DNA from: Symbiodinium natans
Taxonomy: Eukaryota > Sar > Dinophyceae > Suessiales > Symbiodiniaceae
Assembly: GCA_905221605.1 (NCBI GenBank)
Contig: CAJNDS010000415.1
Coordinates: 1-64,000 of the forward strand
DNA length: 64,000 nt
Reading direction: 5' to 3'
Shown here: positions 1-64,000 of the stretch, in pieces
Position numbering within the stretch: the stretch's first letter is position 1
Layout of the letters: each line of letters opens with the position of its first letter
Translations under genes and position numbers: made by a program
The notes under the pieces: model-generated
Seen by the model: only the letters and a program-made list of their open reading frames with translations
Told to the model about the DNA's origin: nothing
Database searches by the model: none

Positions 1-482
1 GCGTTGAATGGACCCTGCATGGGGTTCTCTCCCACCTCTTCAGCAAGATCGTGCTGATTCAAAGCAAATAAGCAGATCCAAAAGACCACAGACTGCTGCT
101 GGCGGCACTGCATCTTCTTGAAGTTCGCATCTGCCCACAGATCCAGAGCTTTGACGGTGCTGCTAAAGTCATGGCCCCAATAGTGGGACACGAAGCAGTG
201 AACAAATAAGCCCCATGTGTTCACAAGTTCTGAGAATGACGAAGCTTTACTTGCTGCGGGAATTGACTGCTGAGCATCCTGATCCCTAGCTGCACAATGC
301 CCCGGCGTGGTCATTGGAGTCACCACAAAGGTGTCCAAAGCGTACAAGTTGGGGCTTAGATTGAACTTTGTTCCCTCCTGAATGGCTTGCGCGTTGTCAA
401 GGTTGAAGGCTTCGCAGTGCGTCTGCAGCCAGCGAGACTTTACGAACAAGGTCTCGAGATGCTGTAGCTGGCCCAAAGCCAT
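1..482 (-). CDS. N-terminal part of a dinoflagellate 'VSHYWG' domain protein (partial, runs off left edge)
   Basis: The minus-strand frame is open from an ATG at 482-480 to the window edge, about 160 codons. Characteristic pieces are FVKSRWLQTHCEAFN near the N-terminus, then LDTFVVTPMT, then CFVSHYWGHDFSSTVKALD and FWICLFALNQHDLAEEVG, ending in GPFN at the edge. Proteins with a 'VSHYWG...FWICxFALNQH...PF' core recur in dinoflagellates, often next to ankyrin or leucine-rich repeats; I recognise the pattern but know of no biochemical role. The start is supported by an in-frame TAA nine codons upstream and a 'ctctaag|g' acceptor-like AG just before. The C-terminal part, which should carry a 'W-C-L-F-E' type motif, lies outside. 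The EF-hand gene follows in the same direction about 250 bp away. Family recognition is from memory and moderate. Confidence 0.62.
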   Translation of the reverse strand, partial: MALGQLQHLETLFVKSRWLQTHCEAFNLDNAQAIQEGTKFNLSPNLYALDTFVVTPMTTPGHCAARDQDAQQSIPAASKASSFSELVNTWGLFVHCFVSHYWGHDFSSTVKALDLWADANFKKMQCRQQQSVVFWICLFALNQHDLAEEVGENPMQGPFN

Positions 483-735
483 GCCACGCAAGGAGTGAGG
501 CACTGTTCCTTAGAGAGTTTAGGGTTTCGGGTATGAGCTGTTTGGAACGTTTAAATACTGGCAGGCAAGTCTGTGCTTGTTGACCCAACTACTCTTCATG
601 TGTCATGTGCGTACATCAAACGATGTATCGTAGCTACAGATTGCGGTACACATCGGTACACGTATGAGTGACGTCAGTGATATCCAAAATGGAAAAGAAA
701 GTATAGCTAGAAGCGGCACCAAAGCTACTTCCTAG

Positions 736-1305
736 CTAGCGTAATCCCAAGGATCGCTGAGACTGGCTAGAGTCCTCTGCTCCGGGAAAGTCCGCCACAA
801 TTTCAGCAAAGCGCCGCGCGCTGATGCGAAGCTGGTGGTGATCATCTTGACCTAGCTGACCTAGCTCTGCGGACATGAGCTGCTGGAGTCTTTCCTGGTC
901 TCGTGGATTGTTCCACCTGATTCTCACTCCAAAGACCTCAGCTGCCTGCTTCAGCTCGTGCATATCCAAATCTCCCGAGCCATCCAAATCGCAGCACGTT
1001 GCAACGAAGTGCGGATCTTGGAGCTTGTACTTCAGTTCATTGCTGATGTGACGTAAATCCGACTGCCAGCTCTCACAGCACTCGCAGTTTGACGGGTGTG
1101 ACGTGCATGAAGTTTTGCAAGTAGTATGAGTGCCAGCCTCCTCCTTGTATGTCTCATCTGTTTGCGGACTGATCGGCTGGCTCTGTTCCGTCTTGTCTGT
1201 TTTTTTCTGCAAGACTCCATCGAGCACTCTTGGCAGTGCACTCCCACTCTCACAGCGCGGTTGGGAGACCGCCTGCTCCGCCGGCTTGCTGCAGCTGCAG
1301 CCCAT
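736..1305 (-). CDS. EF-hand protein with N-myristoylation/palmitoylation-type start
   Basis: This is an uninterrupted 189-codon frame. The start chosen is the internal Met giving MGCSCSKPAEQ: Gly2 for myristoylation with Cys3 and Cys5 for palmitoylation, as in membrane-anchored calcium sensors and CDPKs. A longer frame begins 15 codons upstream (1350), but 'cttcctag' just before the chosen ATG looks like a spliced-leader acceptor. Residues 10-85 are Ser/Thr/Cys-rich linker. A canonical EF-hand loop, DLDGSGDLDMHE (Asp1, Asp3, Ser5, Asp9, Glu12), sits around residue 110, preceded by a helix; a second, degenerate EF-like helix pair (LGQDDHHQLRISARRFAEI) follows. The likely role is a calcium-responsive protein tethered to a membrane. 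No catalytic domain is visible, so the target is unknown. Confidence 0.72.
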   Translation of the reverse strand: MGCSCSKPAEQAVSQPRCESGSALPRVLDGVLQKKTDKTEQSQPISPQTDETYKEEAGTHTTCKTSCTSHPSNCECCESWQSDLRHISNELKYKLQDPHFVATCCDLDGSGDLDMHELKQAAEVFGVRIRWNNPRDQERLQQLMSAELGQLGQDDHHQLRISARRFAEIVADFPGAEDSSQSQRSLGLR

Positions 1306-1489
1306 ACCAAGGTCTAGGAAGCGTCGCCGAGAAGTAAACGGTGGCACCAAACATTTCCCGCACTTGTGGCGGTCAGGAAAACTTGTTCAACCCAAGCCCG
1401 AAACGCCAAAAGATCGGTAAGCAAGTCCATGACGTGTGCCACACATCGACGCGGACGAACACATGTATGGACGAAAAGCTCACGAAGGT

Positions 1490-2770
1490 TTAGGGCTCAA
1501 TGGTGTGACTACAGGGGGGGGCTAGGAACACAAAGAGCACGGAAACTATCGTTGCAATCATGATCATGATACTGGCTGAGCTGCCAAGCCAGCAACCAAC
1601 AATAGCCTTTCCAAGCTGCAGAACCCCCCCACAAAGCCCTTCTTGACCAGAATCGGGGGGGTGAGGGCATGACAAGGTGTGGCAAACCCAAGCGTATTGC
1701 GGCCTCAGCTTATCCCAGGACAACTCTGGTTTGCATCCCAGATCCGAACAATACCCCGCGTGCTCGACAGACAGTCTGCGGAATCAAAAGCGCATTGCGA
1801 AGCTCAGTTCCTCTCGGGGACCCAGGCTACCTCCCAAATGTTCCCGCAACAAAGCGCTCCTCACTGCGAATAGGCGAGCAGTTTCGAGTTCATGCAGGTG
1901 GCCAATGGAAACCTCTTTTGGCTGCGCAGCACATCGCTCAATAGGTGCTCGGCTCACGAAGAGTCCACCTGGCTTTGTGCGTTTGGATGCGATTTGTGCG
2001 CTTGGATGCAAAGGACTCTAGTGTTTCTCCATGCCCCTTGGTCTAGACTCGTCTGGGACAGGCAGTTCGCTCCAGTTCCGAAAGAAGCATGCCAGGCATT
2101 GGAAGAATCAACCTTTCATCAACTTGCAGGTGCATTTTCCACGAGGGCTCATAACGATTCCATCGCCTTCGGCGACCATCACAGATGCAAATAACAAACG
2201 AAAAAATATCATCGCATGGGTACCCTGCCACCCTCGACACAACTACTGCTCCTAAACACGGAAGACCTTGGAAGTTAGTCCCCAAAACCTCACAACGAGA
2301 TCAAGATTCTTTGGTTGTGGCGAACCCCGAGTGGGTGGTGGACTGCAGACTTGGGTGCCCACGCGAATCTGGTGCGTGCATGATGCATGAGGATGCACAT
2401 CCTGCTCCTGATGGAACCTCTCGGTGTGAAACATTGCGGCTCAGGCCTGTGTCGGAGTTGCCCTTCGATGCTCCCAGGCATTTGAAACAGGCTGCTGTGT
2501 TCGTAGTTCGGGGGTGATCATGAAAGAATAACTTCCGCAGACTCTTCTGGCACTCGCACTTACTATCTCTATGGAGAGAGATAGTCTATGACCACGAGCG
2601 GTCGATTCGGGTGAGACCAGAATGCAAAAACCTTGCACCTGCACGGACGTATTCATGATGTCTTCCACGGCGCGAGTGTGGAGGCTGACTACTGTTCTCT
2701 TTTTCTCCTGAGTTTCTAAGAGTTGGCCGCGGAGCGCCATCGAGCTATGAAAATCGAGCAGCGTCCACAA
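1490..2770 (-). CDS. Exons of an unidentified protein with a C-terminal membrane segment (gene model incomplete)
   Basis: Three stretches on the minus strand read as protein. The last (1490-1615) starts after 'ctgcag|' and encodes LGKAIVGCWLGSS followed by a 20-residue hydrophobic run (IMIMIATIVSVLFVFLAPP) and a stop, so a transmembrane helix close to the C-terminus. A middle stretch (about 1820-1960) encodes a helical, charged segment with HLHELETARLFAVRSALLRE. The first (2639 to about 2770) encodes LLETQEKKRTVVSLHTRAVE and ends in a canonical donor CAG|GTGCAAG. Order, strand and spacing fit one gene in line with the EF-hand gene, but I could not confirm every splice phase. I do not recognise the family. 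The three exons could also belong to two genes. Confidence 0.35.
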
Positions 2771-2779
2771 TACTATGCC

Positions 2780-4700
2780 GGTCTGGCATAATGCAAGAAC
2801 AGAAGCATCTCTCCTGGTTGGCCGACTATGGTTCGGATTCTCTTGCTCCTAGGGGTTTCGACGGTTTTGGAGCCATCCTCTGACCTTGGTTTCGAAGGTT
2901 TCGGCTCAGAACTCGGACAAGTTGTTGAAGGGTTTCACCTAGCTTCATCGCCAGAAGCTGCTTCTTGACCTAGAAGTCTTGCAAGGTGAAGTAATGCCTG
3001 CCTTGAAGACTAGTCGATTTGGCAAACCCACAAAAAGGAAAGCAGTGTGTAAAGCCCATCTACTGATGAACGGCATTTGTGAATGCGAACCCTTGGGGCA
3101 TCCTACACCAAGCCATCTATATATGTATATATTTAGCATATATATATATATATATACACAATATAGTTGTGGTCACTGCACCCGGCCGAGGTCTCTCCAT
3201 TAGGACAGTCCGCAGCCACCAAGCGATGCAAGAGCCAGGCTTGAAGTTCCCCCCCAAATTGGAGTTCCCAAAAAAATCCTAGGAAACCCTATAAACACCC
3301 TAAACCCTAAACCCTAAACCCCTTGCAAGGCCTCTGAACCTTAAAAACTCTATAGTTGGAAAAACCTTGCAGGTCTGTGGCAAGCCTGTTCTTGTCATCA
3401 ACCTTCTAGCCCAGCCTTTGCAAGCCTCCGGCTAAAGCAGCGAGGCGTGCGTTCCAGGATCTCACCTCGTTTCCTTTTGATCTTAGGAAGCATTGTCTGC
3501 TCAATAGTTCAACTCTCTTGGCATCTGGAACAAGGGGTTTCTATCACTGCATGTCTTTAGGGTGAGCTGGCACAATGTTTGGGGTTTAGCCTTGTGAGCT
3601 GTGCAAGGCGAATGCAACAAACAAAAACGAGAAGTGCAGACTTGCCATGCCATGACATGTTGCGCCGGGTAGGCATCCGCTTCATTCCACTTCCCCTCCC
3701 CAAACCTACCGGGAGCAGGCAAGATCTCGGCACCTGCTCCGAATATAGCCCTTATATTCCCTTACTGGATCTTCAAACCCTGTAAACATGTCCCCAAACC
3801 CAAGAGCACAACCTTAGGGCCTTAGGGCCCAAGGAAGTCTCTTGTTTTGTCATACAGAACCCTAAACCCTAAACAAAAAACCCTAAACCCTAAACCCTAA
3901 ACCGCGCGGAAGGGAGGTGCCCGGAAAGAGATCCGACGAAGCTACCCGTTCACGCAAGGGAGCCAGCCCAGGTTCCCCTGAGCAGAAGGGATGTGGCTCA
4001 GAAGGCTGAAGGTGGGGGCTCTCCGGACAAACAGGACCCAAAATCTTGGGTGGGGGGTGGGGGTTGCAGAGTCTTAGGTGCAGAGTCTTAGGTGCGCAGC
4101 AAGATGTGGTGTTCATTATGGAGCAGGTGCCACTACTTGATGTTGATGCCCGAAAGGAATGCTTTAACCACAGACTTCACAGCCCAGGGCATAGGCTCTG
4201 CCAGAACTCCAAAAAGCGGTTCCGGGCATGAGAGCTGTTTGCTTAGCTTCGAGGCCTAAACTGCGAAGTCCAAGGCTACGCCCGGACACAGTGGCAGACC
4301 CCTTGCTGTTGAGGGTGGAGCAAAAATCTTAGGATATCCTGGGTCCTGTAACTTTTCTTGCCTTAAAGCATTCTTGTCTTATGGAGGTGCCTGATATGAT
4401 CTGATATGAGTGCAGGCATGAGGAAGTACCAGGCCATTTCACGGAAGCATGTTGCAAGAATCAACTATGCAACCATCGTGGGGTGATGGCTTTCTTGAGG
4501 CCTGATCGCAGACCACACTAAAGCCAACTTAGCCTTACAATCGAAAGAACCTGAACCTGGGAATTCTTGGGCTGCCAGGCGGAAGATCGTCCGAGGCCAT
4601 TCGCTTTCCCCGGCGGCTCGCCGGGAGGGTGTCGCCCTGGAACTCCGACACTCCCCTCAACCCGGCCTGAGAATCGTCCAGAACTCCGGCAAAACTACCC
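2780..4700. other. Gene-poor stretch with telomere-like and AT repeats
   Basis: I see no convincing exon here. It holds a TA microsatellite (3115-3165), a short CCCTAAA tract (3296-3322), a second interrupted tract (3858-3903), and a 13-bp tandem duplication 'cagagtcttaggtg' near 4065-4095. Short frames on both strands lack domain-like composition. Confidence 0.4.
3858..3903. repeat. Interstitial telomere-like tract (CCCTAAA), interrupted
   Basis: Two blocks of CCCTAAA units are separated by an A-rich interruption. It is one of about twenty such short tracts across the window in either orientation (for example 3296-3322, 8364-8412, 13808-13853, 41146-41181). Confidence 0.85.
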
Positions 4701-4723
4701 TGAGCTCCGAAGTGCTGTCGACA

Positions 4724-5260
4724 CTAGACGCTTTGAGGGTCGTGTGTGGCCTTGCGTAGGCGAGGCTCCGGGGCTTGCAGATGTTCCTTTTCACTAACTT
4801 GAAATAACTTGAGTTGTACTTGAGTCATACTCATGCTCCACATCAGCTTGTAGTCGAGAGCATGTCCCCTCCTCATTCCCAACACTTCTCTGCGTGAGTC
4901 GTACCAAGAATGCACAGCATGGGCCACGAGATGACCTTTACAACTCCGTCTCTGCCTGCACATGCGCCCGGTGCAGAAGCTGCTGGACATTTCCAATGGC
5001 CTCAACTGTGCTCCCAAAGACGCACAAGCACGACATCGCACATTGAGTGAACTCCGTGAACCTTTTTCGAACCTGCACAACTGCAACTGCACAAGGCCGC
5101 CAACCACGAACCTGTCTGATCTCTCTGTCTGAGGCCAATCATGGCCTTTTCAGGATGCGGACTGCTTCGGCTTTGGACTTTTCTGAGCAGGCGGCCGCAT
5201 TGTGTGCCATCGTCCTTTGTTGGCTTTGCACCTGCTGCGCTCATGGATTGCATGCATGAC
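4724..5260 (-). CDS. Possible exons of an unidentified helical protein
   Basis: The minus strand contains a terminal-looking segment with QLKLFQVSEKEHLQAPEPR and a stop at 4724, and further upstream a helix-prone, Ala/Lys/Glu-rich segment (about 5140-5235) with SEKSKAEAVRILKR. Between them (about 4960-5060) is a third plausible segment, FGSTVEAIGNVQQLL. Composition resembles coding exons rather than random frame, and the order is consistent on one strand, but splice sites were not resolved and no family is recognised. Treat it as a lead, not a gene model. Confidence 0.22.
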
Positions 5261-5269
5261 AACGAATCT

Positions 5270-8200
5270 CCTGGTCGCAGCTGTGCACTCTAAACGCAGC
5301 TGTATGTCCAAGACTTGAAGAAGACAGGTACGACAAGGATGCAGCTACTTTCTGCAAAGCCGCCCATGCAGCGAGCTCGAGCTGCTTTGACGGCACTTGG
5401 CATGCTTTTGTTCTCTTCACTTTAGTACAGAAGACGCCTCATACAGAGCCTACAGAGACCTACGAGCCCGAACCCTCAACAAACCATCTGAGGTAAGGCT
5501 GTGGCTGGCTGCGCGCGTCCTGAATACAAAGCCACAGAGATTCACAGCATAGTTCGGAGTGTGGTGTTCACGAGTGCAATCATTTTGGCCACGCTGCGAG
5601 GAGAAAAAAAACATTGGTACCCAGTGGACACCGCCAGCAACCCCAAACCTAAAGTAGCAACGGCAACCCTCGAACTCAAATGATCATTGGTTTCTCCTCC
5701 GAGGGTTTAGGGGGCAATCTCTTTCTTTCTTTCTGCGCACCTAACCCCCCTCTACTGAGGGGCAATCTCTCTCTCTCTCTCTCTCTCTATGTGATCTTCT
5801 TCCTCTTCAGGGCTTGAGGGCGGATGGCATCCGATTCTCTGCTGGCGCCGGGTGCGCCCGAGTCTCAGGGTCGGTGTGGAAATCAAACTCTGTCGCTCGC
5901 TCTCCTCTGCTGCCTCTCTCACAAACGATCCACCCATGAAGCAGTTTCCTATATCTCAAATCGCAGCCGGAGGATGTTTAGCCGAGTTCATCCGTCTTCT
6001 TCAGGCTGGTTTAGGGCAAGACTGCGTCCGATGGGGGGTTTGTCGGGTTTCGCATGCTGCGCATGCTGACGTTCAAGGTGTCGGAGCGATTGTAGTTACT
6101 GTATACTGCAGGCTCCTTTCAGCTGCTGCGTTTTCTTCTTTCCGCTTGCCTCGGACATGATGTACCAAGACGGCGCGCGCCACGGGCTGGGGAGAGTCCT
6201 GTCAGCTCGGAGCTAAGGGAGGCGCCGAACCTAGCAAACCTTGCAGGCATGAAGCCCTGAAGTCCCAAACCCTCTCCATTCTGCGAACGCCACCTTCTGC
6301 CGTACTTGCTGTGAGGGCAAGAAAACACAACCGTGCAGAACCCAAGGTTGAATTCTTGAAATCTACAAACAAGAAGCCGTGAGCCAAAACAATCTCGAAG
6401 TCAGTCCTGCGAGGACTTCGGTCTTGGTGGCTCCGCCAACCAAGCGTCCCGCAGGCACTCCTGTGGGTGGTCAGGTGGTCTGGACTTTCTATGTCCTGGT
6501 GGAGGATATCGATACAATATATACAGTAGCTTTGCAAAAGGGGCCGCGTGAGAAATCCTGGCGGAGCTGCGTCACAGCCCTAAGAAGATGATTTTTTTCA
6601 TCAGGCATCTTCAGTCCCTGAACTGCGTCTTGGGGTTTGGACCCACGGGGTCTAGATGCGTTGGCTCTTGATTTGTCTCTAGATGAACCATTCTATGTCG
6701 TCAACCTTTTCGCCTGTCTCTGAATCGTGTCTTGGACTCTTTCGTCCTTTCAACCAAGGACAAATACAACAAAAGCAAGCCGCCCCGCCTCTAACATTCA
6801 GAGTTTTGAGAAAACTGGAATTGGGGCCCTGGAGCTGCCTTGGACAAAAAATGCTGCTGCTGTCCGCTGAATATCACGAGAGGGGGGGTGGGGGGGGAAG
6901 CGGCCACATTTCTGACCAGACAGGTCTTGAAACAAGTTTCGGCGCTTGGTCTGGTCTAACGCAAACGGTGCGTCACTGAAACATGTGACAAATATGTTTG
7001 AGCAAAGGATGTCGCTGTTTTTCCTGCCCGTGTTTTGTTAACAAGAAGGAGCAGAAAGATAAACACCACAGATGGTTGAGCAAAACTTCTGGTTTGCCAC
7101 TCGCCCCTGCATTCAACAAAATTCCCAAAAAGAAAACAGCAGGTCGACGTTGGACCGGGCCGATGGCAGCAATATGCCGGACACATTTGGGCAAGGCCTT
7201 GATGCCCATCAGCCCGGTTCTGCTTTAGGACCGCAGGCGCAGGTCGATAGCAACTTTTACCGGCCATGTTTCTGCGAAGCTCAGGGATTGCAAGGTGTCG
7301 TGTCGGAAGCTGACTTGCCGGCAACAACAGAAGAGAACTTGGGGACCGAGGCTTGCAATGTGTGTTTTGGGAAGATAAACTTGCGCCAAATGACCCTGAA
7401 CCCTACGGCCTCAGCCCCTCAGATTATCAGTTCCCCTCCCCCACCCTGGTTCCAAGCCGGGAGGGCGGGTGCGGGGGGAGTCCAGATTCGGACTTCATAT
7501 CCTGGAAGGGGCTTTAGAAAACACGGAAGGGATTGCATGAATAGATCAGCGGGTATAACCATACGCAATATACGTACATATGTATATATATATATATATA
7601 TATACATAGAAATATGAAACGAAGACACAAGTCAAGAAACTATCTGCACCGAAGCACAGCTCAATGCTTCTGGCTGCACAAAAAGAGCAAAACGATCACA
7701 ATACTATGCTAATTTTCGGAAACCCCCACATGACCTTATTGAAGAGCCTTCAATGAACAGCGGGCTTTCGTGGGGTGAAGACCCAGCCTGGGCGTCTGGG
7801 CGATCGAACTCGTTGACCTTGCTTGGGCAAAACAAATGGCTCTATGGGGGCTTTCCCAAAATTCAGGCGTGCGTGAAATGCATGCTGCTGCAGACAATGA
7901 TTGGGGTGTCAGAAGATTCTGCCATGGAAAGCTGGATGCAAAGCAGCGGGTGCATGACTTTGCTTCATGGAACCACACAGAAATCAGACAAGCTTGGCTT
8001 TGTTTGTATGGGGTTGCTCCTCCCTCGAAGCCAAGTTTTGCCATTGTCATCCGTTGTTCCCCGCAACCGAACATCGAGGCTATCGGATCGTACGTGTGCA
8101 CAAACACAAAGCGTCGTTGCCCAGCGACTTTGCTCCTCGCATGAGAGCACCCTTTCTTTCAAGCTTGGCGACGGCAGGGGAAGAGACCCACCAGAAATCT

Positions 8201-9190
8201 ATCGGAACCAGGATGTGCCCCACAGACCATGACTCCTCAAACCTAGGCCCTTGTTGGACACAAACCCTGACGTGGTCACACCCCTATGCGGTGCCTGTGG
8301 GATCCATGCACTTGGCAAACTACCCTTTGCTTATGTCGGAGATCACTCATATGCCATGGCCCCCTAAACCCTAAACCCTAAACCCTGAACCCTGAACCCT
8401 GAACCCTAAACCCGCCCGAGGCCGGAGCCGCCAGCATCCGTGAGACAAGGCGTTGTGCCCCCGGTTCCTTCTCGAAGACCGCGTGGCTGAAGCTGACCCT
8501 GACCCAAGGGATGGGGTGCTTCTGGTGATGCGGGCGGCATCTGCGCTGCATTTAGCTTCAAGAGTATTATACAAGAACATATTGCTCTCAGATGTGTAGG
8601 GTTGGCTGACACCCGCACCTGCAATCAAGGCTTGGGGGTGTGGCATATATGCACTCACAAGCGACCGAGTGAAGTGAGCACGAAAATCGTGTGTTCGTGA
8701 GTTCTATGACCAGTCGCTCAGTCAAGTGCCACTGTGCAGCTAACGTGGATGGGCCACCCTGCTGAGGTGCCATCTCCCTCTAACTTTTGTGAGTCTCCGT
8801 GCGCGATGTAGACTCGAATAGACTTCACTTAAGAATCGAGGCAAAGTGGGAAAAATGAAGTCGCGTCTCCCACTGCCCAAGACTTCGCTCTTTTCTTCCT
8901 TCTCGGCTGGCTGGTATGCGGCATTACCCTATACATTGGCAAAGCCCGGTAGCCATGTCCAGCAGTGGATTTAGCTCCTTTACCTATCTGAAGCTCTAAA
9001 GCTGGGCCCAACACGCCAAAGCTCATCTCACGCTGGAGACCACACGCGCGCTCGGGAAGCTCTCCCGTGGGCTTTGCACGCTTTGCGCCTGCAGAAAGTG
9101 CCTCGGCCGGCTTTGCATTTCAAGCTTGGTCGCATCAACTAGCTTTGTTGGCTGAATCTGATGAGTACTGCGTGACAGCACCAACATGCA
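5270..9190. other. Gene-poor stretch
   Basis: It contains a TC microsatellite (5766-5790), a TA microsatellite (7576-7606), a telomere-like tract with CCCTAAA and CCCTGAA variants (8364-8412), and GGGGTGGGGGGG low complexity near 6884. A plus-strand frame at 7072-7450 is open for about 120 codons without a recognisable domain. I see no other supportable gene. Confidence 0.4.
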
Positions 9191-10008
9191 CCAATGCTCA
9201 AAGCATCTCAAAGCGATGCCCAATGCAGGGAGGGCGCTGTACATGCTGCCAGCTCGTGGGTGTTGTTGGAGTGAGGCGTTCAGAAGGCGTCTTTGGGGTG
9301 GGGTTGGGGGTCATCTTCGGGTTGGGGAGGGGGCTTCTCGTTGCTAGCCCTGCCCTGGCCCTGTCGTCGGGCTTGCCGCCTTGGGCTGAGGGATATCGGT
9401 CCCAGTTGGCGAGGACGTAGTCCACATGCACGGGATATAGCCTTGCGTGCAGCTGATAGCACATGCAAAACAGTGACAGCCCCGAACCACCTGAACTCCC
9501 TTCCTGGCTAGTCCGAGAAGCTTGAGTGGAGGATTGCGGAGCTGCTTGGCCGACGGCTTTGTGGAGTACCTCAAGATTTATGCATGTCATGAGTGTCAAA
9601 AGTCTTATTTTGCATCGACGGAGGGACACATATCCCATGACTCTGCTGCTCATGACTTGAGAACTTGATCTAGTCCTTACGAGCCGCAGGTGAAAGGCTT
9701 GATGCAGCATCTGTCCAAACAACCACCCTGCAACAACCAGTCCGCACTGCCGCGAAGTAAATGTACCCAGTCCGAACCATATGCCTGCAGCCCCGCAAGC
9801 CCTGGGCACCACGACGTCTCGGAAAAAACTATGCATGAAAGGGGCATGGAGCGTGCCAGCCGCAGCACGTCCTCCTTCGTGCGCATTTGCCGCTTGCCGG
9901 AGGCCGCTGGCTTGGCCAACCTTGGACAACAAGCGCAACGGCCATGCAACTCTTGGGTCAAGCGGAGAATGCAACTTGGATTTGTTTCTCAGTGTGCCAA
10001 TGTGCAAG

Positions 10009-10358
<350 letters not shown>

Positions 10359-10399
10359 TGCGTGCGTGTGCGTGTGTGAGTGTGCGAGTGAGCGTGTGG

Positions 10400-11018
10400 C
10401 GTATGAATGCGTGAGCACGTGCGCGCTACCGTGTTTGTGCCGGTGTGTGTGGGCGTGCTGTTTGCCTTGCAACCGCATTCCGAGGTGCACGACCCGGCTC
10501 CCCTCAATGTGCAATGGTGTTCATCCCGTCCAGGCATTGCATGTCAAGACAAGTGTGCTCAGCAACACAACACTTCCTACAACAAGCAGCAAGCAGCTCG
10601 CTTCACCAGAAATACTTTCGATGTTTCCCCAACTATAAGAACCAAGGACCAAGGGGCGGAGCGGGCTGGGCACTTGGCGCCCGAAGGGCCGCTTGGCTTG
10701 GTTCCAGAAGCGCAGGCCTGAGGTTTTTTTGAGTTTTGCAGGGTTGAGAGAGATGTTGAGTGGGAAGAAGCAGAGGTTTCGGTTTGAGGATCTGCTTGTT
10801 GGCGCCGCGATGTGCGTTAGAGGGGGAGGAAGCATGCACAATGGAAGCATGCACAATTGCTGGCCCCTTCTGCAAGCTAAAGCGCTGTGCTCGAGGTTGT
10901 AGTCCTGAAGGCAGGTATATGCCAGAAGACGAGGCGCTGATAGCCCCCAGACCAACGACCTTGAGACCAGGCAAACAGAGAGACCCTTGGATGGGTGACA
11001 TAGGTTGCTTTCTTCACC
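10400..11018. other. Spacer between the TG microsatellite and the end of the coiled-coil gene
   Basis: Frames here are short and overlapping; none has a domain-like composition. It contains a tandem duplicate of 'gcacaatggaagcat' near 10837-10855. It would be the 3' flank of the minus-strand coiled-coil gene. Confidence 0.35.
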
Positions 11019-14000
11019 TCATACCATGCGCAGAAAGCCCTGCCGAGACACGTTGGCGGCTGCAGCATGGGTACTCATGCGCGCCGTGCTGTTTTTGGAC
11101 TGGCCCTGCAACATCAACAGGTTGGGGGACTGCGCCTGCATCTGGAAATTTCCCGGCATGCGAGCTTCGATTTCTGGTTTGTGGAAGGGCGTTGTCACTG
11201 GGTCGGGGCGCTTGGGTTCCGGGGTTGTCACTGGGTCGGGGCGCCTGGGTTCTGGGGTTGTCACTGGGTCGGGGCGCTTGGGTTCTGGGGTGTGGGAGCT
11301 TACTGCGGCAAAGCCGGCGGGGCTAGTCGGTTTGGAGAGGCGGGGGCACTTGGCCTCCGGCTGCTCGTCCTCTTGTGTGTCGGGAAAGTAATCGTTCTCA
11401 GCCGGAAGGGGCATTGCATTCTGATCTTCCGACAGCTTCCGCTTGAACGGCTCGAAGGTTGCTGCAGCGACCACTTTCGGAGACGGCTTGTCGACTGCGC
11501 AAGGGTCGGGATAGAGCAGTGGCTGCGCTGCCAGCCGGGAAGAGACGTCCCATGCCGAGGACTCCACATGCCTCCAATCATCCATTGCCACATGCTGCGC
11601 CTGGTCGGCAGTCTGCCTGTGACCTCCACAAGGTGCAGACCGGGAGGCCATTCCCGTTCCAACCTCGGCCGTGCGGCCCTGAAAAGGTGCTTGTGCCGGT
11701 GCAGACTGGGGCAGTGCCTCGAGCTTTGTCCGGAGAAGGGAGGCGTCTGTCTTTGCACAGGAGAGGGCGCGGCGCACCGCCGCCAACTCGGCCTCCAGGT
11801 TCAACTCGCGGTTTCGGACGGAGGACAACTCGGCCTCCAGCTGCTCACGATCTGCCTTCGGATGCATTTTTCCGCAGCTTTTGTAGAGCGACTCGCCGCA
11901 TGCACAAATGCTCAGTACGGGTATGTATCACGAGAGGCTATGCGTTATATCAGCAGGCACACACATCAAGCTGTTGCCATGTCTGTCTGCAAGCGCCTTC
12001 GCTTGGCGCAGAGAAGCCTGGAGCTCTGCATTGCTTGTTTTCGTGGCTGCCAGCTGACCACCTGAGCTTTGCATTACGCCGCTTATTCTGCGAACCCGCT
12101 TGTTTTGTCCCAGAGAAGCCTGAAAAGGGTTGTTTGGGATATCGCGACCTGTACTCTTGCGAAGGGGCGGATGGCTTCCAGCTGCTGCGCCAGTGCATCG
12201 TGCTCCTTTATGAGGTCCTTGACTTTGAAAGAATCGAAGCGTACATGCTCCAGACTGTACCATATGGGGTGCAGCCGTGACGCTTTATCCCTGCTCGTCT
12301 CAACTACGACGCTCGATGCATTTTGTTTCCGAGCTGCTGCTTGCCGCTGGGCAGTCAACTTCTCCCGGTCATAAAGAGCTCGGAGGTTGCTCAAGTCCTT
12401 TCAAGGAGAAAGCGCTGTAGCCTGGACCCGCCCGCAACTTCCTACAGCCTCTTCACACCGGGAAGAGTGCCGATTGTAGCATGTCTGCAACGATGCTAAG
12501 CGCGCGAAAGTCCGGCTTTAGGACACGCCTGTGGCTGTTGCAAGGTGTCTTCTGCATCTGTACAGCACAGTACTACGAGGCTAAATGGGGTCCATACACA
12601 CCGACAGTGGATGCACTTGTAGCGTCCTGGCGCAAGCTCTCCACTTCTTGCACCCGGGTAATGACTTCGGATTTGGCCTGCCTCTGCTGGAGATGGCTCA
12701 AAAGTAGACGTTGGAAATTAGACTTAAGTGGCTTAAGGTCGAACAAAGTGCCCAAACAACGAGCCTGCACATGCGCGACAAGCTGAGCCCATTCCCTGTC
12801 AACTCCGAAGCCTTCTCTATAAGCTGCCGCCCAAAAGCTGAACCTCTGACTTGGCTTGCTCCACAAGTTTCGCCTGGCAAGGTAACATCCTCAACGGAGG
12901 CTCCGGAGGGTTCCTCTTTTAGGGCTCTTTTTTTGCCACCCGCCTGGCTCGTTTAGGGTTTAGGGTTTTACAGCCAACTGTCCACCAGCTCCTAGGAAGA
13001 ATCCTCTTGAAGCTACCAAAATCGACCAGAAAAAAAGAGGAACTTCAGAGTGTCTGATTGCATCTGATTCTCGCATCTCGAACACTTTGAGGGCTCTGTG
13101 GTAGTCTGGTCAGATCTTGTAGCCGCTTCATGGCTCGAGGGTGTCAATCCGAGCTAACAAGGCTCTTAAGTCCCTCACGGTAATCGCACGCGGTGCGGTC
13201 CAACAAGCGCGGCAACTCCTTATCTTAGTTCCTACTCCTGCCTAGTCGTTGCCGCTGCTGCTAGGGTTCGTACTGATGCTGGCCACCTCCACGATCCCCT
13301 AGAGCAGATCTAGCACAAAGCCCGCAAAACCGCGCAGTATGGCCTGATGCTGCATAGCTGACTCGAACTCCGAAAGCTGTCGCAGTGAGCTCTGCTTTTG
13401 TGTTGCTGCCGCGGCCGCCAGCATACCTTCCCAAGCTGGGGCAGGGCACAATGGTCGCGATACGCAACCGACATAACGTAAAATCGCCGCACTCTGCAGC
13501 TGTGGCACATTGCTTCTCTGCCTGTGCCAGTGTTTCCTTTGCCAGCTGGTGGCGGGATTCTGCCTTCAAGCCGGGATTTCGGAAGTTCAGGTCTGGTGAG
13601 TCTAGTGCTGGCATGTTTGACAGGCACATTTGACGATGCCCCCCCGGCTCACTTCCAGAGCCCTGGAATCCCAAGATTGTCGGCCCCATACAGCCTCCAA
13701 GTCCCCAAGTTGCACGTGCACGGAGGTCACGCCTCATTGGCCGCCCGTTCCGCTGCCGTCCGCTCGGCGGATCGCCACTTCACCTATCCCGCCAACTCGG
13801 TGCAGAGCTTAGGGTTTAGGGTTTAGGGTCTAGGGTGTAGGGTTTAGGGTTTAGGACTTCGGATGGCAGATCAGGTAGGCTGCTAGGCTCCAGATCCCTG
13901 AACAGTCTACGGCTTGAGCTGTAACTTTGAAGCTGAGGCTCTGGAAGGCACTTATCGTGTGAGTGTACACAATGGGATTTCAAGCCGCCCACGCACACTC

Positions 14001-14962
14001 AAGCTCACAAAGTCATCTGTATCGCCCTGAGACGCAACAGATTCTTCGAGGAAGGCCTGCTGAACACCGCAATTGCCGCAATCCCAAGAAACCGTCCATA
14101 GGCCCTGAAACAAGTCCATACAGTATAGACCCAAAGCTCGAACACAGGCTTGACGAATACGAGGTGCCGGTAAACGTACGCTGTCATTCCATGTGAAAAA
14201 GGCCTTATCATGAGTTACGACCCTTCACACATCTGACATAACCGGTGCTCCGAGATTCTTTTGTGGAACGCCCAGACTTAGCACTCGTGGGTAACAGCGA
14301 GGAGAAACTCTGCGTTAAATATCCAACAGCCCCACCCCCTTGGGGACAAAGATGAAAAAGTCGCACGCCCCCCCCCCCTCCCCTCCCCGTCCCCTCCCCC
14401 CCCCCTCCCCTCCCCCCCCCCCTCCCCTCCCCCCCCCCCTCCCCTCCCCCCCCCCCGCCCCCCCCCCCCCCCTCCCCCCTCAAAAAAACAGAAGACATCA
14501 AAATTAAATAAATAACCACGGTAAAACAACCTCCAAAAAGCCAAAGCTCCCCCACAACAAGTAACAAACACCCGGGGGGGGGAAAAACTTCGGCCAACAT
14601 TGGAACAAACGGTTTACAAGCCAAAATGACACGACAAAAATTGGGACCTCGGCCCGGAGCTCGTCGTCCTTGGCCCGCGCTGCCGCCACGGCCCGGGTAG
14701 CATTGGCCCATTCCTTGGTGTGTGCTACTTTGGTTCGAATTATCTTGTTTAAGGATCCATAACCTTGCTTGTAGCTATCCATGAGCTTCGGCAGAGGGTG
14801 CGCGAGTACGGCTTAGGGGCAAAGGCTTCAGACGGTCGTTCTGTTTGGATTTACAGGCGATTTCGAAGTCGAAGGCCCCAACAGCCTGCACAAACAAACC
14901 TCAAGCTGCATTCCAGCTTCTGTCTCTGCCGCAGTGCTCTCATTTCGTAGGCGATCCTCGAG
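11019..14962 (-). CDS. Multi-exon coiled-coil protein with a C-terminal proline-rich repeat
   Basis: Exons read in minus-strand order, with agreeing phase where stated: 14900-14962 (LEDRLRNESTAAETEAGMQLE), 14648-14785 (MDSYKQGYGSLNKII... to DDELRAE), 13733-13783 (VKWRSAERTAAERAANE, donor GC), 13501-13563 (AESRHQLAKETLAQAEKQ, donor GC); these four are all phase 0. Less certain are about 13330-13440, 12820-12880 and 12600-12720, then 12149-12217 (DLIKEHDALAQQLEAIRPFA), about 11975-12053, and the long last exon 11019 to about 11873. Nearly all exons are heptad-rich, so the protein is a long coiled coil, probably structural or a scaffold. The last exon begins with a coiled coil (REQLEAELSSVRNRELNLEA) and then becomes Pro-rich with three tandem PEPKRPDPVTT-type repeats. 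Introns carry a poly-C block and telomere-like repeats. It may be the 3' part of the kinase gene just upstream. No named family recognised. Confidence 0.55.
11191..11289. repeat. Three tandem 33-bp coding repeats
   Basis: Three near-identical 33-bp units (gttgtcactgggtcggggcg...) lie in frame within the last exon of the coiled-coil gene and encode three consecutive 11-residue Pro/Arg/Asp/Thr units (PEPKRPDPVTT, with one Lys to Arg change). The unit length is a multiple of three, so copy number can vary without frameshift. Confidence 0.9.
13808..13853. repeat. Interstitial telomere-like tract (TTTAGGG) inside an intron
   Basis: Five to six TTTAGGG units, one with TC and one with TG substitutions, directly follow 'gcagagct'. 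It lies in the intron between the 14648-14785 and 13733-13783 exons of the coiled-coil gene. Confidence 0.85.
14368..14478. repeat. Poly-C / CCCCT low-complexity block inside an intron
   Basis: About 110 bp of C runs broken by single T or G (C10-T-C4-T pattern). It lies in the intron upstream of the 13733-13783 exon and gives a false Gly/Arg-rich frame on the minus strand. Confidence 0.9.
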
Positions 14963-15002
14963 CTCAGGAAAACGCCCATTCAATCACTACATGGGTTGAG
15001 TA

Positions 15003-15051
15003 GGGTTATCCTACCTTTCCGAAACAGGGTTATCCTACCTTTCCGAAACGG
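15003..15051. repeat. Tandem duplication of a 24-bp unit
   Basis: 'agggttatcctacctttccgaaac' occurs twice in direct succession. It lies between the kinase exons and the first coiled-coil exon, in what would be an intron if both belong to one gene. Confidence 0.9.
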
Positions 15052-15369
15052 GAACTTAACTCAAAGCACTCACAAAGTCTCCATGCCATCAGCTACACAT
15101 GCATGCGCAGCCGGCTCAGCTTCTGAAGTCAGCTCTTCATAGCACATAGACAAGGCTCGTGTAAGTTCTCTAAGTGCTTCTCTGAGGCCGCCATTGCCCC
15201 GAAGTGCTCCAGCAAAGTCCATGGTACTACGCCATTGCCCAGACTCAACGGGTAGCCAGTGTCTTGACACACTTGCTTCCCGAATAAGGACGCTTGAGCC
15301 GCATCACACCACGGACACGCCAATTTGGGGCTAACTCCTGTGACCCAAGTAAAGTCAAAACAAGCCAAC

Positions 15370-18300
15370 AAGGTAGTTGACAAGGTCGTGCCTCGCGTCG
15401 CAGAGTTTCTGCCGGATTTCTTTCATCTTGGGTGATCCGACCCAGTTCTCACCTGAGCGTTCAAGACGAGTGATTTGTTTCGCTATTGGGGCTGACGCGA
15501 TCCAATGTCCAGAGTTGGACGCTGAACCCTTGCCTTCCTTGATTGCAATCATAGCGAGTGCTGAGTACTATGGAGTTTGGAGCTGGCAAATACCTCCTCT
15601 CCTCACCACCAGAGTTGACAAGCGAGTCTTGTTTGGATGAATGAAGGGAATAGAGAGTCGAGGAACAATCTGACACATGCTTTGTAGTGCCCCCTTTTCA
15701 GTTCAAGTGGAGTGCAACACAAACATGCCTGATTGTTGCAAGACATATACAGAAAGCTAACTTCGGTGTACGTACTGCATGCAGCATCTCTATGAAATCT
15801 TTGAACCGCATCAGTAGTCTATTGTCACGTTCTGGAATTCAGTGGAATTCAGGACTTGTTGCTGGGATTCATGCTGTGTAGGTTTTTTGTGCTTATGGGG
15901 TGGCCGTGGGCTTGGAGTAGTGGAGGACCCCAAGCTTGTTCCTAGACTCAGGAAACCCTGTACTTTATCTTGGATGTATATGGAACTCGCAACAAGCATT
16001 ACAAAGGAAGCTAGAAACACTTGTACACACGCACACGCATGTGTATCTTTTAGTGCACGTTTGAAGGGAGAGCGGTCTAACACACACACGCTCAGAATCA
16101 AGCTGACGGGTAGAAGCTCTGAGACACCGACCGGGTTTGTCGTCAAAAAGGCGCCCGTTATACGGGAACGTGCCTTGGATGAGAGCACATTGGAGGTGTG
16201 GGCAAGCAAAATACTGTGAGGAAGCACTTTCAAGTGGATGCTTGTGCTTGATAAGCAAGCAAAACCCTACTCGCAGGGCCAGCAGTGGTGACCCAATTCA
16301 AGACTGGACAAGCACTCACGAGGCAATGCTATGTAAAGCTCTAGTTTGCGCCTTGCCGCAGGAAGCCTACACCACGGCTCTCTGAGATTTGGAAGCAAGC
16401 AGGCACAGCTATGCAAGCAGCTTTCAATCAGGAGCTTTCTATCTGGGCTCGCTGTGTAGATGTCTGTGTGAGCGTTCTACAAGAGCCACCAGGGACCCTG
16501 CCAGTCAACATCTTGTAGGCGATAACGCCAACGGCGAAAATATCAGAGGCTGGCGAGTACTTGCCTGCGTGGTGGAGCCATCGTGTAAACCCCCTAGCAC
16601 TGAGCACTTCTTACGCGACCCTACACTCTATCCAGCAGGCTTGTTGGAAGTATCACATAATTACCACCCCACCCTATGTAACATGACCAGAAAATACTAA
16701 AGCGCTAAACAGGACTCTCACGCTTGTCACGCGCGGGGACTCCAGAGTTTACGACTCAGGGAGTGGGGAAGAGAATGCTGAAAGGTTTGTTGATGAGGTT
16801 TGCCTGTGCAGGAGCTAGGTCCTCAAAACCTAGTGGTTTTGGTGGGTATAACTGTATAACTTTGGTCTGTCAGCAGAGCAACCGCTGATGGCACGCCAAG
16901 AAAGGCCAAGTCGGCAAGCCACCAGCCAACAAATCCCCGCATACAACTCAACCACGCCGAAGCAAAATCCCCTCGCTTGAAACTCTAAGGGCCCTAGAAA
17001 CTCTCCTCTGCCTCTGCCCACGGGTTTAGGGTTTAGGGTCGAACCCCCCCAAGTGTCCCTGTGGGGCCCCATTCTTTGGAGTATTTACAAAACCACACAG
17101 CTTGAAATGAAGAAGCCCGAACATGCCTTGTAGTCGGATTTAGGTCCCTTCAAACATTCGGGGTAGAGGTTCCCTTTGAAATCTCCAGAAAACCAAAGGC
17201 GTACGCCCCCCGCGCCTTCGTAGGCTTCTGGTGCGATGTACTGGTCCGTGCCCAGCACGTGCTTGGACTTAGGGCCGGTTGAGTTCCTCGCAGCGAGCTC
17301 ACGGGGGGTTTAGCACCTCTTTTCTTTTTTTCCCTCTTTTGGGGCTTTAGGGTTCCTAAACCCCATAGCGCCCTTTTGGGGAGCTTAGGGTTCGTGAACC
17401 CTATGGCACTTTTTGGGGGTTGAGGGTTCCTAAACCCTAGAGAAACCCCGAAGCCCCATAAAACCGGTAGATGCCGAGGCAGGAGCCTAAAGGGCGCTTT
17501 ACGGGTTCAGGATCCTCTTCAGAGCGAGAGCCCCAGGTTGAGCAAAAGAGGTCCAAAAAGGTCGTTCTGAATGGGTTGCGGAAGGCGAAGGGGGGGGGCC
17601 TATGCTATATCTCTCTGCGAGAAACAAGTTACTACTCCAGCGGACTATGGAACGACTGGGGGAAAAGTACTACGTGGAATTCGCCTGAAATGGGTCTTCG
17701 CAGACTTAGCGGCATCAGCAGGCTTGGGACATCAAGATCTTTGGAGTAGGCTCTGCGCAGTTGAGGTGTGAGGAGCTTAGGACACACCCTCTTAATCCTC
17801 TAAAGCCTGTACGGCCCACATGGCGACTCGCAAGCCATTCGGACCACCGAGCTAGGATCCATAAGGCCCGCGCCACTCTTCGACCGTGTCAAAATCGATG
17901 AGCTTGACCTGACCCAGGGCTCCCTTTCTCAAAACTTCAAGGTTGCGAGATGGTGCACCCCAGAATTCTTTGCAAACCCCCAGACATTCCGGCTACATTC
18001 CCTGAGAAAAAAAACAGCTTCGCAACAATCTGAGGCCCAGGCTCTCTCCACGGCAGATTATCTGTCCACCACCCTAGTCTAAATTGCTTTATCAGGATTC
18101 CAATCCCAAACCTGACTACCTGACCCTCTGAGGCATCGACACCAGCCCCGGGGCCTTGGCTGCTCTGACGCACTGAAGGCTGGGTATGTTTTCAGGAGAA
18201 CATGCGCGGGCCCATCTACTAAAAGAGCTGAGCTGACAAGCAGCGGACACACAACGCAAATCCTTCAGAGACAACACGGTCAGAAGTCGATGACTACACG

Positions 18301-18714
18301 CCCTCCATATAGGAGTCAAGTTACAGTTGCCAACACAAGAAGGCTCGTGACTCCAAGGGTGTCAGAAGCAAAAGCACCTGGTTTAGACGGGGCAAGCCGA
18401 GCCCCCGCACTGGTGGCCAGGTTTCGGCGAATGTGCGCAGGACCTGCTCTCCAGACATCATAAGCTCCAGAGATCTATCAGGTGAAAGCGCCCGGAAGCC
18501 CTGAACTCCTACAGTGCTACAGTATCAGTAAAAGTTACCCCCGAGAACTCCTCAAGACTCCAAACGCCCCCACTCGGCGCTGCGAAGCCGTCCTGAAAGC
18601 TTCGTAGGCCCCAAATCAGGGAGTGGTTCATGTGGGCATCGGTGCGACGAGCACTCCAGGGCCCCTGCACTTTGGTCCAGGCTTGTTGAGCATCACATTC
18701 TCCAGCTTCAGATC
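15370..18714 (-). CDS. Serine/threonine protein kinase domain split over at least six exons (N-lobe exons not found)
   Basis: Six exons join in phase: 18655-18714 (catalytic loop DLKLENVML, starts AG|GAT), 17874-17908 (VKLIDFDTVEEW, activation-loop start), 17216-17286 (HVLGTDQYIAPEAYEG, the APE region), 16502-16564 (KYSPASDIFAVGVIAYKMLT, helix F with the conserved Asp), 16132-16173 (FPYNGRLFDDKPG) and 15452 to about 15370 (ENWVGSPKMKEIRQKLCDAR). Phases agree at every joint: 0, 2, 1, 1, 1. Donors are GT, GC, GC, GC, GT, and all acceptors are AG|G. The set covers subdomains VIb to X. The DFG motif reads DFD. The His-Arg of HRD must come from an upstream exon, because this exon starts at the Asp. 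The N-lobe with the ATP-binding Lys, expected above 18.72 kb, was not identified. Downstream exons near 15070-15330 (LREALRELTRALSMCYEE) may continue the gene into the coiled coil. Substrate and regulation unknown. Confidence 0.82.
17336..17450. repeat. Three ~38-bp repeats built from inverted telomere-like units, inside a kinase intron
   Basis: Units begin TTTTGGGG at about 17336, 17374 and 17411. Each contains a near-palindrome (AGGGTTCCTAAACCC, AGGGTTCGTGAACCC, AGGGTTCCTAAACCC) followed by a variable tail. The block lies in the intron between the DFD and APE exons of the kinase gene. Confidence 0.8.
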
Positions 18715-18719
18715 CTTCA

Positions 18720-19366
18720 CGGCTTGCAGAATGCAGGGCTTTCTCGGCGGCGCCAACAAGCCACGTCCCAGAGAACCCCCCGTCGTGGAGATTTTGGGCC
18801 TCCTTTTGACCAGGGGGGCCCGTTAGTGTCCCCGCCTAAACCCTCAGCAGCCAGTTGCCTGAGTTTGGCTTCTCTCTTTGTCCATCCGAGAGTCAATGGA
18901 CTGAGTGCACAGTGGGATCTTAAGTCATATCACATATAGCAACTGTAAGCAGCCGGAGTCAGTCCAGTCCGTGCAGTATGGATTTTGTGTTTGGCAGAGA
19001 AGAATCGAGTCGTTTGCTATGGCCTAGGTATTACTGGTGTATGGAGCACAGCGTGTGTGTGGAAAATGTATGTAAACCAAAGACGTGCAATAGAAAGTTT
19101 TGAAGATTTTAAGGTTTTTAAACCCTAAACCCTTCTGCCATAAATAATAATGTTTGTGACTGTGACGATGGCAGCCGTGGTGTAGACCTACAGAAAGGAA
19201 GCAGATATAATAAGTCATATATAACCTAACACCCAGAACTCAATCATGCTTGATTGCTTTTAAAAGGACAAGAGTTATGTGGTGATTCTTTTTTTTTCAC
19301 GAGCCGTGCAGGTCAGGCTCCATAGCACTGTAGCCTCTGAGGACCACAAGCTCCCGGTTCCGAGCC
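18720..19366. other. Divergent interval between the minus-strand kinase and the plus-strand gene block
   Basis: Direction of coding switches from minus to plus across this interval. It should contain the missing 5' exons of the kinase gene, but I could not recognise a glycine loop or VAIK-type segment. There is a two-unit CCCTAAA remnant near 19122 and a T9 run at 19288. Confidence 0.35.
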
Positions 19367-19516
19367 ATGCCCCGTGAAGATAATCGCAGCAGGTCCAGGT
19401 CGCCTCCCCGAATTCAAGCCAGAATGTGGTGGCGATGGTGCTGGATCAAGCTCGAGGAGAATGGCACCGTGCTATGGAAGTGGACTTGGTGGTACGATCC
19501 AAGAGACTCTGGCTAG
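19367..19516 (+). CDS. 49-residue SR-dipeptide and tryptophan-rich small protein
   Basis: This is a short complete frame. The N-terminus (MPREDNRSRSRSPPR) has the Arg-Ser dipeptides of SR-type nuclear proteins. The C-terminal half packs eight Trp into about 24 residues (MWWRWCWIKLEENGTVLWKW then TWWYDP) and ends with SG-stop. An in-frame TAG at 19331 bounds it upstream, and the ATG follows 'gag|cc', the same AG-cc-ATG arrangement as another gene of this block (22803). It is the first frame of the plus-strand block, about 280 bp before the first hairpin element. The composition is too odd to be a random frame but too short for family assignment. It could also be the first exon of a longer protein. 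Confidence 0.45.
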   Translation: MPREDNRSRSRSPPRIQARMWWRWCWIKLEENGTVLWKWTWWYDPRDSG

Positions 19517-19760
19517 TGATGCTTAGCATTTAGCATTCAGAGATCTGAAGATCCGTGGAATAGCTCCATCGAGTCACTAATTCATTTTACCCCAGTCAGT
19601 GTGGGTACTGCCAGTCAAAGATACGAGCGAGCGACTAAATCTTTGTAGAAGATATCGCTTTTTTCTCTGAGTCTTTCGACAAGTTTGCAGAGAAGCAAAA
19701 GACTATCCTTTTCTGGATCACATTCCATTCAGAATGTAGCATAGGAGAATTAAGATATTG

Positions 19761-19873
19761 CATGCCACTGCTGGGAGACGAGAGCAGTGTGATGTCTGGG
19801 CGGGACCTGAAAAGGGCCCGCCCAGAAATGGCAGGACCAGCAATGGGCCTGCCAGGCCGTGCTGTTGGAGTGG
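19761..19873 (+). other. Hairpin element copy 1 (structured spacer element)
   Basis: Three stem-loops in a row: 19766-19789 (CACTGCT/AGCAGTG), 19795-19826 (a perfect 10-bp stem TCTGGGCGGG/CCCGCCCAGA around the loop ACCTGAAAAGGG), and 19829-19854 (TGGCAGG/CCTGCCA). The middle loop and the block GGACCAG-AATGG-C...CCAGG-C-TGCT are shared with copy 2, while the stem bases differ and still pair. It lies 215 bp upstream of the RGG-like gene start. Role unknown; an RNA structure is the natural reading. Confidence 0.7.
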
Positions 19874-20087
19874 AGGGGGAGGGTGGGGGTGCAGCCGTTG
19901 TTTATTTGAGCCATGCATGTCATGTGAGCCGTCGAGACTTTAGGGCGTCATTTTCAGTCTGGCCAGTAGTGCACAGGCCAAGAGCATTGCCAGTCGGAAG
20001 TCTGCAACCTGTGAGCCGGCGATGCCGAAGGCGGCCCAAGGCCAGTTGTAGACTAGGAGCCGTTTGCTGAGCTTTTCGGCTGTGCAG

Positions 20088-21784
20088 ATGGCGAAGAGAA
20101 GCGGGGCCGAGAAGAAGAGTGCCCGGAAAAAAAGTTGGGAGCTGAAGCACCTGAAGAAGAAGCTGAAGAAGGAGAAGAAGAAAAGGCGAGCTGCCAAGAA
20201 GAAGGCGAAGAAGGAGACCTGCAGCTCTTCGTCGTCGACGTCGACGACCTCCAGCAGCTTCCAGGACCAGCCCAGCAACAGACGGAGGGCAGAAGGGCGG
20301 GCTGGCAGGGGAGAAGAAGTGCCCTCTAGCAGCCGAGATGGCGGCAATGTCCAGTGGCGAGGAAGCCAGAATTGGAGCCGTGGGCAAACGTGGCATTCCG
20401 AGAGGGGCAGAGGCTGGGACCAGCACGGTTACGGCTCCAGCAGTGGCCGTGCTGCTGATGGACAAGGAGGAAGAGGAAGCCAGCACCAGTCTGGAGGCCG
20501 TAATGCCAACAACAGTGGTGGTGGTGGTGGTGGCGGCTGGCAGAGAAGTGACTGGAGCCGACGATCGAATTGGTGGTCGTCGAGCAACCGCCAGTCCAGT
20601 GGTGATGGCGGTGGTGGCGGCTGGGGAAGAAGGTGGAGAGACTTTCAATGCTGCAGCTGCCACTCCGGTACCCGCCCCAGCAGGCGAAGGAGTCATGCCG
20701 AATGCAGGGGGCAATGCCGGCCCGGTTGCGGAGACGGTGCATGTTGAAGAGATAGCGACCCCGGCAGAAGATGATGCTGCAGCTACGGGCCCGGCGGCAG
20801 CAGTCCCCAAAGCTGTGATCCCGAAAGCTCCGGCGGCATTGCCGAAGTCCCCTCCTCCTCCGGAGCTGCTCGAGGCAGTGGCTGCCATGCCGAAGTTGCC
20901 GGCAGCTGGAGCTCCGACTGTGGCAGTGAAAGCTCCGCCGGTTGCTTGGAGCTCATGGCAAAGTTGTATGTTAGACATGCCATTTGTGGTTGTAGTTGCT
21001 GTTGTTGCCAGAGTGAAAAAGCAGCACCCAGGTTCCACTGCTTTCTCCTTCGGTTCCTCGGCATGCGATTACAAACTTGGTCTATCCTCTGCAAGAGCTT
21101 CAAACACTAGAGCAGGTATTGGCCTGGCAGCGATGGATTAACTCGGGACCTACACAACCTCAAATCCTCAGTGAAGTCCAAGAATTTGTTCGTTGCAACA
21201 GGAACAGTCCGCTTTTCGTCTGCTCCAATCAAACCGAGGAAGTCAGCTGCCCGCTACCTGCGTGTTTGATATGTCTATCCAGCTCTTGGATATGCTGTCA
21301 GCCAACCCGGCGGCGTCTGCTGGTTTTGGAGAACGGGCACTTGCTCGAATGTGGCCACGGGCCATTCCACGCCGAATGCCTCAGGCGTATGGTGGCATCG
21401 TCCCGGCCATCATCGCCAACCTGTCCGATTTGTCGAGCCGAAGTGAGCCCAGCCTGGGCTGGCAACATCATGACAGGAGCAGCTCGAGACCTGCCGAAGT
21501 TCGTCCTTGCAGAGGCAGCAAATCCACAGGTGCCCGGCAGGGGCATGGGCGTCCGGTTGCCCCCTCGGGACGACAGCCTGCCGGCAGCATCCATGGAAGG
21601 CACAACTTCCTCGGCGGCAACTGGGGCCGGAAGCAGCAGACCGCCGCCTGAGCCCGCCTCTGGAAGTGGGAGATTAGAAGAAGAAGCCGATGATGCTGCA
21701 GGTGCTGGTGGTGCGGCAGCTGTTGTGTTTGGCCCTTCTCCCCGACCGGAGGGCTTTGAAAGCCCGGAGGAGGCAGATGAGTGA
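20088..21784 (+). CDS. Lys-rich / RGG-like protein ending in a RING-H2 finger (frame changes internally)
   Basis: The start is the ATG directly after 'ggctgtgcag|', a clear acceptor-like context. Residues 1-50 are Lys/Arg-rich (AKRSGAEKKSARKKSWELK and KKLKKEKKKRRAAKKKAKKE), then a Ser tract, then a Gly/Ser/Arg/Trp low-complexity region (WSRGQTWHSERGRGWDQHGY) like RNA-binding RGG regions. Near 20640-20700 the sensible frame moves to an Ala/Pro-rich one (EEIATPAEDDAAATGPAAAV), and after about 21025 to a third frame carrying a RING-H2 finger: CLIC, then CGH, then FHAEC, then CPIC, all eight ligands present. The second change fits a short intron ending near 21024-21031; the first has no clean intron and may be an unrecognised one, a frameshift, or separate overlapping genes. 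A nuclear RNA-binding or ubiquitin-ligase role is an inference. Confidence 0.6.
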
Positions 21785-22802
21785 GCCTAGGCTCCAAACC
21801 GGAGCAAAGCTCTGCCGGGCATGCCTTCGCTTGAAATCAAAGCCGAAACCTCAGAGGTGTGCGGCTTCTAGGGCTCAGGGTTAAAGATGCAGGCTGCAGA
21901 TATGTGGCTTTAGGCCTGAAAGTTTGGGACCAGCAGGTCTGAACACAGGTTCTTGCAAGTGTGAGGTAAGTCCTGTAATCTAAGCCCGAAAGCAGAAAGC
22001 GAAAGGCTGGCCTGTAGCTGCCCTGCCGGAGGCAGGATGAAGCTTGATATAAGAGTTGCAGCTTGACGACTGTGAGTTTTTCAGCTGCAGATGTGTTTCA
22101 CGAACGAAGTGCGAAATTCGGTCAACGAAGTCCAGATCAGATCTTTTGCAAAAGTCGCTAAAAAAACTTCAAGAGAGCCGAGCCAGGAAGCCTGCTGCAG
22201 ATGTTGTGGGGTGTCTGTGTGTGTTTGTGCGACACAGGAGTTGCACTTGCAGCAGTCGGAGCTTCTTGCTGTGTGCTGCTTTACAAGCGAAGCGAATGTT
22301 GCAGTCTTAAATTCGCGAGTCTTCCACCTTGCAAATAGGTTCCTTTGGAGCAAGAAGGGAGCCCTGTGGGTCAGTGGGAGGGTGTGGGGGGACCTGCAAA
22401 GGTCCCCCCACTGAGGGACCAGGAATGGTCTCTCCAGGGCATGCTTCTGGTGTGGACTGCTGTGAAGGCACACATTTGATTTTTCACGATTTTGCGACAA
22501 GGGGTTTTCAGTTGTCCACAGTTTTGTTTGCAAGCATCTTCCTCGAAACAATGCATCTGTAGCTTGCAAGCACATGTCAATGTCAGGCCAGAGAAGTTTA
22601 AGCTGACGGATGCTGCTCTCTTTCAGACAAGACAGACAACGAAACCGAGATATGCATTTCAAGTGAAGTGGAGCTGCCTGCACTTTCGCGTCTGCTTCTT
22701 TCGTTCACAGGCAGTCTCCGTGTGCATGGAGCAATGTTTTTGCAGCCTTTTCTCTTTCAATCTCTGCTTGAGCAGTCACAGTGCCTCGTTCCTGCAACAG
22801 CC
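21785..22802 (+). other. Spacer between the RING gene and the small NLS gene
   Basis: It holds hairpin element copy 2. A plus frame at 22091-22414 (107 codons, Cys-rich) has no family resemblance and I do not call it. The last 60 bp before 22803 are pyrimidine-rich and end in 'gcaacag|cc' before the ATG. Confidence 0.4.
22369..22455 (+). other. Hairpin element copy 2
   Basis: A perfect 12-bp stem, GTGGGGGGACCT/AGGTCCCCCCAC, closes on a GCAA tetraloop (22384-22411). It is followed by a second stem-loop (GGGACCA...TGGTCTC). It shares GGTCAGTGGGAGGG upstream with copy 3 and the GGACCAG-AATGG / CCAGG / TGCT block downstream with copy 1. Confidence 0.75.
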
Positions 22803-23066
22803 ATGGAGCAGACACCGCCTGCGAAGAAAAGGCCAGCTCCTTTTGACACTCCTCCACGACTAGAACCAAAGCGACGGCGAGTGGATCAGGAATGTCAGAG
22901 GCTGCAAGAATCGCTGCGACTGACCCTGCTGAACTTCTTGGATTTCGCAGAAGCAATGGCCAGGGAGGCTTTGGCTGGGCTAGCTGAGGAGCCACGAGAT
23001 GAAACCAATCCAGATGATGCCGAGACAGTTGTTCTGGAGCCTGAGGCAGAGAGCAGCAGCGACTAG
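22803..23066 (+). CDS. 87-residue protein with nuclear-localisation-type basic clusters and acidic tail
   Basis: The start was chosen at the ATG two bases after 'ctgcaacag', a probable spliced-leader acceptor; the frame is open for 45 more codons upstream, but that part is Cys/Phe-rich and less plausible. The N-terminus has two basic clusters, PPAKKRPAPF and EPKRRRVDQ, fitting a bipartite or SV40-like nuclear signal. An amphipathic helix follows (RLQESLRLTLLNFLDFAEAM), and the C-terminus is acidic (DETNPDDAETV, then EPEAESSSD). It looks like a small nuclear adaptor. It lies 260 bp upstream of the large two-exon gene in the same direction. No family recognised. Confidence 0.6.
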   Translation: MEQTPPAKKRPAPFDTPPRLEPKRRRVDQECQRLQESLRLTLLNFLDFAEAMAREALAGLAEEPRDETNPDDAETVVLEPEAESSSD

Positions 23067-23322
23067 GCGTTTGCAGTTTTGATGCGTTTGCCAAGCAGTC
23101 TGTGTTCGTATGTCTTGCCAGAACTGCCGAGCCGAGCTTTGTGCCTGCAGAGCGGAAAGAGAGCGATGACAAACTCATGCTTGAAGGCTGCTTTGTGTAT
23201 ATGCCTACTTCACAGGGCGATTGCACTGCTGCAGCTTGTGAGTGAGAATGTGCAAGCGCTTTCCGGTGCATGCCTTGCTTGACAGCCAGAAGCTTTTGCA
23301 TAGTCCCGGTGTTGTTTTTGTC

Positions 23323-23324
23323 AG
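23323..23324 (+). promoter_or_regulatory. Probable spliced-leader acceptor for the large two-exon gene
   Basis: 'gttgtttttgtcag|ctgATG': a T-rich tract and AG three bases before the ATG at 23328. Comparable AGs precede 20088 (immediately) and 22803 (two bases). In dinoflagellates mRNAs receive a trans-spliced leader at such sites; this is inferred from context only. Confidence 0.5.
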
Positions 23325-23327
23325 CTG

Positions 23328-26300
23328 ATGTCTGATTTCCTTTCTAAAAAGTTGCTTCAGGTGAAAAGAAAAAAAATCAGGCAACAGAATGAAGGAAGAC
23401 TTAGGGTGCTGCGAGCCTCGCGGGAAGGCATCATGTCTGCGAAGCCATGGGCAATGTTCCACTTCGTAGGACGAGGAGAGCGACAGGAAAGTTGCAGACT
23501 GCTGCTTTTTGACAGAAAGCTGAAATTGCAGAATTGTTCGACTGGCGAGCTTCTCGAGCTTCCGGATGGTGCCGAAGTGAGCCCGGAAGAGTGTTCAGTC
23601 CTGCTGCCTCCTAAGGAGGACGAGCAGGATGCAAGCACAGTTCCTCTGCAGGATTTTTTTCAGATGTCCCTGGGGACAGACGAGGACGGAGAATGCAGTG
23701 TGCTCAAAGAAGGCAAGACCTTGACCTCCTGGGAAGCTTTGAAAGGTGCCAGAGACACCGTGGCCCTGGAGTTTCGGCTGCTGACAGAGAAACCCGTCAA
23801 GTGGCAGACAGAGTGCTACCTCTTTCACGTCCCCCTGTGCCAAGTTCCAGCGTCATCCGTGAGATTTCCCCTGCGACGGTTCATTGATGCTTTGGGTGGG
23901 GCCAAGAGAAAGAATTTCATCGGGGGCTCGATCAATACTTGGCGAAGTTTCGTTCAGAAGCATTTCGTGCTTCGTGCCCCGGACGACGAAGAGCAGGAAG
24001 CATGTCAGCACATCAGCAAATCTTCCTGGAGCGGCCTGATGCGATCTGCAAAGAAGAGAAAGCAGGGAGAGGAGCAAGAAGAGGCGGGGGAGCAGTACGA
24101 GGCTCACTGTTCCGTATTCGCCTTGCTGGCCCTACTGAGCAGTTTCGCCGTCTCGCTTCGTTCCACCAGTTCCTGGAATCTGCCTGACCAGATCGTGAGC
24201 GACAAAGCAAGAAGCATGCTAAAGGCACTCCTGTGGCATTTTCTCGACAAGGAATTTTCCAGGGAAGCGGATGTAGAGGAAGACGGAGTCGATTTCGTGG
24301 TGGAGTGGCGAAAGGTAGAGGGGCAGGTCATGCTGAATTGGCACAAACTCTGCGAGAGCGAACAGTGCTTGGTGAAGATGTTTCCGAAAGAGGAGGAAGA
24401 GATCGAGCTGACGAGAGCCCTGCTGCGACTGCGAGAGCAGGAGAGCAGCAACCGAGTAAGTGCTGGAAGACGACGTGGCTGCAAGGAGCTGCTGTCCTTC
24501 TTGTTCCTGGTGCTGTCCGATTGCGTGGAAGCCAGTCTGAGATCAAAGCTTTGGTGCGAGACAAGGGTCGAGCAGTTGGTGCAGCTGAGGACAGCAACCG
24601 AAGTTGTTTTGTGTACGTGTGTGCCCAGCTTTGTGTTTGAATGTCCTGACCTAAAAACAAGGACAGCACGTGGCTACAGGCGAGTGTCTTGGGGTTTCCG
24701 AGAAGCCATCGTTGACAAGACAAAAAATGCGAACATGCAAGGCACGAGCACCGTGGAAGCAGCTCAGGAAATCATGGTCGAGGGCCGAGCAGCAACACGA
24801 TCTCACAGAGGAGATCGCTTTCTCAGGCCTGAGAGGTACAACTACCTCAAGGCCGGAGAAGAGTTGATGAAGGACTGCTCTCTGGTCAGCCTCGCTGCCG
24901 ATGCTGTCAGTGTTGGCAGCGACCACATTCTGAATTGCTTCCTGTGGCACCCGCTGCAGAAGAAGGCGGTTCACTGCCCACCTCAGGTGCTTGGCTGAGC
25001 ATAAGCGACTGTTGCATGTGTTTTCAGTATCATTGAGGGAGAGGTGTCTACATTAGAGAGGAGCGAACCTCCGGGAGAGCGTCTCCTTTTTGAGACTTTT
25101 CCCTGGGCAGAGCCACGGGCAGCACGCCTCTTTTTGTAGGAAAAAACGAGGCAAAAAGTCTCGCGAAGACAAGGTTTGGGAGCTCAAATATTTTCAGCCC
25201 TTGGCCTCTGGGACCGCGCCTCCAAGTCGGTCAGCCTCTCCCAGCACGCCTCCGCTTCGGCGAGGCTTCGCCTTTAAGTTTTACTTTACAGAGGAGTTTC
25301 GGGGTCCAGGGTTTGCAGCCCTGAGCCTGTGGGACCACGCCTCTTTTAGCACGTTTTCACCAGGCAAAAAGCCTCGTAAAAAAGTAGGTTTTTTCCATCG
25401 GTTTTCGTGCCCTTTTGGTTGCTTAGCCTCTGGCAGCGCGCCTCCTGTCAGCGAGCAAAAAGCTTGCTTGGCAGGCAAACAGAATAGAAGGAAGAAGGTA
25501 GAGAAACAAGAGAGGCAGACAAGCAAAAGCACAGAAGACAGACTTGTTTTGCTCCTGCAGAAGTAAGAAAACAGCGAGGTGCAGAAGCAGCTGAAGACAT
25601 ATGATCTCTTCCAAGAGGACGGCGCCTTGTGGACAGGCAAGACAGCAGAATTCATGAAGAAACGGGAAGACGAGACTCGAGAAAACAAAGCTCGAAGGCT
25701 CCGTGTCAAAACAGAGTCAAAGGACCGACTCCCCACCTTCATGTGGATGCAGTGCGTGCAGGCTTCTTTGAGGTCAGTCGGCTTGAAGTTCCAGGACTTC
25801 GTGGAAGTGGCGACATCGGAGAGAGCCGGAGGCTCCATGCCAAGAACCCTCGTGGTGGCAACGGACCAAGAAGCATTGCAGATAACAGCCATGAACTTCC
25901 TGAAACATCATCGAAAGCTGTGCAGTATTCACATTTACGATCCGATGCACCGGCGACAGAACGATACGATTCTCGCTTTGGGCGAGTCAGGATGCCTGAG
26001 GAGAGCATCCATGAACCTCAGCCTGTACAACATCAAATTTGGGCCCTGGCTGAAGGGTGGCTGGTTCCGTCAGTTGCAAGAAACAGGGGAGAAGTTGAGG
26101 CAGATGCAGCCCAACGACCCCCTCCTCATGCACTTCTGGCCAGAAATCCTCAAGGACAGAGCCTTCCTGTTGGAGGACTCTCAGGAAGGCCGGAAGTTGT
26201 TCTTGGCCACATTGAGGAGCCAGCAATTCCTGACAAGCAAGGGTCCCAAAGCATCCCTGAGCAAGTTCAATGCTTTTAGCGAGGCCCACCGACTCCTTGA

Positions 26301-28632
26301 CGAGCATTGGTCATCGCAGGCGTTCGTGATGACGGCGACATGCTTGCTTCAGGGCTGGGTCTCCTATGCAGATCAACTGTGGTGCCCAGAGGAGTGCATT
26401 GGTCAGCTTGGTGAAGCATCGACCAGCAGAAATACTGCAAAAAAGGAGGCCAAGGCTGCCCTGGACAAGATGCGAAATGCATCTGTGAACAGCCTGCACA
26501 GCATGACCAAGTACATCAACGATGCCGAGGTGAAGCTGGAGAGCCGTCTCATTGCTGCAGTTCTCGCACCCGAGTCCAAGGCAGCTGCACAGATGCTGGT
26601 GGACATGCGGGGGCCCGAGCAGACCCTGGCTTACTTTGTGTCCTGGGCCGAAGGTGGCTGGCTTGAGACAGCCTGCGAGCATCTGGGACTGCTTGAGGAC
26701 CTGGCAAGCTTGAACAGAATCGGCTTCCACATGCAGTGGACAGAGGTGCCCGGCGAAGGACAGCTGGAGTACGAGAGGGCCACCACCGAGAACCTGTTTT
26801 CCTTCCTCAAGAGCCTCCTGAAGTATAGAGCCGGGAGTAACCTGTGGCACACTTGCGGACAGGGGGCCTGTGCCGGCTTGCTTTCAGACGAACCGGCCTT
26901 GCTCCAGTCGAGGCTTCTGTGGTTCAAGGAGATTTGCGAAGCTGAAGAAGAGGTCAAACAGACAGGGAACCTGGCTGCACAAAACTTGCTGAAAGACAGC
27001 ATGCTTCAGGAGATTTTTCAGCAAAACGTGATTCGATTCCTTAAAGAGGAAGGTTTTGCCAGGGTTGCTCCGAAACTGGAGGAAGTCCTTCAAGCTACTT
27101 TCTCCTCCTTGCTCAACACGAAATTGGTTGAAGATGCGAACAAGTTTCAGCGTGAAAAAGAAGACCGAGGAAACAACTCCAAGACAGTTTCCATGGCTGA
27201 GGCTTGGCACACCGTTTCGCAGCACAAAGTGCTGGAGTCCTACAGCAGAGAGGAAGTAAGGGCAAGCAAGAACTGGAGGGTTCCGGCAAGCTGGAGCATT
27301 GAGGACATCTGCAGGGAAAATGTCCGACGAACAGAGAACAAGACTATGGCTGAGAAAGCCGACTTCGACTTCCTGAGCCGGGTGACAGGGCAAGTCTCCT
27401 GGCCATCCTTTACTCCCGAGACAGAGCAGAGGCTGATTTGCAACCTGGCCCTGCTGGTGCACATCCACAAGTTGGGCAAGAAGTGGGACATGGCCGAGAA
27501 AGCGTGGCTGTCAGGCCTGGTGCAAACAGGCTCTGTGCTGCAATGGCAGGAGAAGCCGCACTATGTCGTCCGAACATATCCCCAGGGCTTGCTTTTGTGG
27601 CCCCTGCTGGAGACAGGAGACAACAGGCTCGTGTTTCAGAAGCCCTTAAAGAAGCTGGTTTGGGGCTTCGTTTTTTCCTTGGAGAAGTGCAAGATACAGC
27701 TGCTGACACCCTGTGCTCCCATGGAGGCCGTGCGAGGGCAAAAAGCGGGCATTCAACTGGTGGGAGGAGCCTGGCAGCCGCTGCTGCAGAATCTCATGGA
27801 CAGTGGCTTCAAAGGCATGAATGAGTCCCAGTTGAAGAAGCTGAATTGTCTGTTGGGGCACGAGGAGCCAGAGGCCCAGCAAGAGAACCAGGAAGTCGCA
27901 CTGGCTGTGCACTTGCTGGTCAACGAGGATCCCACATTGACCGAAAAAGATGTCCTGGATAGAATTGAAGTTCGCAACACAGAGCGTGATTTCCCTGTGG
28001 AAGGCATGACAGAAGAGCTGGCCGATGTCATCAAGGACACTCTTCGAGTCCAGGACCAGGAGAAGATCATCAACAACCTGAAGAAAAAGGCAGCTGCACC
28101 GAGCAAGGTGGCCGAGTGGGCCAAGGCAAGCTATCAGAAGTCGTACGACAAGATTCCCATGGAGAAGGTGCAAGCTGCTATCTTGCAGAAGCAAAAAAAA
28201 GAAAAGGAATCGACACAGAGGAAGGGGTCCAAGCGAAAGGAAGTGGAGAACAGCGAAGTCGAAAAGAAGACCCAGATCAGAAAGTATGCGAAGAGGGACC
28301 AGGACGTCGACAAGCAGCTGCACCTGCACCTGCCCCCGGACGTCGCTTGTGACACGGACGACGACAATGGTCGTTGGAGATTGACACACAAGCTCAAGGG
28401 AGCCAAGCGGCAGAAGAGTCTCAGCTGGACCATGGCCGGCCACAGTCAAGCTGCAGCAGCTGCACTGTTGCAGGCGTTCAAATGGCACAAGGAACAAACC
28501 GGAGAAGACATGCCTGTGAAGACACAGAAGCTCGTCGATAAGTGGCAGAATGTTTCTACCTCGGCAAGCAGACCTCAGAGCTCGTTGGTGGCGCCTGAAC
28601 TCAGCAGCTCCTCCAAATCAAGAGCCCCGTAG
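23328..28632 (+). CDS. 1,570-residue protein with a DDE-transposase-like acidic pattern, two exons
   Basis: Exon 1 is 23328-24986 and exon 2 is 25579-28632, joined in phase 0 (CAG|GTG...GAG|GTG). Neither exon is complete alone: exon 1 runs only four codons into the intron before a stop, and exon 2 has no ATG at its start. Three conserved-looking acidic blocks straddle the junction: SLAADAVSVGSDHILNCFLW (about residue 520), LVVATDQEALQ with IHIYDPMHRRQND (about 645-680), and ATTENLFSFLKSLLKYRAGS (Glu near 957). The spacing D, then D with a His-containing segment, then a long insert, then E in a helix resembles RNase-H-fold DDE transposases. The N-terminus is basic (VKRKKIRQQN) and the C-terminus has Lys-rich nuclear-signal clusters (QRKGSKRKEVE). 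It is by far the longest frame here. The transposase reading is an inference; it could be another large nuclear protein. Confidence 0.6.
24987..25578 (+). other. 592-bp intron flanked by a 6-bp direct repeat and holding degenerate ~100-bp repeats
   Basis: The donor context is CTC-AGGTGC-TTGG and the acceptor context CG-AGGTGC-AG, so AGGTGC is present at both ends and the intron can be read as an insertion with target duplication. Inside, a GC-rich box (GGGACCGCGCCTCC-like) recurs at about 25117, 25209, 25330 and 25429, each followed by an A- or T-rich stretch rich in GAGGCnnnnnGCCTC-type pieces. Removing it joins the two parts of the large protein in frame. Confidence 0.7.
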
Positions 28633-29354
28633 TTCTTGCTAAACACCGGTGCAAGAAAGGCGAAGTTTTCCAGGAGAAGACAAAATGATGAGCCTTTGCA
28701 GACAGCCCGGTTTTTCATCATGTTTCATGACAACTTTCACATGGAAGGCGAAGCTTGCCCAACCTTGCGAGGCTCGGAAGCTGCAGAGGTAGACAGCTGT
28801 GTAGTGCATATTTTGTCATGTCTTTGGTTTCCATGAAAGAGACTTCCTTTCGAGTCCGGCTTTGGCTGGAAGTGCACCATGAGTCGGATCACTTTCGTCT
28901 GCTTGCCTTTCGAAGAGCCCTAGCCCGAGACCGAAACCTGGCGGGCGTGTTGCAGCACACGAAAACCCTCGCCAGAGTCGCTTCCTGCGACTTAACGATC
29001 TTGCTGACCTTGCGACCTGCGAGTACAGCTTGGAAAGACATTCTGGAGGACCTTGTAGAGGGCAGCCTCTTCCACTGAGAGAGGCCTGTGTCAACAAAGT
29101 CCTAGGAAGTTTGTGAAGCTTCAGCTGCCAGGCGGAGACTTGCTGAAAATAGTAAAGAAGGAGCAGCAGTCGTGGAAATTGCTTGCTTTAGCTTTCACAA
29201 GTGCCACATTGTGCAGTGCCGAATTGCAGTTTTGTGCTGCGAAACGTGGCCAGTCATGTGCCTGGAAGAGAACTTACTTGGCCTCTTGTCCTTGCAGGCT
29301 ATTTTGTAGTAGGAACTTTTCCCGGCCCTCTTTGTCCCGACCCAAACTTGTGCC
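28633..29354 (+). other. Spacer between the large two-exon gene and the basic 307-residue gene
   Basis: A plus frame (28755-29078) is open but Arg/Leu-rich without domain character; I do not call it. An acceptor-like 'tgtccttgcag' lies near 29297, about 55 bp before the next ATG. Confidence 0.35.
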
Positions 29355-30278
29355 ATGGTGGCCTCGTCCAAGCAGGCGAGGAAGATGGCGAGCAGCAAGA
29401 AAGCCACGAAGGTTCAGATGCGAGAGCAGAAGAAGAAACAGCGAGAGCAGAAGCAGACGGTGAAACAGCAGACCAAGGCGGCCGGCAAGCTAAGAAAAGT
29501 CATGCAGCACTACGACGCCAACAGCCACAAAGTGGACAGAGACTACATTGTGGAGATGCTGGAGGCGAATCCCAGTTGGGTGGCGAAGCTTGCTTCTGTC
29601 ATCAGGCAAGGGGGCATGAAGATCCTCATGGAGTTGGAGCAGAACGATCAGGACCAGACGGCAGGCCTGGACTTCGGTGCGAAGTGGAAGGGCAGGAATG
29701 TGAAGACTTTGATGGCCATGCCACAGCAAGTCATGGAGAACATGATCATGGCGACCTTGAAAGAGGATACCGTGTGGCCCACAGACAAGACACAATTGTG
29801 GTGGCAAGCCGCATTCCGGTACCAGATGCACTGCACCGACGACACACCCTTGCCCTATGACAAGATGAACCGCTACGTCATGGTCATGGAAGAATATGCA
29901 AGAATGAGGGTGGCAGCCATTGGCAACAGGCTGGAGGGTTTGAAAAAGAAGTTCGAGACCCTGACCTTGCAGGACTTTGAGATCTACCACATTCATGACC
30001 CAGCGACGAATGTCGAGTTCGGAGATAAAAAGGATGATCCCTGTGTGCTGAAGAACTTGCTTACGAACGAGGAGTACGAGTTGCCGGCCTTGAAGAAGCA
30101 CCAGGGTGCCTGGACACTGCAGAATGCCAATGATCCTGACACGTTGATCACAGCAAAAGACTGTCCTCTGCAATTCAGGGCTGTGGATTACTTCCCTCGC
30201 ATGCCCAAGGCAAGCGAGAAGTGGGGCTATCTTGTAGATGCTGCACAGGTGGCCAAGGCACAATTGGCAGGAGAGTAG
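29355..30278 (+). CDS. 307-residue basic protein of the plus-strand block
   Basis: This is an intact single-exon frame beginning MVASSKQARKMASSKKATK. Residues 10-50 form a Lys/Gln/Arg-rich helix (QMREQKKKQREQKQTVKQQ) that could bind nucleic acid. A mixed alpha-helical middle follows (DYIVEMLEANPSWVAKLASV, then MEEYARMRVAAIGNRLEGL), and the C-terminal third is beta-like with Cys and Asp (DPATNVEFGDKKDDPCVLKN). There is no signal peptide or membrane segment. The family is unknown to me. It follows the DDE-like gene by 720 bp on the same strand, and hairpin copy 3 lies 600 bp downstream. Codon choice and long frame length match the other members of the block and differ from the short-exon genes around it. 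Confidence 0.65.
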   Translation: MVASSKQARKMASSKKATKVQMREQKKKQREQKQTVKQQTKAAGKLRKVMQHYDANSHKVDRDYIVEMLEANPSWVAKLASVIRQGGMKILMELEQNDQDQTAGLDFGAKWKGRNVKTLMAMPQQVMENMIMATLKEDTVWPTDKTQLWWQAAFRYQMHCTDDTPLPYDKMNRYVMVMEEYARMRVAAIGNRLEGLKKKFETLTLQDFEIYHIHDPATNVEFGDKKDDPCVLKNLLTNEEYELPALKKHQGAWTLQNANDPDTLITAKDCPLQFRAVDYFPRMPKASEKWGYLVDAAQVAKAQLAGE

Positions 30279-30870
30279 ATCCGTTACCAAAGTTCCTACC
30301 ACGAGCATGGTGAAGTCCTGCTACTTACAAGCCCTCAGACCAAGAACTTCTCTCTGTTGCTTCGGGGTGCGGGGTAGGGGAAAACTGCCAGAAGCGGAAG
30401 CCTGGTCAAGAGGTAGACTTCTTTTGTTTTCACTTCACGAAATTTCGCGAGGGGTTCGCGCGCAGCAGCTGGAACAAAAGGTTGGCCTGAAGTCACATGT
30501 TTGCAGTAGAACCTTGAAACTGTGTGCTTCTTTGAAAACCTTCAGACCCACAGTTAATGCAAATCTTCTTGGTTAAAGACTTGCCCAGCAAAGCAAGACT
30601 GATTGTGGTCGAAGACTCATACTCGTCTGCAAGGGTCAGTGAACGGTTGACTGAAGCCTCAGGCCTTTTTTGTTTTGGGGATTTAACCCCAGCTCCACAT
30701 TGAGTGGCACATCGTATATGCTTTTTGTACTTCGCGAGACCTCGCTTTGTCAGCAAGGAATGCCAGGGAAAAACGATCAAAGCATTACTGAGCAAAAAGG
30801 CTTTGCTCAGCCTGTTCAGAGATTTCATCCTCCTGCAAAAACAACAAGATCGTAAAGTGCGAAGCCTCAG

Positions 30871-30996
30871 ATGCAAGTGTGCCTCATGGGGACTTGGAAA
30901 AGGCCCCATGAGGCACACGAAAAGCTTGGGGGTCAGTGGGAGGGAAACAGGGGACCTGCTACAGGGGCCCCTGTTCCAAGCTGACGAAAGTCTCGC
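30871..30996 (+). other. Hairpin element copy 3 (double hairpin)
   Basis: The first stem-loop is a perfect 15-bp stem GTGTGCCTCATGGGG/CCCCATGAGGCACAC with loop ACTTGGAAAAGG (30877-30918). The second pairs ACAGGGG with CCCCTGT (30947-30974) around ACCTGCTACAGG and includes the perfect palindrome ACAGGGGCCCCTGT. It shares GGTCAGTGGGAGGG and GGGGACCTGC with copy 2, and the GGGACYTG-AAAAGG core with copies 1 and 2. Confidence 0.75.
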
Positions 30997-31053
30997 CAGG
31001 TCCTATGACGAGAACTAAGTCTGTGAGGAATTGCTTTATCAGCATTTTCTGTC

Positions 31054-31422
31054 ATGGCAGTGATTCGGAAGCAACAGCAGCCATTGCACGACACATGCTG
31101 TTCACTGTTTGTTAATCTTCCGTTTGCAAGTTATGCTGGTAGACATGTCATGTGGCGAAAACTGCCTCGCCGTCTTCGAATTTGTTGCCAAGATGAGGAA
31201 GACAAAATCGCTATTTGCCTAAAGTATCCAATCGACAAGGTCAAGGGATCCCACTTGCAGCTGCAAAGGCAAGCTCGAGTCAAAGTCACAGGAGGATCGC
31301 TTTCGGTGAAAAACTTGCAGCAAGAAACATCCCTCGCTTGCATGCTCGGGCCTTTTTTCGGGCAATGTGAGGCAAACATATGGGCAAGTGAGCAGTTCAC
31401 ACAGATGAAGAGACTTCACTGA
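31054..31422 (+). CDS. Possible 122-residue protein at the end of the plus-strand block
   Basis: The frame is complete, and 'gctttatcag' lies 12 bp before the ATG. The protein is basic in its middle (MWRKLPRRLRICCQDEEDK, QLQRQARVKV) and Cys-containing, without a recognised domain. It may be a genuine last gene of the block or a chance frame. Confidence 0.25.
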   Translation: MAVIRKQQQPLHDTCCSLFVNLPFASYAGRHVMWRKLPRRLRICCQDEEDKIAICLKYPIDKVKGSHLQLQRQARVKVTGGSLSVKNLQQETSLACMLGPFFGQCEANIWASEQFTQMKRLH

Positions 31423-31429
31423 CACGTCT

Positions 31430-33812
31430 TCATCCGAAACATTAGAGTCCCAAGTTTGAGTAGATGCGAAAACACTGAACTTGTGATGGAATGTTTTTTC
31501 GCATAAATCATAGCAGCTCATTTGTTTTTCAATTCTGCTTTAAGAGAATAAAAAAATGTACCCTGCAGTAAAAACATATCATGGCCAAGGAACTAAAGAC
31601 AACAAAGCAAGGAAGCAAATGCTTCATCCTTGCAGATGAAGTGGTCAGTCCCAAACTTCCTTCCTGCCTTCCTGTACCGAAGTGTTTTCCCTTCTCTCAA
31701 AGCCTTCCGTGCCCAAACAACAAAACGGGCAACTGGCAACACACAAAACCAGGGCAGAAATCTGGGGGACCACGCGTTCTCTGGGACGGGGCTTGTTGGC
31801 AACACCGACTTTCGGTTTTTGTTTTATCTCCAGAGGCCTTGACTTATCTTGGCTATAGGGGAGTTGAAAGGTTGTGTCTGCACATCTGCTGGTACCCATG
31901 TCACAAGGTGGCTCCTTGTGGATGAAGCCGTGCGCATGAAGCTCCCCAACTGCCTTAGGAACTGAGGGGTGCAGGCATGAACCTTCATGTGGGCTACGAC
32001 CTCCCCCTGGTGCCTGTTGAGGTGAGAGGTGAGATCGTGTGTCATACGCAAAGACACCCTGACAGCGACTCTGGCCACCAATCCACCGGATGGCCACCTA
32101 TCCTGGTGGCTCACACTGCGAAAATTTCACGTTTCAAGGCAATCACACCTAGCTTCACTCGTTTTCCGGCTGGATGCCTCAATCACTGCCTTGAGGGTCT
32201 GGGGCCTGCCATGTCATCCCTGTTGGTCAAAGCTCCCCTCCGCTCTGGTTGCAGATCCGGCTTCGGACGTTCACACAAAAACCTGCGTCGGGGGCGAGTG
32301 AACCTCAATGCCCCAGCTCATGATGGCCTTGGTATGGTACACTTGCGTGCCGAGGGGCGGTTAGAAGCTCTCTGAGCACCTCCTTGGCCTCGTGCTGCAA
32401 GAATGAAGATACTTCAGGGCTTTGATGGGCTTAGGGCCCGCGCGGCAAAACATGGAGCACCAAGGGGCACTCTTACCAGCCGATCAAGGCAAATGCACTG
32501 CTAATGAAGGTAATCAACTCAAGAGGACTGACGCGTACAGAGCCTGTGACTCCCAGCCCGAGCCTGTCATATCTCTCATTCGTTTGCTTGCCTCTCAAAT
32601 TTCCACATGACCTCAACTTCTCAATAAGAGCCCGAGAAGCCAAACACCTGTAACCCCAGACAGCCGCAATCTCTCTCCCAAAAAACCCTGTGAGCCCGCC
32701 TCGTGGGGAGGCAATCGTCGCTCAGGTGCCTTGAACGGGGGAGGGGGGGTGGGGGGTGGTTCCTATATTTTCCCATTCGAGTAGGGGCCTGTTTTAGCCC
32801 TCTAGGCAGACTCAACAACCTACTTGGATCACAGCAGAGCGTTGGGCTCGCTCTCTGCGTAAATCGCTAGCACCGAAAGAACTTCTTTTGCCCTCGCAGA
32901 GAAATGCTGAGGGCTTTCTTTGGTTGAGGTTTCTCAGGTCTTGCTAGTCGAGCTTCCTCTCAGGCTTCTGTTGTTGAGTCGCTCCGTCGCACTCAACCTC
33001 TTCCAACAAGTAGCCAGATTTTCAGACACCATCGACATCCACCGTACCGACCGCAAGTCACAAACAAGAACTCGAGAGCGTGCAGCAGCTGCCCACTGTC
33101 CCATCGAATGTTTTCGACTCACCCTGCAGCAGGCGGCGCAGTGAACGGGGCCCCGTGTCATTTGTGCGGAGCATGTCAAGTGGATCAGGTGCTGCTTGAG
33201 CTTCTTCGGGCAAACTTGAGGCTCGCAACACCCACGTTTCCAGGGCATCTGTCGAAATCAAGTTCTTTCAGACATGGGTGTTTGTACAAAAACAACCTCA
33301 TGTAACCTGGGGTTACCGGGGATGTCGAAACGACAACAATCCCGTACTGCTTCCACATGCAAGCAGTGAAGTTGGTTGAAATTAGGACTCCAAGAGACTC
33401 CAAGGTTCTTGGAACATTCGTGTTGTGAGAACCAAGGGCAACGGCTGAGGGCCCCTGCGCCTGAGAGGCACTCGTAGAGGTCGCAACCTGCAGCCCGCCA
33501 AAAATTCGACGCAGACTTATATCTGCTCACCTGCACGTTAATCTGCTTATCTTCCGAGAGCCCGAAAGATCAGAATGTCTGCTTGTGACAGCCTGCATCA
33601 ATGTGAAGTTCTGTGCTCTGGTGAAGGGCTTGTGCCTCCCGCACGCTCCATCACCACATAGTACGCCCTGCTGTCCTGCGCAAGGCGCTCGACGAATGCG
33701 CGACTTTGCAGGATGTACGGGATGTACGTGGATATACGTTGAATTGCCTTATAACGCGCCATCCGATGTCCCATCGTGATGGATATAATATACAATCCTA
33801 CACTACACGATG
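31430..33812. other. Interval with no supportable gene
   Basis: A minus-strand stretch near 31930-32000 contains LHAHGFIHK, reminiscent of a kinase catalytic loop, but it overlaps another plausible frame and has no partner exons, so I do not call it. There is a GGGGGAGGGGGGGTGGGG run near 32740. Coding direction appears to change from plus to minus (convergent) in this interval. Confidence 0.35.
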
Positions 33813-34300
33813 TCATGGGATTTTGAAACCACCCGCAGCGTTGAAAGGCTGAGCTGCCTCCACAACATCGATGAGACGCGCCACGCCGTTGGTCTGAGGC
33901 ATGTTCAAGACCAGCTCCTGCGAACGAAGCCCCGGAACCCCAAACACGCCTCGAAAAATCCTGTAAACCAGCGGAAAGCCGTCATCTTGTTGAAGGGGGC
34001 GTACTGTATGTGTTCCAACACAAACGTGGCATGCGAGACTGGAAGATTATGAGTCAGAACCGTCTCTTCAAATACCTGGCTTGACACTGAAAGTGTGCCA
34101 CGGGCTTATGCGTGTGTGAGCTCATGGCCAAACCCGTGTCCGTGTTGTTTCGCCATCTCGATTCTTCGTTCTTCCCCTGGAAGCTCTTGTTCTTGTACCG
34201 GAGCTTCACAACGAACCTTGGAAGCAAACCCAAGCATCACAGGCACCAAACCAGAATCCCTTGCCACCTTGCTAAGCTGATGCTTGACGTATCTTGAGCT
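33813..34300 (-). CDS. C-terminal two exons of an unidentified protein
   Basis: The last exon, 33813-33917, starts after 'gttcgcag|' and encodes ELVLNMPQTNGVARLIDVVE, AAQPFNAAGGFKIP and a stop. It joins in phase 0 to a preceding exon ending at 34124 (...EERRIEMAKQHGHGFGH), through an intron with a GA donor: CAT|GAGCTC...GCAG|GAGCTG, so GAGCT is repeated at both ends. The preceding exon is open upstream through KVARDSGLVPVMLGFASK (about 34270) with a possible internal acceptor at 34219. The frame reads on into the intron as HELTHA, which looks like a zinc-protease motif but is lost on splicing. Family not recognised; composition is that of a soluble protein. Confidence 0.45.
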
Positions 34301-34359
34301 GCTCCCAGATATCCCACTCAAAAGAAATTCCATCCTGCTGAGTAGGTTCAAGGGTAGGC

Positions 34360-36880
34360 CATAATTACTGCCATACTACTTGACTCCAAACACAAAAAAC
34401 TCCCTAACCTGCTGATGCTGAGTCGAAGTCGACTCGGTGGAGGTGCTTTCCTGGTCAGACTGGTCAGCGCCAGTCTTGTGCTTGCGTGCTTGACATGATT
34501 TCTCGTTCGTGGGGGTGGGGGGGGGGGTCGGGTCTAGGCATTTCGACTGCGACATTCGGGTTTTCTGAGGATCCCCTCAATGAACTCTCCCCATGCCGCC
34601 TCTCCCAGGCTGGCGCGAGTAGCGTGCCGTATCTCCATGCCACTGTGGCACGAAGGCATCACCTGTGATGATGAGGAGGGTTAATTTTTGGGTAGGCCTG
34701 CCGGCCTGCCTTTGGTAGCTGTGCATGGGGTGGTGAGCTGGCTCCACTTCCTATTCTCCTGAACTCCCACTCCGAACAATCCATAAAATTACAAATGGGT
34801 CCTCTAGGTAGTTTTATGCTGCCCTTGCACCGCTACGTCATTCAGGTTTTGACTGCAGCCCTCCTTGCTTTTTGTTGTGACATGCACATGTGTTCCCGAC
34901 AAGGTGGATGTAGTCAACTTCAGTGCCCAACTACGAACTCCTGAGCTGGCTGGGACCTCCCGTTATCGTTAGAATCTCTTCACCTCAAACGTCTCTTTTC
35001 CGGATGTTTTCTGGCTCAGGGAATCCAGAGTCGCAGCCCGAAACCCGAAACATGAAAACTTAACCCCCTCAAGCCCTAAGCCCCCAAGACCCCAAAAACC
35101 TCAACACTGACAGCTTTTGGTTTTGGTGCTGACCCACGCGAGAAGGGGCTCCCGACGCTGGCGCCGATCTTGTAGAATCGGGCCTGAGCCAGGTGCACAT
35201 AGCGGGTTTTGGCCGATAGGGCTTAGGGTTTAGGCTTCCGTGTCTTGAGCTGGGTGCGGATTCTGATGCAGCATTTTTGAAACGGAACAAAAACTGCGGG
35301 AAGGCGCCAAGGAAAACCATGTATGGAAAAAACACTCAAGCATCTCCTGAGAAGAACTGCCCGCAATTTTGTCACGCCACTTGAGCATTCCGCTCTGCCC
35401 GATAGCATCAGCTGAGTCAACTCACTATTTCTAGTCGCTGAAATTTCGATGGAACGCCGGAGCTCAGGCCATGTTAGCGCCGTCGAAATCCCAAGCCGGG
35501 CTCCAAGTAGCTCGACGTTGCTGCGATGCAGCATGCAGACCTCCCTTCACCATGGTCTTTCGCGCAAAGAAAGCGGAAGACGAAGTTGCAAATATCTGCT
35601 TCCAAGCCCCACAACATCTGAAGCTCTTTTCGTGCATTCTGGGGCTCCGGACGATATCTTCCACCCAACGTATCTGCCTTCGGCCATGGATTCCTGCGGC
35701 CGAAGGCACAACGAGGCATAAGAAGGTATGGCTTTATGACAACATAAGACTTGACTCGAAGTGATGCCTGGTCTGGTTGCAAACCCCCAGAACATGCCCT
35801 CACTTAGGCGGACACTATGTTGGGGTAGACCTCCTTGAAAATCTCGCTCTGTATCAGCACCAATCCCCTGCCCCACCTGTCCCTCGCCCATCCCAAAGCT
35901 GCCGAATTCCACAAAAGCCTTCCCGCCGCAACTGAACCAGCACAGGCAACCCTGAGACAGACCGTCCTTCCACGTTGTCCTTGCGGAGTGCCAAAGGTTG
36001 CGGCTGAAGGGCCTCCAGGTTCAAGCTGTGCTTTCAGTAGGCAGCTGCAAGCTCACGTGTTTCTACTCTTGAACTACAGATTCAGACAAAACGAGTCGAG
36101 AAACTCTACGCAACTTCTTCTGGGAGTCTGGAAATCATTGCGGCCGGGCTCAGACATGCTTGTGAGTCTCAGCCGCGTAACATTGTTCCACCACATACAG
36201 TATCATAAGACTTGGAGGGGCCACCTTCCCGAACTACAGTGGCTCAAGAATCCAACATCCCTACAGGGTGCTTGCTCGCTGTCCGAGGCGAGCTTTTCCA
36301 CGCAGCGCCGGCCACTCCATCCGATCTCTCCTCTTTGCAAGCTGGCCCTTCTGCGGGCTCAGGCACTGCAGGTCTTCTATAGGAGGGGGTTGGATTGGTT
36401 TTCAGAACCTGGCCATTTGTTGCTGAATGGCATACAAGTTTGTTAGGGACGCGCCCGCCCCCACTTGCCCCAAACCGTCAGGCACATCCTTTCTCTCTCC
36501 TTGTCCTCTCACCTGCTTCTGCCTACCAACGTCAAGCGTGCTGTCCGTCTGCGCCCAAACCGCTGAATCACCAACCCTACACTCTTGCTCCCTCGAGCTC
36601 GCTCCCGGTGTAGCCCCCCTGTGTAAGCTGGTGCCGTGTTTAACGTCATCATGCTGGCTCGTTTCAAGCAATGACCTACTCATTCAGAGCTTCACTGGGC
36701 AGCCATTGGCAGCGCCATGACTGGACCTCCAGGGGGGGCTGTCTTCGATTCGGGATGACGATGGTGGCCCGGAAACCCCGGCTCTGGGTCGAATCCGCGC
36801 TTGCAGTCATTGGAGACCTCATGTAATGAGGATTGTAGACCCACATCCCAAAGAACCTTGAACTTCGATACTCCGTGGAT
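34360..36880. other. Interval with no supportable gene
   Basis: It contains a G-rich run (34514-34530), a TTTAGGG remnant near 35222 and several overlapping short frames. A plus frame at 35835-36446 is open for about 200 codons but has no domain-like pattern. Confidence 0.35.
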
Positions 36881-37099
36881 TTTGCCTCTTTGCTCATGCC
36901 TCATACCCAAACCCCCACACCTTCAACCTTGCGTGACCACATGACCAACAAAGCCACAGGACAAAGTCAACAAAGGAACTCTTTCTTCGACCTCCTCGCG
37001 GTTTGCGGTCCACCTGTGAAGTCTGTGCCTACCCCTTCCCCCCCTTCACATGCTGAAGCTTCTATTACACGTCGAAGATGGGGTTACAAGCAAAGCCCC

Positions 37100-37270
37100 A
37101 ATCGCGAGCAGCTGCTAAGGGGGGGAAAAATTCCGAGCGGCCGAGCGAGACCCACGAGAGGGATCCGATCTGCCTCTGCATCCTACGAGCAAACTGTTCA
37201 AGGAGGTCTTCGCTATATGTGCTCATTTCGACTGGAATCTTCCTAGGCCCAGGGCCGTTCTCAAACTGAG
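37100..37270 (-). CDS. Possible exon of an unidentified protein
   Basis: The minus-strand segment RKIPVEMSTYSEDLLEQFAR (about 37190-37250) has coding-like composition and is followed by a helical MQRQIGSL. It lies downstream of the stop of the ankyrin gene, so it would belong to another gene of the same direction. Splice sites not settled. Confidence 0.25.
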
Positions 37271-37592
37271 AAGTCCTCCCGAGCAGATGGGGCACTGACT
37301 GCTTGGCAGCCAAAATTCCTACTGGGCCTCGGTAGCTAGAACACATGCACAGGCTTCTGTGGATGTTGTCGCCAGCACGGGCCGCTTTTTCTGCCGATGG
37401 TCAGCTGACACTCATGATTTCATCATGCGTGGGGCAAGCATCTCCTGGGCTGGGAAGCAAGTCGGACATTTTAACGGTCATCGGAAGGTGTTGTAAAAGC
37501 AGCTGCCTACGCATCCGGGCTCACAGTCTAAACGATGAGGCTTCCAGTGCGCTCCGAGCCCGAGGCCCCAGCAGCGGTAGGCGGAAACGTCT

Positions 37593-38432
37593 CTACTTGA
37601 GGTTCGCTGTAGGTGCTCCACACAGAGGCAGAACACAAGCATCCATCAACTTCTGCAAGTCCAGCAGGGAAGCTTCTCTGAACAACCCTCACAAAGCAAA
37701 GGAATTCTTTGTTCAGCCTGTACTGCAAAATACAAGGAATCCTTGGTCCCTTTTTGAAACCTGCGAAACAGGGTGCCCTTGGAGAGGTGTGACCCCTCAC
37801 TGAAGAGAAGTGATGTGCAAAAGAAGCCGAGGGGCTGCGACTCGGGCGTGGCCTGTGTGAGGGTCGCAGAGGTGACCGGGCTGACGGGCCCACTCCAATG
37901 CGTTCTTGCCGTCCTGCATGGTTCAGTGCTTATGAGAGTCACTGTCCGAAGCAACAGCTTCGTTAGATGGTGCATTGACATGTTTCAAAGGCAAGAGATG
38001 TTCAAGTGCACATCGCGTACGCGAAGCGTTCATTCCGAAGTCCGAACTATGAGGCAAGAATCATACAAGGAAGGCCTGGAACTTCGGCCAGCCCTGTCCT
38101 CGACGACCGTCAAGTCCAACTTTGGGGCCTGCAGCAGCACCTGCATACCTCGCGTCTCGAGCATGGAGTCGCTCCAGCACGACGAAGGTGCAACACTCGG
38201 TGCCTTGCCTCCCAAACCAAACTGCCCAGCAGCCGAAACCGCAACTCGAAGCCCAAGTAATACCATCAAGACACGCCTTGCGCCCCTGAAAGGATCTCAC
38301 CCTGAGGTGCTCTGTAGCGCCTAGCGCTTTAAAATCTTCGCCGTAAATCACACGGTAGATCCGACCAGTGCCATCAGGAAGCACGCATCGTTTCCATACT
38401 GCGCCGCTTCGATGACTGGCGTTCCGCCGTAG
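37593..38432 (-). CDS. Ankyrin-repeat protein, one partial repeat per exon (C-terminal part)
   Basis: Four exons in minus-strand order: about 38366-38432 (GGTPVIEAAQYGNDACFLMA), 38096-38148 (MQVLLQAPKLDLTVVED), 37863-37913 (DGKNALEWARQPGHLCD) and 37593-37652 (KLMDACVLPLCGAPTANLK and stop). They read as successive ankyrin helices: 'GxTPVIxAAQxG', '..LLxAPxLDLxVxD', 'DGKNALxWARxxGH'. Joints 2-3 and 3-4 are phase 0; the phase of joint 1-2 is not settled. Ankyrin repeats are protein-binding; partner unknown. Exons are only 51-67 bp. More repeats probably lie upstream beyond 38.5 kb. Confidence 0.66.
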
Positions 38433-38519
38433 CTCGCCCTCGACACATATACGGGGTTTTCGAAAGAGAGCGGGGGCCCTTTTGAAGGTTCCTATTTTCT
38501 CACGCATTATAGTATTTTT

Positions 38520-41440
38520 GGGTTTCGAGGTATTCTTTTTTCGGAGATGTCGTGGAAAGTCCCAGAGGCTTTCGGGGCGTTTTGGTCGGGGTTATGGGGT
38601 TCGACACTTAGGGAACTTGCAGGACGTTCACACGGAAGGTCTTCTGGCATGCTCGAGACCACCATGACGCAAGCGGCTTTCCGCAATTCAATATAGGGGC
38701 CTCAATAATCAGAATAGGCTTTCTGGGGGTTCTTATAGCATAATTATACAGGAACCATAGGGGAGTACCATGAACCATAAGGGAGTACCACTAGCAATTA
38801 CTCCGAGCCCTACACTGCCTTCATGTTAAGTGACAATGCGGCTGACCGCATGGCTGCGAAGTTTTGGCCTTGTGTTCACGTCGAAGCCGTGTGCCAGAAG
38901 GACCTTCAAGGCCTCGCTCTGACCTTAGAGCAGAGTCTCCCCCTCCCTTGCTTCAAATGGTAAGAAGTCCCACGTTCAATACATGTCCGTACTACAAACT
39001 CGATAGTGTAGGCGTATACACACAGAGTCTAATCATCAGGTACGAGTTTTTTCAAGGCTTGCTTCAGCCTGGGCGGTGAACTCGCCTCTCTGCCAAGCAG
39101 CCTTCCCGGGCAGCCACGTGGCCAAGTGACTCATGCTCCCGAGGCCAATTCACATCCGCCTTCAGGGTTTCGCTTTGCAGGACGGGAAGGGCACTCAGGC
39201 TGGAGCTTCGGAAGTCAAAAGTCAAAGGTTCGGTGCTATCATGGTGTTATCTCACGGAGTCTGAACACCACTTGCTCTCAACGTCTCAGGCAAGCACTCC
39301 CTCGCCGATCAGCTGCTCCTTGGGTTGATGTTCAGTGTTCACATGGTTTTTGCGAAGTTGTCAGGGGCTTCCGGGTCCGAGGCCCCCAGGCGCCCGAACT
39401 GTATCTGAAATGCCTGAAAGCTGCACCCTTCCGCCTTCTACAACACCACACCCACCGCCCGAAAACTTCTCCGAAGAAACCCAGGAAAACCCTTAAACCA
39501 AGCGGCCATCATGACGACGTTCCCTTCTTTGGTAGCGGTGTAGAGCTCCTTCCATTCTTCGGATGTTGGGATGCATCGAACAGGAGCTTCCCAAGCTGTA
39601 AACGCAATCGCTCGCGCAAAAGGAGTCAGCATTTTTCAAGGACTCAGAACGATTGAAATCCACAAAAGTCATGGGCTGTGTAGTCCCTGTGTGTCCCCTG
39701 GCTGTGCCTGATTCTGCTTCCGTGCAAGTTCGAAGGCGGGATCCCCCACCTGAGTGGCGGAAGATTGAAGGCTTCATGTTCGCGGCTTCAGAAGGCGCCA
39801 ACCCGATGCCTTCTACACTGGCGACCTGAAGAACGGGCGATATGTGGTTTAAGGGGGTTTAGGGGGTTGCATACTATAGTGGCCTCCTGTGTGAAGTAGT
39901 ATACTGTGTAACGCGAATAAGGCCCATCTTCTGGGAGCGCGCCGCCGCCTTTTCTTTCAAAACGGTCGGCAATCTGCCACTGGGTCTTCTGAAACTGCTA
40001 CCCGCTACCCTACGCCTGTACAGCATAGCTGCACTAAAGCAGCGGGTCACCGCCAAAAGGTGAAGGAGAGGAAAATGGCAAGCAACCCTGGGGCTTTACC
40101 CAGATTCTGCCTGCCCAATACCATGTCGAGGTCCTTTCTCCGTCGCAGCACTTAACGCAGGGCCGGGTTGAAGTCTCCCCGGATCTGATGCTCAATGCTG
40201 CAATGGTAGGCCTTGGTCACTTTGGTCTGCCACTAGGTTTCCAAACCTCCCGAAAGAAGATGTAGAGCCCCGCAACCGTAACTGCCACCTTCGTGATTTT
40301 TGTAGCCCGAGCACATGTAGGCTACTAGCCCCTGCGTCCTGAACGTATCCTAGAGCAGTTGACTCTCAGTTACAACAACCCAAACACCCGCAAGCTGCTG
40401 CTTGGAGGCCAACTCAATGATGGTTCCGCCCCCTCCGCAGGAGTTCGGCCAAGCAATGACGCTGGCGTGGGCGAGGCTGCCTCCGCGTGTCAGGGGGTGA
40501 TGGGTAGGGCAGAAGAAAAAGCCAAAGAGTCTATTGACTATAGGATAGCTCCATACTAGAGCAAGTTCTACCGTGTTGTACCTGTAGTTATAGCCTTACT
40601 TTGGGTACTTCTGACCGTACTTATCACTACCCTTGAACCCTCCAAGACTCCAAAGTGTTTTAAATCGTGGGGTGGACCCCCCCCCCCAACCCCACAGAAA
40701 ATGCATGGGTTGTTGCTCAGGACACGAGCCTTGCAATCAGCTTTGGACACGAGGCTTCGGCAAACAGGAACCAGAAAGGGTTTGACAAAAGGGTGAATAC
40801 ATTATTTCATATGTAAAGGTTTATGAGTTTATACATATACCAGTACATGTGAAGAGCTGAGTGGTTGACCACCGAACAGATACATTTAAGCTGAATGAGA
40901 AAATGAAGAGAATATTATGTATATAATATGTGCTTACACTAGTGCATGCATACTGTGCATGTCTCTTTCAGAAAAATAAACAAAATAAATAGCAACAAAA
41001 CAACATAAAACATCATGAATACACGCACATAAATTGTAAAATGCAAAGATGCATCTATCTCTCTCTCTCTCTCTTGCACAGGCTGAACACCCCGAACAAC
41101 TTCGCCGGACACCTGCGCGCGCAAGGAGGCGCGAAAAAACTTCACCCTAAATCCTAAATCCTAAACCCTGAACCCTAAACCCTTTCGGAAGCCGATGGCT
41201 CCAGGAAACCGAGAATGGGTCTTGGCTCCCGGGTTCTCGAGGCCCAGAATGGAGTTGTGAAGGCATTGGGTGTCCAACAACTGACCCGCAACCACTTCAG
41301 ACTCATCCTGAAACCGGGCTTGTAAGACATTGTAAGACTTCTATGGTGACCGGAAAGCTGGAAAGCCCGCCCCATCTGCCCAAACTCCCGAAAGTATGTC
41401 GAATTGAGGGGTTCCGCAATTCCCCAACCTCAATGAACAC
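38520..41440. other. Interval with at most one weak exon
   Basis: The minus strand at about 39500-39630 encodes IPTSEEWKELYTATKEGN then VVMMAAW and a possible donor TG|GTTTAAG. This is thioredoxin-like in spacing (helix, then beta strand ending in Trp), but no CxxC exon was found. Otherwise: AT-rich segment 40800-41050, TC run 41055-41074, CCCTAAA tract 41146-41181. Confidence 0.3.
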
Positions 41441-41452
41441 CCCGAGCTCTCT

Positions 41453-41606
41453 ACTTACTGTTGGTAGGGAATGGGGGAATAATAAGGGCCCTACATGTAA
41501 TCCCTGAAAGGGTGTATATATATATATGTATATCTATATCTGTGTATATTATATTATATATATATAGGGCCCTAACTCCCTTACTCCCTACCAACCAACA
41601 GTAAGT
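41453..41606. mobile_element. Fold-back (MITE-like) element with ~40-bp inverted arms and TA-rich centre
   Basis: The left arm (41453-41492) begins ACTTACTGTTGGTAGGGA and ends AGGGCCCT; the right arm (41565-41606) is its imperfect reverse complement, AGGGCCCT...CCCTACCAACCAACAGTAAGT. The 70-bp centre is TA repeats (41513-41566). No coding capacity. Ends do not show an obvious target duplication. Confidence 0.65.
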
Positions 41607-41879
41607 CGAACACCCTGGCACCCTGCCTCCGCCCATGGCCACGGAGAAAACCGCGGGCCAGCCAGAGGCGTAGATGGCCTTGCCATGGCAGGGCAGGCCT
41701 GCGCAGCAGCTCTGGTGAAGCGCATGTCAATGCAGGGTTTAATCGCTCACACTCGGACAAGCCAGGCAATGCAGGGTTTCGGGTTTTAGGTTTTTTTTCC
41801 TCCTGCACAGCTGACGCGAATCCGGTTTAAGGTTTAGGGGCTAGGGACATGTAACTAAGCACACGGAAGCAGAAGCACC

Positions 41880-41914
41880 CACGAAGCTGAAAGGGCAGCT
41901 CTCGCTCTCTCTCG

Positions 41915-41955
<41 letters not shown>
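41880..41955. repeat. (TC)n microsatellite
   Basis: Dense TCTC with CG interruptions at the left side, ending before 'acactcaacccc'. Similar TC tracts lie at 5766-5790 and 44308-44360. Confidence 0.9.
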
Positions 41956-41959
<4 letters not shown>

Positions 41960-42223
41960 TCAACCCCAAGCCCTATTCGCGCTCTTCGAAGCCCTAGAGT
42001 TGGACCCGCTGTAGTTTTAGGATTTCGGGACTGTTTGGGGTGTTCAATTGGTTCGCTATCGAGACAAGTCTGCAGCGGTTCGTAAGCCCGGATCGACTGG
42101 GACGGTTCAGAAAGGAGCAGGGACATTATTTCAACACCGCCAACACTCAATACTCAAGGCCTTTCCCCATAAGCCCCCTGAACCCTTAGCCCTGAACCCT
42201 TAAACCCTAAAACCCCTAAAACC

Positions 42224-42295
42224 TAACACCCTAAACCCTAAACCCTAAACCCTAAACCCTAAACCCTAAACCCTAAACCCTAAACCCTAAACCCC
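42224..42295. repeat. Longest uninterrupted telomere-like tract (CCCTAAA, about 10 units)
   Basis: About ten perfect CCCTAAA units, preceded by degenerate CCCTAAAA/CCTAACAC variants from 42170. It is too short and internal to be a chromosome end. Confidence 0.92.
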
Positions 42296-42299
42296 AGAG

Positions 42300-45200
42300 A
42301 GTGCACATCTTCCGGAGCCTCCACCATGCCAGCCGCCGCTGCCGCAGACCTTCTTCTCGAGGCGACTCTTCAGGCTTGCGCCGTAGCCCTTGCAAGCAGC
42401 GAAGGTTTCTTTGGTTGAACCATTTCCAGGGATCCCGCACATGACACTAGTCAGTTGATGAGGGTTGAGGGTTTAGGGTGTAGATTTGTAGGCCATTTGC
42501 TCAAAGATCAGGATTGGGGGTTGGAGACCGGAAGCTCAAATCTGTACACATCGTGCCGGTGAGCCTCTGGCCCTTTTGAAACTAATGACACGCCATTGTG
42601 CTGAGGAGCAGCTCTCTCTCTCCCGGCCACTAAAACAGTCGGGCTTGAAAGAGCAGGGCAGCCCTATGCTCGAACAAATCGCCCCTCAATGCCCGAAACC
42701 AGCGCACCGAGTAGTGGATGAAATGGATGTGGAACTGATCGATGCTGCCTCGGTAATGGAAACAAATCCAACAACTCTCCAGACGTAATACACAGGGTCA
42801 ACAAGGCACCAGCTACACAAGGTCTTGGCTTCGAAGGAGCCAAGCTACGATGGTGCATCGGGTTCACGACCAAAGCACAGCCAGCATTGCCGCATCGCGC
42901 GTGGGCAGCGTTCATGCCGGCATTGTAGTATCCCACCTAAATTCATTCACCGATGCTTCAAGTCTACCGCAGGCCGGGAAGGAGAAAACGATGCAACGAG
43001 CCAACACATTTCTGTGAACAAAAGAGCAGCATCCAAAATCAAACCCCCGAAAGTCATGAAGCGAAGCCCTGTGCGCTGAAGACCTGGCAAGGCACGTTGC
43101 CGCTGTTGAGATCTTCGAGGCCTTTCCCTGCGCCCCACATCTTATCGCCGCCTCTCCGGGGCATCTCTGGAATTGGGCCCTGTCTTTATCGATCGTTCAA
43201 CGTGACCTAGCAATATCAGGGCATCTCTATTTACGAACTTCGCGTAGTCACGAAGAAGAGACAGGAATGTCCAATTCCTTCCCTCCCTTCCAGCCCTGTG
43301 AGCTTGGGCTTGGGGATCCCTCTGAACCTGCTGGTCATTGCCGCGACAGTGAGAGCACAGTTGCGAAAGTCCGACATGGGCTTGTTATGTCTCGTAGGTG
43401 CCTCAAGAACTGCAACGAGTTTGCAGAGAGCTTGTGCCTTGAGCCCAACCTGCCCAGGTAGCAGAAAGCTGCTCACCCTCCGGATCGATGGTGGCATTCA
43501 GGTCGTAGTCCTGCGCGAGGGGGGTTGACTTTCACTTGCTCAGGCTATGTAACAAGGACATCCTCTACTCAGCTAATCTGCAGGCGTTGGCTGGGAATTT
43601 AAGATCGACTCGATGGAAGTGCCAAAAGGTGATCGACTCGATGGAAGTGCCAAAAGGTACTGAGTTGAGAGACAGTCACTCTCATGAACCTCTCATGACC
43701 ATCTGTCTGCTAATGGTCTCAATCCTGGTGCTCGAAGACATCAGCAGACTGCGCCGTGCCTGCAGAATGCCAGCTCGACAAGCGGCTACTGACAAAATAA
43801 CGCTCCAACATGGCGGCGCCCCTTTTCCTGCCCAAATTTTTCAAGCAACATCACGTGCATGTCACGATGTCAAGATGTCAATGATCGATGGTCAATCGAC
43901 ATCCTCAAGCCAGAGCTTCTAACTCCCGCATGCAAGGGCAGAGCAGGCAGCCCAACGAATCGAGAGTCTAAGGCAGGTAGCCTTATAGGGCTTTAGGGTC
44001 TCACATCTTCCAGGATATCCAGGGTCAGGTTGTTCTTCTCCGTCGCAAGAGGGCGGTTTCATGCTTCCCGTTGCAAATTGAAATCCGTTACTCCCAAACC
44101 TCAACAAGGGAAACCCTAAACCCTAAGTCCTAAAAGGTGTGGCCTTGCATCTGAAGGGCATTCAGGGCGCACTGCTCGCCCACACACTCCTTGGAGCGCT
44201 TGCAAGGGGCCAATTCTTTGAGGGAGTTCCTTCACTGGCAGAGCTCATGCTGCACGTTGGCCCCTTGGGTGTGAGGCCTGAAATTCTGCTTCCCGCTCCC
44301 GCGCTCTCTCTCTCTCCTTCTCTCTCTCTCTCTCTCTCGCCTCTCTCTCTCTCTCTCTCACCCTTTCCCTCTGGTACTTCTTAATTTCTTCCCGCGCTCT
44401 CTGGCTGTCCCTTCCTTCCTCCCTTCCTCCCTTCCTTCCTTCCCTTCATGCCAACGCCACGAAGGGGCCGCCCAAAGGCTGTGTGAAACATGAATGCCTA
44501 TGATGCCTCGCCGAAGGATTTTGGGAGATAGTTTCGAGGGATTTTCCAAGATCCCCCTGGTCGAGATTCACTGGCTGGACCGTGTTGGCCGCGGCACATA
44601 CATTGATTGTCGGGATGTGTGGTTTCCCCTGACATCTCTTGCTGCATTGGCCAGCAGTCTCATCGACCTTTCCTTCGCCGTTTCACGTTAAGTAGGTCTA
44701 ACCGGTGATGGATCATTTTGCCCCCGGGGTGGCTGCGTCGTCATCCCATTATTGTGTCGCGCCTGTTGCATGGAACTCAGGTGTTGAATTACTACGCATC
44801 ACCGTCTCTGTTTCTTGCAATGGGGTAATCCGTGGGGTCCAAGAGTCTGAGGACTCCGAGAAAAGGCTCCCAACAAAACTTCCTAACCATTAGGGTAGCA
44901 GCAGTACCCGAATAACAATACGGGAGCTGCTCAAGAAACCACTCAACCCTCTCAAGCCCGAAGCCATGCCCGAGAGCTACCAAACCAGGCTCACCCAACC
45001 CAAGTCCAGGCACATCATCCATAGCCACAGCCTGCGTCACCTGCAAATGACTGCAGGGACCAGTGTGTCAGGGCTGAGCCGAGTTATCCTGTGCGGCTTG
45101 GACTGCTGTTGCCCCGACAGGAGCTCGAGACATTGTGCACGCCCTCCACGACGCTGCTCCACTTGCAGTTTTTCGTGTTCACTCGACAGGCACAATCAGT

Positions 45201-45750
45201 CCAGCTAAATGCTGTGTCTGAACCCTTAACCTCGCAGTCACATCAGTCGGTTCATTCGAACAACACCAATCGGTTCATTCAGACGAACAATTTTGGGGGA
45301 TTGTCTCCCCGAGGCAATTCGATATGCCATCTAAAGCATGGACCGAACCTACACATTACATGACTGTCACTTCGGAACTCCATGCTTAGAAGAATGGTCG
45401 CTTTTCAGCCCCCCAGCCCAAATACCGGCCTCGTCGGTGGCTTTTGCCATGGCAAAACCCAGCACCAAGAGCTTCGTAATCACCGCCATTGGTGCCGAAA
45501 TCGCTTCTTTGATTGCGCGAAAAGAAATTGCAGACCCGCGTGTGGGATCTTGGGCCGGAGCAGTATCATAGGCATTTCATGCCACTACATGATCATGACT
45601 ACTTGGCCCCTCTCTCCACAGTTATCATCATTCTCAACGCAGAGGTCGGCGAGAAGTCTATTTCTTTCCGCGTGCTACAAGAAAAAACCCTCACTCAGCT
45701 GCTCGGCTACTTCTGCGCCCTTTCGCGACAGGCTTTCAAAACACCGCGTA
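42300..45750. other. Repeat-rich interval without a supportable gene
   Basis: Short overlapping frames only. Contains a TC tract with CCTT-rich tail (44308-44450) and a 28-bp tandem duplication (43603-43658). Confidence 0.35.
43603..43658. repeat. Perfect 28-bp tandem duplication
   Basis: 'gatcgactcgatggaagtgc' plus eight further bases (ccaaaaggt end) is repeated exactly once, head to tail. Confidence 0.92.
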
Positions 45751-45760
45751 AACCCCAAAC

Positions 45761-45860
45761 CTTGGGATATGCCCCCTTATACGAACAGTCCTTAGTAGGG
45801 ATTATAGTACCCCGATTATAGTCCCTATTAAGGACTGTTATTATAGGGGGGAACATCCAA
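45761..45860. mobile_element. Fold-back element, complete copy (family also at 51726-51800)
   Basis: The two arms of about 47 bp are imperfect reverse complements; the core AACAGTCCTTA (45784-45794) pairs with TAAGGACTGTT (45829-45839), and TAGGGATTATAG pairs with TATAGTCCCTA. The outer parts (TGCCCCCTTATACG / ATAATAGGGGGGAACATCC) also match. A second, diverged copy of the arm lies inverted at 51726-51800. Confidence 0.7.
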
Positions 45861-45999
45861 CCTAAACCATGTAAACCGGCTAACCCAGGTACAAACGCAT
45901 AGTGCGACAAAATGGCATGCAGGGCCAGCGCAGCGTCACTGGCGAGCCGCACTAGCGCGCCGTCCGCCGTCACCTGGTCAGGTCTCTAAACGAATCGTT

Positions 46000-48890
46000 T
46001 TTTACATATATATATATACACATGCACTGCACACATACACATAAGTCAACAACTAAATAAACAATATCATCAAGACATATATATATATATATTATATCAT
46101 GTATCACATGGTATATACATGTACTCTTTGTGGAAAGGGTGTGAGACAGTGTGTGAATCATGCGTTGAAGATACGATGGCAGATGGCCTGTGACCAACTC
46201 CCGCTGATGCCCTGCAAAACGTATGCGTGAGACGGCGCGCGCATCCCACAGAGAGTCCGAGAACGAGCACGCATTTCCAAAGAAAGCTCGTTCTCATCTT
46301 CCATCAAACAAACCCTGAAGAATTGCATTTTGCAATCGTACCCCCTTGAATCCTTAACCCCTAAACCCTAAACCAACCTACCCAACTTCGCACTGAGCTC
46401 AGGCTCAGATCTCTTAAAGGATCCAAGAGGCCACCAGGGCCTGCGCCGCGTCGCCCAGGCGCAGCTTTCGCACCTCTCCAGGCAAGTCTCCGACATTTTA
46501 GGGTTTAGGGTTTTTAGGGGCGGTGAGCTTTGAAAGGGAGGAGGCTGGCTCTTTGTGGGCGTTTTGATCACCTCTCGTCGTCTATCGTTAGAGGTTGGAG
46601 TGCGGGACATGGCAGCAGTGTTCGTGGTTCAGGATAGAGCAGTTCTCTATAAAGCCTTCAGACCCTGAACCATCGATACGCCCAAGCGGCAAGGACGTCT
46701 GGGGTCCAGCTCAGGATAGTGATAGTGATAGAGCTTGTCCAACTTGGAAGGACCATGATTCGACATGATCATGTCTTGCATGTCTCGTACTCTGCTAGAA
46801 TGTGCTGTAGTCACGGTGCAACGATCAAGATCCATAAGCAGATATATGGCGTAGACAACACATGTCGCTAGTGCTGGCGACCTTTCTGGGAATGCGCCAT
46901 CCGCTCAGTCACCTACGGGTCCTTACACGCTTGCTCCATACCCTTCTATACCTTGAAGGTTTCCGATATTCTCCAAACAAACAAGGGTCTGCGAGGGACC
47001 CATACTTTTTCACTAGAAAGGTCCTCCACCCGCCTGGCACTCACGTACCCTGCTGTCCCCGGTTTTAGGGCGAGACAGGGCTATGGCAGGGCATGTGAAA
47101 GCCGTTTTTTCCTCAAGCTTTTGTGAACTTCCCAAGCTGTGCAATGTGGGAGTTCCTGTACCAAGCTGAAACACATGACGCGCGAGATCAGCTTCTACAA
47201 AGTCTCCGAGCGCAATGCCCATCAATTAACACGAATGTTGACCTTGAGAACCGGCGTCAGGCAAATTATCCCATGCACGCGCGAGCCCTCACTCAAGTGT
47301 GGGCTTGAGACCAGAAAGCTCAGGCTCAACGATCTGTCCGACGAAGAAAATCATGCCTGAGATGATTCTGAAGGGGATGGTATTTCTTGAGAGTCCTTGA
47401 AATTCACGGCTAACAGGCTAACACCGAAACGAATTCCTAAACCGAAGGCCCTTGTAGTCGGCTGCGAACAGAGAGTTGCAGTCTACTCCGGTCTGTGCCC
47501 AGGGCAACCTGCTACCAATCAGAAGCTCAAAAAATGGCCGCTATATCATTTTTGGTTTCTTATATGACTATGTGCAACCCTGTGTCCAAGGGCAGTATCC
47601 AAATTTTGACTGCAATGGTGAGTGCTCGCATGTGGAAAAACGAATCTGGAGTCATGCCAGCCCGGAATGTTCCTGTCAAGGTTTGAGAGCTGGCATCTGA
47701 AGAGTATGAGTCTTAAAAAACCTGGCAGTGAACCTCCGACGAAACTCCAGTAACAGCTTTGAAGCGCGGACCTTAGACAATGTGCGAGCTGAGGATCTGA
47801 TCGGTCTGAATGTGCGAAGTGAGGATTTGATCAATACGCCATTCAATATGCCACATGCGATACGTGCGGCACGAGACATGCGAAAGCCGGCACGTGCGAA
47901 GTGTCATGGTGGGCAGCACGCATCAATCAGCATGCTAGACACCTGAAGAGCAACCACATTCACAAGCCAGGAACTTTCGAAGCAACACGGCTGGCGAGTT
48001 GCACAACGGAACGTTGTCCGATTGCGGCAAGAAAGTGGCTTATACGAACGCAAGCTTCCGCAAACGCCGATATTGCCCCGAGCAAGGAGTGGACGCAAAC
48101 AACTTCGGAGCAAAACCAAGATGTGGCTGTTTAAGCAGGTGTGGGAGCGGACGTCGAGTTTTTTGCAAGCACACGTGCAGATCCGGCAATGACTTCGCTA
48201 ATGCCGGTTGAAATCTAATTCAAACGTGAAACAGCAAAACAAAATTAAAGACACCGCAACATGCGAAGCGCCATAGTGATTGACATAAGTCGCTCGGTTG
48301 TTCATGTTCGGCATCTGCGATGTGCTGCAGTACATGGCAATGGCCAGTGGAGGCGTCGGAGCGGCATCACGCGTGGTTGCACCACGAGCTGGGCAAAGAA
48401 AAGTGCGCGGGACCGTTCGCCGGAGGAAATGCTGGGAAAGTGTCGGGAAGAAACGGCTAGGAAAGCGTAAGCCCAGGACACCCAGTAGGCCGCTAGTGCA
48501 TGACCAGCTTTGCTGCAGACACCGCAAGCGCGTCATCGTTGGCAGGGGCAAGTGGTGCGGCGGATGGCAGCGCACTCGGAACACGGGCCACATGCTGACG
48601 TATACGCATTCGTCGATGAAACATCCATATCCTGCGACCCGGCATACGCAAGTATGGCATTCCTCACCGAACATTGATGTGCACCGTGGAACAGCACGTG
48701 TGTGGAACTCCGCAGGCGAGGAACCGCCGGACTGGTCTGTGTGCAAGTGCGATTGCGGCGTTCGATGGGGTGAGTTTGTTTTATGTTTCGCTGGTGGCCG
48801 TTCCGCTGCTACTAAGGTGGGGGTCCGAGTTTCGCTCCGGCTTGATGTTTGAGTCCGCTGTTATACCAGAGATTCACCAGTGATGAACCC
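46000..48890. other. Interval without a supportable gene
   Basis: TA repeats at 46006-46018 and 46077-46094; CCCTAAA remnants near 46360 and 46500. Around 47765-47840 there is a two-copy ~34-bp repeat (gtgcgarstgaggatytgatc). From 47.7 to 48.9 kb the DNA is rich in TGCGA/CGCAAG words, and long frames are open on both strands (48198-48852), which argues for a compositional effect rather than a gene. Confidence 0.35.
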
Positions 48891-48921
48891 TCGTGGTTTC
48901 AACAAGTGTGTAAGTAAGTGT

Positions 48922-48923
<2 letters not shown>

Positions 48924-48999
<76 letters not shown>

Positions 49000-49235
49000 T
49001 GTGCGTGGGTGGTGGGTGGGTGGGTGGTGTGGTTGGGTGGTGTGGGTGGTGTGGGTGGGGTGGGTGTGGGTGTGGGTGGTGGGTGGGTGTGGTGGGTGGG
49101 TGTGGGTGGGTGGGTGTGGGTGGGTGGGTGTGGGTGGGTGGGTGTGGGTGGGTGGGTGGGTGGGTGTGTGGGAGTGTGGGTTTGTGTTGTGTGGGTGCGG
49201 GGTTGTGGGTGTGGGTGTGTGGGTGGTGTGTGGGA
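48924..49235. repeat. Compound (GT)n and (GGGTGT/GGGT)n microsatellite
   Basis: 75 bp of pure GT followed by about 235 bp of G-rich GGGT/GGGTGT units. It begins about 45 bp downstream of the last recognised serpin exon, probably inside its final intron or 3' flank. The G-rich strand could form quadruplexes. Confidence 0.93.
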
Positions 49236-49274
49236 GGTTTTCGCCTATGCAAGCCCTAAACCCCTCACACAAGG

Positions 49275-52200
49275 TGCCATCGCGGTCGCTGAGCAGGAAG
49301 AGGAAGGGCCGGTCAACGTTCATGAACTTCGGTGGATTCAACGGCATACTCCTGGCTGCTCTTGGAGTGAGTACGTAGCCAAATCTCGTGTTGCTTGCAG
49401 GGCAGACGATGCTTTGTCCGAGTTGCTTAAGGGCTTTCGACGCTCACACTCGCACACGGCAGTCAAGGCAAATATTGGCAGAGACGGTACCTTGCTTAAT
49501 AAGCTGCTTTTCCACTACCGCCTAGCTGGAATACTGGAGGGCTGGAGGGAAACTCTTGCATCTCAGTTCTGCACCGACACTCCTCGTCATCATCACCGCA
49601 CCGGTAGCTGCAGCTGCAACGGTGCCCTCCTCGTTAACCTCCAGGGTGGCCTTGTGAATCACATCACCGATCACCACCTCCCTTAGTGCAGCATTGAACT
49701 GGTTTTTGTTTGTCTGTTTCAGTGACAAAAGGTTTAGGGTTCAGGGTTTGGGGTAGTAGGCTGATGAGGCTTCAGTGTTCAAGGTTTCAACTCTCACACT
49801 AGCGCACGCGCAGGCAAGGCTCCAGTAGAATCCACAAGCTAACATACCACCACTCATTACACGACATGAGAACCGAATTTGGGCAGTGTGCATGGAGAGC
49901 CTTGTTCTTTGCGGTTCAAGAGGATAACTTCAAGATGAGACTGCAATGAGCTGCGTTGCGCACGGCATGCGGGCCTTACCTTGCCAACAGCCCAGCTGCA
50001 ATCGAAGTACACAAGCGCTGTTACCGGATGCTCTAGCTTGGAGGTTGGAGGTTCGAGGCTAAGCCGATTACCCTTTTGTGGGTGGCCAGTCTCGCAACAT
50101 TTCTGGCCATGGCGGTAGCTCAGTGGTGAGAGTCAGTCCAACGCCCGGCCCTTGATCAATTCCATGTCCGTGTGGTGATTCCGATTCTTCTCTGCGGTCG
50201 GGACGCAGCAACGAAAAAATGGGGGGCTTCCCAGCCCCACAAGTTCTGCGCCCTGGCTGTGTGAACCAGGCTGGGTCCCCACAAAGATGGCAAAGGTTCG
50301 CCCTGTTCTTGTCTCGGGTTTGCTGCTCGGCCCCTCCTCCCCCCACACTCAGTCGTGCTTCTTCCTGTCCCCCTTAGGAGTGTGTTGGCCGGTTTTTCGC
50401 TTTCGGACACGAACTCCATGAAGTCAGGTTCAGCCGTTGAAGATACATTGTGGCTTGGAGTCCAGTTCAGTGGGAAGCCCTATCTCCCTCCCTCCCTCGT
50501 AGTGCAGAACCAAGCCCTGCAATCTGCCAAGAGATCCCTGAGCTGCGCTTGAGTTTTTTGCATTTTGAGCCATGATGTCTGGAGGTCTGAAGCCCAGCTG
50601 GCACACGTCAAGACGCGACAGACATGAAACCCTTCATAGGCCACAAAAGACCAAGACCAAACAGAAGCCAGGTGGCGGGTCCTCTGTCATCCTAAGGAAT
50701 CCGCCCGAGGATTTGAAGGCTTCCTCCAAGGCTTTGAAATATGGGGTGGGGGGGTGGGGGGGTGGAGGGTGGGCGTTGGAGTCGTGACAGTTCCGTTTTA
50801 GGAATGCACACGCAATAGGCACATCTAAATAAATATATACATACATATATATATATATGTATGTATACATGTGACATGCGTATGCATAAGTATGCGTCTG
50901 TAGCTGCCAGATGCGCATCATGAATGGACCCCCTGTGTCTGTAGAGACAAAGGAAAAAGAGCAAGAGGCAAGAGCTCTCTCAACCGAAAGCACTGCACCC
51001 TAAGCTCTACCCTTGTACACTTGTAAGGCGGCGTGTCGCAGTGGGTTTCAAGATGTCGACATTCCATCACCGGTTCCTATGTGCAGGGAAACTGTCTTGA
51101 GCTGGGCGATGAATGAATTCCGGAGATTGATTGCAACATGCCGAAACTGAAAGTGGCTCCTTGAGCAACTTGAGGCCCCAACACCTTCAGTAAGCCTCCC
51201 AAAGACCCAGCAGGTAGACCTGGCTGTACATTCTAAAGCAAGTAGATGTCCTGGAGGCCCAGCTTCTGCAAAGCCCACTTGATCGAACCACCAGCACCTG
51301 GGTTGCGATGATTCTGGCTCCAAAAGGCACGAAACATCCCACCAAAAGCCCAAACCCGAAACCCGAACAAGCACAATACCAAAACAAAACAAGAACTCCG
51401 GGTGGATTTTTGCGGCCCTGGCTCGTTGTTGGGGCCCAATTCGGGGTCGGGGTTGGGAACTGAGGGCTTGGAGCTTATGGCCGGCAGGGCTCCGAGAGCA
51501 CAAGCATCCAGCAAAAAATGCTCCAAAAGGTGAAGCATGGTTTCGACTTGGGATGTAGGGTTTAGGGTTTTGGGGTTTAGGGTTTTATACTAACAGTCCC
51601 TTTTTTGAACCCAGACTCTGTACGGCAGCTGACACAATGACAATTGCATCGGCTTACTTCCCAGAAACTTTAAATGTAACATCCAAGAACGTCAAGCGAC
51701 CTCAACCTCAAGGCTTGCAAATCGCAGTCCCTAAACGGGATTCTAATAGGGGTACTGCAATCCCTAGCAAGGACTGTTCGTATGAGGGGGAGCATCCCAA
51801 GTTTCGACACTCACACTTGCGCGAGGCAAGGATACGACGCAGAGTCCACACTGCGACAATTCCAGGGAGGATCGGGACGAGTCCAAACAAGGGGGCTTAC
51901 GTTTTGGGGCTGGCGACAAGCACGAAGTTCACCGGGATGTTACTCATGTTACTTGAGCCCCAATTGCACGCGATGTCAAAATAATAACAGCAAGAACGCC
52001 GGCAACCCCAAAACCCCAAAAACCCGACCCAAGACGCCCAACCCGAAGGAACCGAAGCCCCTAAACCCTAAACCCTAACCCCTAAACCCCTAAACCCCTA
52101 AACCCCTAAACCCCTAAACCCCTAAACCCCTAAACCCCTAAACCCCTAAACCCCTAAACCCCTAACCCTAAACCACATCCCTGCCGGTTCAGAGCCCGAG

Positions 52201-55200
52201 GCACTCAGGCTGAATCGGGGCAGGGCGAGCTGCACTTCAGTCTTGAGAAGTTCCTCTTCATGTTCTTGGAGCTCTGGTCAAAAAGTGGGAGGGAATTTAG
52301 GGTTGAGGGTTTAGGGTGGAGCATCCTGAAACATTCAGGTGTTCCTATGTGAGGGGGACGCCTACTTTGTGTATAGCTTCGAATTCGGAATCTAGTTCAG
52401 TGCTAAGGGCCAACGGAACCTCTAAACAAAAACATATCCTTTCGCAAAACGGCCCGTCTCCTTGTTTAAGGAATCCCAGGCCAGCTCCAAGGAATTGGCC
52501 ACCTCAAGCTTTGGGGGTGTAGGGTTTAGGGTTTAGGGATTAGGACTTGTAGGGTATGGGCTGGACTGATGGTCTAGGGTTTGTGACTGCCCCAACATAC
52601 TCCAACTCGAACCAACCCAACTTCATGTTCCGCCGGTCTGGTATGGTAGTCCTCATCAAAAACGGCAGTGTCTGGCACAACAAAGCACACTGACAAAAGC
52701 CCAAGTCACCTCGGACAGCGCTCCCACACCCTCTTCGCGTGGCAGAATGATCGTGGCCTTTCTTCTCCACCCCAGGACAAAACACGAAAAAATCTCACAA
52801 ACGACTCTACATGCTCTTAAAGCCTAAACCAGCCAACCACACTCTCTCTCACAAAAGCTCAAATGTCTGGAAAGGGAGGACGAAGTTGCCCATGTCTGAT
52901 CATCGTTGTATGGCAAACGTACAGCTTGGAATTGATCATTCTCCGTATACAGCATCTCCTTCTCCTGCGAGACACCGGTGCTCGCCATCAAGAAAGGACT
53001 CTTGGGGCTCAGGGTTGAAACAGAGCAGGTTGTGGGGTTAGGGCCTGCCCTTGCTTTTGGCACCAGGCCGTTTCTATGCCCAAGAAGCAAGAGAGACGGC
53101 AAACTCATGGAGAACGGAGTCCTTCTTGTGCATCATGTCGCATTGGAGCTGTGATGAGAAGCCTTTGAACTCTGAGTTCCGGGTCTGCGCCACGTCGAAG
53201 CTTTTCGCCCATGAGCCCTTGCCAGCGCCATGTGTGCAACTTTATATGTATACAGCTGTAAGCCGTAAACCCTAGAAACAACAAGACCTGCTAGGCTTTG
53301 CTCCAGAAAAATGATTTGGGCCTGGCCTTGAAGAACACTGTGTTCACCAGGACCAGGACCTAAGCTCATGCTGCCCAAGAATGCCCAGAAAACCGCCGAA
53401 AAAAAAAAAAAAAAAAAACAACCCGTGGTTCACGCACGGCTGGCAAGGCTTCAGTTCGTCGGTCTGTTCACCAGTGACGTCACTTTCGACGTTGTTGTCT
53501 ATAGGGCAGAGCTCTTTCAGCGCGAACCCAGCAGCTGCACAACATCGCTCTCACTTAAGTGCTCTATAACCTCCAGATGTTGACAGAAGCCGAGAATTAA
53601 CCCCCAATACCGGCGCTCGAAAGAAGGCGGAGGTTCAGCGCCGCGAGGCCCTGGCTCGGCCGCTGGGAGAGGATGAGGCGCTGCCTTACCTCCCTCATCC
53701 ATTTCTGCACCAAGTTGTCGCTCTCTTTCCACCCAAAGCTGGTATCCAATCGGCCCATGGCCTGGACCATCAGCGACACACCCGGGCAGCGGTCTTCGAA
53801 GAAGGTGAGGGCCTCTTCCTTCGTGAAGCCGTTGCTGTCACCCGTCACCAGCTTGTGCACACCCACGAGGCTCTCTGCGGCATTCTCGTTGCTTTGCTCA
53901 ATCTTCTCCTCGCGGGCAAAGTGTCGGGCAAGCTGCCGGGGAGGCAGCTTCAGGGACGCGTGGTTGCAGAAGAACACATCCTCCGGTAGCAGGAGGTCAT
54001 TGAGACTTTGAAGCGGGCGCCTGGTCACACGCAACATGGCCTCCCGGTCCCTCAAAGAGAAGCCGCCGTTGCCGCCCTTGTCGGGACAGTCCGCCACCAA
54101 GTGGCCCCAAGGAGCCCCTACGTAGTCGTAGGGCAAAAAGGGCCTGATGCTTGCATGGGCCGAGTTGCAGAGCCAGGTATCTGTCTGTGCCAGCAAGATC
54201 TTCGGCGTCAGCGCGGAAGACCAGAAGTCGGGAGCTTTGAGCATGGAGGAGTAGCGGTCTGTAGACAGGTTGCCCTGAAAGAAGTTTGAAGGTAGACGCG
54301 TTAGAACCAGGACCCCCTTGTTTCGCAGATTCTTGAGGGTCTTCTCCTGGTACACAAACTCCTCGTTGGCCAGGCCGTGGAGGATTTGCACCTGTAGCTC
54401 AGGGAAGTGCGTGTGAGCCTGGAGGGCCACCAAAGGCAAGCTTGTCAATGGCCTCGGCTCCGGAATCATTATGGAGAGCTCGGAGCGGTTGTACTCCGGC
54501 ATGCGGTGCTGCACGGCGCTCGTGGTCGTCAGCACACTGAGCAGCACGGGCCACATGCTGGCATGCGGCGTTGTGCGGGGGCAGGGAGACTCCATTTCTC
54601 GGGCTTGCGGAACCCTTGTAAGTCACAACAATAAGGAGCCTCTCCCAGCCCGCGCACGCTAGTAGAGTGGTCGCGTTACCGGAACGTCAAGGCAGAGCGC
54701 CTCGACCGGACTTGGCTTGAGCCGCAGCCACAGTGTTTAGTGTGCATGGGTTGAGAGTGCAATCAAGGTTCCCGTCATCAGAGTGGTTTGACAGCTCCTT
54801 GAAGTTTTTTGGACCCCGAATACGGCTACGGATCGCGTGAGCAAGAACCCATTTTTCGCCATACCAGGGTCAGGGAAGGCTGCTAACTTTGGTAGGCCGA
54901 AAGCTGCTTCCAAAACTTCGTTGTTTATTGGATTGGAAGCTCCAAGAACACTCTCGTTTGGTGGCGTGCGTAGTTCCTTGATGACAGCGTGTGTGGTTGA
55001 ACATCTTAGATCGGGATTCGTTGTTTCACTCTTTTGGGTTTGGAGTTGGGTTCTGCATGCATGTCTGCCTGCGCTAGTCCAGACATGAATATCCCTCTAA
55101 CCCCCTAAACCCTACAAACCTTAAGCTCTCCCTAAACCCTAAACCCTTTTTCACCAAGGCACAGTGAGGTCATCCAGCTTGTTGTCGAAGAGCGTCGGGA

Positions 55201-56070
55201 TGCGCCCCTCTGTCTTCCTCCCGCCGTGGACCCGGTCAAAAGGAAGCTTGATGCGTCAAAAAAAAGTATTTGGGGGGTTTCCGAAATTAGGGGGTACCTT
55301 ATTGGGGTCCTTTTTCGAGGAATCCTCCTATATAAATTTTCGGGGTCCCGTTTTTTTGGTAAGCCGCCGTATCATCTCCAACACAACGAGGAGGTCAAAG
55401 ACCTCTCCTAAACTCAACGAAAAAAATCTGCTGCACATGCCGCAGGTGTCTCATTGACCCAGTCGTTGATGGGCTTTGGGTCCGTGCTCATCAGCTCCCG
55501 AGCCTCCGCCCCAAAGTCTGCCTTCACGGAGTCCACGTATTCCTCAAGGCGACTCTTCCAATAAGGAACCGCTCAAGATGATTCATCAGGGGTGTGTTGC
55601 GGGGGCTTCATAGGAGGCCCTGGAGTAATGATTGTTTTTCGTACGAGAGGTTCGATGACCCCAATTTTTCAGGGTTCACTTGGCCCCCAAGGTTCTTTGC
55701 GGATTTGTCCGCGGACCCAAGCAGAGTTCGCCATCTTCACGGGGCTGTCAGCGGCCAGGTTCGGCACCAACATGGTCAATAAGGACATTAGCTCCTTCTC
55801 AGTCCCGGATCCCTCGGTTGAGCCGGCTGCTACCATGGAGAGGCAGCCAGAAATGGAGAGTGGGGAAATCAGAACATTCTCGCTGGCCGGCGCGAGCAAT
55901 CGAAAGAGACGAAAACCCAGCTGATTCACGACCGTCGCCCGCCAGGAGTCTAGTCTGTCCCGAGTAGGGACACTAAACGTCTTCAGTCCAGTCTTTCCAT
56001 GCTGGCTGGGAACAAGCCCATGCCTCTCGCTGCCAGCCATCAGAGCATACGCTTTCACCTGCGACTGCAT
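49275..56070 (-). CDS. Serpin (serine protease inhibitor family), multi-exon
   Basis: Recognisable exons in minus-strand order: about 55696-56070 (QLGFRLFRLLAPASENVLIS, PLSISGCLSMVAAG, ANSAWVR); 55451-55554 (LEEYVDSVKADFGAEARELM to INDWVN); 55163-55217 (KTEGRIPTLFDNKLDDLT); about 53105-53217 (GSWAKSFDVAQTRNS to CDMMHKKDSVLHE); 52890-52964 (EKEMLYTENDQFQAVRLPYN); 49583-49681 (DVIHKATLEVNEEGTVAAAA, the reactive-centre-loop hinge); 49351 to about 49275 (SMPLNPPKFMNVDRPFLFLL, the C-terminal strand). The order matches the serpin fold. The hinge EEGTVAAAA has the small residues needed for loop insertion, so an inhibitory serpin is expected; the P1 region reads MMTRSMPL across the last junction. GA donors occur at 55451 and 49583 and a GC donor at 52890. 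Two short exons (VNAxYFK; the segment before the hinge) and the very C-terminus were not found. No signal peptide seen, but the start is uncertain. Confidence 0.85.
49352..49582 (-). other. 231-bp serpin intron flanked by direct repeat AGGAGT (GA-AG type)
   Basis: Exon ends ACG-AG|GAGTGTCGG and the next begins CCAG|GAGTATGCC. AGGAGT is present on both sides, and the splice gives the in-frame Thr-Arg-Ser-Met of the reactive loop. Confidence 0.75.
50111..50160 (+). repeat. tRNA-like A-box sequence, possible SINE head
   Basis: GCGGTAGCTCAGTGGTGAGAG matches the D-arm/A-box of eukaryotic tRNAs (TAGCTCAGTGG). A weak B-box-like TTGATCAATTCC follows at about 35 bp. No full cloverleaf forms, so this is at most a tRNA-derived fragment. 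Confidence 0.3.
51726..51800. mobile_element. Diverged inverted copy of the 45.76-kb fold-back family
   Basis: The reverse complement reads TTGGGATGCTCCCCCTCATACGAACAGTCCTTGCTAGGGATTGCAGTACCCC, in pieces matching the left arm at 45761-45811 (TTGGGATATGCCCCCTTATA, CGAACAGTCCTTAGTAGGGA). Confidence 0.6.
52058..52172. repeat. Array of an 8-bp telomere variant (CCCCTAAA)
   Basis: After three CCCTAAA/CCCTAAC units the unit becomes CCCCTAAA for about ten copies, then returns to CCCTAAA. A homogeneous octamer variant suggests local tandem amplification. Confidence 0.92.
53401..53418 (+). repeat. A18 run
   Basis: Uninterrupted adenines on the plus strand at 53401-53418, 180 bp downstream (in minus-strand sense) of the nested glycosyltransferase stop. 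On the coding strand of that gene it reads as poly-T, so it is not a retro-copy poly-A tail. Confidence 0.8.
53597..54595 (-). CDS. DUF5672-like glycosyltransferase, intronless, nested inside the serpin gene
   Basis: This is an intact 332-codon frame. The N-terminus has a signal/anchor-like stretch (MWPVLLSVLTTTSAVQ) after a 13-residue lead, so the start may be the second Met (54556). The core pattern of the DUF5672 family is clear: LLAQTDTWLCNSAHASIRPF, then LPYDYVGAPWG, then KGGNGGFSLRDREAML, then EDVFFCNH, and later LVGVHKL. QTD is the probable DxD-like metal/sugar-nucleotide site, and the GGNGG loop and ED are hallmarks. A secretory-pathway location follows from the N-terminus. An AG (ttacaag) lies about 20 bp before the first ATG. 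It sits between serpin exons 55163-55217 and 53105-53217 on the same strand. Being a single exon amid heavily split genes suggests origin by retroposition. Substrate unknown. Confidence 0.82.
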   Translation of the reverse strand: MESPCPRTTPHASMWPVLLSVLTTTSAVQHRMPEYNRSELSIMIPEPRPLTSLPLVALQAHTHFPELQVQILHGLANEEFVYQEKTLKNLRNKGVLVLTRLPSNFFQGNLSTDRYSSMLKAPDFWSSALTPKILLAQTDTWLCNSAHASIRPFLPYDYVGAPWGHLVADCPDKGGNGGFSLRDREAMLRVTRRPLQSLNDLLLPEDVFFCNHASLKLPPRQLARHFAREEKIEQSNENAAESLVGVHKLVTGDSNGFTKEEALTFFEDRCPGVSLMVQAMGRLDTSFGWKESDNLVQKWMREVRQRLILSQRPSQGLAALNLRLLSSAGIGG

Positions 56071-56074
56071 GGTG

Positions 56075-58190
56075 TGACTGCTTACCTGAAGGCATTGCGT
56101 GCCGAAATGTGCAGACTAAACCTCTATTTCAGTCGAAGAAGCCCCGTAGATTGCACGAGGACCTCACAAAGGACAACCTCTAAAGCTGTCCTGGAGACAG
56201 TTCTAAAAAATCGTCAGAAGGTGCCTCGGGAGGCTCTTCAGCATGTAGAAGTCTGCCGGATTGCATCAAGCACAGCAAAGCCGCAGAGGCCAAGAACACA
56301 TGCCGCTTCCTTACTCGCCCAATACATGCGGGAATGAAGCTTGCATGTTCTTGCCTCTTGGGAATGAAGCTTACAAGGTTCAGGGTTCAGAGGCCCTTAG
56401 TTGCTTCTTGGAAATTGGCCAAGTTTCCGTATGCTGGGAAAAGCCCTCGCGCGCTTCATCACGTGCTTGACCATCAGCTGTACTTTGGTCGGCATCGTGA
56501 CGGTTGATCTTGAGCTTAGAAATGCTACGGACGCACCACGCCGCGGCCCCAAAGCACTAAAACCGAAGCCATGAGATGATGAAAGTCAGCAAGACCAAGC
56601 CTAGCTGTTACCTGTCAATTCAAGTCGGAAACCCAAAGAAGCTCCCTGCCAGAAGGCCTGCACAGGGCCCACCGCGCTTTCCTTGGCTGGGTTTTTAGCA
56701 GCACATACTGACGGCCCCCATAGAAGCCGTTACAATCCATGTTCGCCCCAAGGCTCTAAGACATAAAAGAGCCCCAAAAAAGCACAACGAGGTCCCCACC
56801 CCCCGCCCCAAGAAACCGGAGGAGGATGTGACAGAGCAGTGCAGTAGGCTGCGAAGCTTCTTCCGTACCAACCACTCCGCGGCCCGGGTCGCTCTGGAGA
56901 ACCAGGGCCTGGGCTCCATGAGAGTTTTCGGGTTCAGGGTCTTTTGATGTCTTTGCTGTCTTTGCATCAGGGCTTCATATAGTTTATATAGGCCTTCGGG
57001 GGGTTATGTCACCGCGCTCTTGCGACCACGCATCATATTGGCATGGGCATCTCTCGGAAAGGAAAGCCCCAAGCCACCCTGACCTGAACTCCCCCCCCGT
57101 GCCAGCCTGCGGGGTTTTACCCTCGGCGTCCACCACCTGGAATCCTTGACTTCGCATCATGGCGGTGTTATGCGGTGTTCGCAGGACAGGGGAGAAATTT
57201 GAATGGCCCGGAAGCTTGAAACTGAGCCGGGGGGTTCTCAGGAACACTTGTTGCTTCTCGCGAGGCACATCACCGCAACAGACCTACTGAACTGGGATGC
57301 TGCCCCAAGCGAATCTTCCCAAATCTGCATCCCTAATTCTAGAGCACCCTGAAGCCTAAACCTCCTCAAACCCCCTCAACCCCGCCCCCCCCCCCCGCCC
57401 CAGGCAAACCCCTCGGGTTGATTATTGGTCCGGGGCTCGCAGCGATCCCGCAGAACGTTCCACAAGCACCAGCCAGCCATCGGCATCCGTGCCCAAGGCC
57501 TCAGAGGAGTGGCCCTACTCAGGGGAACGGGGAAAGTGCCGGGTTTAGGGTTACTGCTGACTACCCAAAACATCCCACAAGTACACCTTTTTCCACAGCC
57601 GAACCTTTTGGCAAGTAGACTGGCTCACGCCGTCACAACACCAGCTTAGAAGTGCAAACCCCCAATGGCTTTCGATAGCCCATGCCGCCCACGATAACTA
57701 CAGTATAGATTGCCGGCCAAGTTCCATGTCGCGGCGGGCATCGGGCGAGAGCGCGCCGTCTTCGTGGAGGAAAAACCGATCCTAATTTTTTTGACGTTGG
57801 GGCAAAAGGATCTCAATCATGCTAAACCTGACGCGCACCGCGCACCTTCCTGGCCAAAATCCAAGAACACGATCATGATTTGAATGCACATAAATATATT
57901 TGCACGAAATTGCATGTCTAATCTAATCCCTCACTCCTGCGTAGCACGACATTGCAGTCTGCCACGTCTTGTCTGGAGAAATGCTGTACGTCGCTCAGGG
58001 GGAAGGATGGGGGGGCCATCAAGAATTCCTCAGCAAAGTCCGGTTTTAAGTGCGGCCTGAAGCCGAGACCACAAGCTCAAGCTTCAAAGTTTGACAAACA
58101 AATACAACTGAAATAAGTCCATAACCCTATACACCATAGCCCTCAAAAACTCGGCAAACCCTAGCGAAGCCCTGTTGTGGAGCAGCAGCA
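56075..58190 (-). other. Interval with one weak exon candidate
   Basis: The minus strand at about 57120-57185 encodes LRTPHNTAMMRSQGFQVVDA and may be an exon. Otherwise a C-rich run (57385-57400), TTTAGGG unit at 57543, and no supportable gene. Confidence 0.25.
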
Positions 58191-58199
58191 CGTGAAACT

Positions 58200-58900
58200 C
58201 AGAACCGAGCTGCGTTGATCAGGTCTTGGCACGTGCAGAGAACCACCGGACTACCAGGCATGCAGACGCCGCGTAGGTCCTTCAAATTCATGTGGAACTT
58301 GGTGCTGGGCATAATTATTGCTGTATGAAGCATGCTGTTATGGCGGGGGGGGGGTATACAGAAGTGGTCATAACACTGTGTGCATGTTCCAATGTACCGC
58401 TTAAGCCCTTTCAAGGCCTTTGTGGCCCCACGCCTTGTGGGCATGACAGAGCTTGCAGAGACTTGACTTGCAGAGCTTGCAGGGTCCGACACAAAGAACC
58501 CGCCCCGCCCCGGAAGTCGAATCCTTGACGTACCTGGCGATACCATCCTCCTGGCGTCATGGGCTCTTGGTGACTTGAAGGGACCATGGCCTGGGACCGC
58601 ATAATTGCATGGTACTGTTGAGGGGGCAGAAGCACGCGGGCTTGAAGTTAACAGTTAGCTACGAGGCCCTACGGCCCTACGAGACAGAATCACTTGTGGT
58701 CTTTCATTATTGCTTCTTGTTGTGTTTGCCTCCCTTCTGCATCTGCCGGGTTGCCAGGACTTGCTGCCGCAAGGTGCGCGAGGAGCGGGCGCAACTGATG
58801 AACTTGTTGAAGATGTCCAAGTTGCAAAGCCAACCTCTCAGCATGTCGGGCGCGGCTTGCGCTGTCGGGACTAGGGAGCAGCATGTTGCACAGCGTGCGC
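58200..58900 (-). CDS. Possible exons of an unidentified protein
   Basis: Two minus-strand segments have coding-like composition: about 58758-58850 (GWLCNLDIFNKFISCARSSR then TLRQQVLATRQMQ) and a terminal-looking 58199-58290 (LKDLRGVCMPGSPVVLCTCQ, then DLINAARF and stop). They could be consecutive exons of one gene. No family recognised, splice phase not verified. Confidence 0.25.
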
Positions 58901-59923
58901 TGCCATGTCCACCCTTTTTCGTGGTGAGTGCGAAGCGTGTCACGGACCAAGGGCTTGGGACTCAGGCTTTCGTCTTCTACCCATGTCCAAGTAGATTGAC
59001 TGAATGAGCCTCGTTGGGCTATGCTTATTTTTGCGAAGTGCCATGCATCGGCCGCTACTTACGTCAAGGAGCGACTTTCATCATCGTCGTCTCCGGGGAA
59101 GAGCGGGCCCATGTGGCTTGCCAAAAAGCAGACCTCCAAACAAGGGAAGCAAAAGCAGGAAGCCGAAGCTGAGGATCATAAGAATGCTGGACTTCGAGCA
59201 TGAACTACTGAGCTGGATGGAGGAAAGAACAACTTTATTAAGACGTGCGAAGTACATTATGCAGCAATTGAAGCCTTGGGCAAAAGATGGCAAAAAACAA
59301 AAAAGTTCCCAAGTCCATTTTCGAACTTCTCTTCGGCTGGGGCAGGGACCCTCCAGTCGACAAACCAAGTCGCGAGCAAGACTTCAGTAGTATGAGGGAA
59401 GCATTAGGGTGGGTGGTGCAAACTGTCTGTGCCTTAAACTGTCATGTGGCTACCCAGGTCTGCCTCCCCCCCCTGACTGTGAACTTGACTCCTCCCTCCT
59501 CCCCCAAGGCGCCTCTGCATCGAAGAGGAGTGCATCCACCTGAGATGAGATTGGGGAACCTGCTGCTGGTTCCTCATGTACTTGAACGGGGGCTTGGGGA
59601 GTTGGAGGACAAGGAGTGTGGGCTGACTTTGCTACATTGGTGCCCATAGTTGATGCCGAACTTCTGAAACATGGCTGCTGTGCATTGCTGTGCCCTGAGC
59701 CCAATTTGCAAGCCACGCTTCGTCCTCCGGTGTCGTGGGGGCTGCACAGGCTGTCAAGTAAGCCTTCGCGGAGCCCAAGGGGCTCAGACAGGCGAGGGTC
59801 CGGGAGTTGCTCTGCGCAGTAGACGTGTTGAAAACAGGTCCTGGGAGGCATCTTAGAATTTCTGAAATGCCAGCCCTTGAATCCCAAACGAATTCTTGAC
59901 AAACTGGAAATATGCGTGGGTGC

Positions 59924-60119
59924 CTTGATGAAGAGCCGCTTCTGACGGAGGTCTTTCCTGAACACTTCATCGGTCAGGGCAGGGGCGAATGAAGGCCAGA
60001 ACGAAGCCGCGACCTCTTCAAAAAACGTCAAGTGCCCTAAATACCCCAACATCTCGGAAGCAAAGACCTTGTTCCGACTGAGCTCAATAAGGTGCCGGAG
60101 GTACATCCCATCATATCCC
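59924..60119 (-). CDS. Exon of an unidentified protein (AG|G ... AAG|GC)
   Basis: A 196-bp exon with clean borders: acceptor 'gagag|g' and a GC donor. It encodes GYDGMYLRHLIELSRNKVFA, then EMLGYLGHLTFFEEV, then FWPSFAPALTDEVFRKDL and ends RQKRLFIK. The pattern is helical with aromatic residues. Further upstream, the minus strand at 60200-60560 is open with LYLERREVCSWKVLFIENRR and TRLQTDDGLRIIDFEW, which may be the preceding exon or exons. I do not recognise the family. Confidence 0.45.
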
Positions 60120-60639
60120 CTCTCGAAAGTCTAATGCCTCACTCTAACAGAAGGGCCGGGCATCGGGCAGCAGACTCGGACTACGCATGCCAGGTCTTGG
60201 GCGGCGTGTGCAACTACCTGGGCTCCGCGAAAGCTTGGGTCTGGGTACCACCTTGACACTATCCGGTGCCTGTGCTCGTGAGTCGTGCTGCGGTGGCAGA
60301 AGGCTCTTGTGTGTCTCAGCTCGAAGCAACCAGGTTGCGGTCCACTCGAAATCGATGATGCGCAGCCCGTCATCAGTCTGCAGCCTGGTCGCCCATCTTC
60401 TTCCCAATTCCCAACTAGAAGAACTGCACCTTCTGGCTAAGACCAGCCGCCGATTCTCAATAAACAACACCTTCCAAGAACACACTTCCCTTCGTTCGAG
60501 ATACAGATTGGCCAAGTGGGCGTCCGCGTGCCTGGGAGGTTCTGACTTGGCAATCGGCGCTAGCTCAAACCCTCACGATGAGGTAAGGGTAGACAAAGAA
60601 AGCTTCGGGTTGACCGGACGTGCAGGTCGGTGGGTGACG

Positions 60640-61140
60640 CCTATACCCACTATATGGTAACCGCCATTCATGCCACCGCACCCCTGCCTCAAATAGGAGC
60701 AATTCTTCGATTTACTGGTATCATGTGTACTGAGCTTGCGACCGAGGAACATGGCCTGAAGATACAGGGTATGCCGTGCCGATGAGACCCAGCTATTGCG
60801 GTCGAGCGGCACAGTCACTGCACGCGCGCCGATCTTCGTGGCCGGCGTGAAGGCCTGCTTGGGGTACAGAGGATTGCGGGCTGGGCCCACGCCAACGCGT
60901 CTGGTAGGACATCCTACCAAAACATATCCTCCATCCCCATCCCCCCGAACTTCAACCAATTCCGAATCCCAAGCCCAGCACTCTGAAACCAACTCCCAAA
61001 CATCCTGTTGTAGGCGCGCACCATCATAAGACCCACACGCACAAACCCGCAGAGCACAAAAGGCGCCTGGGGTCCGAGCCAGGTGGCCAAGGCCTCTTCC
61101 GAGAGCTCCGTAAGGTGCTCCTCCAATCTATTTTGTGACA
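60640..61140 (-). CDS. Possible exons of the same or a neighbouring minus-strand gene
   Basis: Two segments: about 60690-60890 (PARNPLYPKQAFTPATKIGA, then VTVPLDRNSWVSSARHTLYL) and about 61010-61130 (EEHLTELSEEALATWLGPQ, a likely exon with acceptor 'ggag|' and GC-type donor after GPQ). Order and strand agree with the 59.9-60.1 kb exon. Function unknown. Confidence 0.28.
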
Positions 61141-61889
61141 TCTACTAAATGGCAAGGAGCTCGTATTCTGGAGGGCTGTGGAAGTGTTTTTGCCTCGATC
61201 TGCCATACTGTGTTGTGTGTAGAAGACTCAGGACGCAGAAAAATCCGAGCTCCAGGAGAATCAGCTGAAACCAAAGGTCCTCCCGGCAAGTGGCGGGCCA
61301 CCTTTCACGGAACCAAGAGAAAAGTCGGATGGCTCAGGCCAGGCAGTTTTGAGTTGCTGGATACCCTCACGTGAAAGAGGGCTAAGTCAAGCCCAACGCC
61401 CTGTAAACGAGAAACCACGAAGCTCCAAGCGCCCACAGCCAAGGCGCACGTGCGAGGCGTCGGGAACAGGAGCGAGGAAAGGCCAGCGAGCTTTGAGTCG
61501 GTCCCGAAAGGAGTCCTGCAACAGTTTGCTAGGCCCTCACTTTATCGTACCCACTGAACAGTTCTTGGTTTCAAGGGCCTTTCTTCTTTCGGTTTTGGAG
61601 ATTTGTAAAGTGGATGTGAGCTGGAAGGTGTGAGAAGTTGTGAGGCTAAAGGCAACGTCTACCGAAGAAACAAGGATCAGCCGTAAGCATCGAAGGAACC
61701 CTCAACCCCCAACTACCCCAATTGCTTCGTGTCGAGAGGCAAACCAAGCAGTCGGCCAGCTGTGCACGTCTGCGAGTCTTAGCGGATCAAGGACAATTTT
61801 TCAGCGGAAGAAATTCAGCAACCTTGCCTCCTCTGTTTGTCCGACGTTGGCTGTAGCCACCTCAAGCCCTGAGCAATAACTAACGAAAG

Positions 61890-62870
61890 GGTTTTCGGAC
61901 CTCTTATTAGAGTGAAGCGACGCCACGACTAGTTGCTCGCAGGGGATGTTATTAGATTGGCTGAAGACCCATGATATGCTTTGCAGCTTTTGCTTTATGC
62001 CAACTGAGTCGAGGCGCAACCGTCCCAGTTCTTCGAGCACCGAATCCGATAACTCCTTGGGAAGCAACTTCCGCATCGGTGGAGAATACAGCGTTCATGA
62101 TGCTTCGTGGAGATGCTTACGGGCCGAAAATGGCTTTGACGCATCGGCGTTCGTTTCAGGGGGAAGGTCCTGGCATCGAAATGTCGGATGCTGTTACCTC
62201 AAACTCGAGCTAACTCAACACTTCGCTGTTAGGACGAAGACAGCCGCACCGACCTTAAAACCGGCAAGCCTGCAACCCCCCCCCCCCCCCTACTCTGCAG
62301 CTTCATCCCAGGAGCAAGCCCGGCACCCTCCCACACCTCCACAGCAGGCTGGGTTTTAAGCCGGGCTGATTGCACTTTCGGAGCCTTGGTCGGGATTTGG
62401 GCCTTTGGGTTTGGGCCGTTTCATCTCCCTCAACACTTCGCAGCTGAAGGGCTTCGGTTTATGGAGTTTTAGAGGCCAAAATCCTGCAAAGACCTTGCCA
62501 GCGCCAGCCCGCAACTTTACACGCAAAGTCCGACACGCTATAGTTTCCCAGACTAGGGCCCCTTGCGCATGTAGGGCAACAAGGATCATAAGGACATGCA
62601 TCAACAGCCCCTGCCTCCGCGAACCAGTCGCCGCCTGCTGCCAGCCTCCTGGGCGCAGCCCCGTGGGCGGAGAAAAGCCTCGGAGGATTTCTTGCGAAAG
62701 ACCAGAGTCTGATGAGTCTGGAGCAACATCTTCGCAAACTGTCGTTAGCGGAGCCTCGTGCTGTATCTTCGTCTCGTGCCAAAAAGTGTCGTACAATGCG
62801 GGGATGGACCGGCGTAACTCTCCTCTCGAAATGGCTGTCACTTTTGGAGCTTCGCTTCGCACTCGCATGC
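61890..62870 (-). CDS. Possible exons of an unidentified minus-strand protein
   Basis: About 61910-62076 encodes MRKLLPKELSDSVLEELGRL, then SWVFSQSNNIPCEQLVVASL; about 62660-62868 encodes ISRGELRRSIPALYDTFWHE, then SSDSGLSQEILRGFSP. Both have coding-like composition on the same strand as their neighbours. Competing frames are open in the second, so the call is weak. A C13 run lies between them (62278-62290). Confidence 0.28.
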
Positions 62871-62899
62871 CAGAAGTGTTTTCGCGAACAAGGATCGGG

Positions 62900-64000
62900 T
62901 GTGTCGGGGCCGCAATCTTTGCGATCAGAGCTCTCTGTCGATTCCCACTTTGCGCTGATCATGGTTCACTGCAGCTGACTGTTTTTGATACGTTCGTTGT
63001 CAGGTCTGTCTCTAGTTTGCGTTTAAATGACAGCTCCATGCTGTTGAAAGTTATAAGGTAAGGCAACGGTAGCTCCTTGTGAACAGCTTGGCAACTTGTT
63101 TCTGCCCTGTAACGACATTAGCCGGTAAGGCCTGCGATCTTCGTAAGACCCCATGTCCAAGAGCGTACAGGCTTACGGCTCACGGATCAGCCCGACCCAC
63201 GGCAGTCTAGGCACTCTGCAGCGGCACCAGTGCGCTCCACCTTGGACAATGCTTTGAGCGGTCGGAGGTGTTTCAATATGCACTTTGCGCTTTGCGCTGT
63301 GGGGTACATGGCATGGGAGTAGACATATAGACTATAGACATAATTCATAGGTCATAGGCCTGGTTCCAAACAAAGCCGCTCACTGGTCACCGGTCCGAGG
63401 AGCTGAGAGTGGATCTTCCATCGCTTCCTGGAACAAGGCACAAGCAGCTGGTCCGACGGACCGAAGCAAAGCGACTCACCATATCTCACCCATTGAGCAT
63501 TCTCAGATCCACATGCATCCCATTGCATCCCCGTCAACCGACCCCACTAGAGTCACCAAAGTTTCAAAGGCAGTATGGACCCTACTTCAGCTAACCAAAC
63601 CACCTTGAGCATGAACAGTTTCTGCCTTGTGTAGAACTCAATCGCTGTGAAGTTTCATGGGGGAACCTACTAATTGTAGGGTGCGACTCTTTGGCGGGTT
63701 CTTCACATTTACTTGCCGAAGGTGGACTGGCTTCATGGGCATTGGATGGGAGGCCTGCGCACCAGCATTTCAGGAATTGCAGGACTTGAGAGAACAACTC
63801 AAAGACAACAGAAAATCTGGCTTTCTTGGGGCCGGCTTCTTGTAATATAAGGCGCAGACAAGTTTCATCTGATGGGTTGGTTTGCATGGCAAACAGCTTG
63901 CTTCCATGTTGCACTGGTGCAAACGGCGTCTTTTAGGTCCCCTCCCCTGCACAGAACACACGAGTGAAAAAGCAAAGCTCCGACAAGTCGTGCAGTCCTC
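62900..64000. other. Right edge without a supportable gene
   Basis: A plus-strand segment near 63773-63825 (QELQDLREQLKDNRKS) looks like a short helical exon, but nothing around it supports a gene model. Nothing else is recognised. Confidence 0.25.

Follow-up and report, generated by a model that had tools for sequence, protein, structure and literature searches.

Conserved, covarying hairpin sets inside a DNA transposon of Symbiodinium natans are probable control signals

What are the hairpins that recur in the spacers of a gene block in Symbiodinium natans, and do they serve a function? A sequence-only reading of the window (the whole 64,000-nucleotide stretch of contig CAJNDS010000415.1 analysed here) described three hairpin elements with stems of 10, 12, 15 and 7 bp, and all are present as described. 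They occupy 19766-19854 (E1), 22369-22438 (E2) and 30877-31000 (E3), all on the plus strand like the main frames, and together comprise six main hairpins whose stems are unrelated. E1 opens with a 7-bp hairpin whose loop lacks the conserved tip (19766-19789, plus strand), followed on the same strand by W1a (19795-19826; 10 bp outer plus 3, tip ACCT-GAAA-AGGG) and W1b (19829-19854; 7+3 bp, tip ACCA-GCAA-TGGG). E2 comprises W2a (22384-22411, plus; 12 bp, tip ACCT-GCAA-AGGT) and W2b (22413-22434, plus; tip ACCA-GGAA-TGGT), while E3 comprises W3a (30877-30918, plus; 15 bp plus 3, tip ACTT-GGAA-AAGG) and W3b (30948-30973, plus; irregular tip ACCT-GCTAC-AGGGG). W1b and W2b each overlap a CCAGG. The tip A-CCW/CTT-GNAA-complement-K is thus common to five of the six main hairpins, the sixth being a variant. 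Its pattern has three exact matches in the 64 kb, all within the E hairpins; with up to three mismatches there are seven, against 2.5 expected and a single shuffle in 100 reaching seven, and of these five lie in the E hairpins, one is the complement of W2a and one lies elsewhere. The word GGTCAGTGGGAGGG occurs exactly only at 22369 and 30931; it resembles a tRNA A-box, and a tRNA-derived origin was discarded as a tRNA search found none.

All three elements fold better than chance (z of -6.0, -4.1 and -6.1 for E1, E2 and E3; 0 of 300 shuffles equally stable), the second half of E3 being weak when folded alone (z -1.9, 10 of 200 shuffles equally stable). A model built from nine hairpins, W3b not among them, recovers W3b in the window at E=0.0013; W2b overlaps the W2a match of this model and is not listed separately. 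In agreement with the earlier view that no described family fits, no Rfam family reaches its gathering score anywhere in the 64 kb. At E values up to 10, for 19741-22480 only, nine Rfam matches appear, none reaching its cut-off; the best is blv_FSE on the minus strand, with 22 bits against a cut-off of 34.

The elements do lie in the spacers of the block, but they are not free-standing: the block is a transposon, which the sequence-only reading missed, and E1, E2 and E3 are all internal to it (18744-31808, 13,065 bp). Its terminal inverted repeats of 33 bp (18744-18776, plus, and 31776-31808, minus) are alike at 29 of 33 positions, and in this one copy both flanks carry the 5-bp target-site duplication CTTTC (18739-18743 and 31809-31813). 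Beyond 18776 a weaker inverted-repeat similarity continues to 18808. A second copy, on C1993, loses homology at the same base, 31808, and the right ends of the copies on C1938 and C2086 carry related terminal repeats; no left end was seen among the other copies compared. Gene A (20088-21784, plus) has a basic N-terminus (MAKRSGAEKK...), lysine/arginine-rich in the window copy and on C1938, and a RING-like C-terminus whose RING matches score below the Pfam cut-off; its coding sequence is split over three frames in the window copy and forms a single open frame on C1938. The frames P0001 (23304-24998, plus) and P0002 (25567-28632, plus; 1021 aa) are presumed to be the first and second parts of a transposase gene, and P0004 (29313-30278, plus), also with a basic N-terminus, accompanies P0002. 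P0002 has no Pfam match above cut-off and no PDB match, and a pattern search found no viral relatives of it. Without Pfam or PDB matches for its proteins, the transposon is not placed in a superfamily.

The hairpin sets are positioned before, between and after the main gene units of the transposon. Such placing around presumed units, together with the strong sense-strand hairpins of the window, would suit signals for transcript processing or for 3' ends and boundaries, each hairpin being cut, or protecting an end, in a multi-gene transcript. This explanation is nevertheless judged quite unlikely, as the gap between P0002 and P0004 contains no element, in the window the distance to the frames is 234 nt for E1, 370 to 870 nt for E2 and 599 nt for E3, no T run follows them when the sequence is read by eye, and the conserved tip exceeds the needs of a processing stem.

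A diverged relative of the transposon in the same genome, on C1938, has proteins about 36-54% identical to those of the window (about 54, 44 and 40%) and bears conserved-tip hairpins at the same three places: an E1 doublet (416818-416771) 219 nt upstream of the gene A ATG (234 nt in the window), an E2 hairpin (414177-414150) and an E3 hairpin (397718-397691). The leader between E1 and gene A is itself unalignable between the two copies (189 of 200 shuffles attain its local score of 15). Searched over 90.8 kb, a model built from the window only has the three C1938 sites among its five best matches, with E of 0.0005-0.002; an unrelated C-rich palindrome in C1993 ranks sixth (E 0.018). The C1938 elements are only moderately more stable than shuffles (z -2.9, -2.8 and -2.2), and for E2 the stretch taken for folding favours a different structure; this transposon also carries a ~9 kb interruption and a stop inside P0002. 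Since the diverged relative keeps the hairpins in place despite changed surroundings, E1-E3 are read as control signals, and the hairpin sets are probably working ones. The tip loops are GNAA in five of six window hairpins versus GNNNAA in all four C1938 tips (Fisher p=0.048, treating the hairpins of one copy as independent), a difference that could alternatively reflect homogenisation within a copy.

Conserved loops with compensatory stem changes had been proposed at the outset, and this is upheld both by the places kept on C1938 and by the alignment of nine hairpins, partly selected for folding, in which both sides change in 8 of 11 base pairs and covariation scores 0.578, compared with 0.191 for shuffled and at most 0.206 for slid alignments. 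The same data bear on a neutral origin, in which local duplication and chance inverted repeats are retained by shared descent. Some elements within one copy do share longer words, such as the one at 22369 and 30931, but a by-product of this kind is very improbable and largely contradicted, as tip and pairing are kept where the leader sequence is lost and covariation exceeds both shuffles and slides. In the stems as delimited in the analysis, W3b left out, there are six wobble-type non-Watson-Crick positions (five events), all G.T and none A.C on the plus strand, the sole further non-Watson-Crick pair being the outermost G.A of W1a. The sense strand folds better than the antisense in 11 of 12 hairpins. 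In W3a, near-identical E3 copies differ by three substitutions, each of which retains pairing as a wobble; in W3b of C1993 one change disrupts a tip pair.

Searches of the genome found no convincing copies outside this transposon family, and the hairpins are not genome-dispersed. A loose tip pattern gives 232+227 matches against 24+30 for the control, and was rejected as a genome family as, among the matches listed, most are an unrelated palindrome (GGGACCAGTACTGGTCCC). A stricter pattern gives 12 against 2, of which five lie in two transposon copies, four in one unrelated repeat and three are without support. The six-loop pattern with one mismatch gives 26 against 3 for a control pattern that contains CpG and is poorly matched; three of these lie in C1938 and one, on C1046, is a true E1 homologue. 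Inspection covered 20 six-loop matches (C1046 included) and C1978:701901, those on C2330 and C2378 being left out. The 19 others inspected extend outward by 0-3 further pairs. Compared by BLAST with the window block, the pieces of C1938, C1993 and the 3' piece of C2086, they matched only at telomere-like repeats, at the tip or over an 18-base stretch; the site C1978:701901 likewise showed nothing beyond such trivial similarities. The remaining six-loop excess is unexplained because of the ill-matched control. E-values of model R1 were disregarded for L018, L019, L064 and other loci selected by pattern. A DNA search with 19700-22480 yielded 14 matches; apart from the window itself, none of them extends over E1 or E2. 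Copies beyond the first three exist on C1938 and, found by pattern, on C1046, so that the outcome named by the sequence-only reading as a refutation, a genome search limited to its own copies, did not arise; outside the family none is convincing. Independent small mobile elements, akin to double-hairpin elements and inserted three times, would account for several similar copies in one place; they are highly improbable, being already contradicted by the same three positions on C1938, and neither the 12 and 26 pattern matches nor the DNA search points to dispersal of this kind.

Distant relatives of differing gene order occur on C191, C1897, C1941 and C1767, and model R1 has no match in 34.8 kb of these stretches, which include part of their spacers. 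Hairpins on C191 (GTCCTGCAAGGAG...CTCCTGGCAGGGC) were considered as a second set and rejected, one lying inside a P0001-like frame and the other resembling a fragment copy. A viral scan for G-box plus tip at the correct gap found none.

Two of the elements also overlap G-quadruplex motifs. At E2 the motif GGGTCAGTGGGAGGGTGTGGGGGG (22368-22391, plus) has its last G-tract in the 5' arm of W2a, and at E3 the motif GGGGGTCAGTGGGAGGGAAACAGGGG (30928-30953, plus) has its last G-tract in the 5' arm of W3b; E1 is without one. Hairpin-overlapping motifs are found at E2 and E3 in both the window and C1938, and in the two C1938 pieces scanned they are the only two on the sense strand. The plus strand of the transposon block has three such motifs against a Markov mean of 0.14.

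That the elements are either a functional RNA or a structure-dependent DNA site, as initially suggested, is borne out in so far as the hairpins are conserved and covary, and the evidence allows a role in RNA or in DNA. At the DNA level, palindromes and G-quadruplexes could extrude as single-strand or cruciform DNA that serves the transposon when it recombines or replicates and that sets the limits of gene cassettes, a reading that is possible though unlikely. Gene A and the transposase/P0004 unit are each bracketed by E elements, and three rearranged copies have breakpoints inside an E hairpin: after ACCT of W3b in C1526, directly after GGGGACCTGA of E3 in C2086/C2398 (one event) and in the 3' arm of an E1 hairpin in C1046. 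Against this, further breakpoints lie away from hairpins (the left break of C1526, several in C1993), C1046 was discovered by searching with the hairpin itself, the three junctions follow no common joining rule, and palindromes are fragile in general, which could account for breaks in hairpins. The wobble pairs in the sense of one strand also suit RNA more than duplex DNA. In C2086 and C2398, E3 is destroyed and the spans examined contain no hairpins of E type, yet P0004 is open and the long P0002 frames have a stop only in their last part; the elements are therefore not strictly needed for copy persistence.

The reading we tentatively favour, at somewhat less than an even chance and from sequence comparison, is that E1-E3 are cis-acting RNA hairpins whose reader is a basic protein of the transposon's own, much as phage N reads boxB. 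In a sense transcript the tip would fold as a GNRA or GNRA-like loop, to be bound by the basic protein, the N-terminus of gene A being the first candidate and P0004 the second. Binding at the leader elements E1 and E2 would regulate how gene A and the transposase are expressed, and E3 would signal where the last transcription unit stops. G-tracts and hairpin would be in competition for one shared G-run and so form an on/off switch, and the shift in loops between subfamilies, GNAA to GNNNAA, would mirror a co-change with the binding protein. Counting against this reading are the loss of E3 on C2086 and C2398, the interrupted P0002 of C1938, the disrupted tip pair in W3b of C1993, the modest folding of the C1938 elements, the gap between P0002 and P0004 that has no element, the missing G-quadruplex motif at E1 and the split gene A of the window. 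The full combination is more doubtful: a private code in which repeated RNA hairpins mark transcription units, two of the three sites add a G-quadruplex switch, a basic protein is the reader, and the code shifts jointly with that reader from one subfamily to the other (GNAA versus GNNNAA). Gene regulation in the host lineage is poorly understood, and the hairpin set offers a small, concrete binding experiment.

DNA transposons are usually described by their ends and transposase; conserved, co-changing hairpins around the main units would, if true, imply internal control of transposon expression or movement. Transib and other cut-and-paste transposons that duplicate 5 bp of their target likewise have terminal inverted repeats and long frames in several copies, whereas internal hairpin sets and proteins without Pfam or PDB match distinguish the present one. 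Double hairpin elements are known from the plastid minicircles of Adenoides eludens and from some mitochondria, as dispersed, position-variable copies. They resemble the present elements in two adjacent hairpins, variable stems and non-coding location, but here the transposon is nuclear-type, the positions are fixed rather than dispersed and variable, and the tip is conserved. Closest to the favoured reading are the boxB RNA hairpins of lambdoid phages, leader sites bound by the arginine-rich N protein. Shared with these are the short stem, the GNRA or GNRA-like loop, closure of the tip by U-A (7 of 9 tips; the other 2 have A-U), the sites in leaders and a basic protein, here a putative reader, from the same mobile element; the eukaryote-type genome, the doubled hairpins, the extra G-quadruplex and loops of 4 or 6 nt, where boxB has 5, set them apart. 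Phage N favours GNRNA loops that adopt the GNRA fold and requires a U-A closing pair (PMC12027372); no tip loop in the window or on C1938 is of this pentaloop type. Introner elements of Amoebophrya (PMC7789003) similarly place hairpins in non-coding dinoflagellate DNA; they are introns with inverted repeats and with direct repeats at their splice borders, whereas E1-E3 lie in the interior of a 13-kb transposon.

The block at 18744-31808 has the appearance of a complete DNA transposon of 13,065 bp, with unclassified transposase-like frames, a RING-like gene and a 5-bp target duplication. Its inverted repeat pairs 18744-18808 with 31744-31808, starts with TCGG and ends with CCGA, matches at 29 of the outer 33 bases and has a copy of the 5-bp direct repeat CTTTC on either side. 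A second copy, on contig C1993 of the same genome, matches 28531-31808 at 88% identity, and the similarity ends at 31808. The frames P0001 (23304..24998) and P0002 (25567..28632) appear to be two parts of a single gene, given that their order is also kept in C1938, a diverged relative in the same genome. P0001, P0002 and P0004 (29313..30278) gave no Pfam match above the cut-off, and P0002 none among solved structures; the P0001/P0002 product is presumed to be a transposase on account of the transposon's ends, its target duplication and its multiple copies. Scoring 45 of 52 candidates, a genome search with P0002 returned at least 30 matches of 100 to 24% identity, including the window's own and repeated contigs, and some of these relatives have long open frames. 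In two distant relatives (C191 and C1897) the homologue of P0004 precedes the transposase instead of following it, gene order thus being shuffled between subfamilies.

The three hairpin elements reported by the sequence-only reading are present within this transposon, as E1 (19766-19854), E2 (22369-22438) and E3 (30877-31000), on the + strand like the main reading frames. E1 and E2 are hairpin doublets running into CCAGG (W1a/W1b and W2a/W2b), while E3 consists of a long hairpin (W3a), the word GGTCAGTGGGAGGG and a second hairpin (W3b). The conserved loops on differing stems described in that reading were borne out, in that five of the six main hairpins have a common tip (G-rich 5' arm, A, CCT/CCA/CTT, GNAA loop, the complement AGG/TGG/AAG, G/T, 3' arm) on stems otherwise without relation; in the sixth, W3b, the tip is irregular (ACCT-GCTAC-AGGGG). 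Folding gave z-scores of -6.0, -4.1 and -6.1 for E1, E2 and E3, respectively, and only -1.9 for the second half of E3 alone. A covariance model of nine hairpins (R1), from which W3b was left out, found five + strand hairpins in the window and one match to the complement of W2a, recovering W3b (E=0.0013) despite its absence from the model; W2b overlaps the W2a match and is not listed separately. The strongest tight-loop hairpin of the window scan is a 94-nt inverted repeat outside the transposon (45765-45858, -59 kcal/mol).

All three elements are kept in C1938, whose minus-strand copy is 50-54% identical to the window in P0002, 36-44% in P0004 (44%, with 36% for one piece) and 40% in the RING part of gene A (20088..21784 in the window). 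Its E1 is a doublet (416818-416771) lying 219 nt ahead of the start of gene A, compared to 234 nt in the window, its E2 lies before P0001 (414177-414150) and its E3 after P0004 (397718-397691), all on the minus strand. Between E1 and the ATG, the leaders of the window copy and the C1938 copy are not similar, as 189 of 200 shuffles reach their score of 15. The C1938 copy is not intact, P0002 being split by about 9 kb and carrying a stop, and a stretch of 1,211 Ns ahead of E1 hides its left end. In order to avoid circularity, a second covariance model (R2) was limited to five window hairpins; its top five matches in 90.8 kb of relatives (E 0.0005 to 0.002) were the counterparts of W3a in C1993 and C1526 together with the E1, E2 and E3 places of C1938 given above. 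It is followed by a C-rich palindrome (E 0.018) without relation to the elements.

The R1-type hairpin is absent from the 34.8 kb examined of the distant relatives C191, C1897, C1941 and C1767 (34-39%). Three distant relatives have another hairpin in common, 69 nt long (-40 kcal/mol) and without sequence differences among them, about 1.1-1.2 kb beyond the part that matches P0002 (L060:250-318, L063:414-482 and L070:640-708). Genome-wide statements are based on sequence patterns and three DNA searches. Among the genome pattern matches listed, the perfect 18-bp palindrome GGGACCAGTACTGGTCCC occurs at about forty places and is apparently part of an unrelated repeat; CCCTAAA-type repeats are also present. 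Judging by titles and abstract openings among the literature matches listed, no such hairpins were found described in a dinoflagellate transposon.

The compensatory stem changes noted from sequence are likewise apparent, as 8 of 11 pairs are altered on both sides among the nine hairpins. In this set, biased because folding was part of the selection, the covariation score is 0.578 versus 0.191 when shuffled, with none of 500 shuffles as high and at most 0.206 with a slid partner, while 25 of 500 shuffles matched the count of further pair types. A less biased comparison, of three near-identical E3 copies, shows three W3a substitutions that each leave a G.U pair, and one W3b change in C1993 that breaks a tip pair. 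On the + strand, with stems as delimited and W3b excluded, wobble-type positions comprise six G.T (five events) and no A.C, the only other mismatch being one outermost G.A in W1a. Of 12 hairpins, three of which are near-identical, 11 fold better on the sense strand, all except W3b. Wobble types and folding together weakly favour a sense RNA.

Several copies are broken within the elements. C2086 and C2398 are near-identical to C1938 after P0004, and their E3 switches right after GGGGACCTGA to a duplicated piece of downstream sequence; these hairpin-less copies keep long open frames, with a P0002 stop in the last part. In C1526 the window-type sequence ends after GGGGACCT in W3b, followed by the DNA that in C2086 and C2398 adjoins the transposon end on the outside. 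The three contigs have a common right flank next to two different transposon subfamilies, which suggests recombination or conversion between subfamilies, whether at a single locus or at loci that have been duplicated. C1046 contains the 5' part of the C1938 type, which breaks off within the E1 hairpin, in its 3' arm. Three breaks thus fall inside hairpins, a count biased by C1046 having been located by the hairpin search itself, and others lie elsewhere (the left side of C1526, several in C1993). Long inverted-repeat arrays of TTTGAATAG or TAGTTTAGA units, with many stems of 30-40 bp, occur inside or beside transposon copies (L054 in C2398, L056 in C2086 and L096 in C1046).

The loops are GNAA in five of six window hairpins and GNNNAA in all four C1938 tips (Fisher p=0.048, counting hairpins as independent). 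G-quadruplex motifs accompany E2 and E3 in both window and C1938, and the two C1938 pieces scanned have no others on their sense strand. The last tract forms the 5' arm of the hairpin, and as the same G-run serves both, quadruplex and hairpin are mutually exclusive. The + strand of the block holds three such motifs, the third in gene A, versus 0.14 in Markov simulations (maximum 2, n=200).

The position kept despite the lost leader, the compensated stems, the GNRA-type tip and the sense-strand bias argue that E1-E3 most likely represent a cis-acting RNA element. The N-terminus of gene A is lysine/arginine-rich in both copies and that of P0004 is also basic. Phage N is described as an arginine-rich peptide whose target is a GNRA-like loop closed by a U-A pair (PMC12027372). 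By analogy, a transposon-encoded basic protein would bind E1-E3 in transcripts and regulate both gene A and the transposase, and the G-tracts would provide a competing fold. The elements are not a boxB, as their loops include no GNRNA pentaloop, and would at most work like one.
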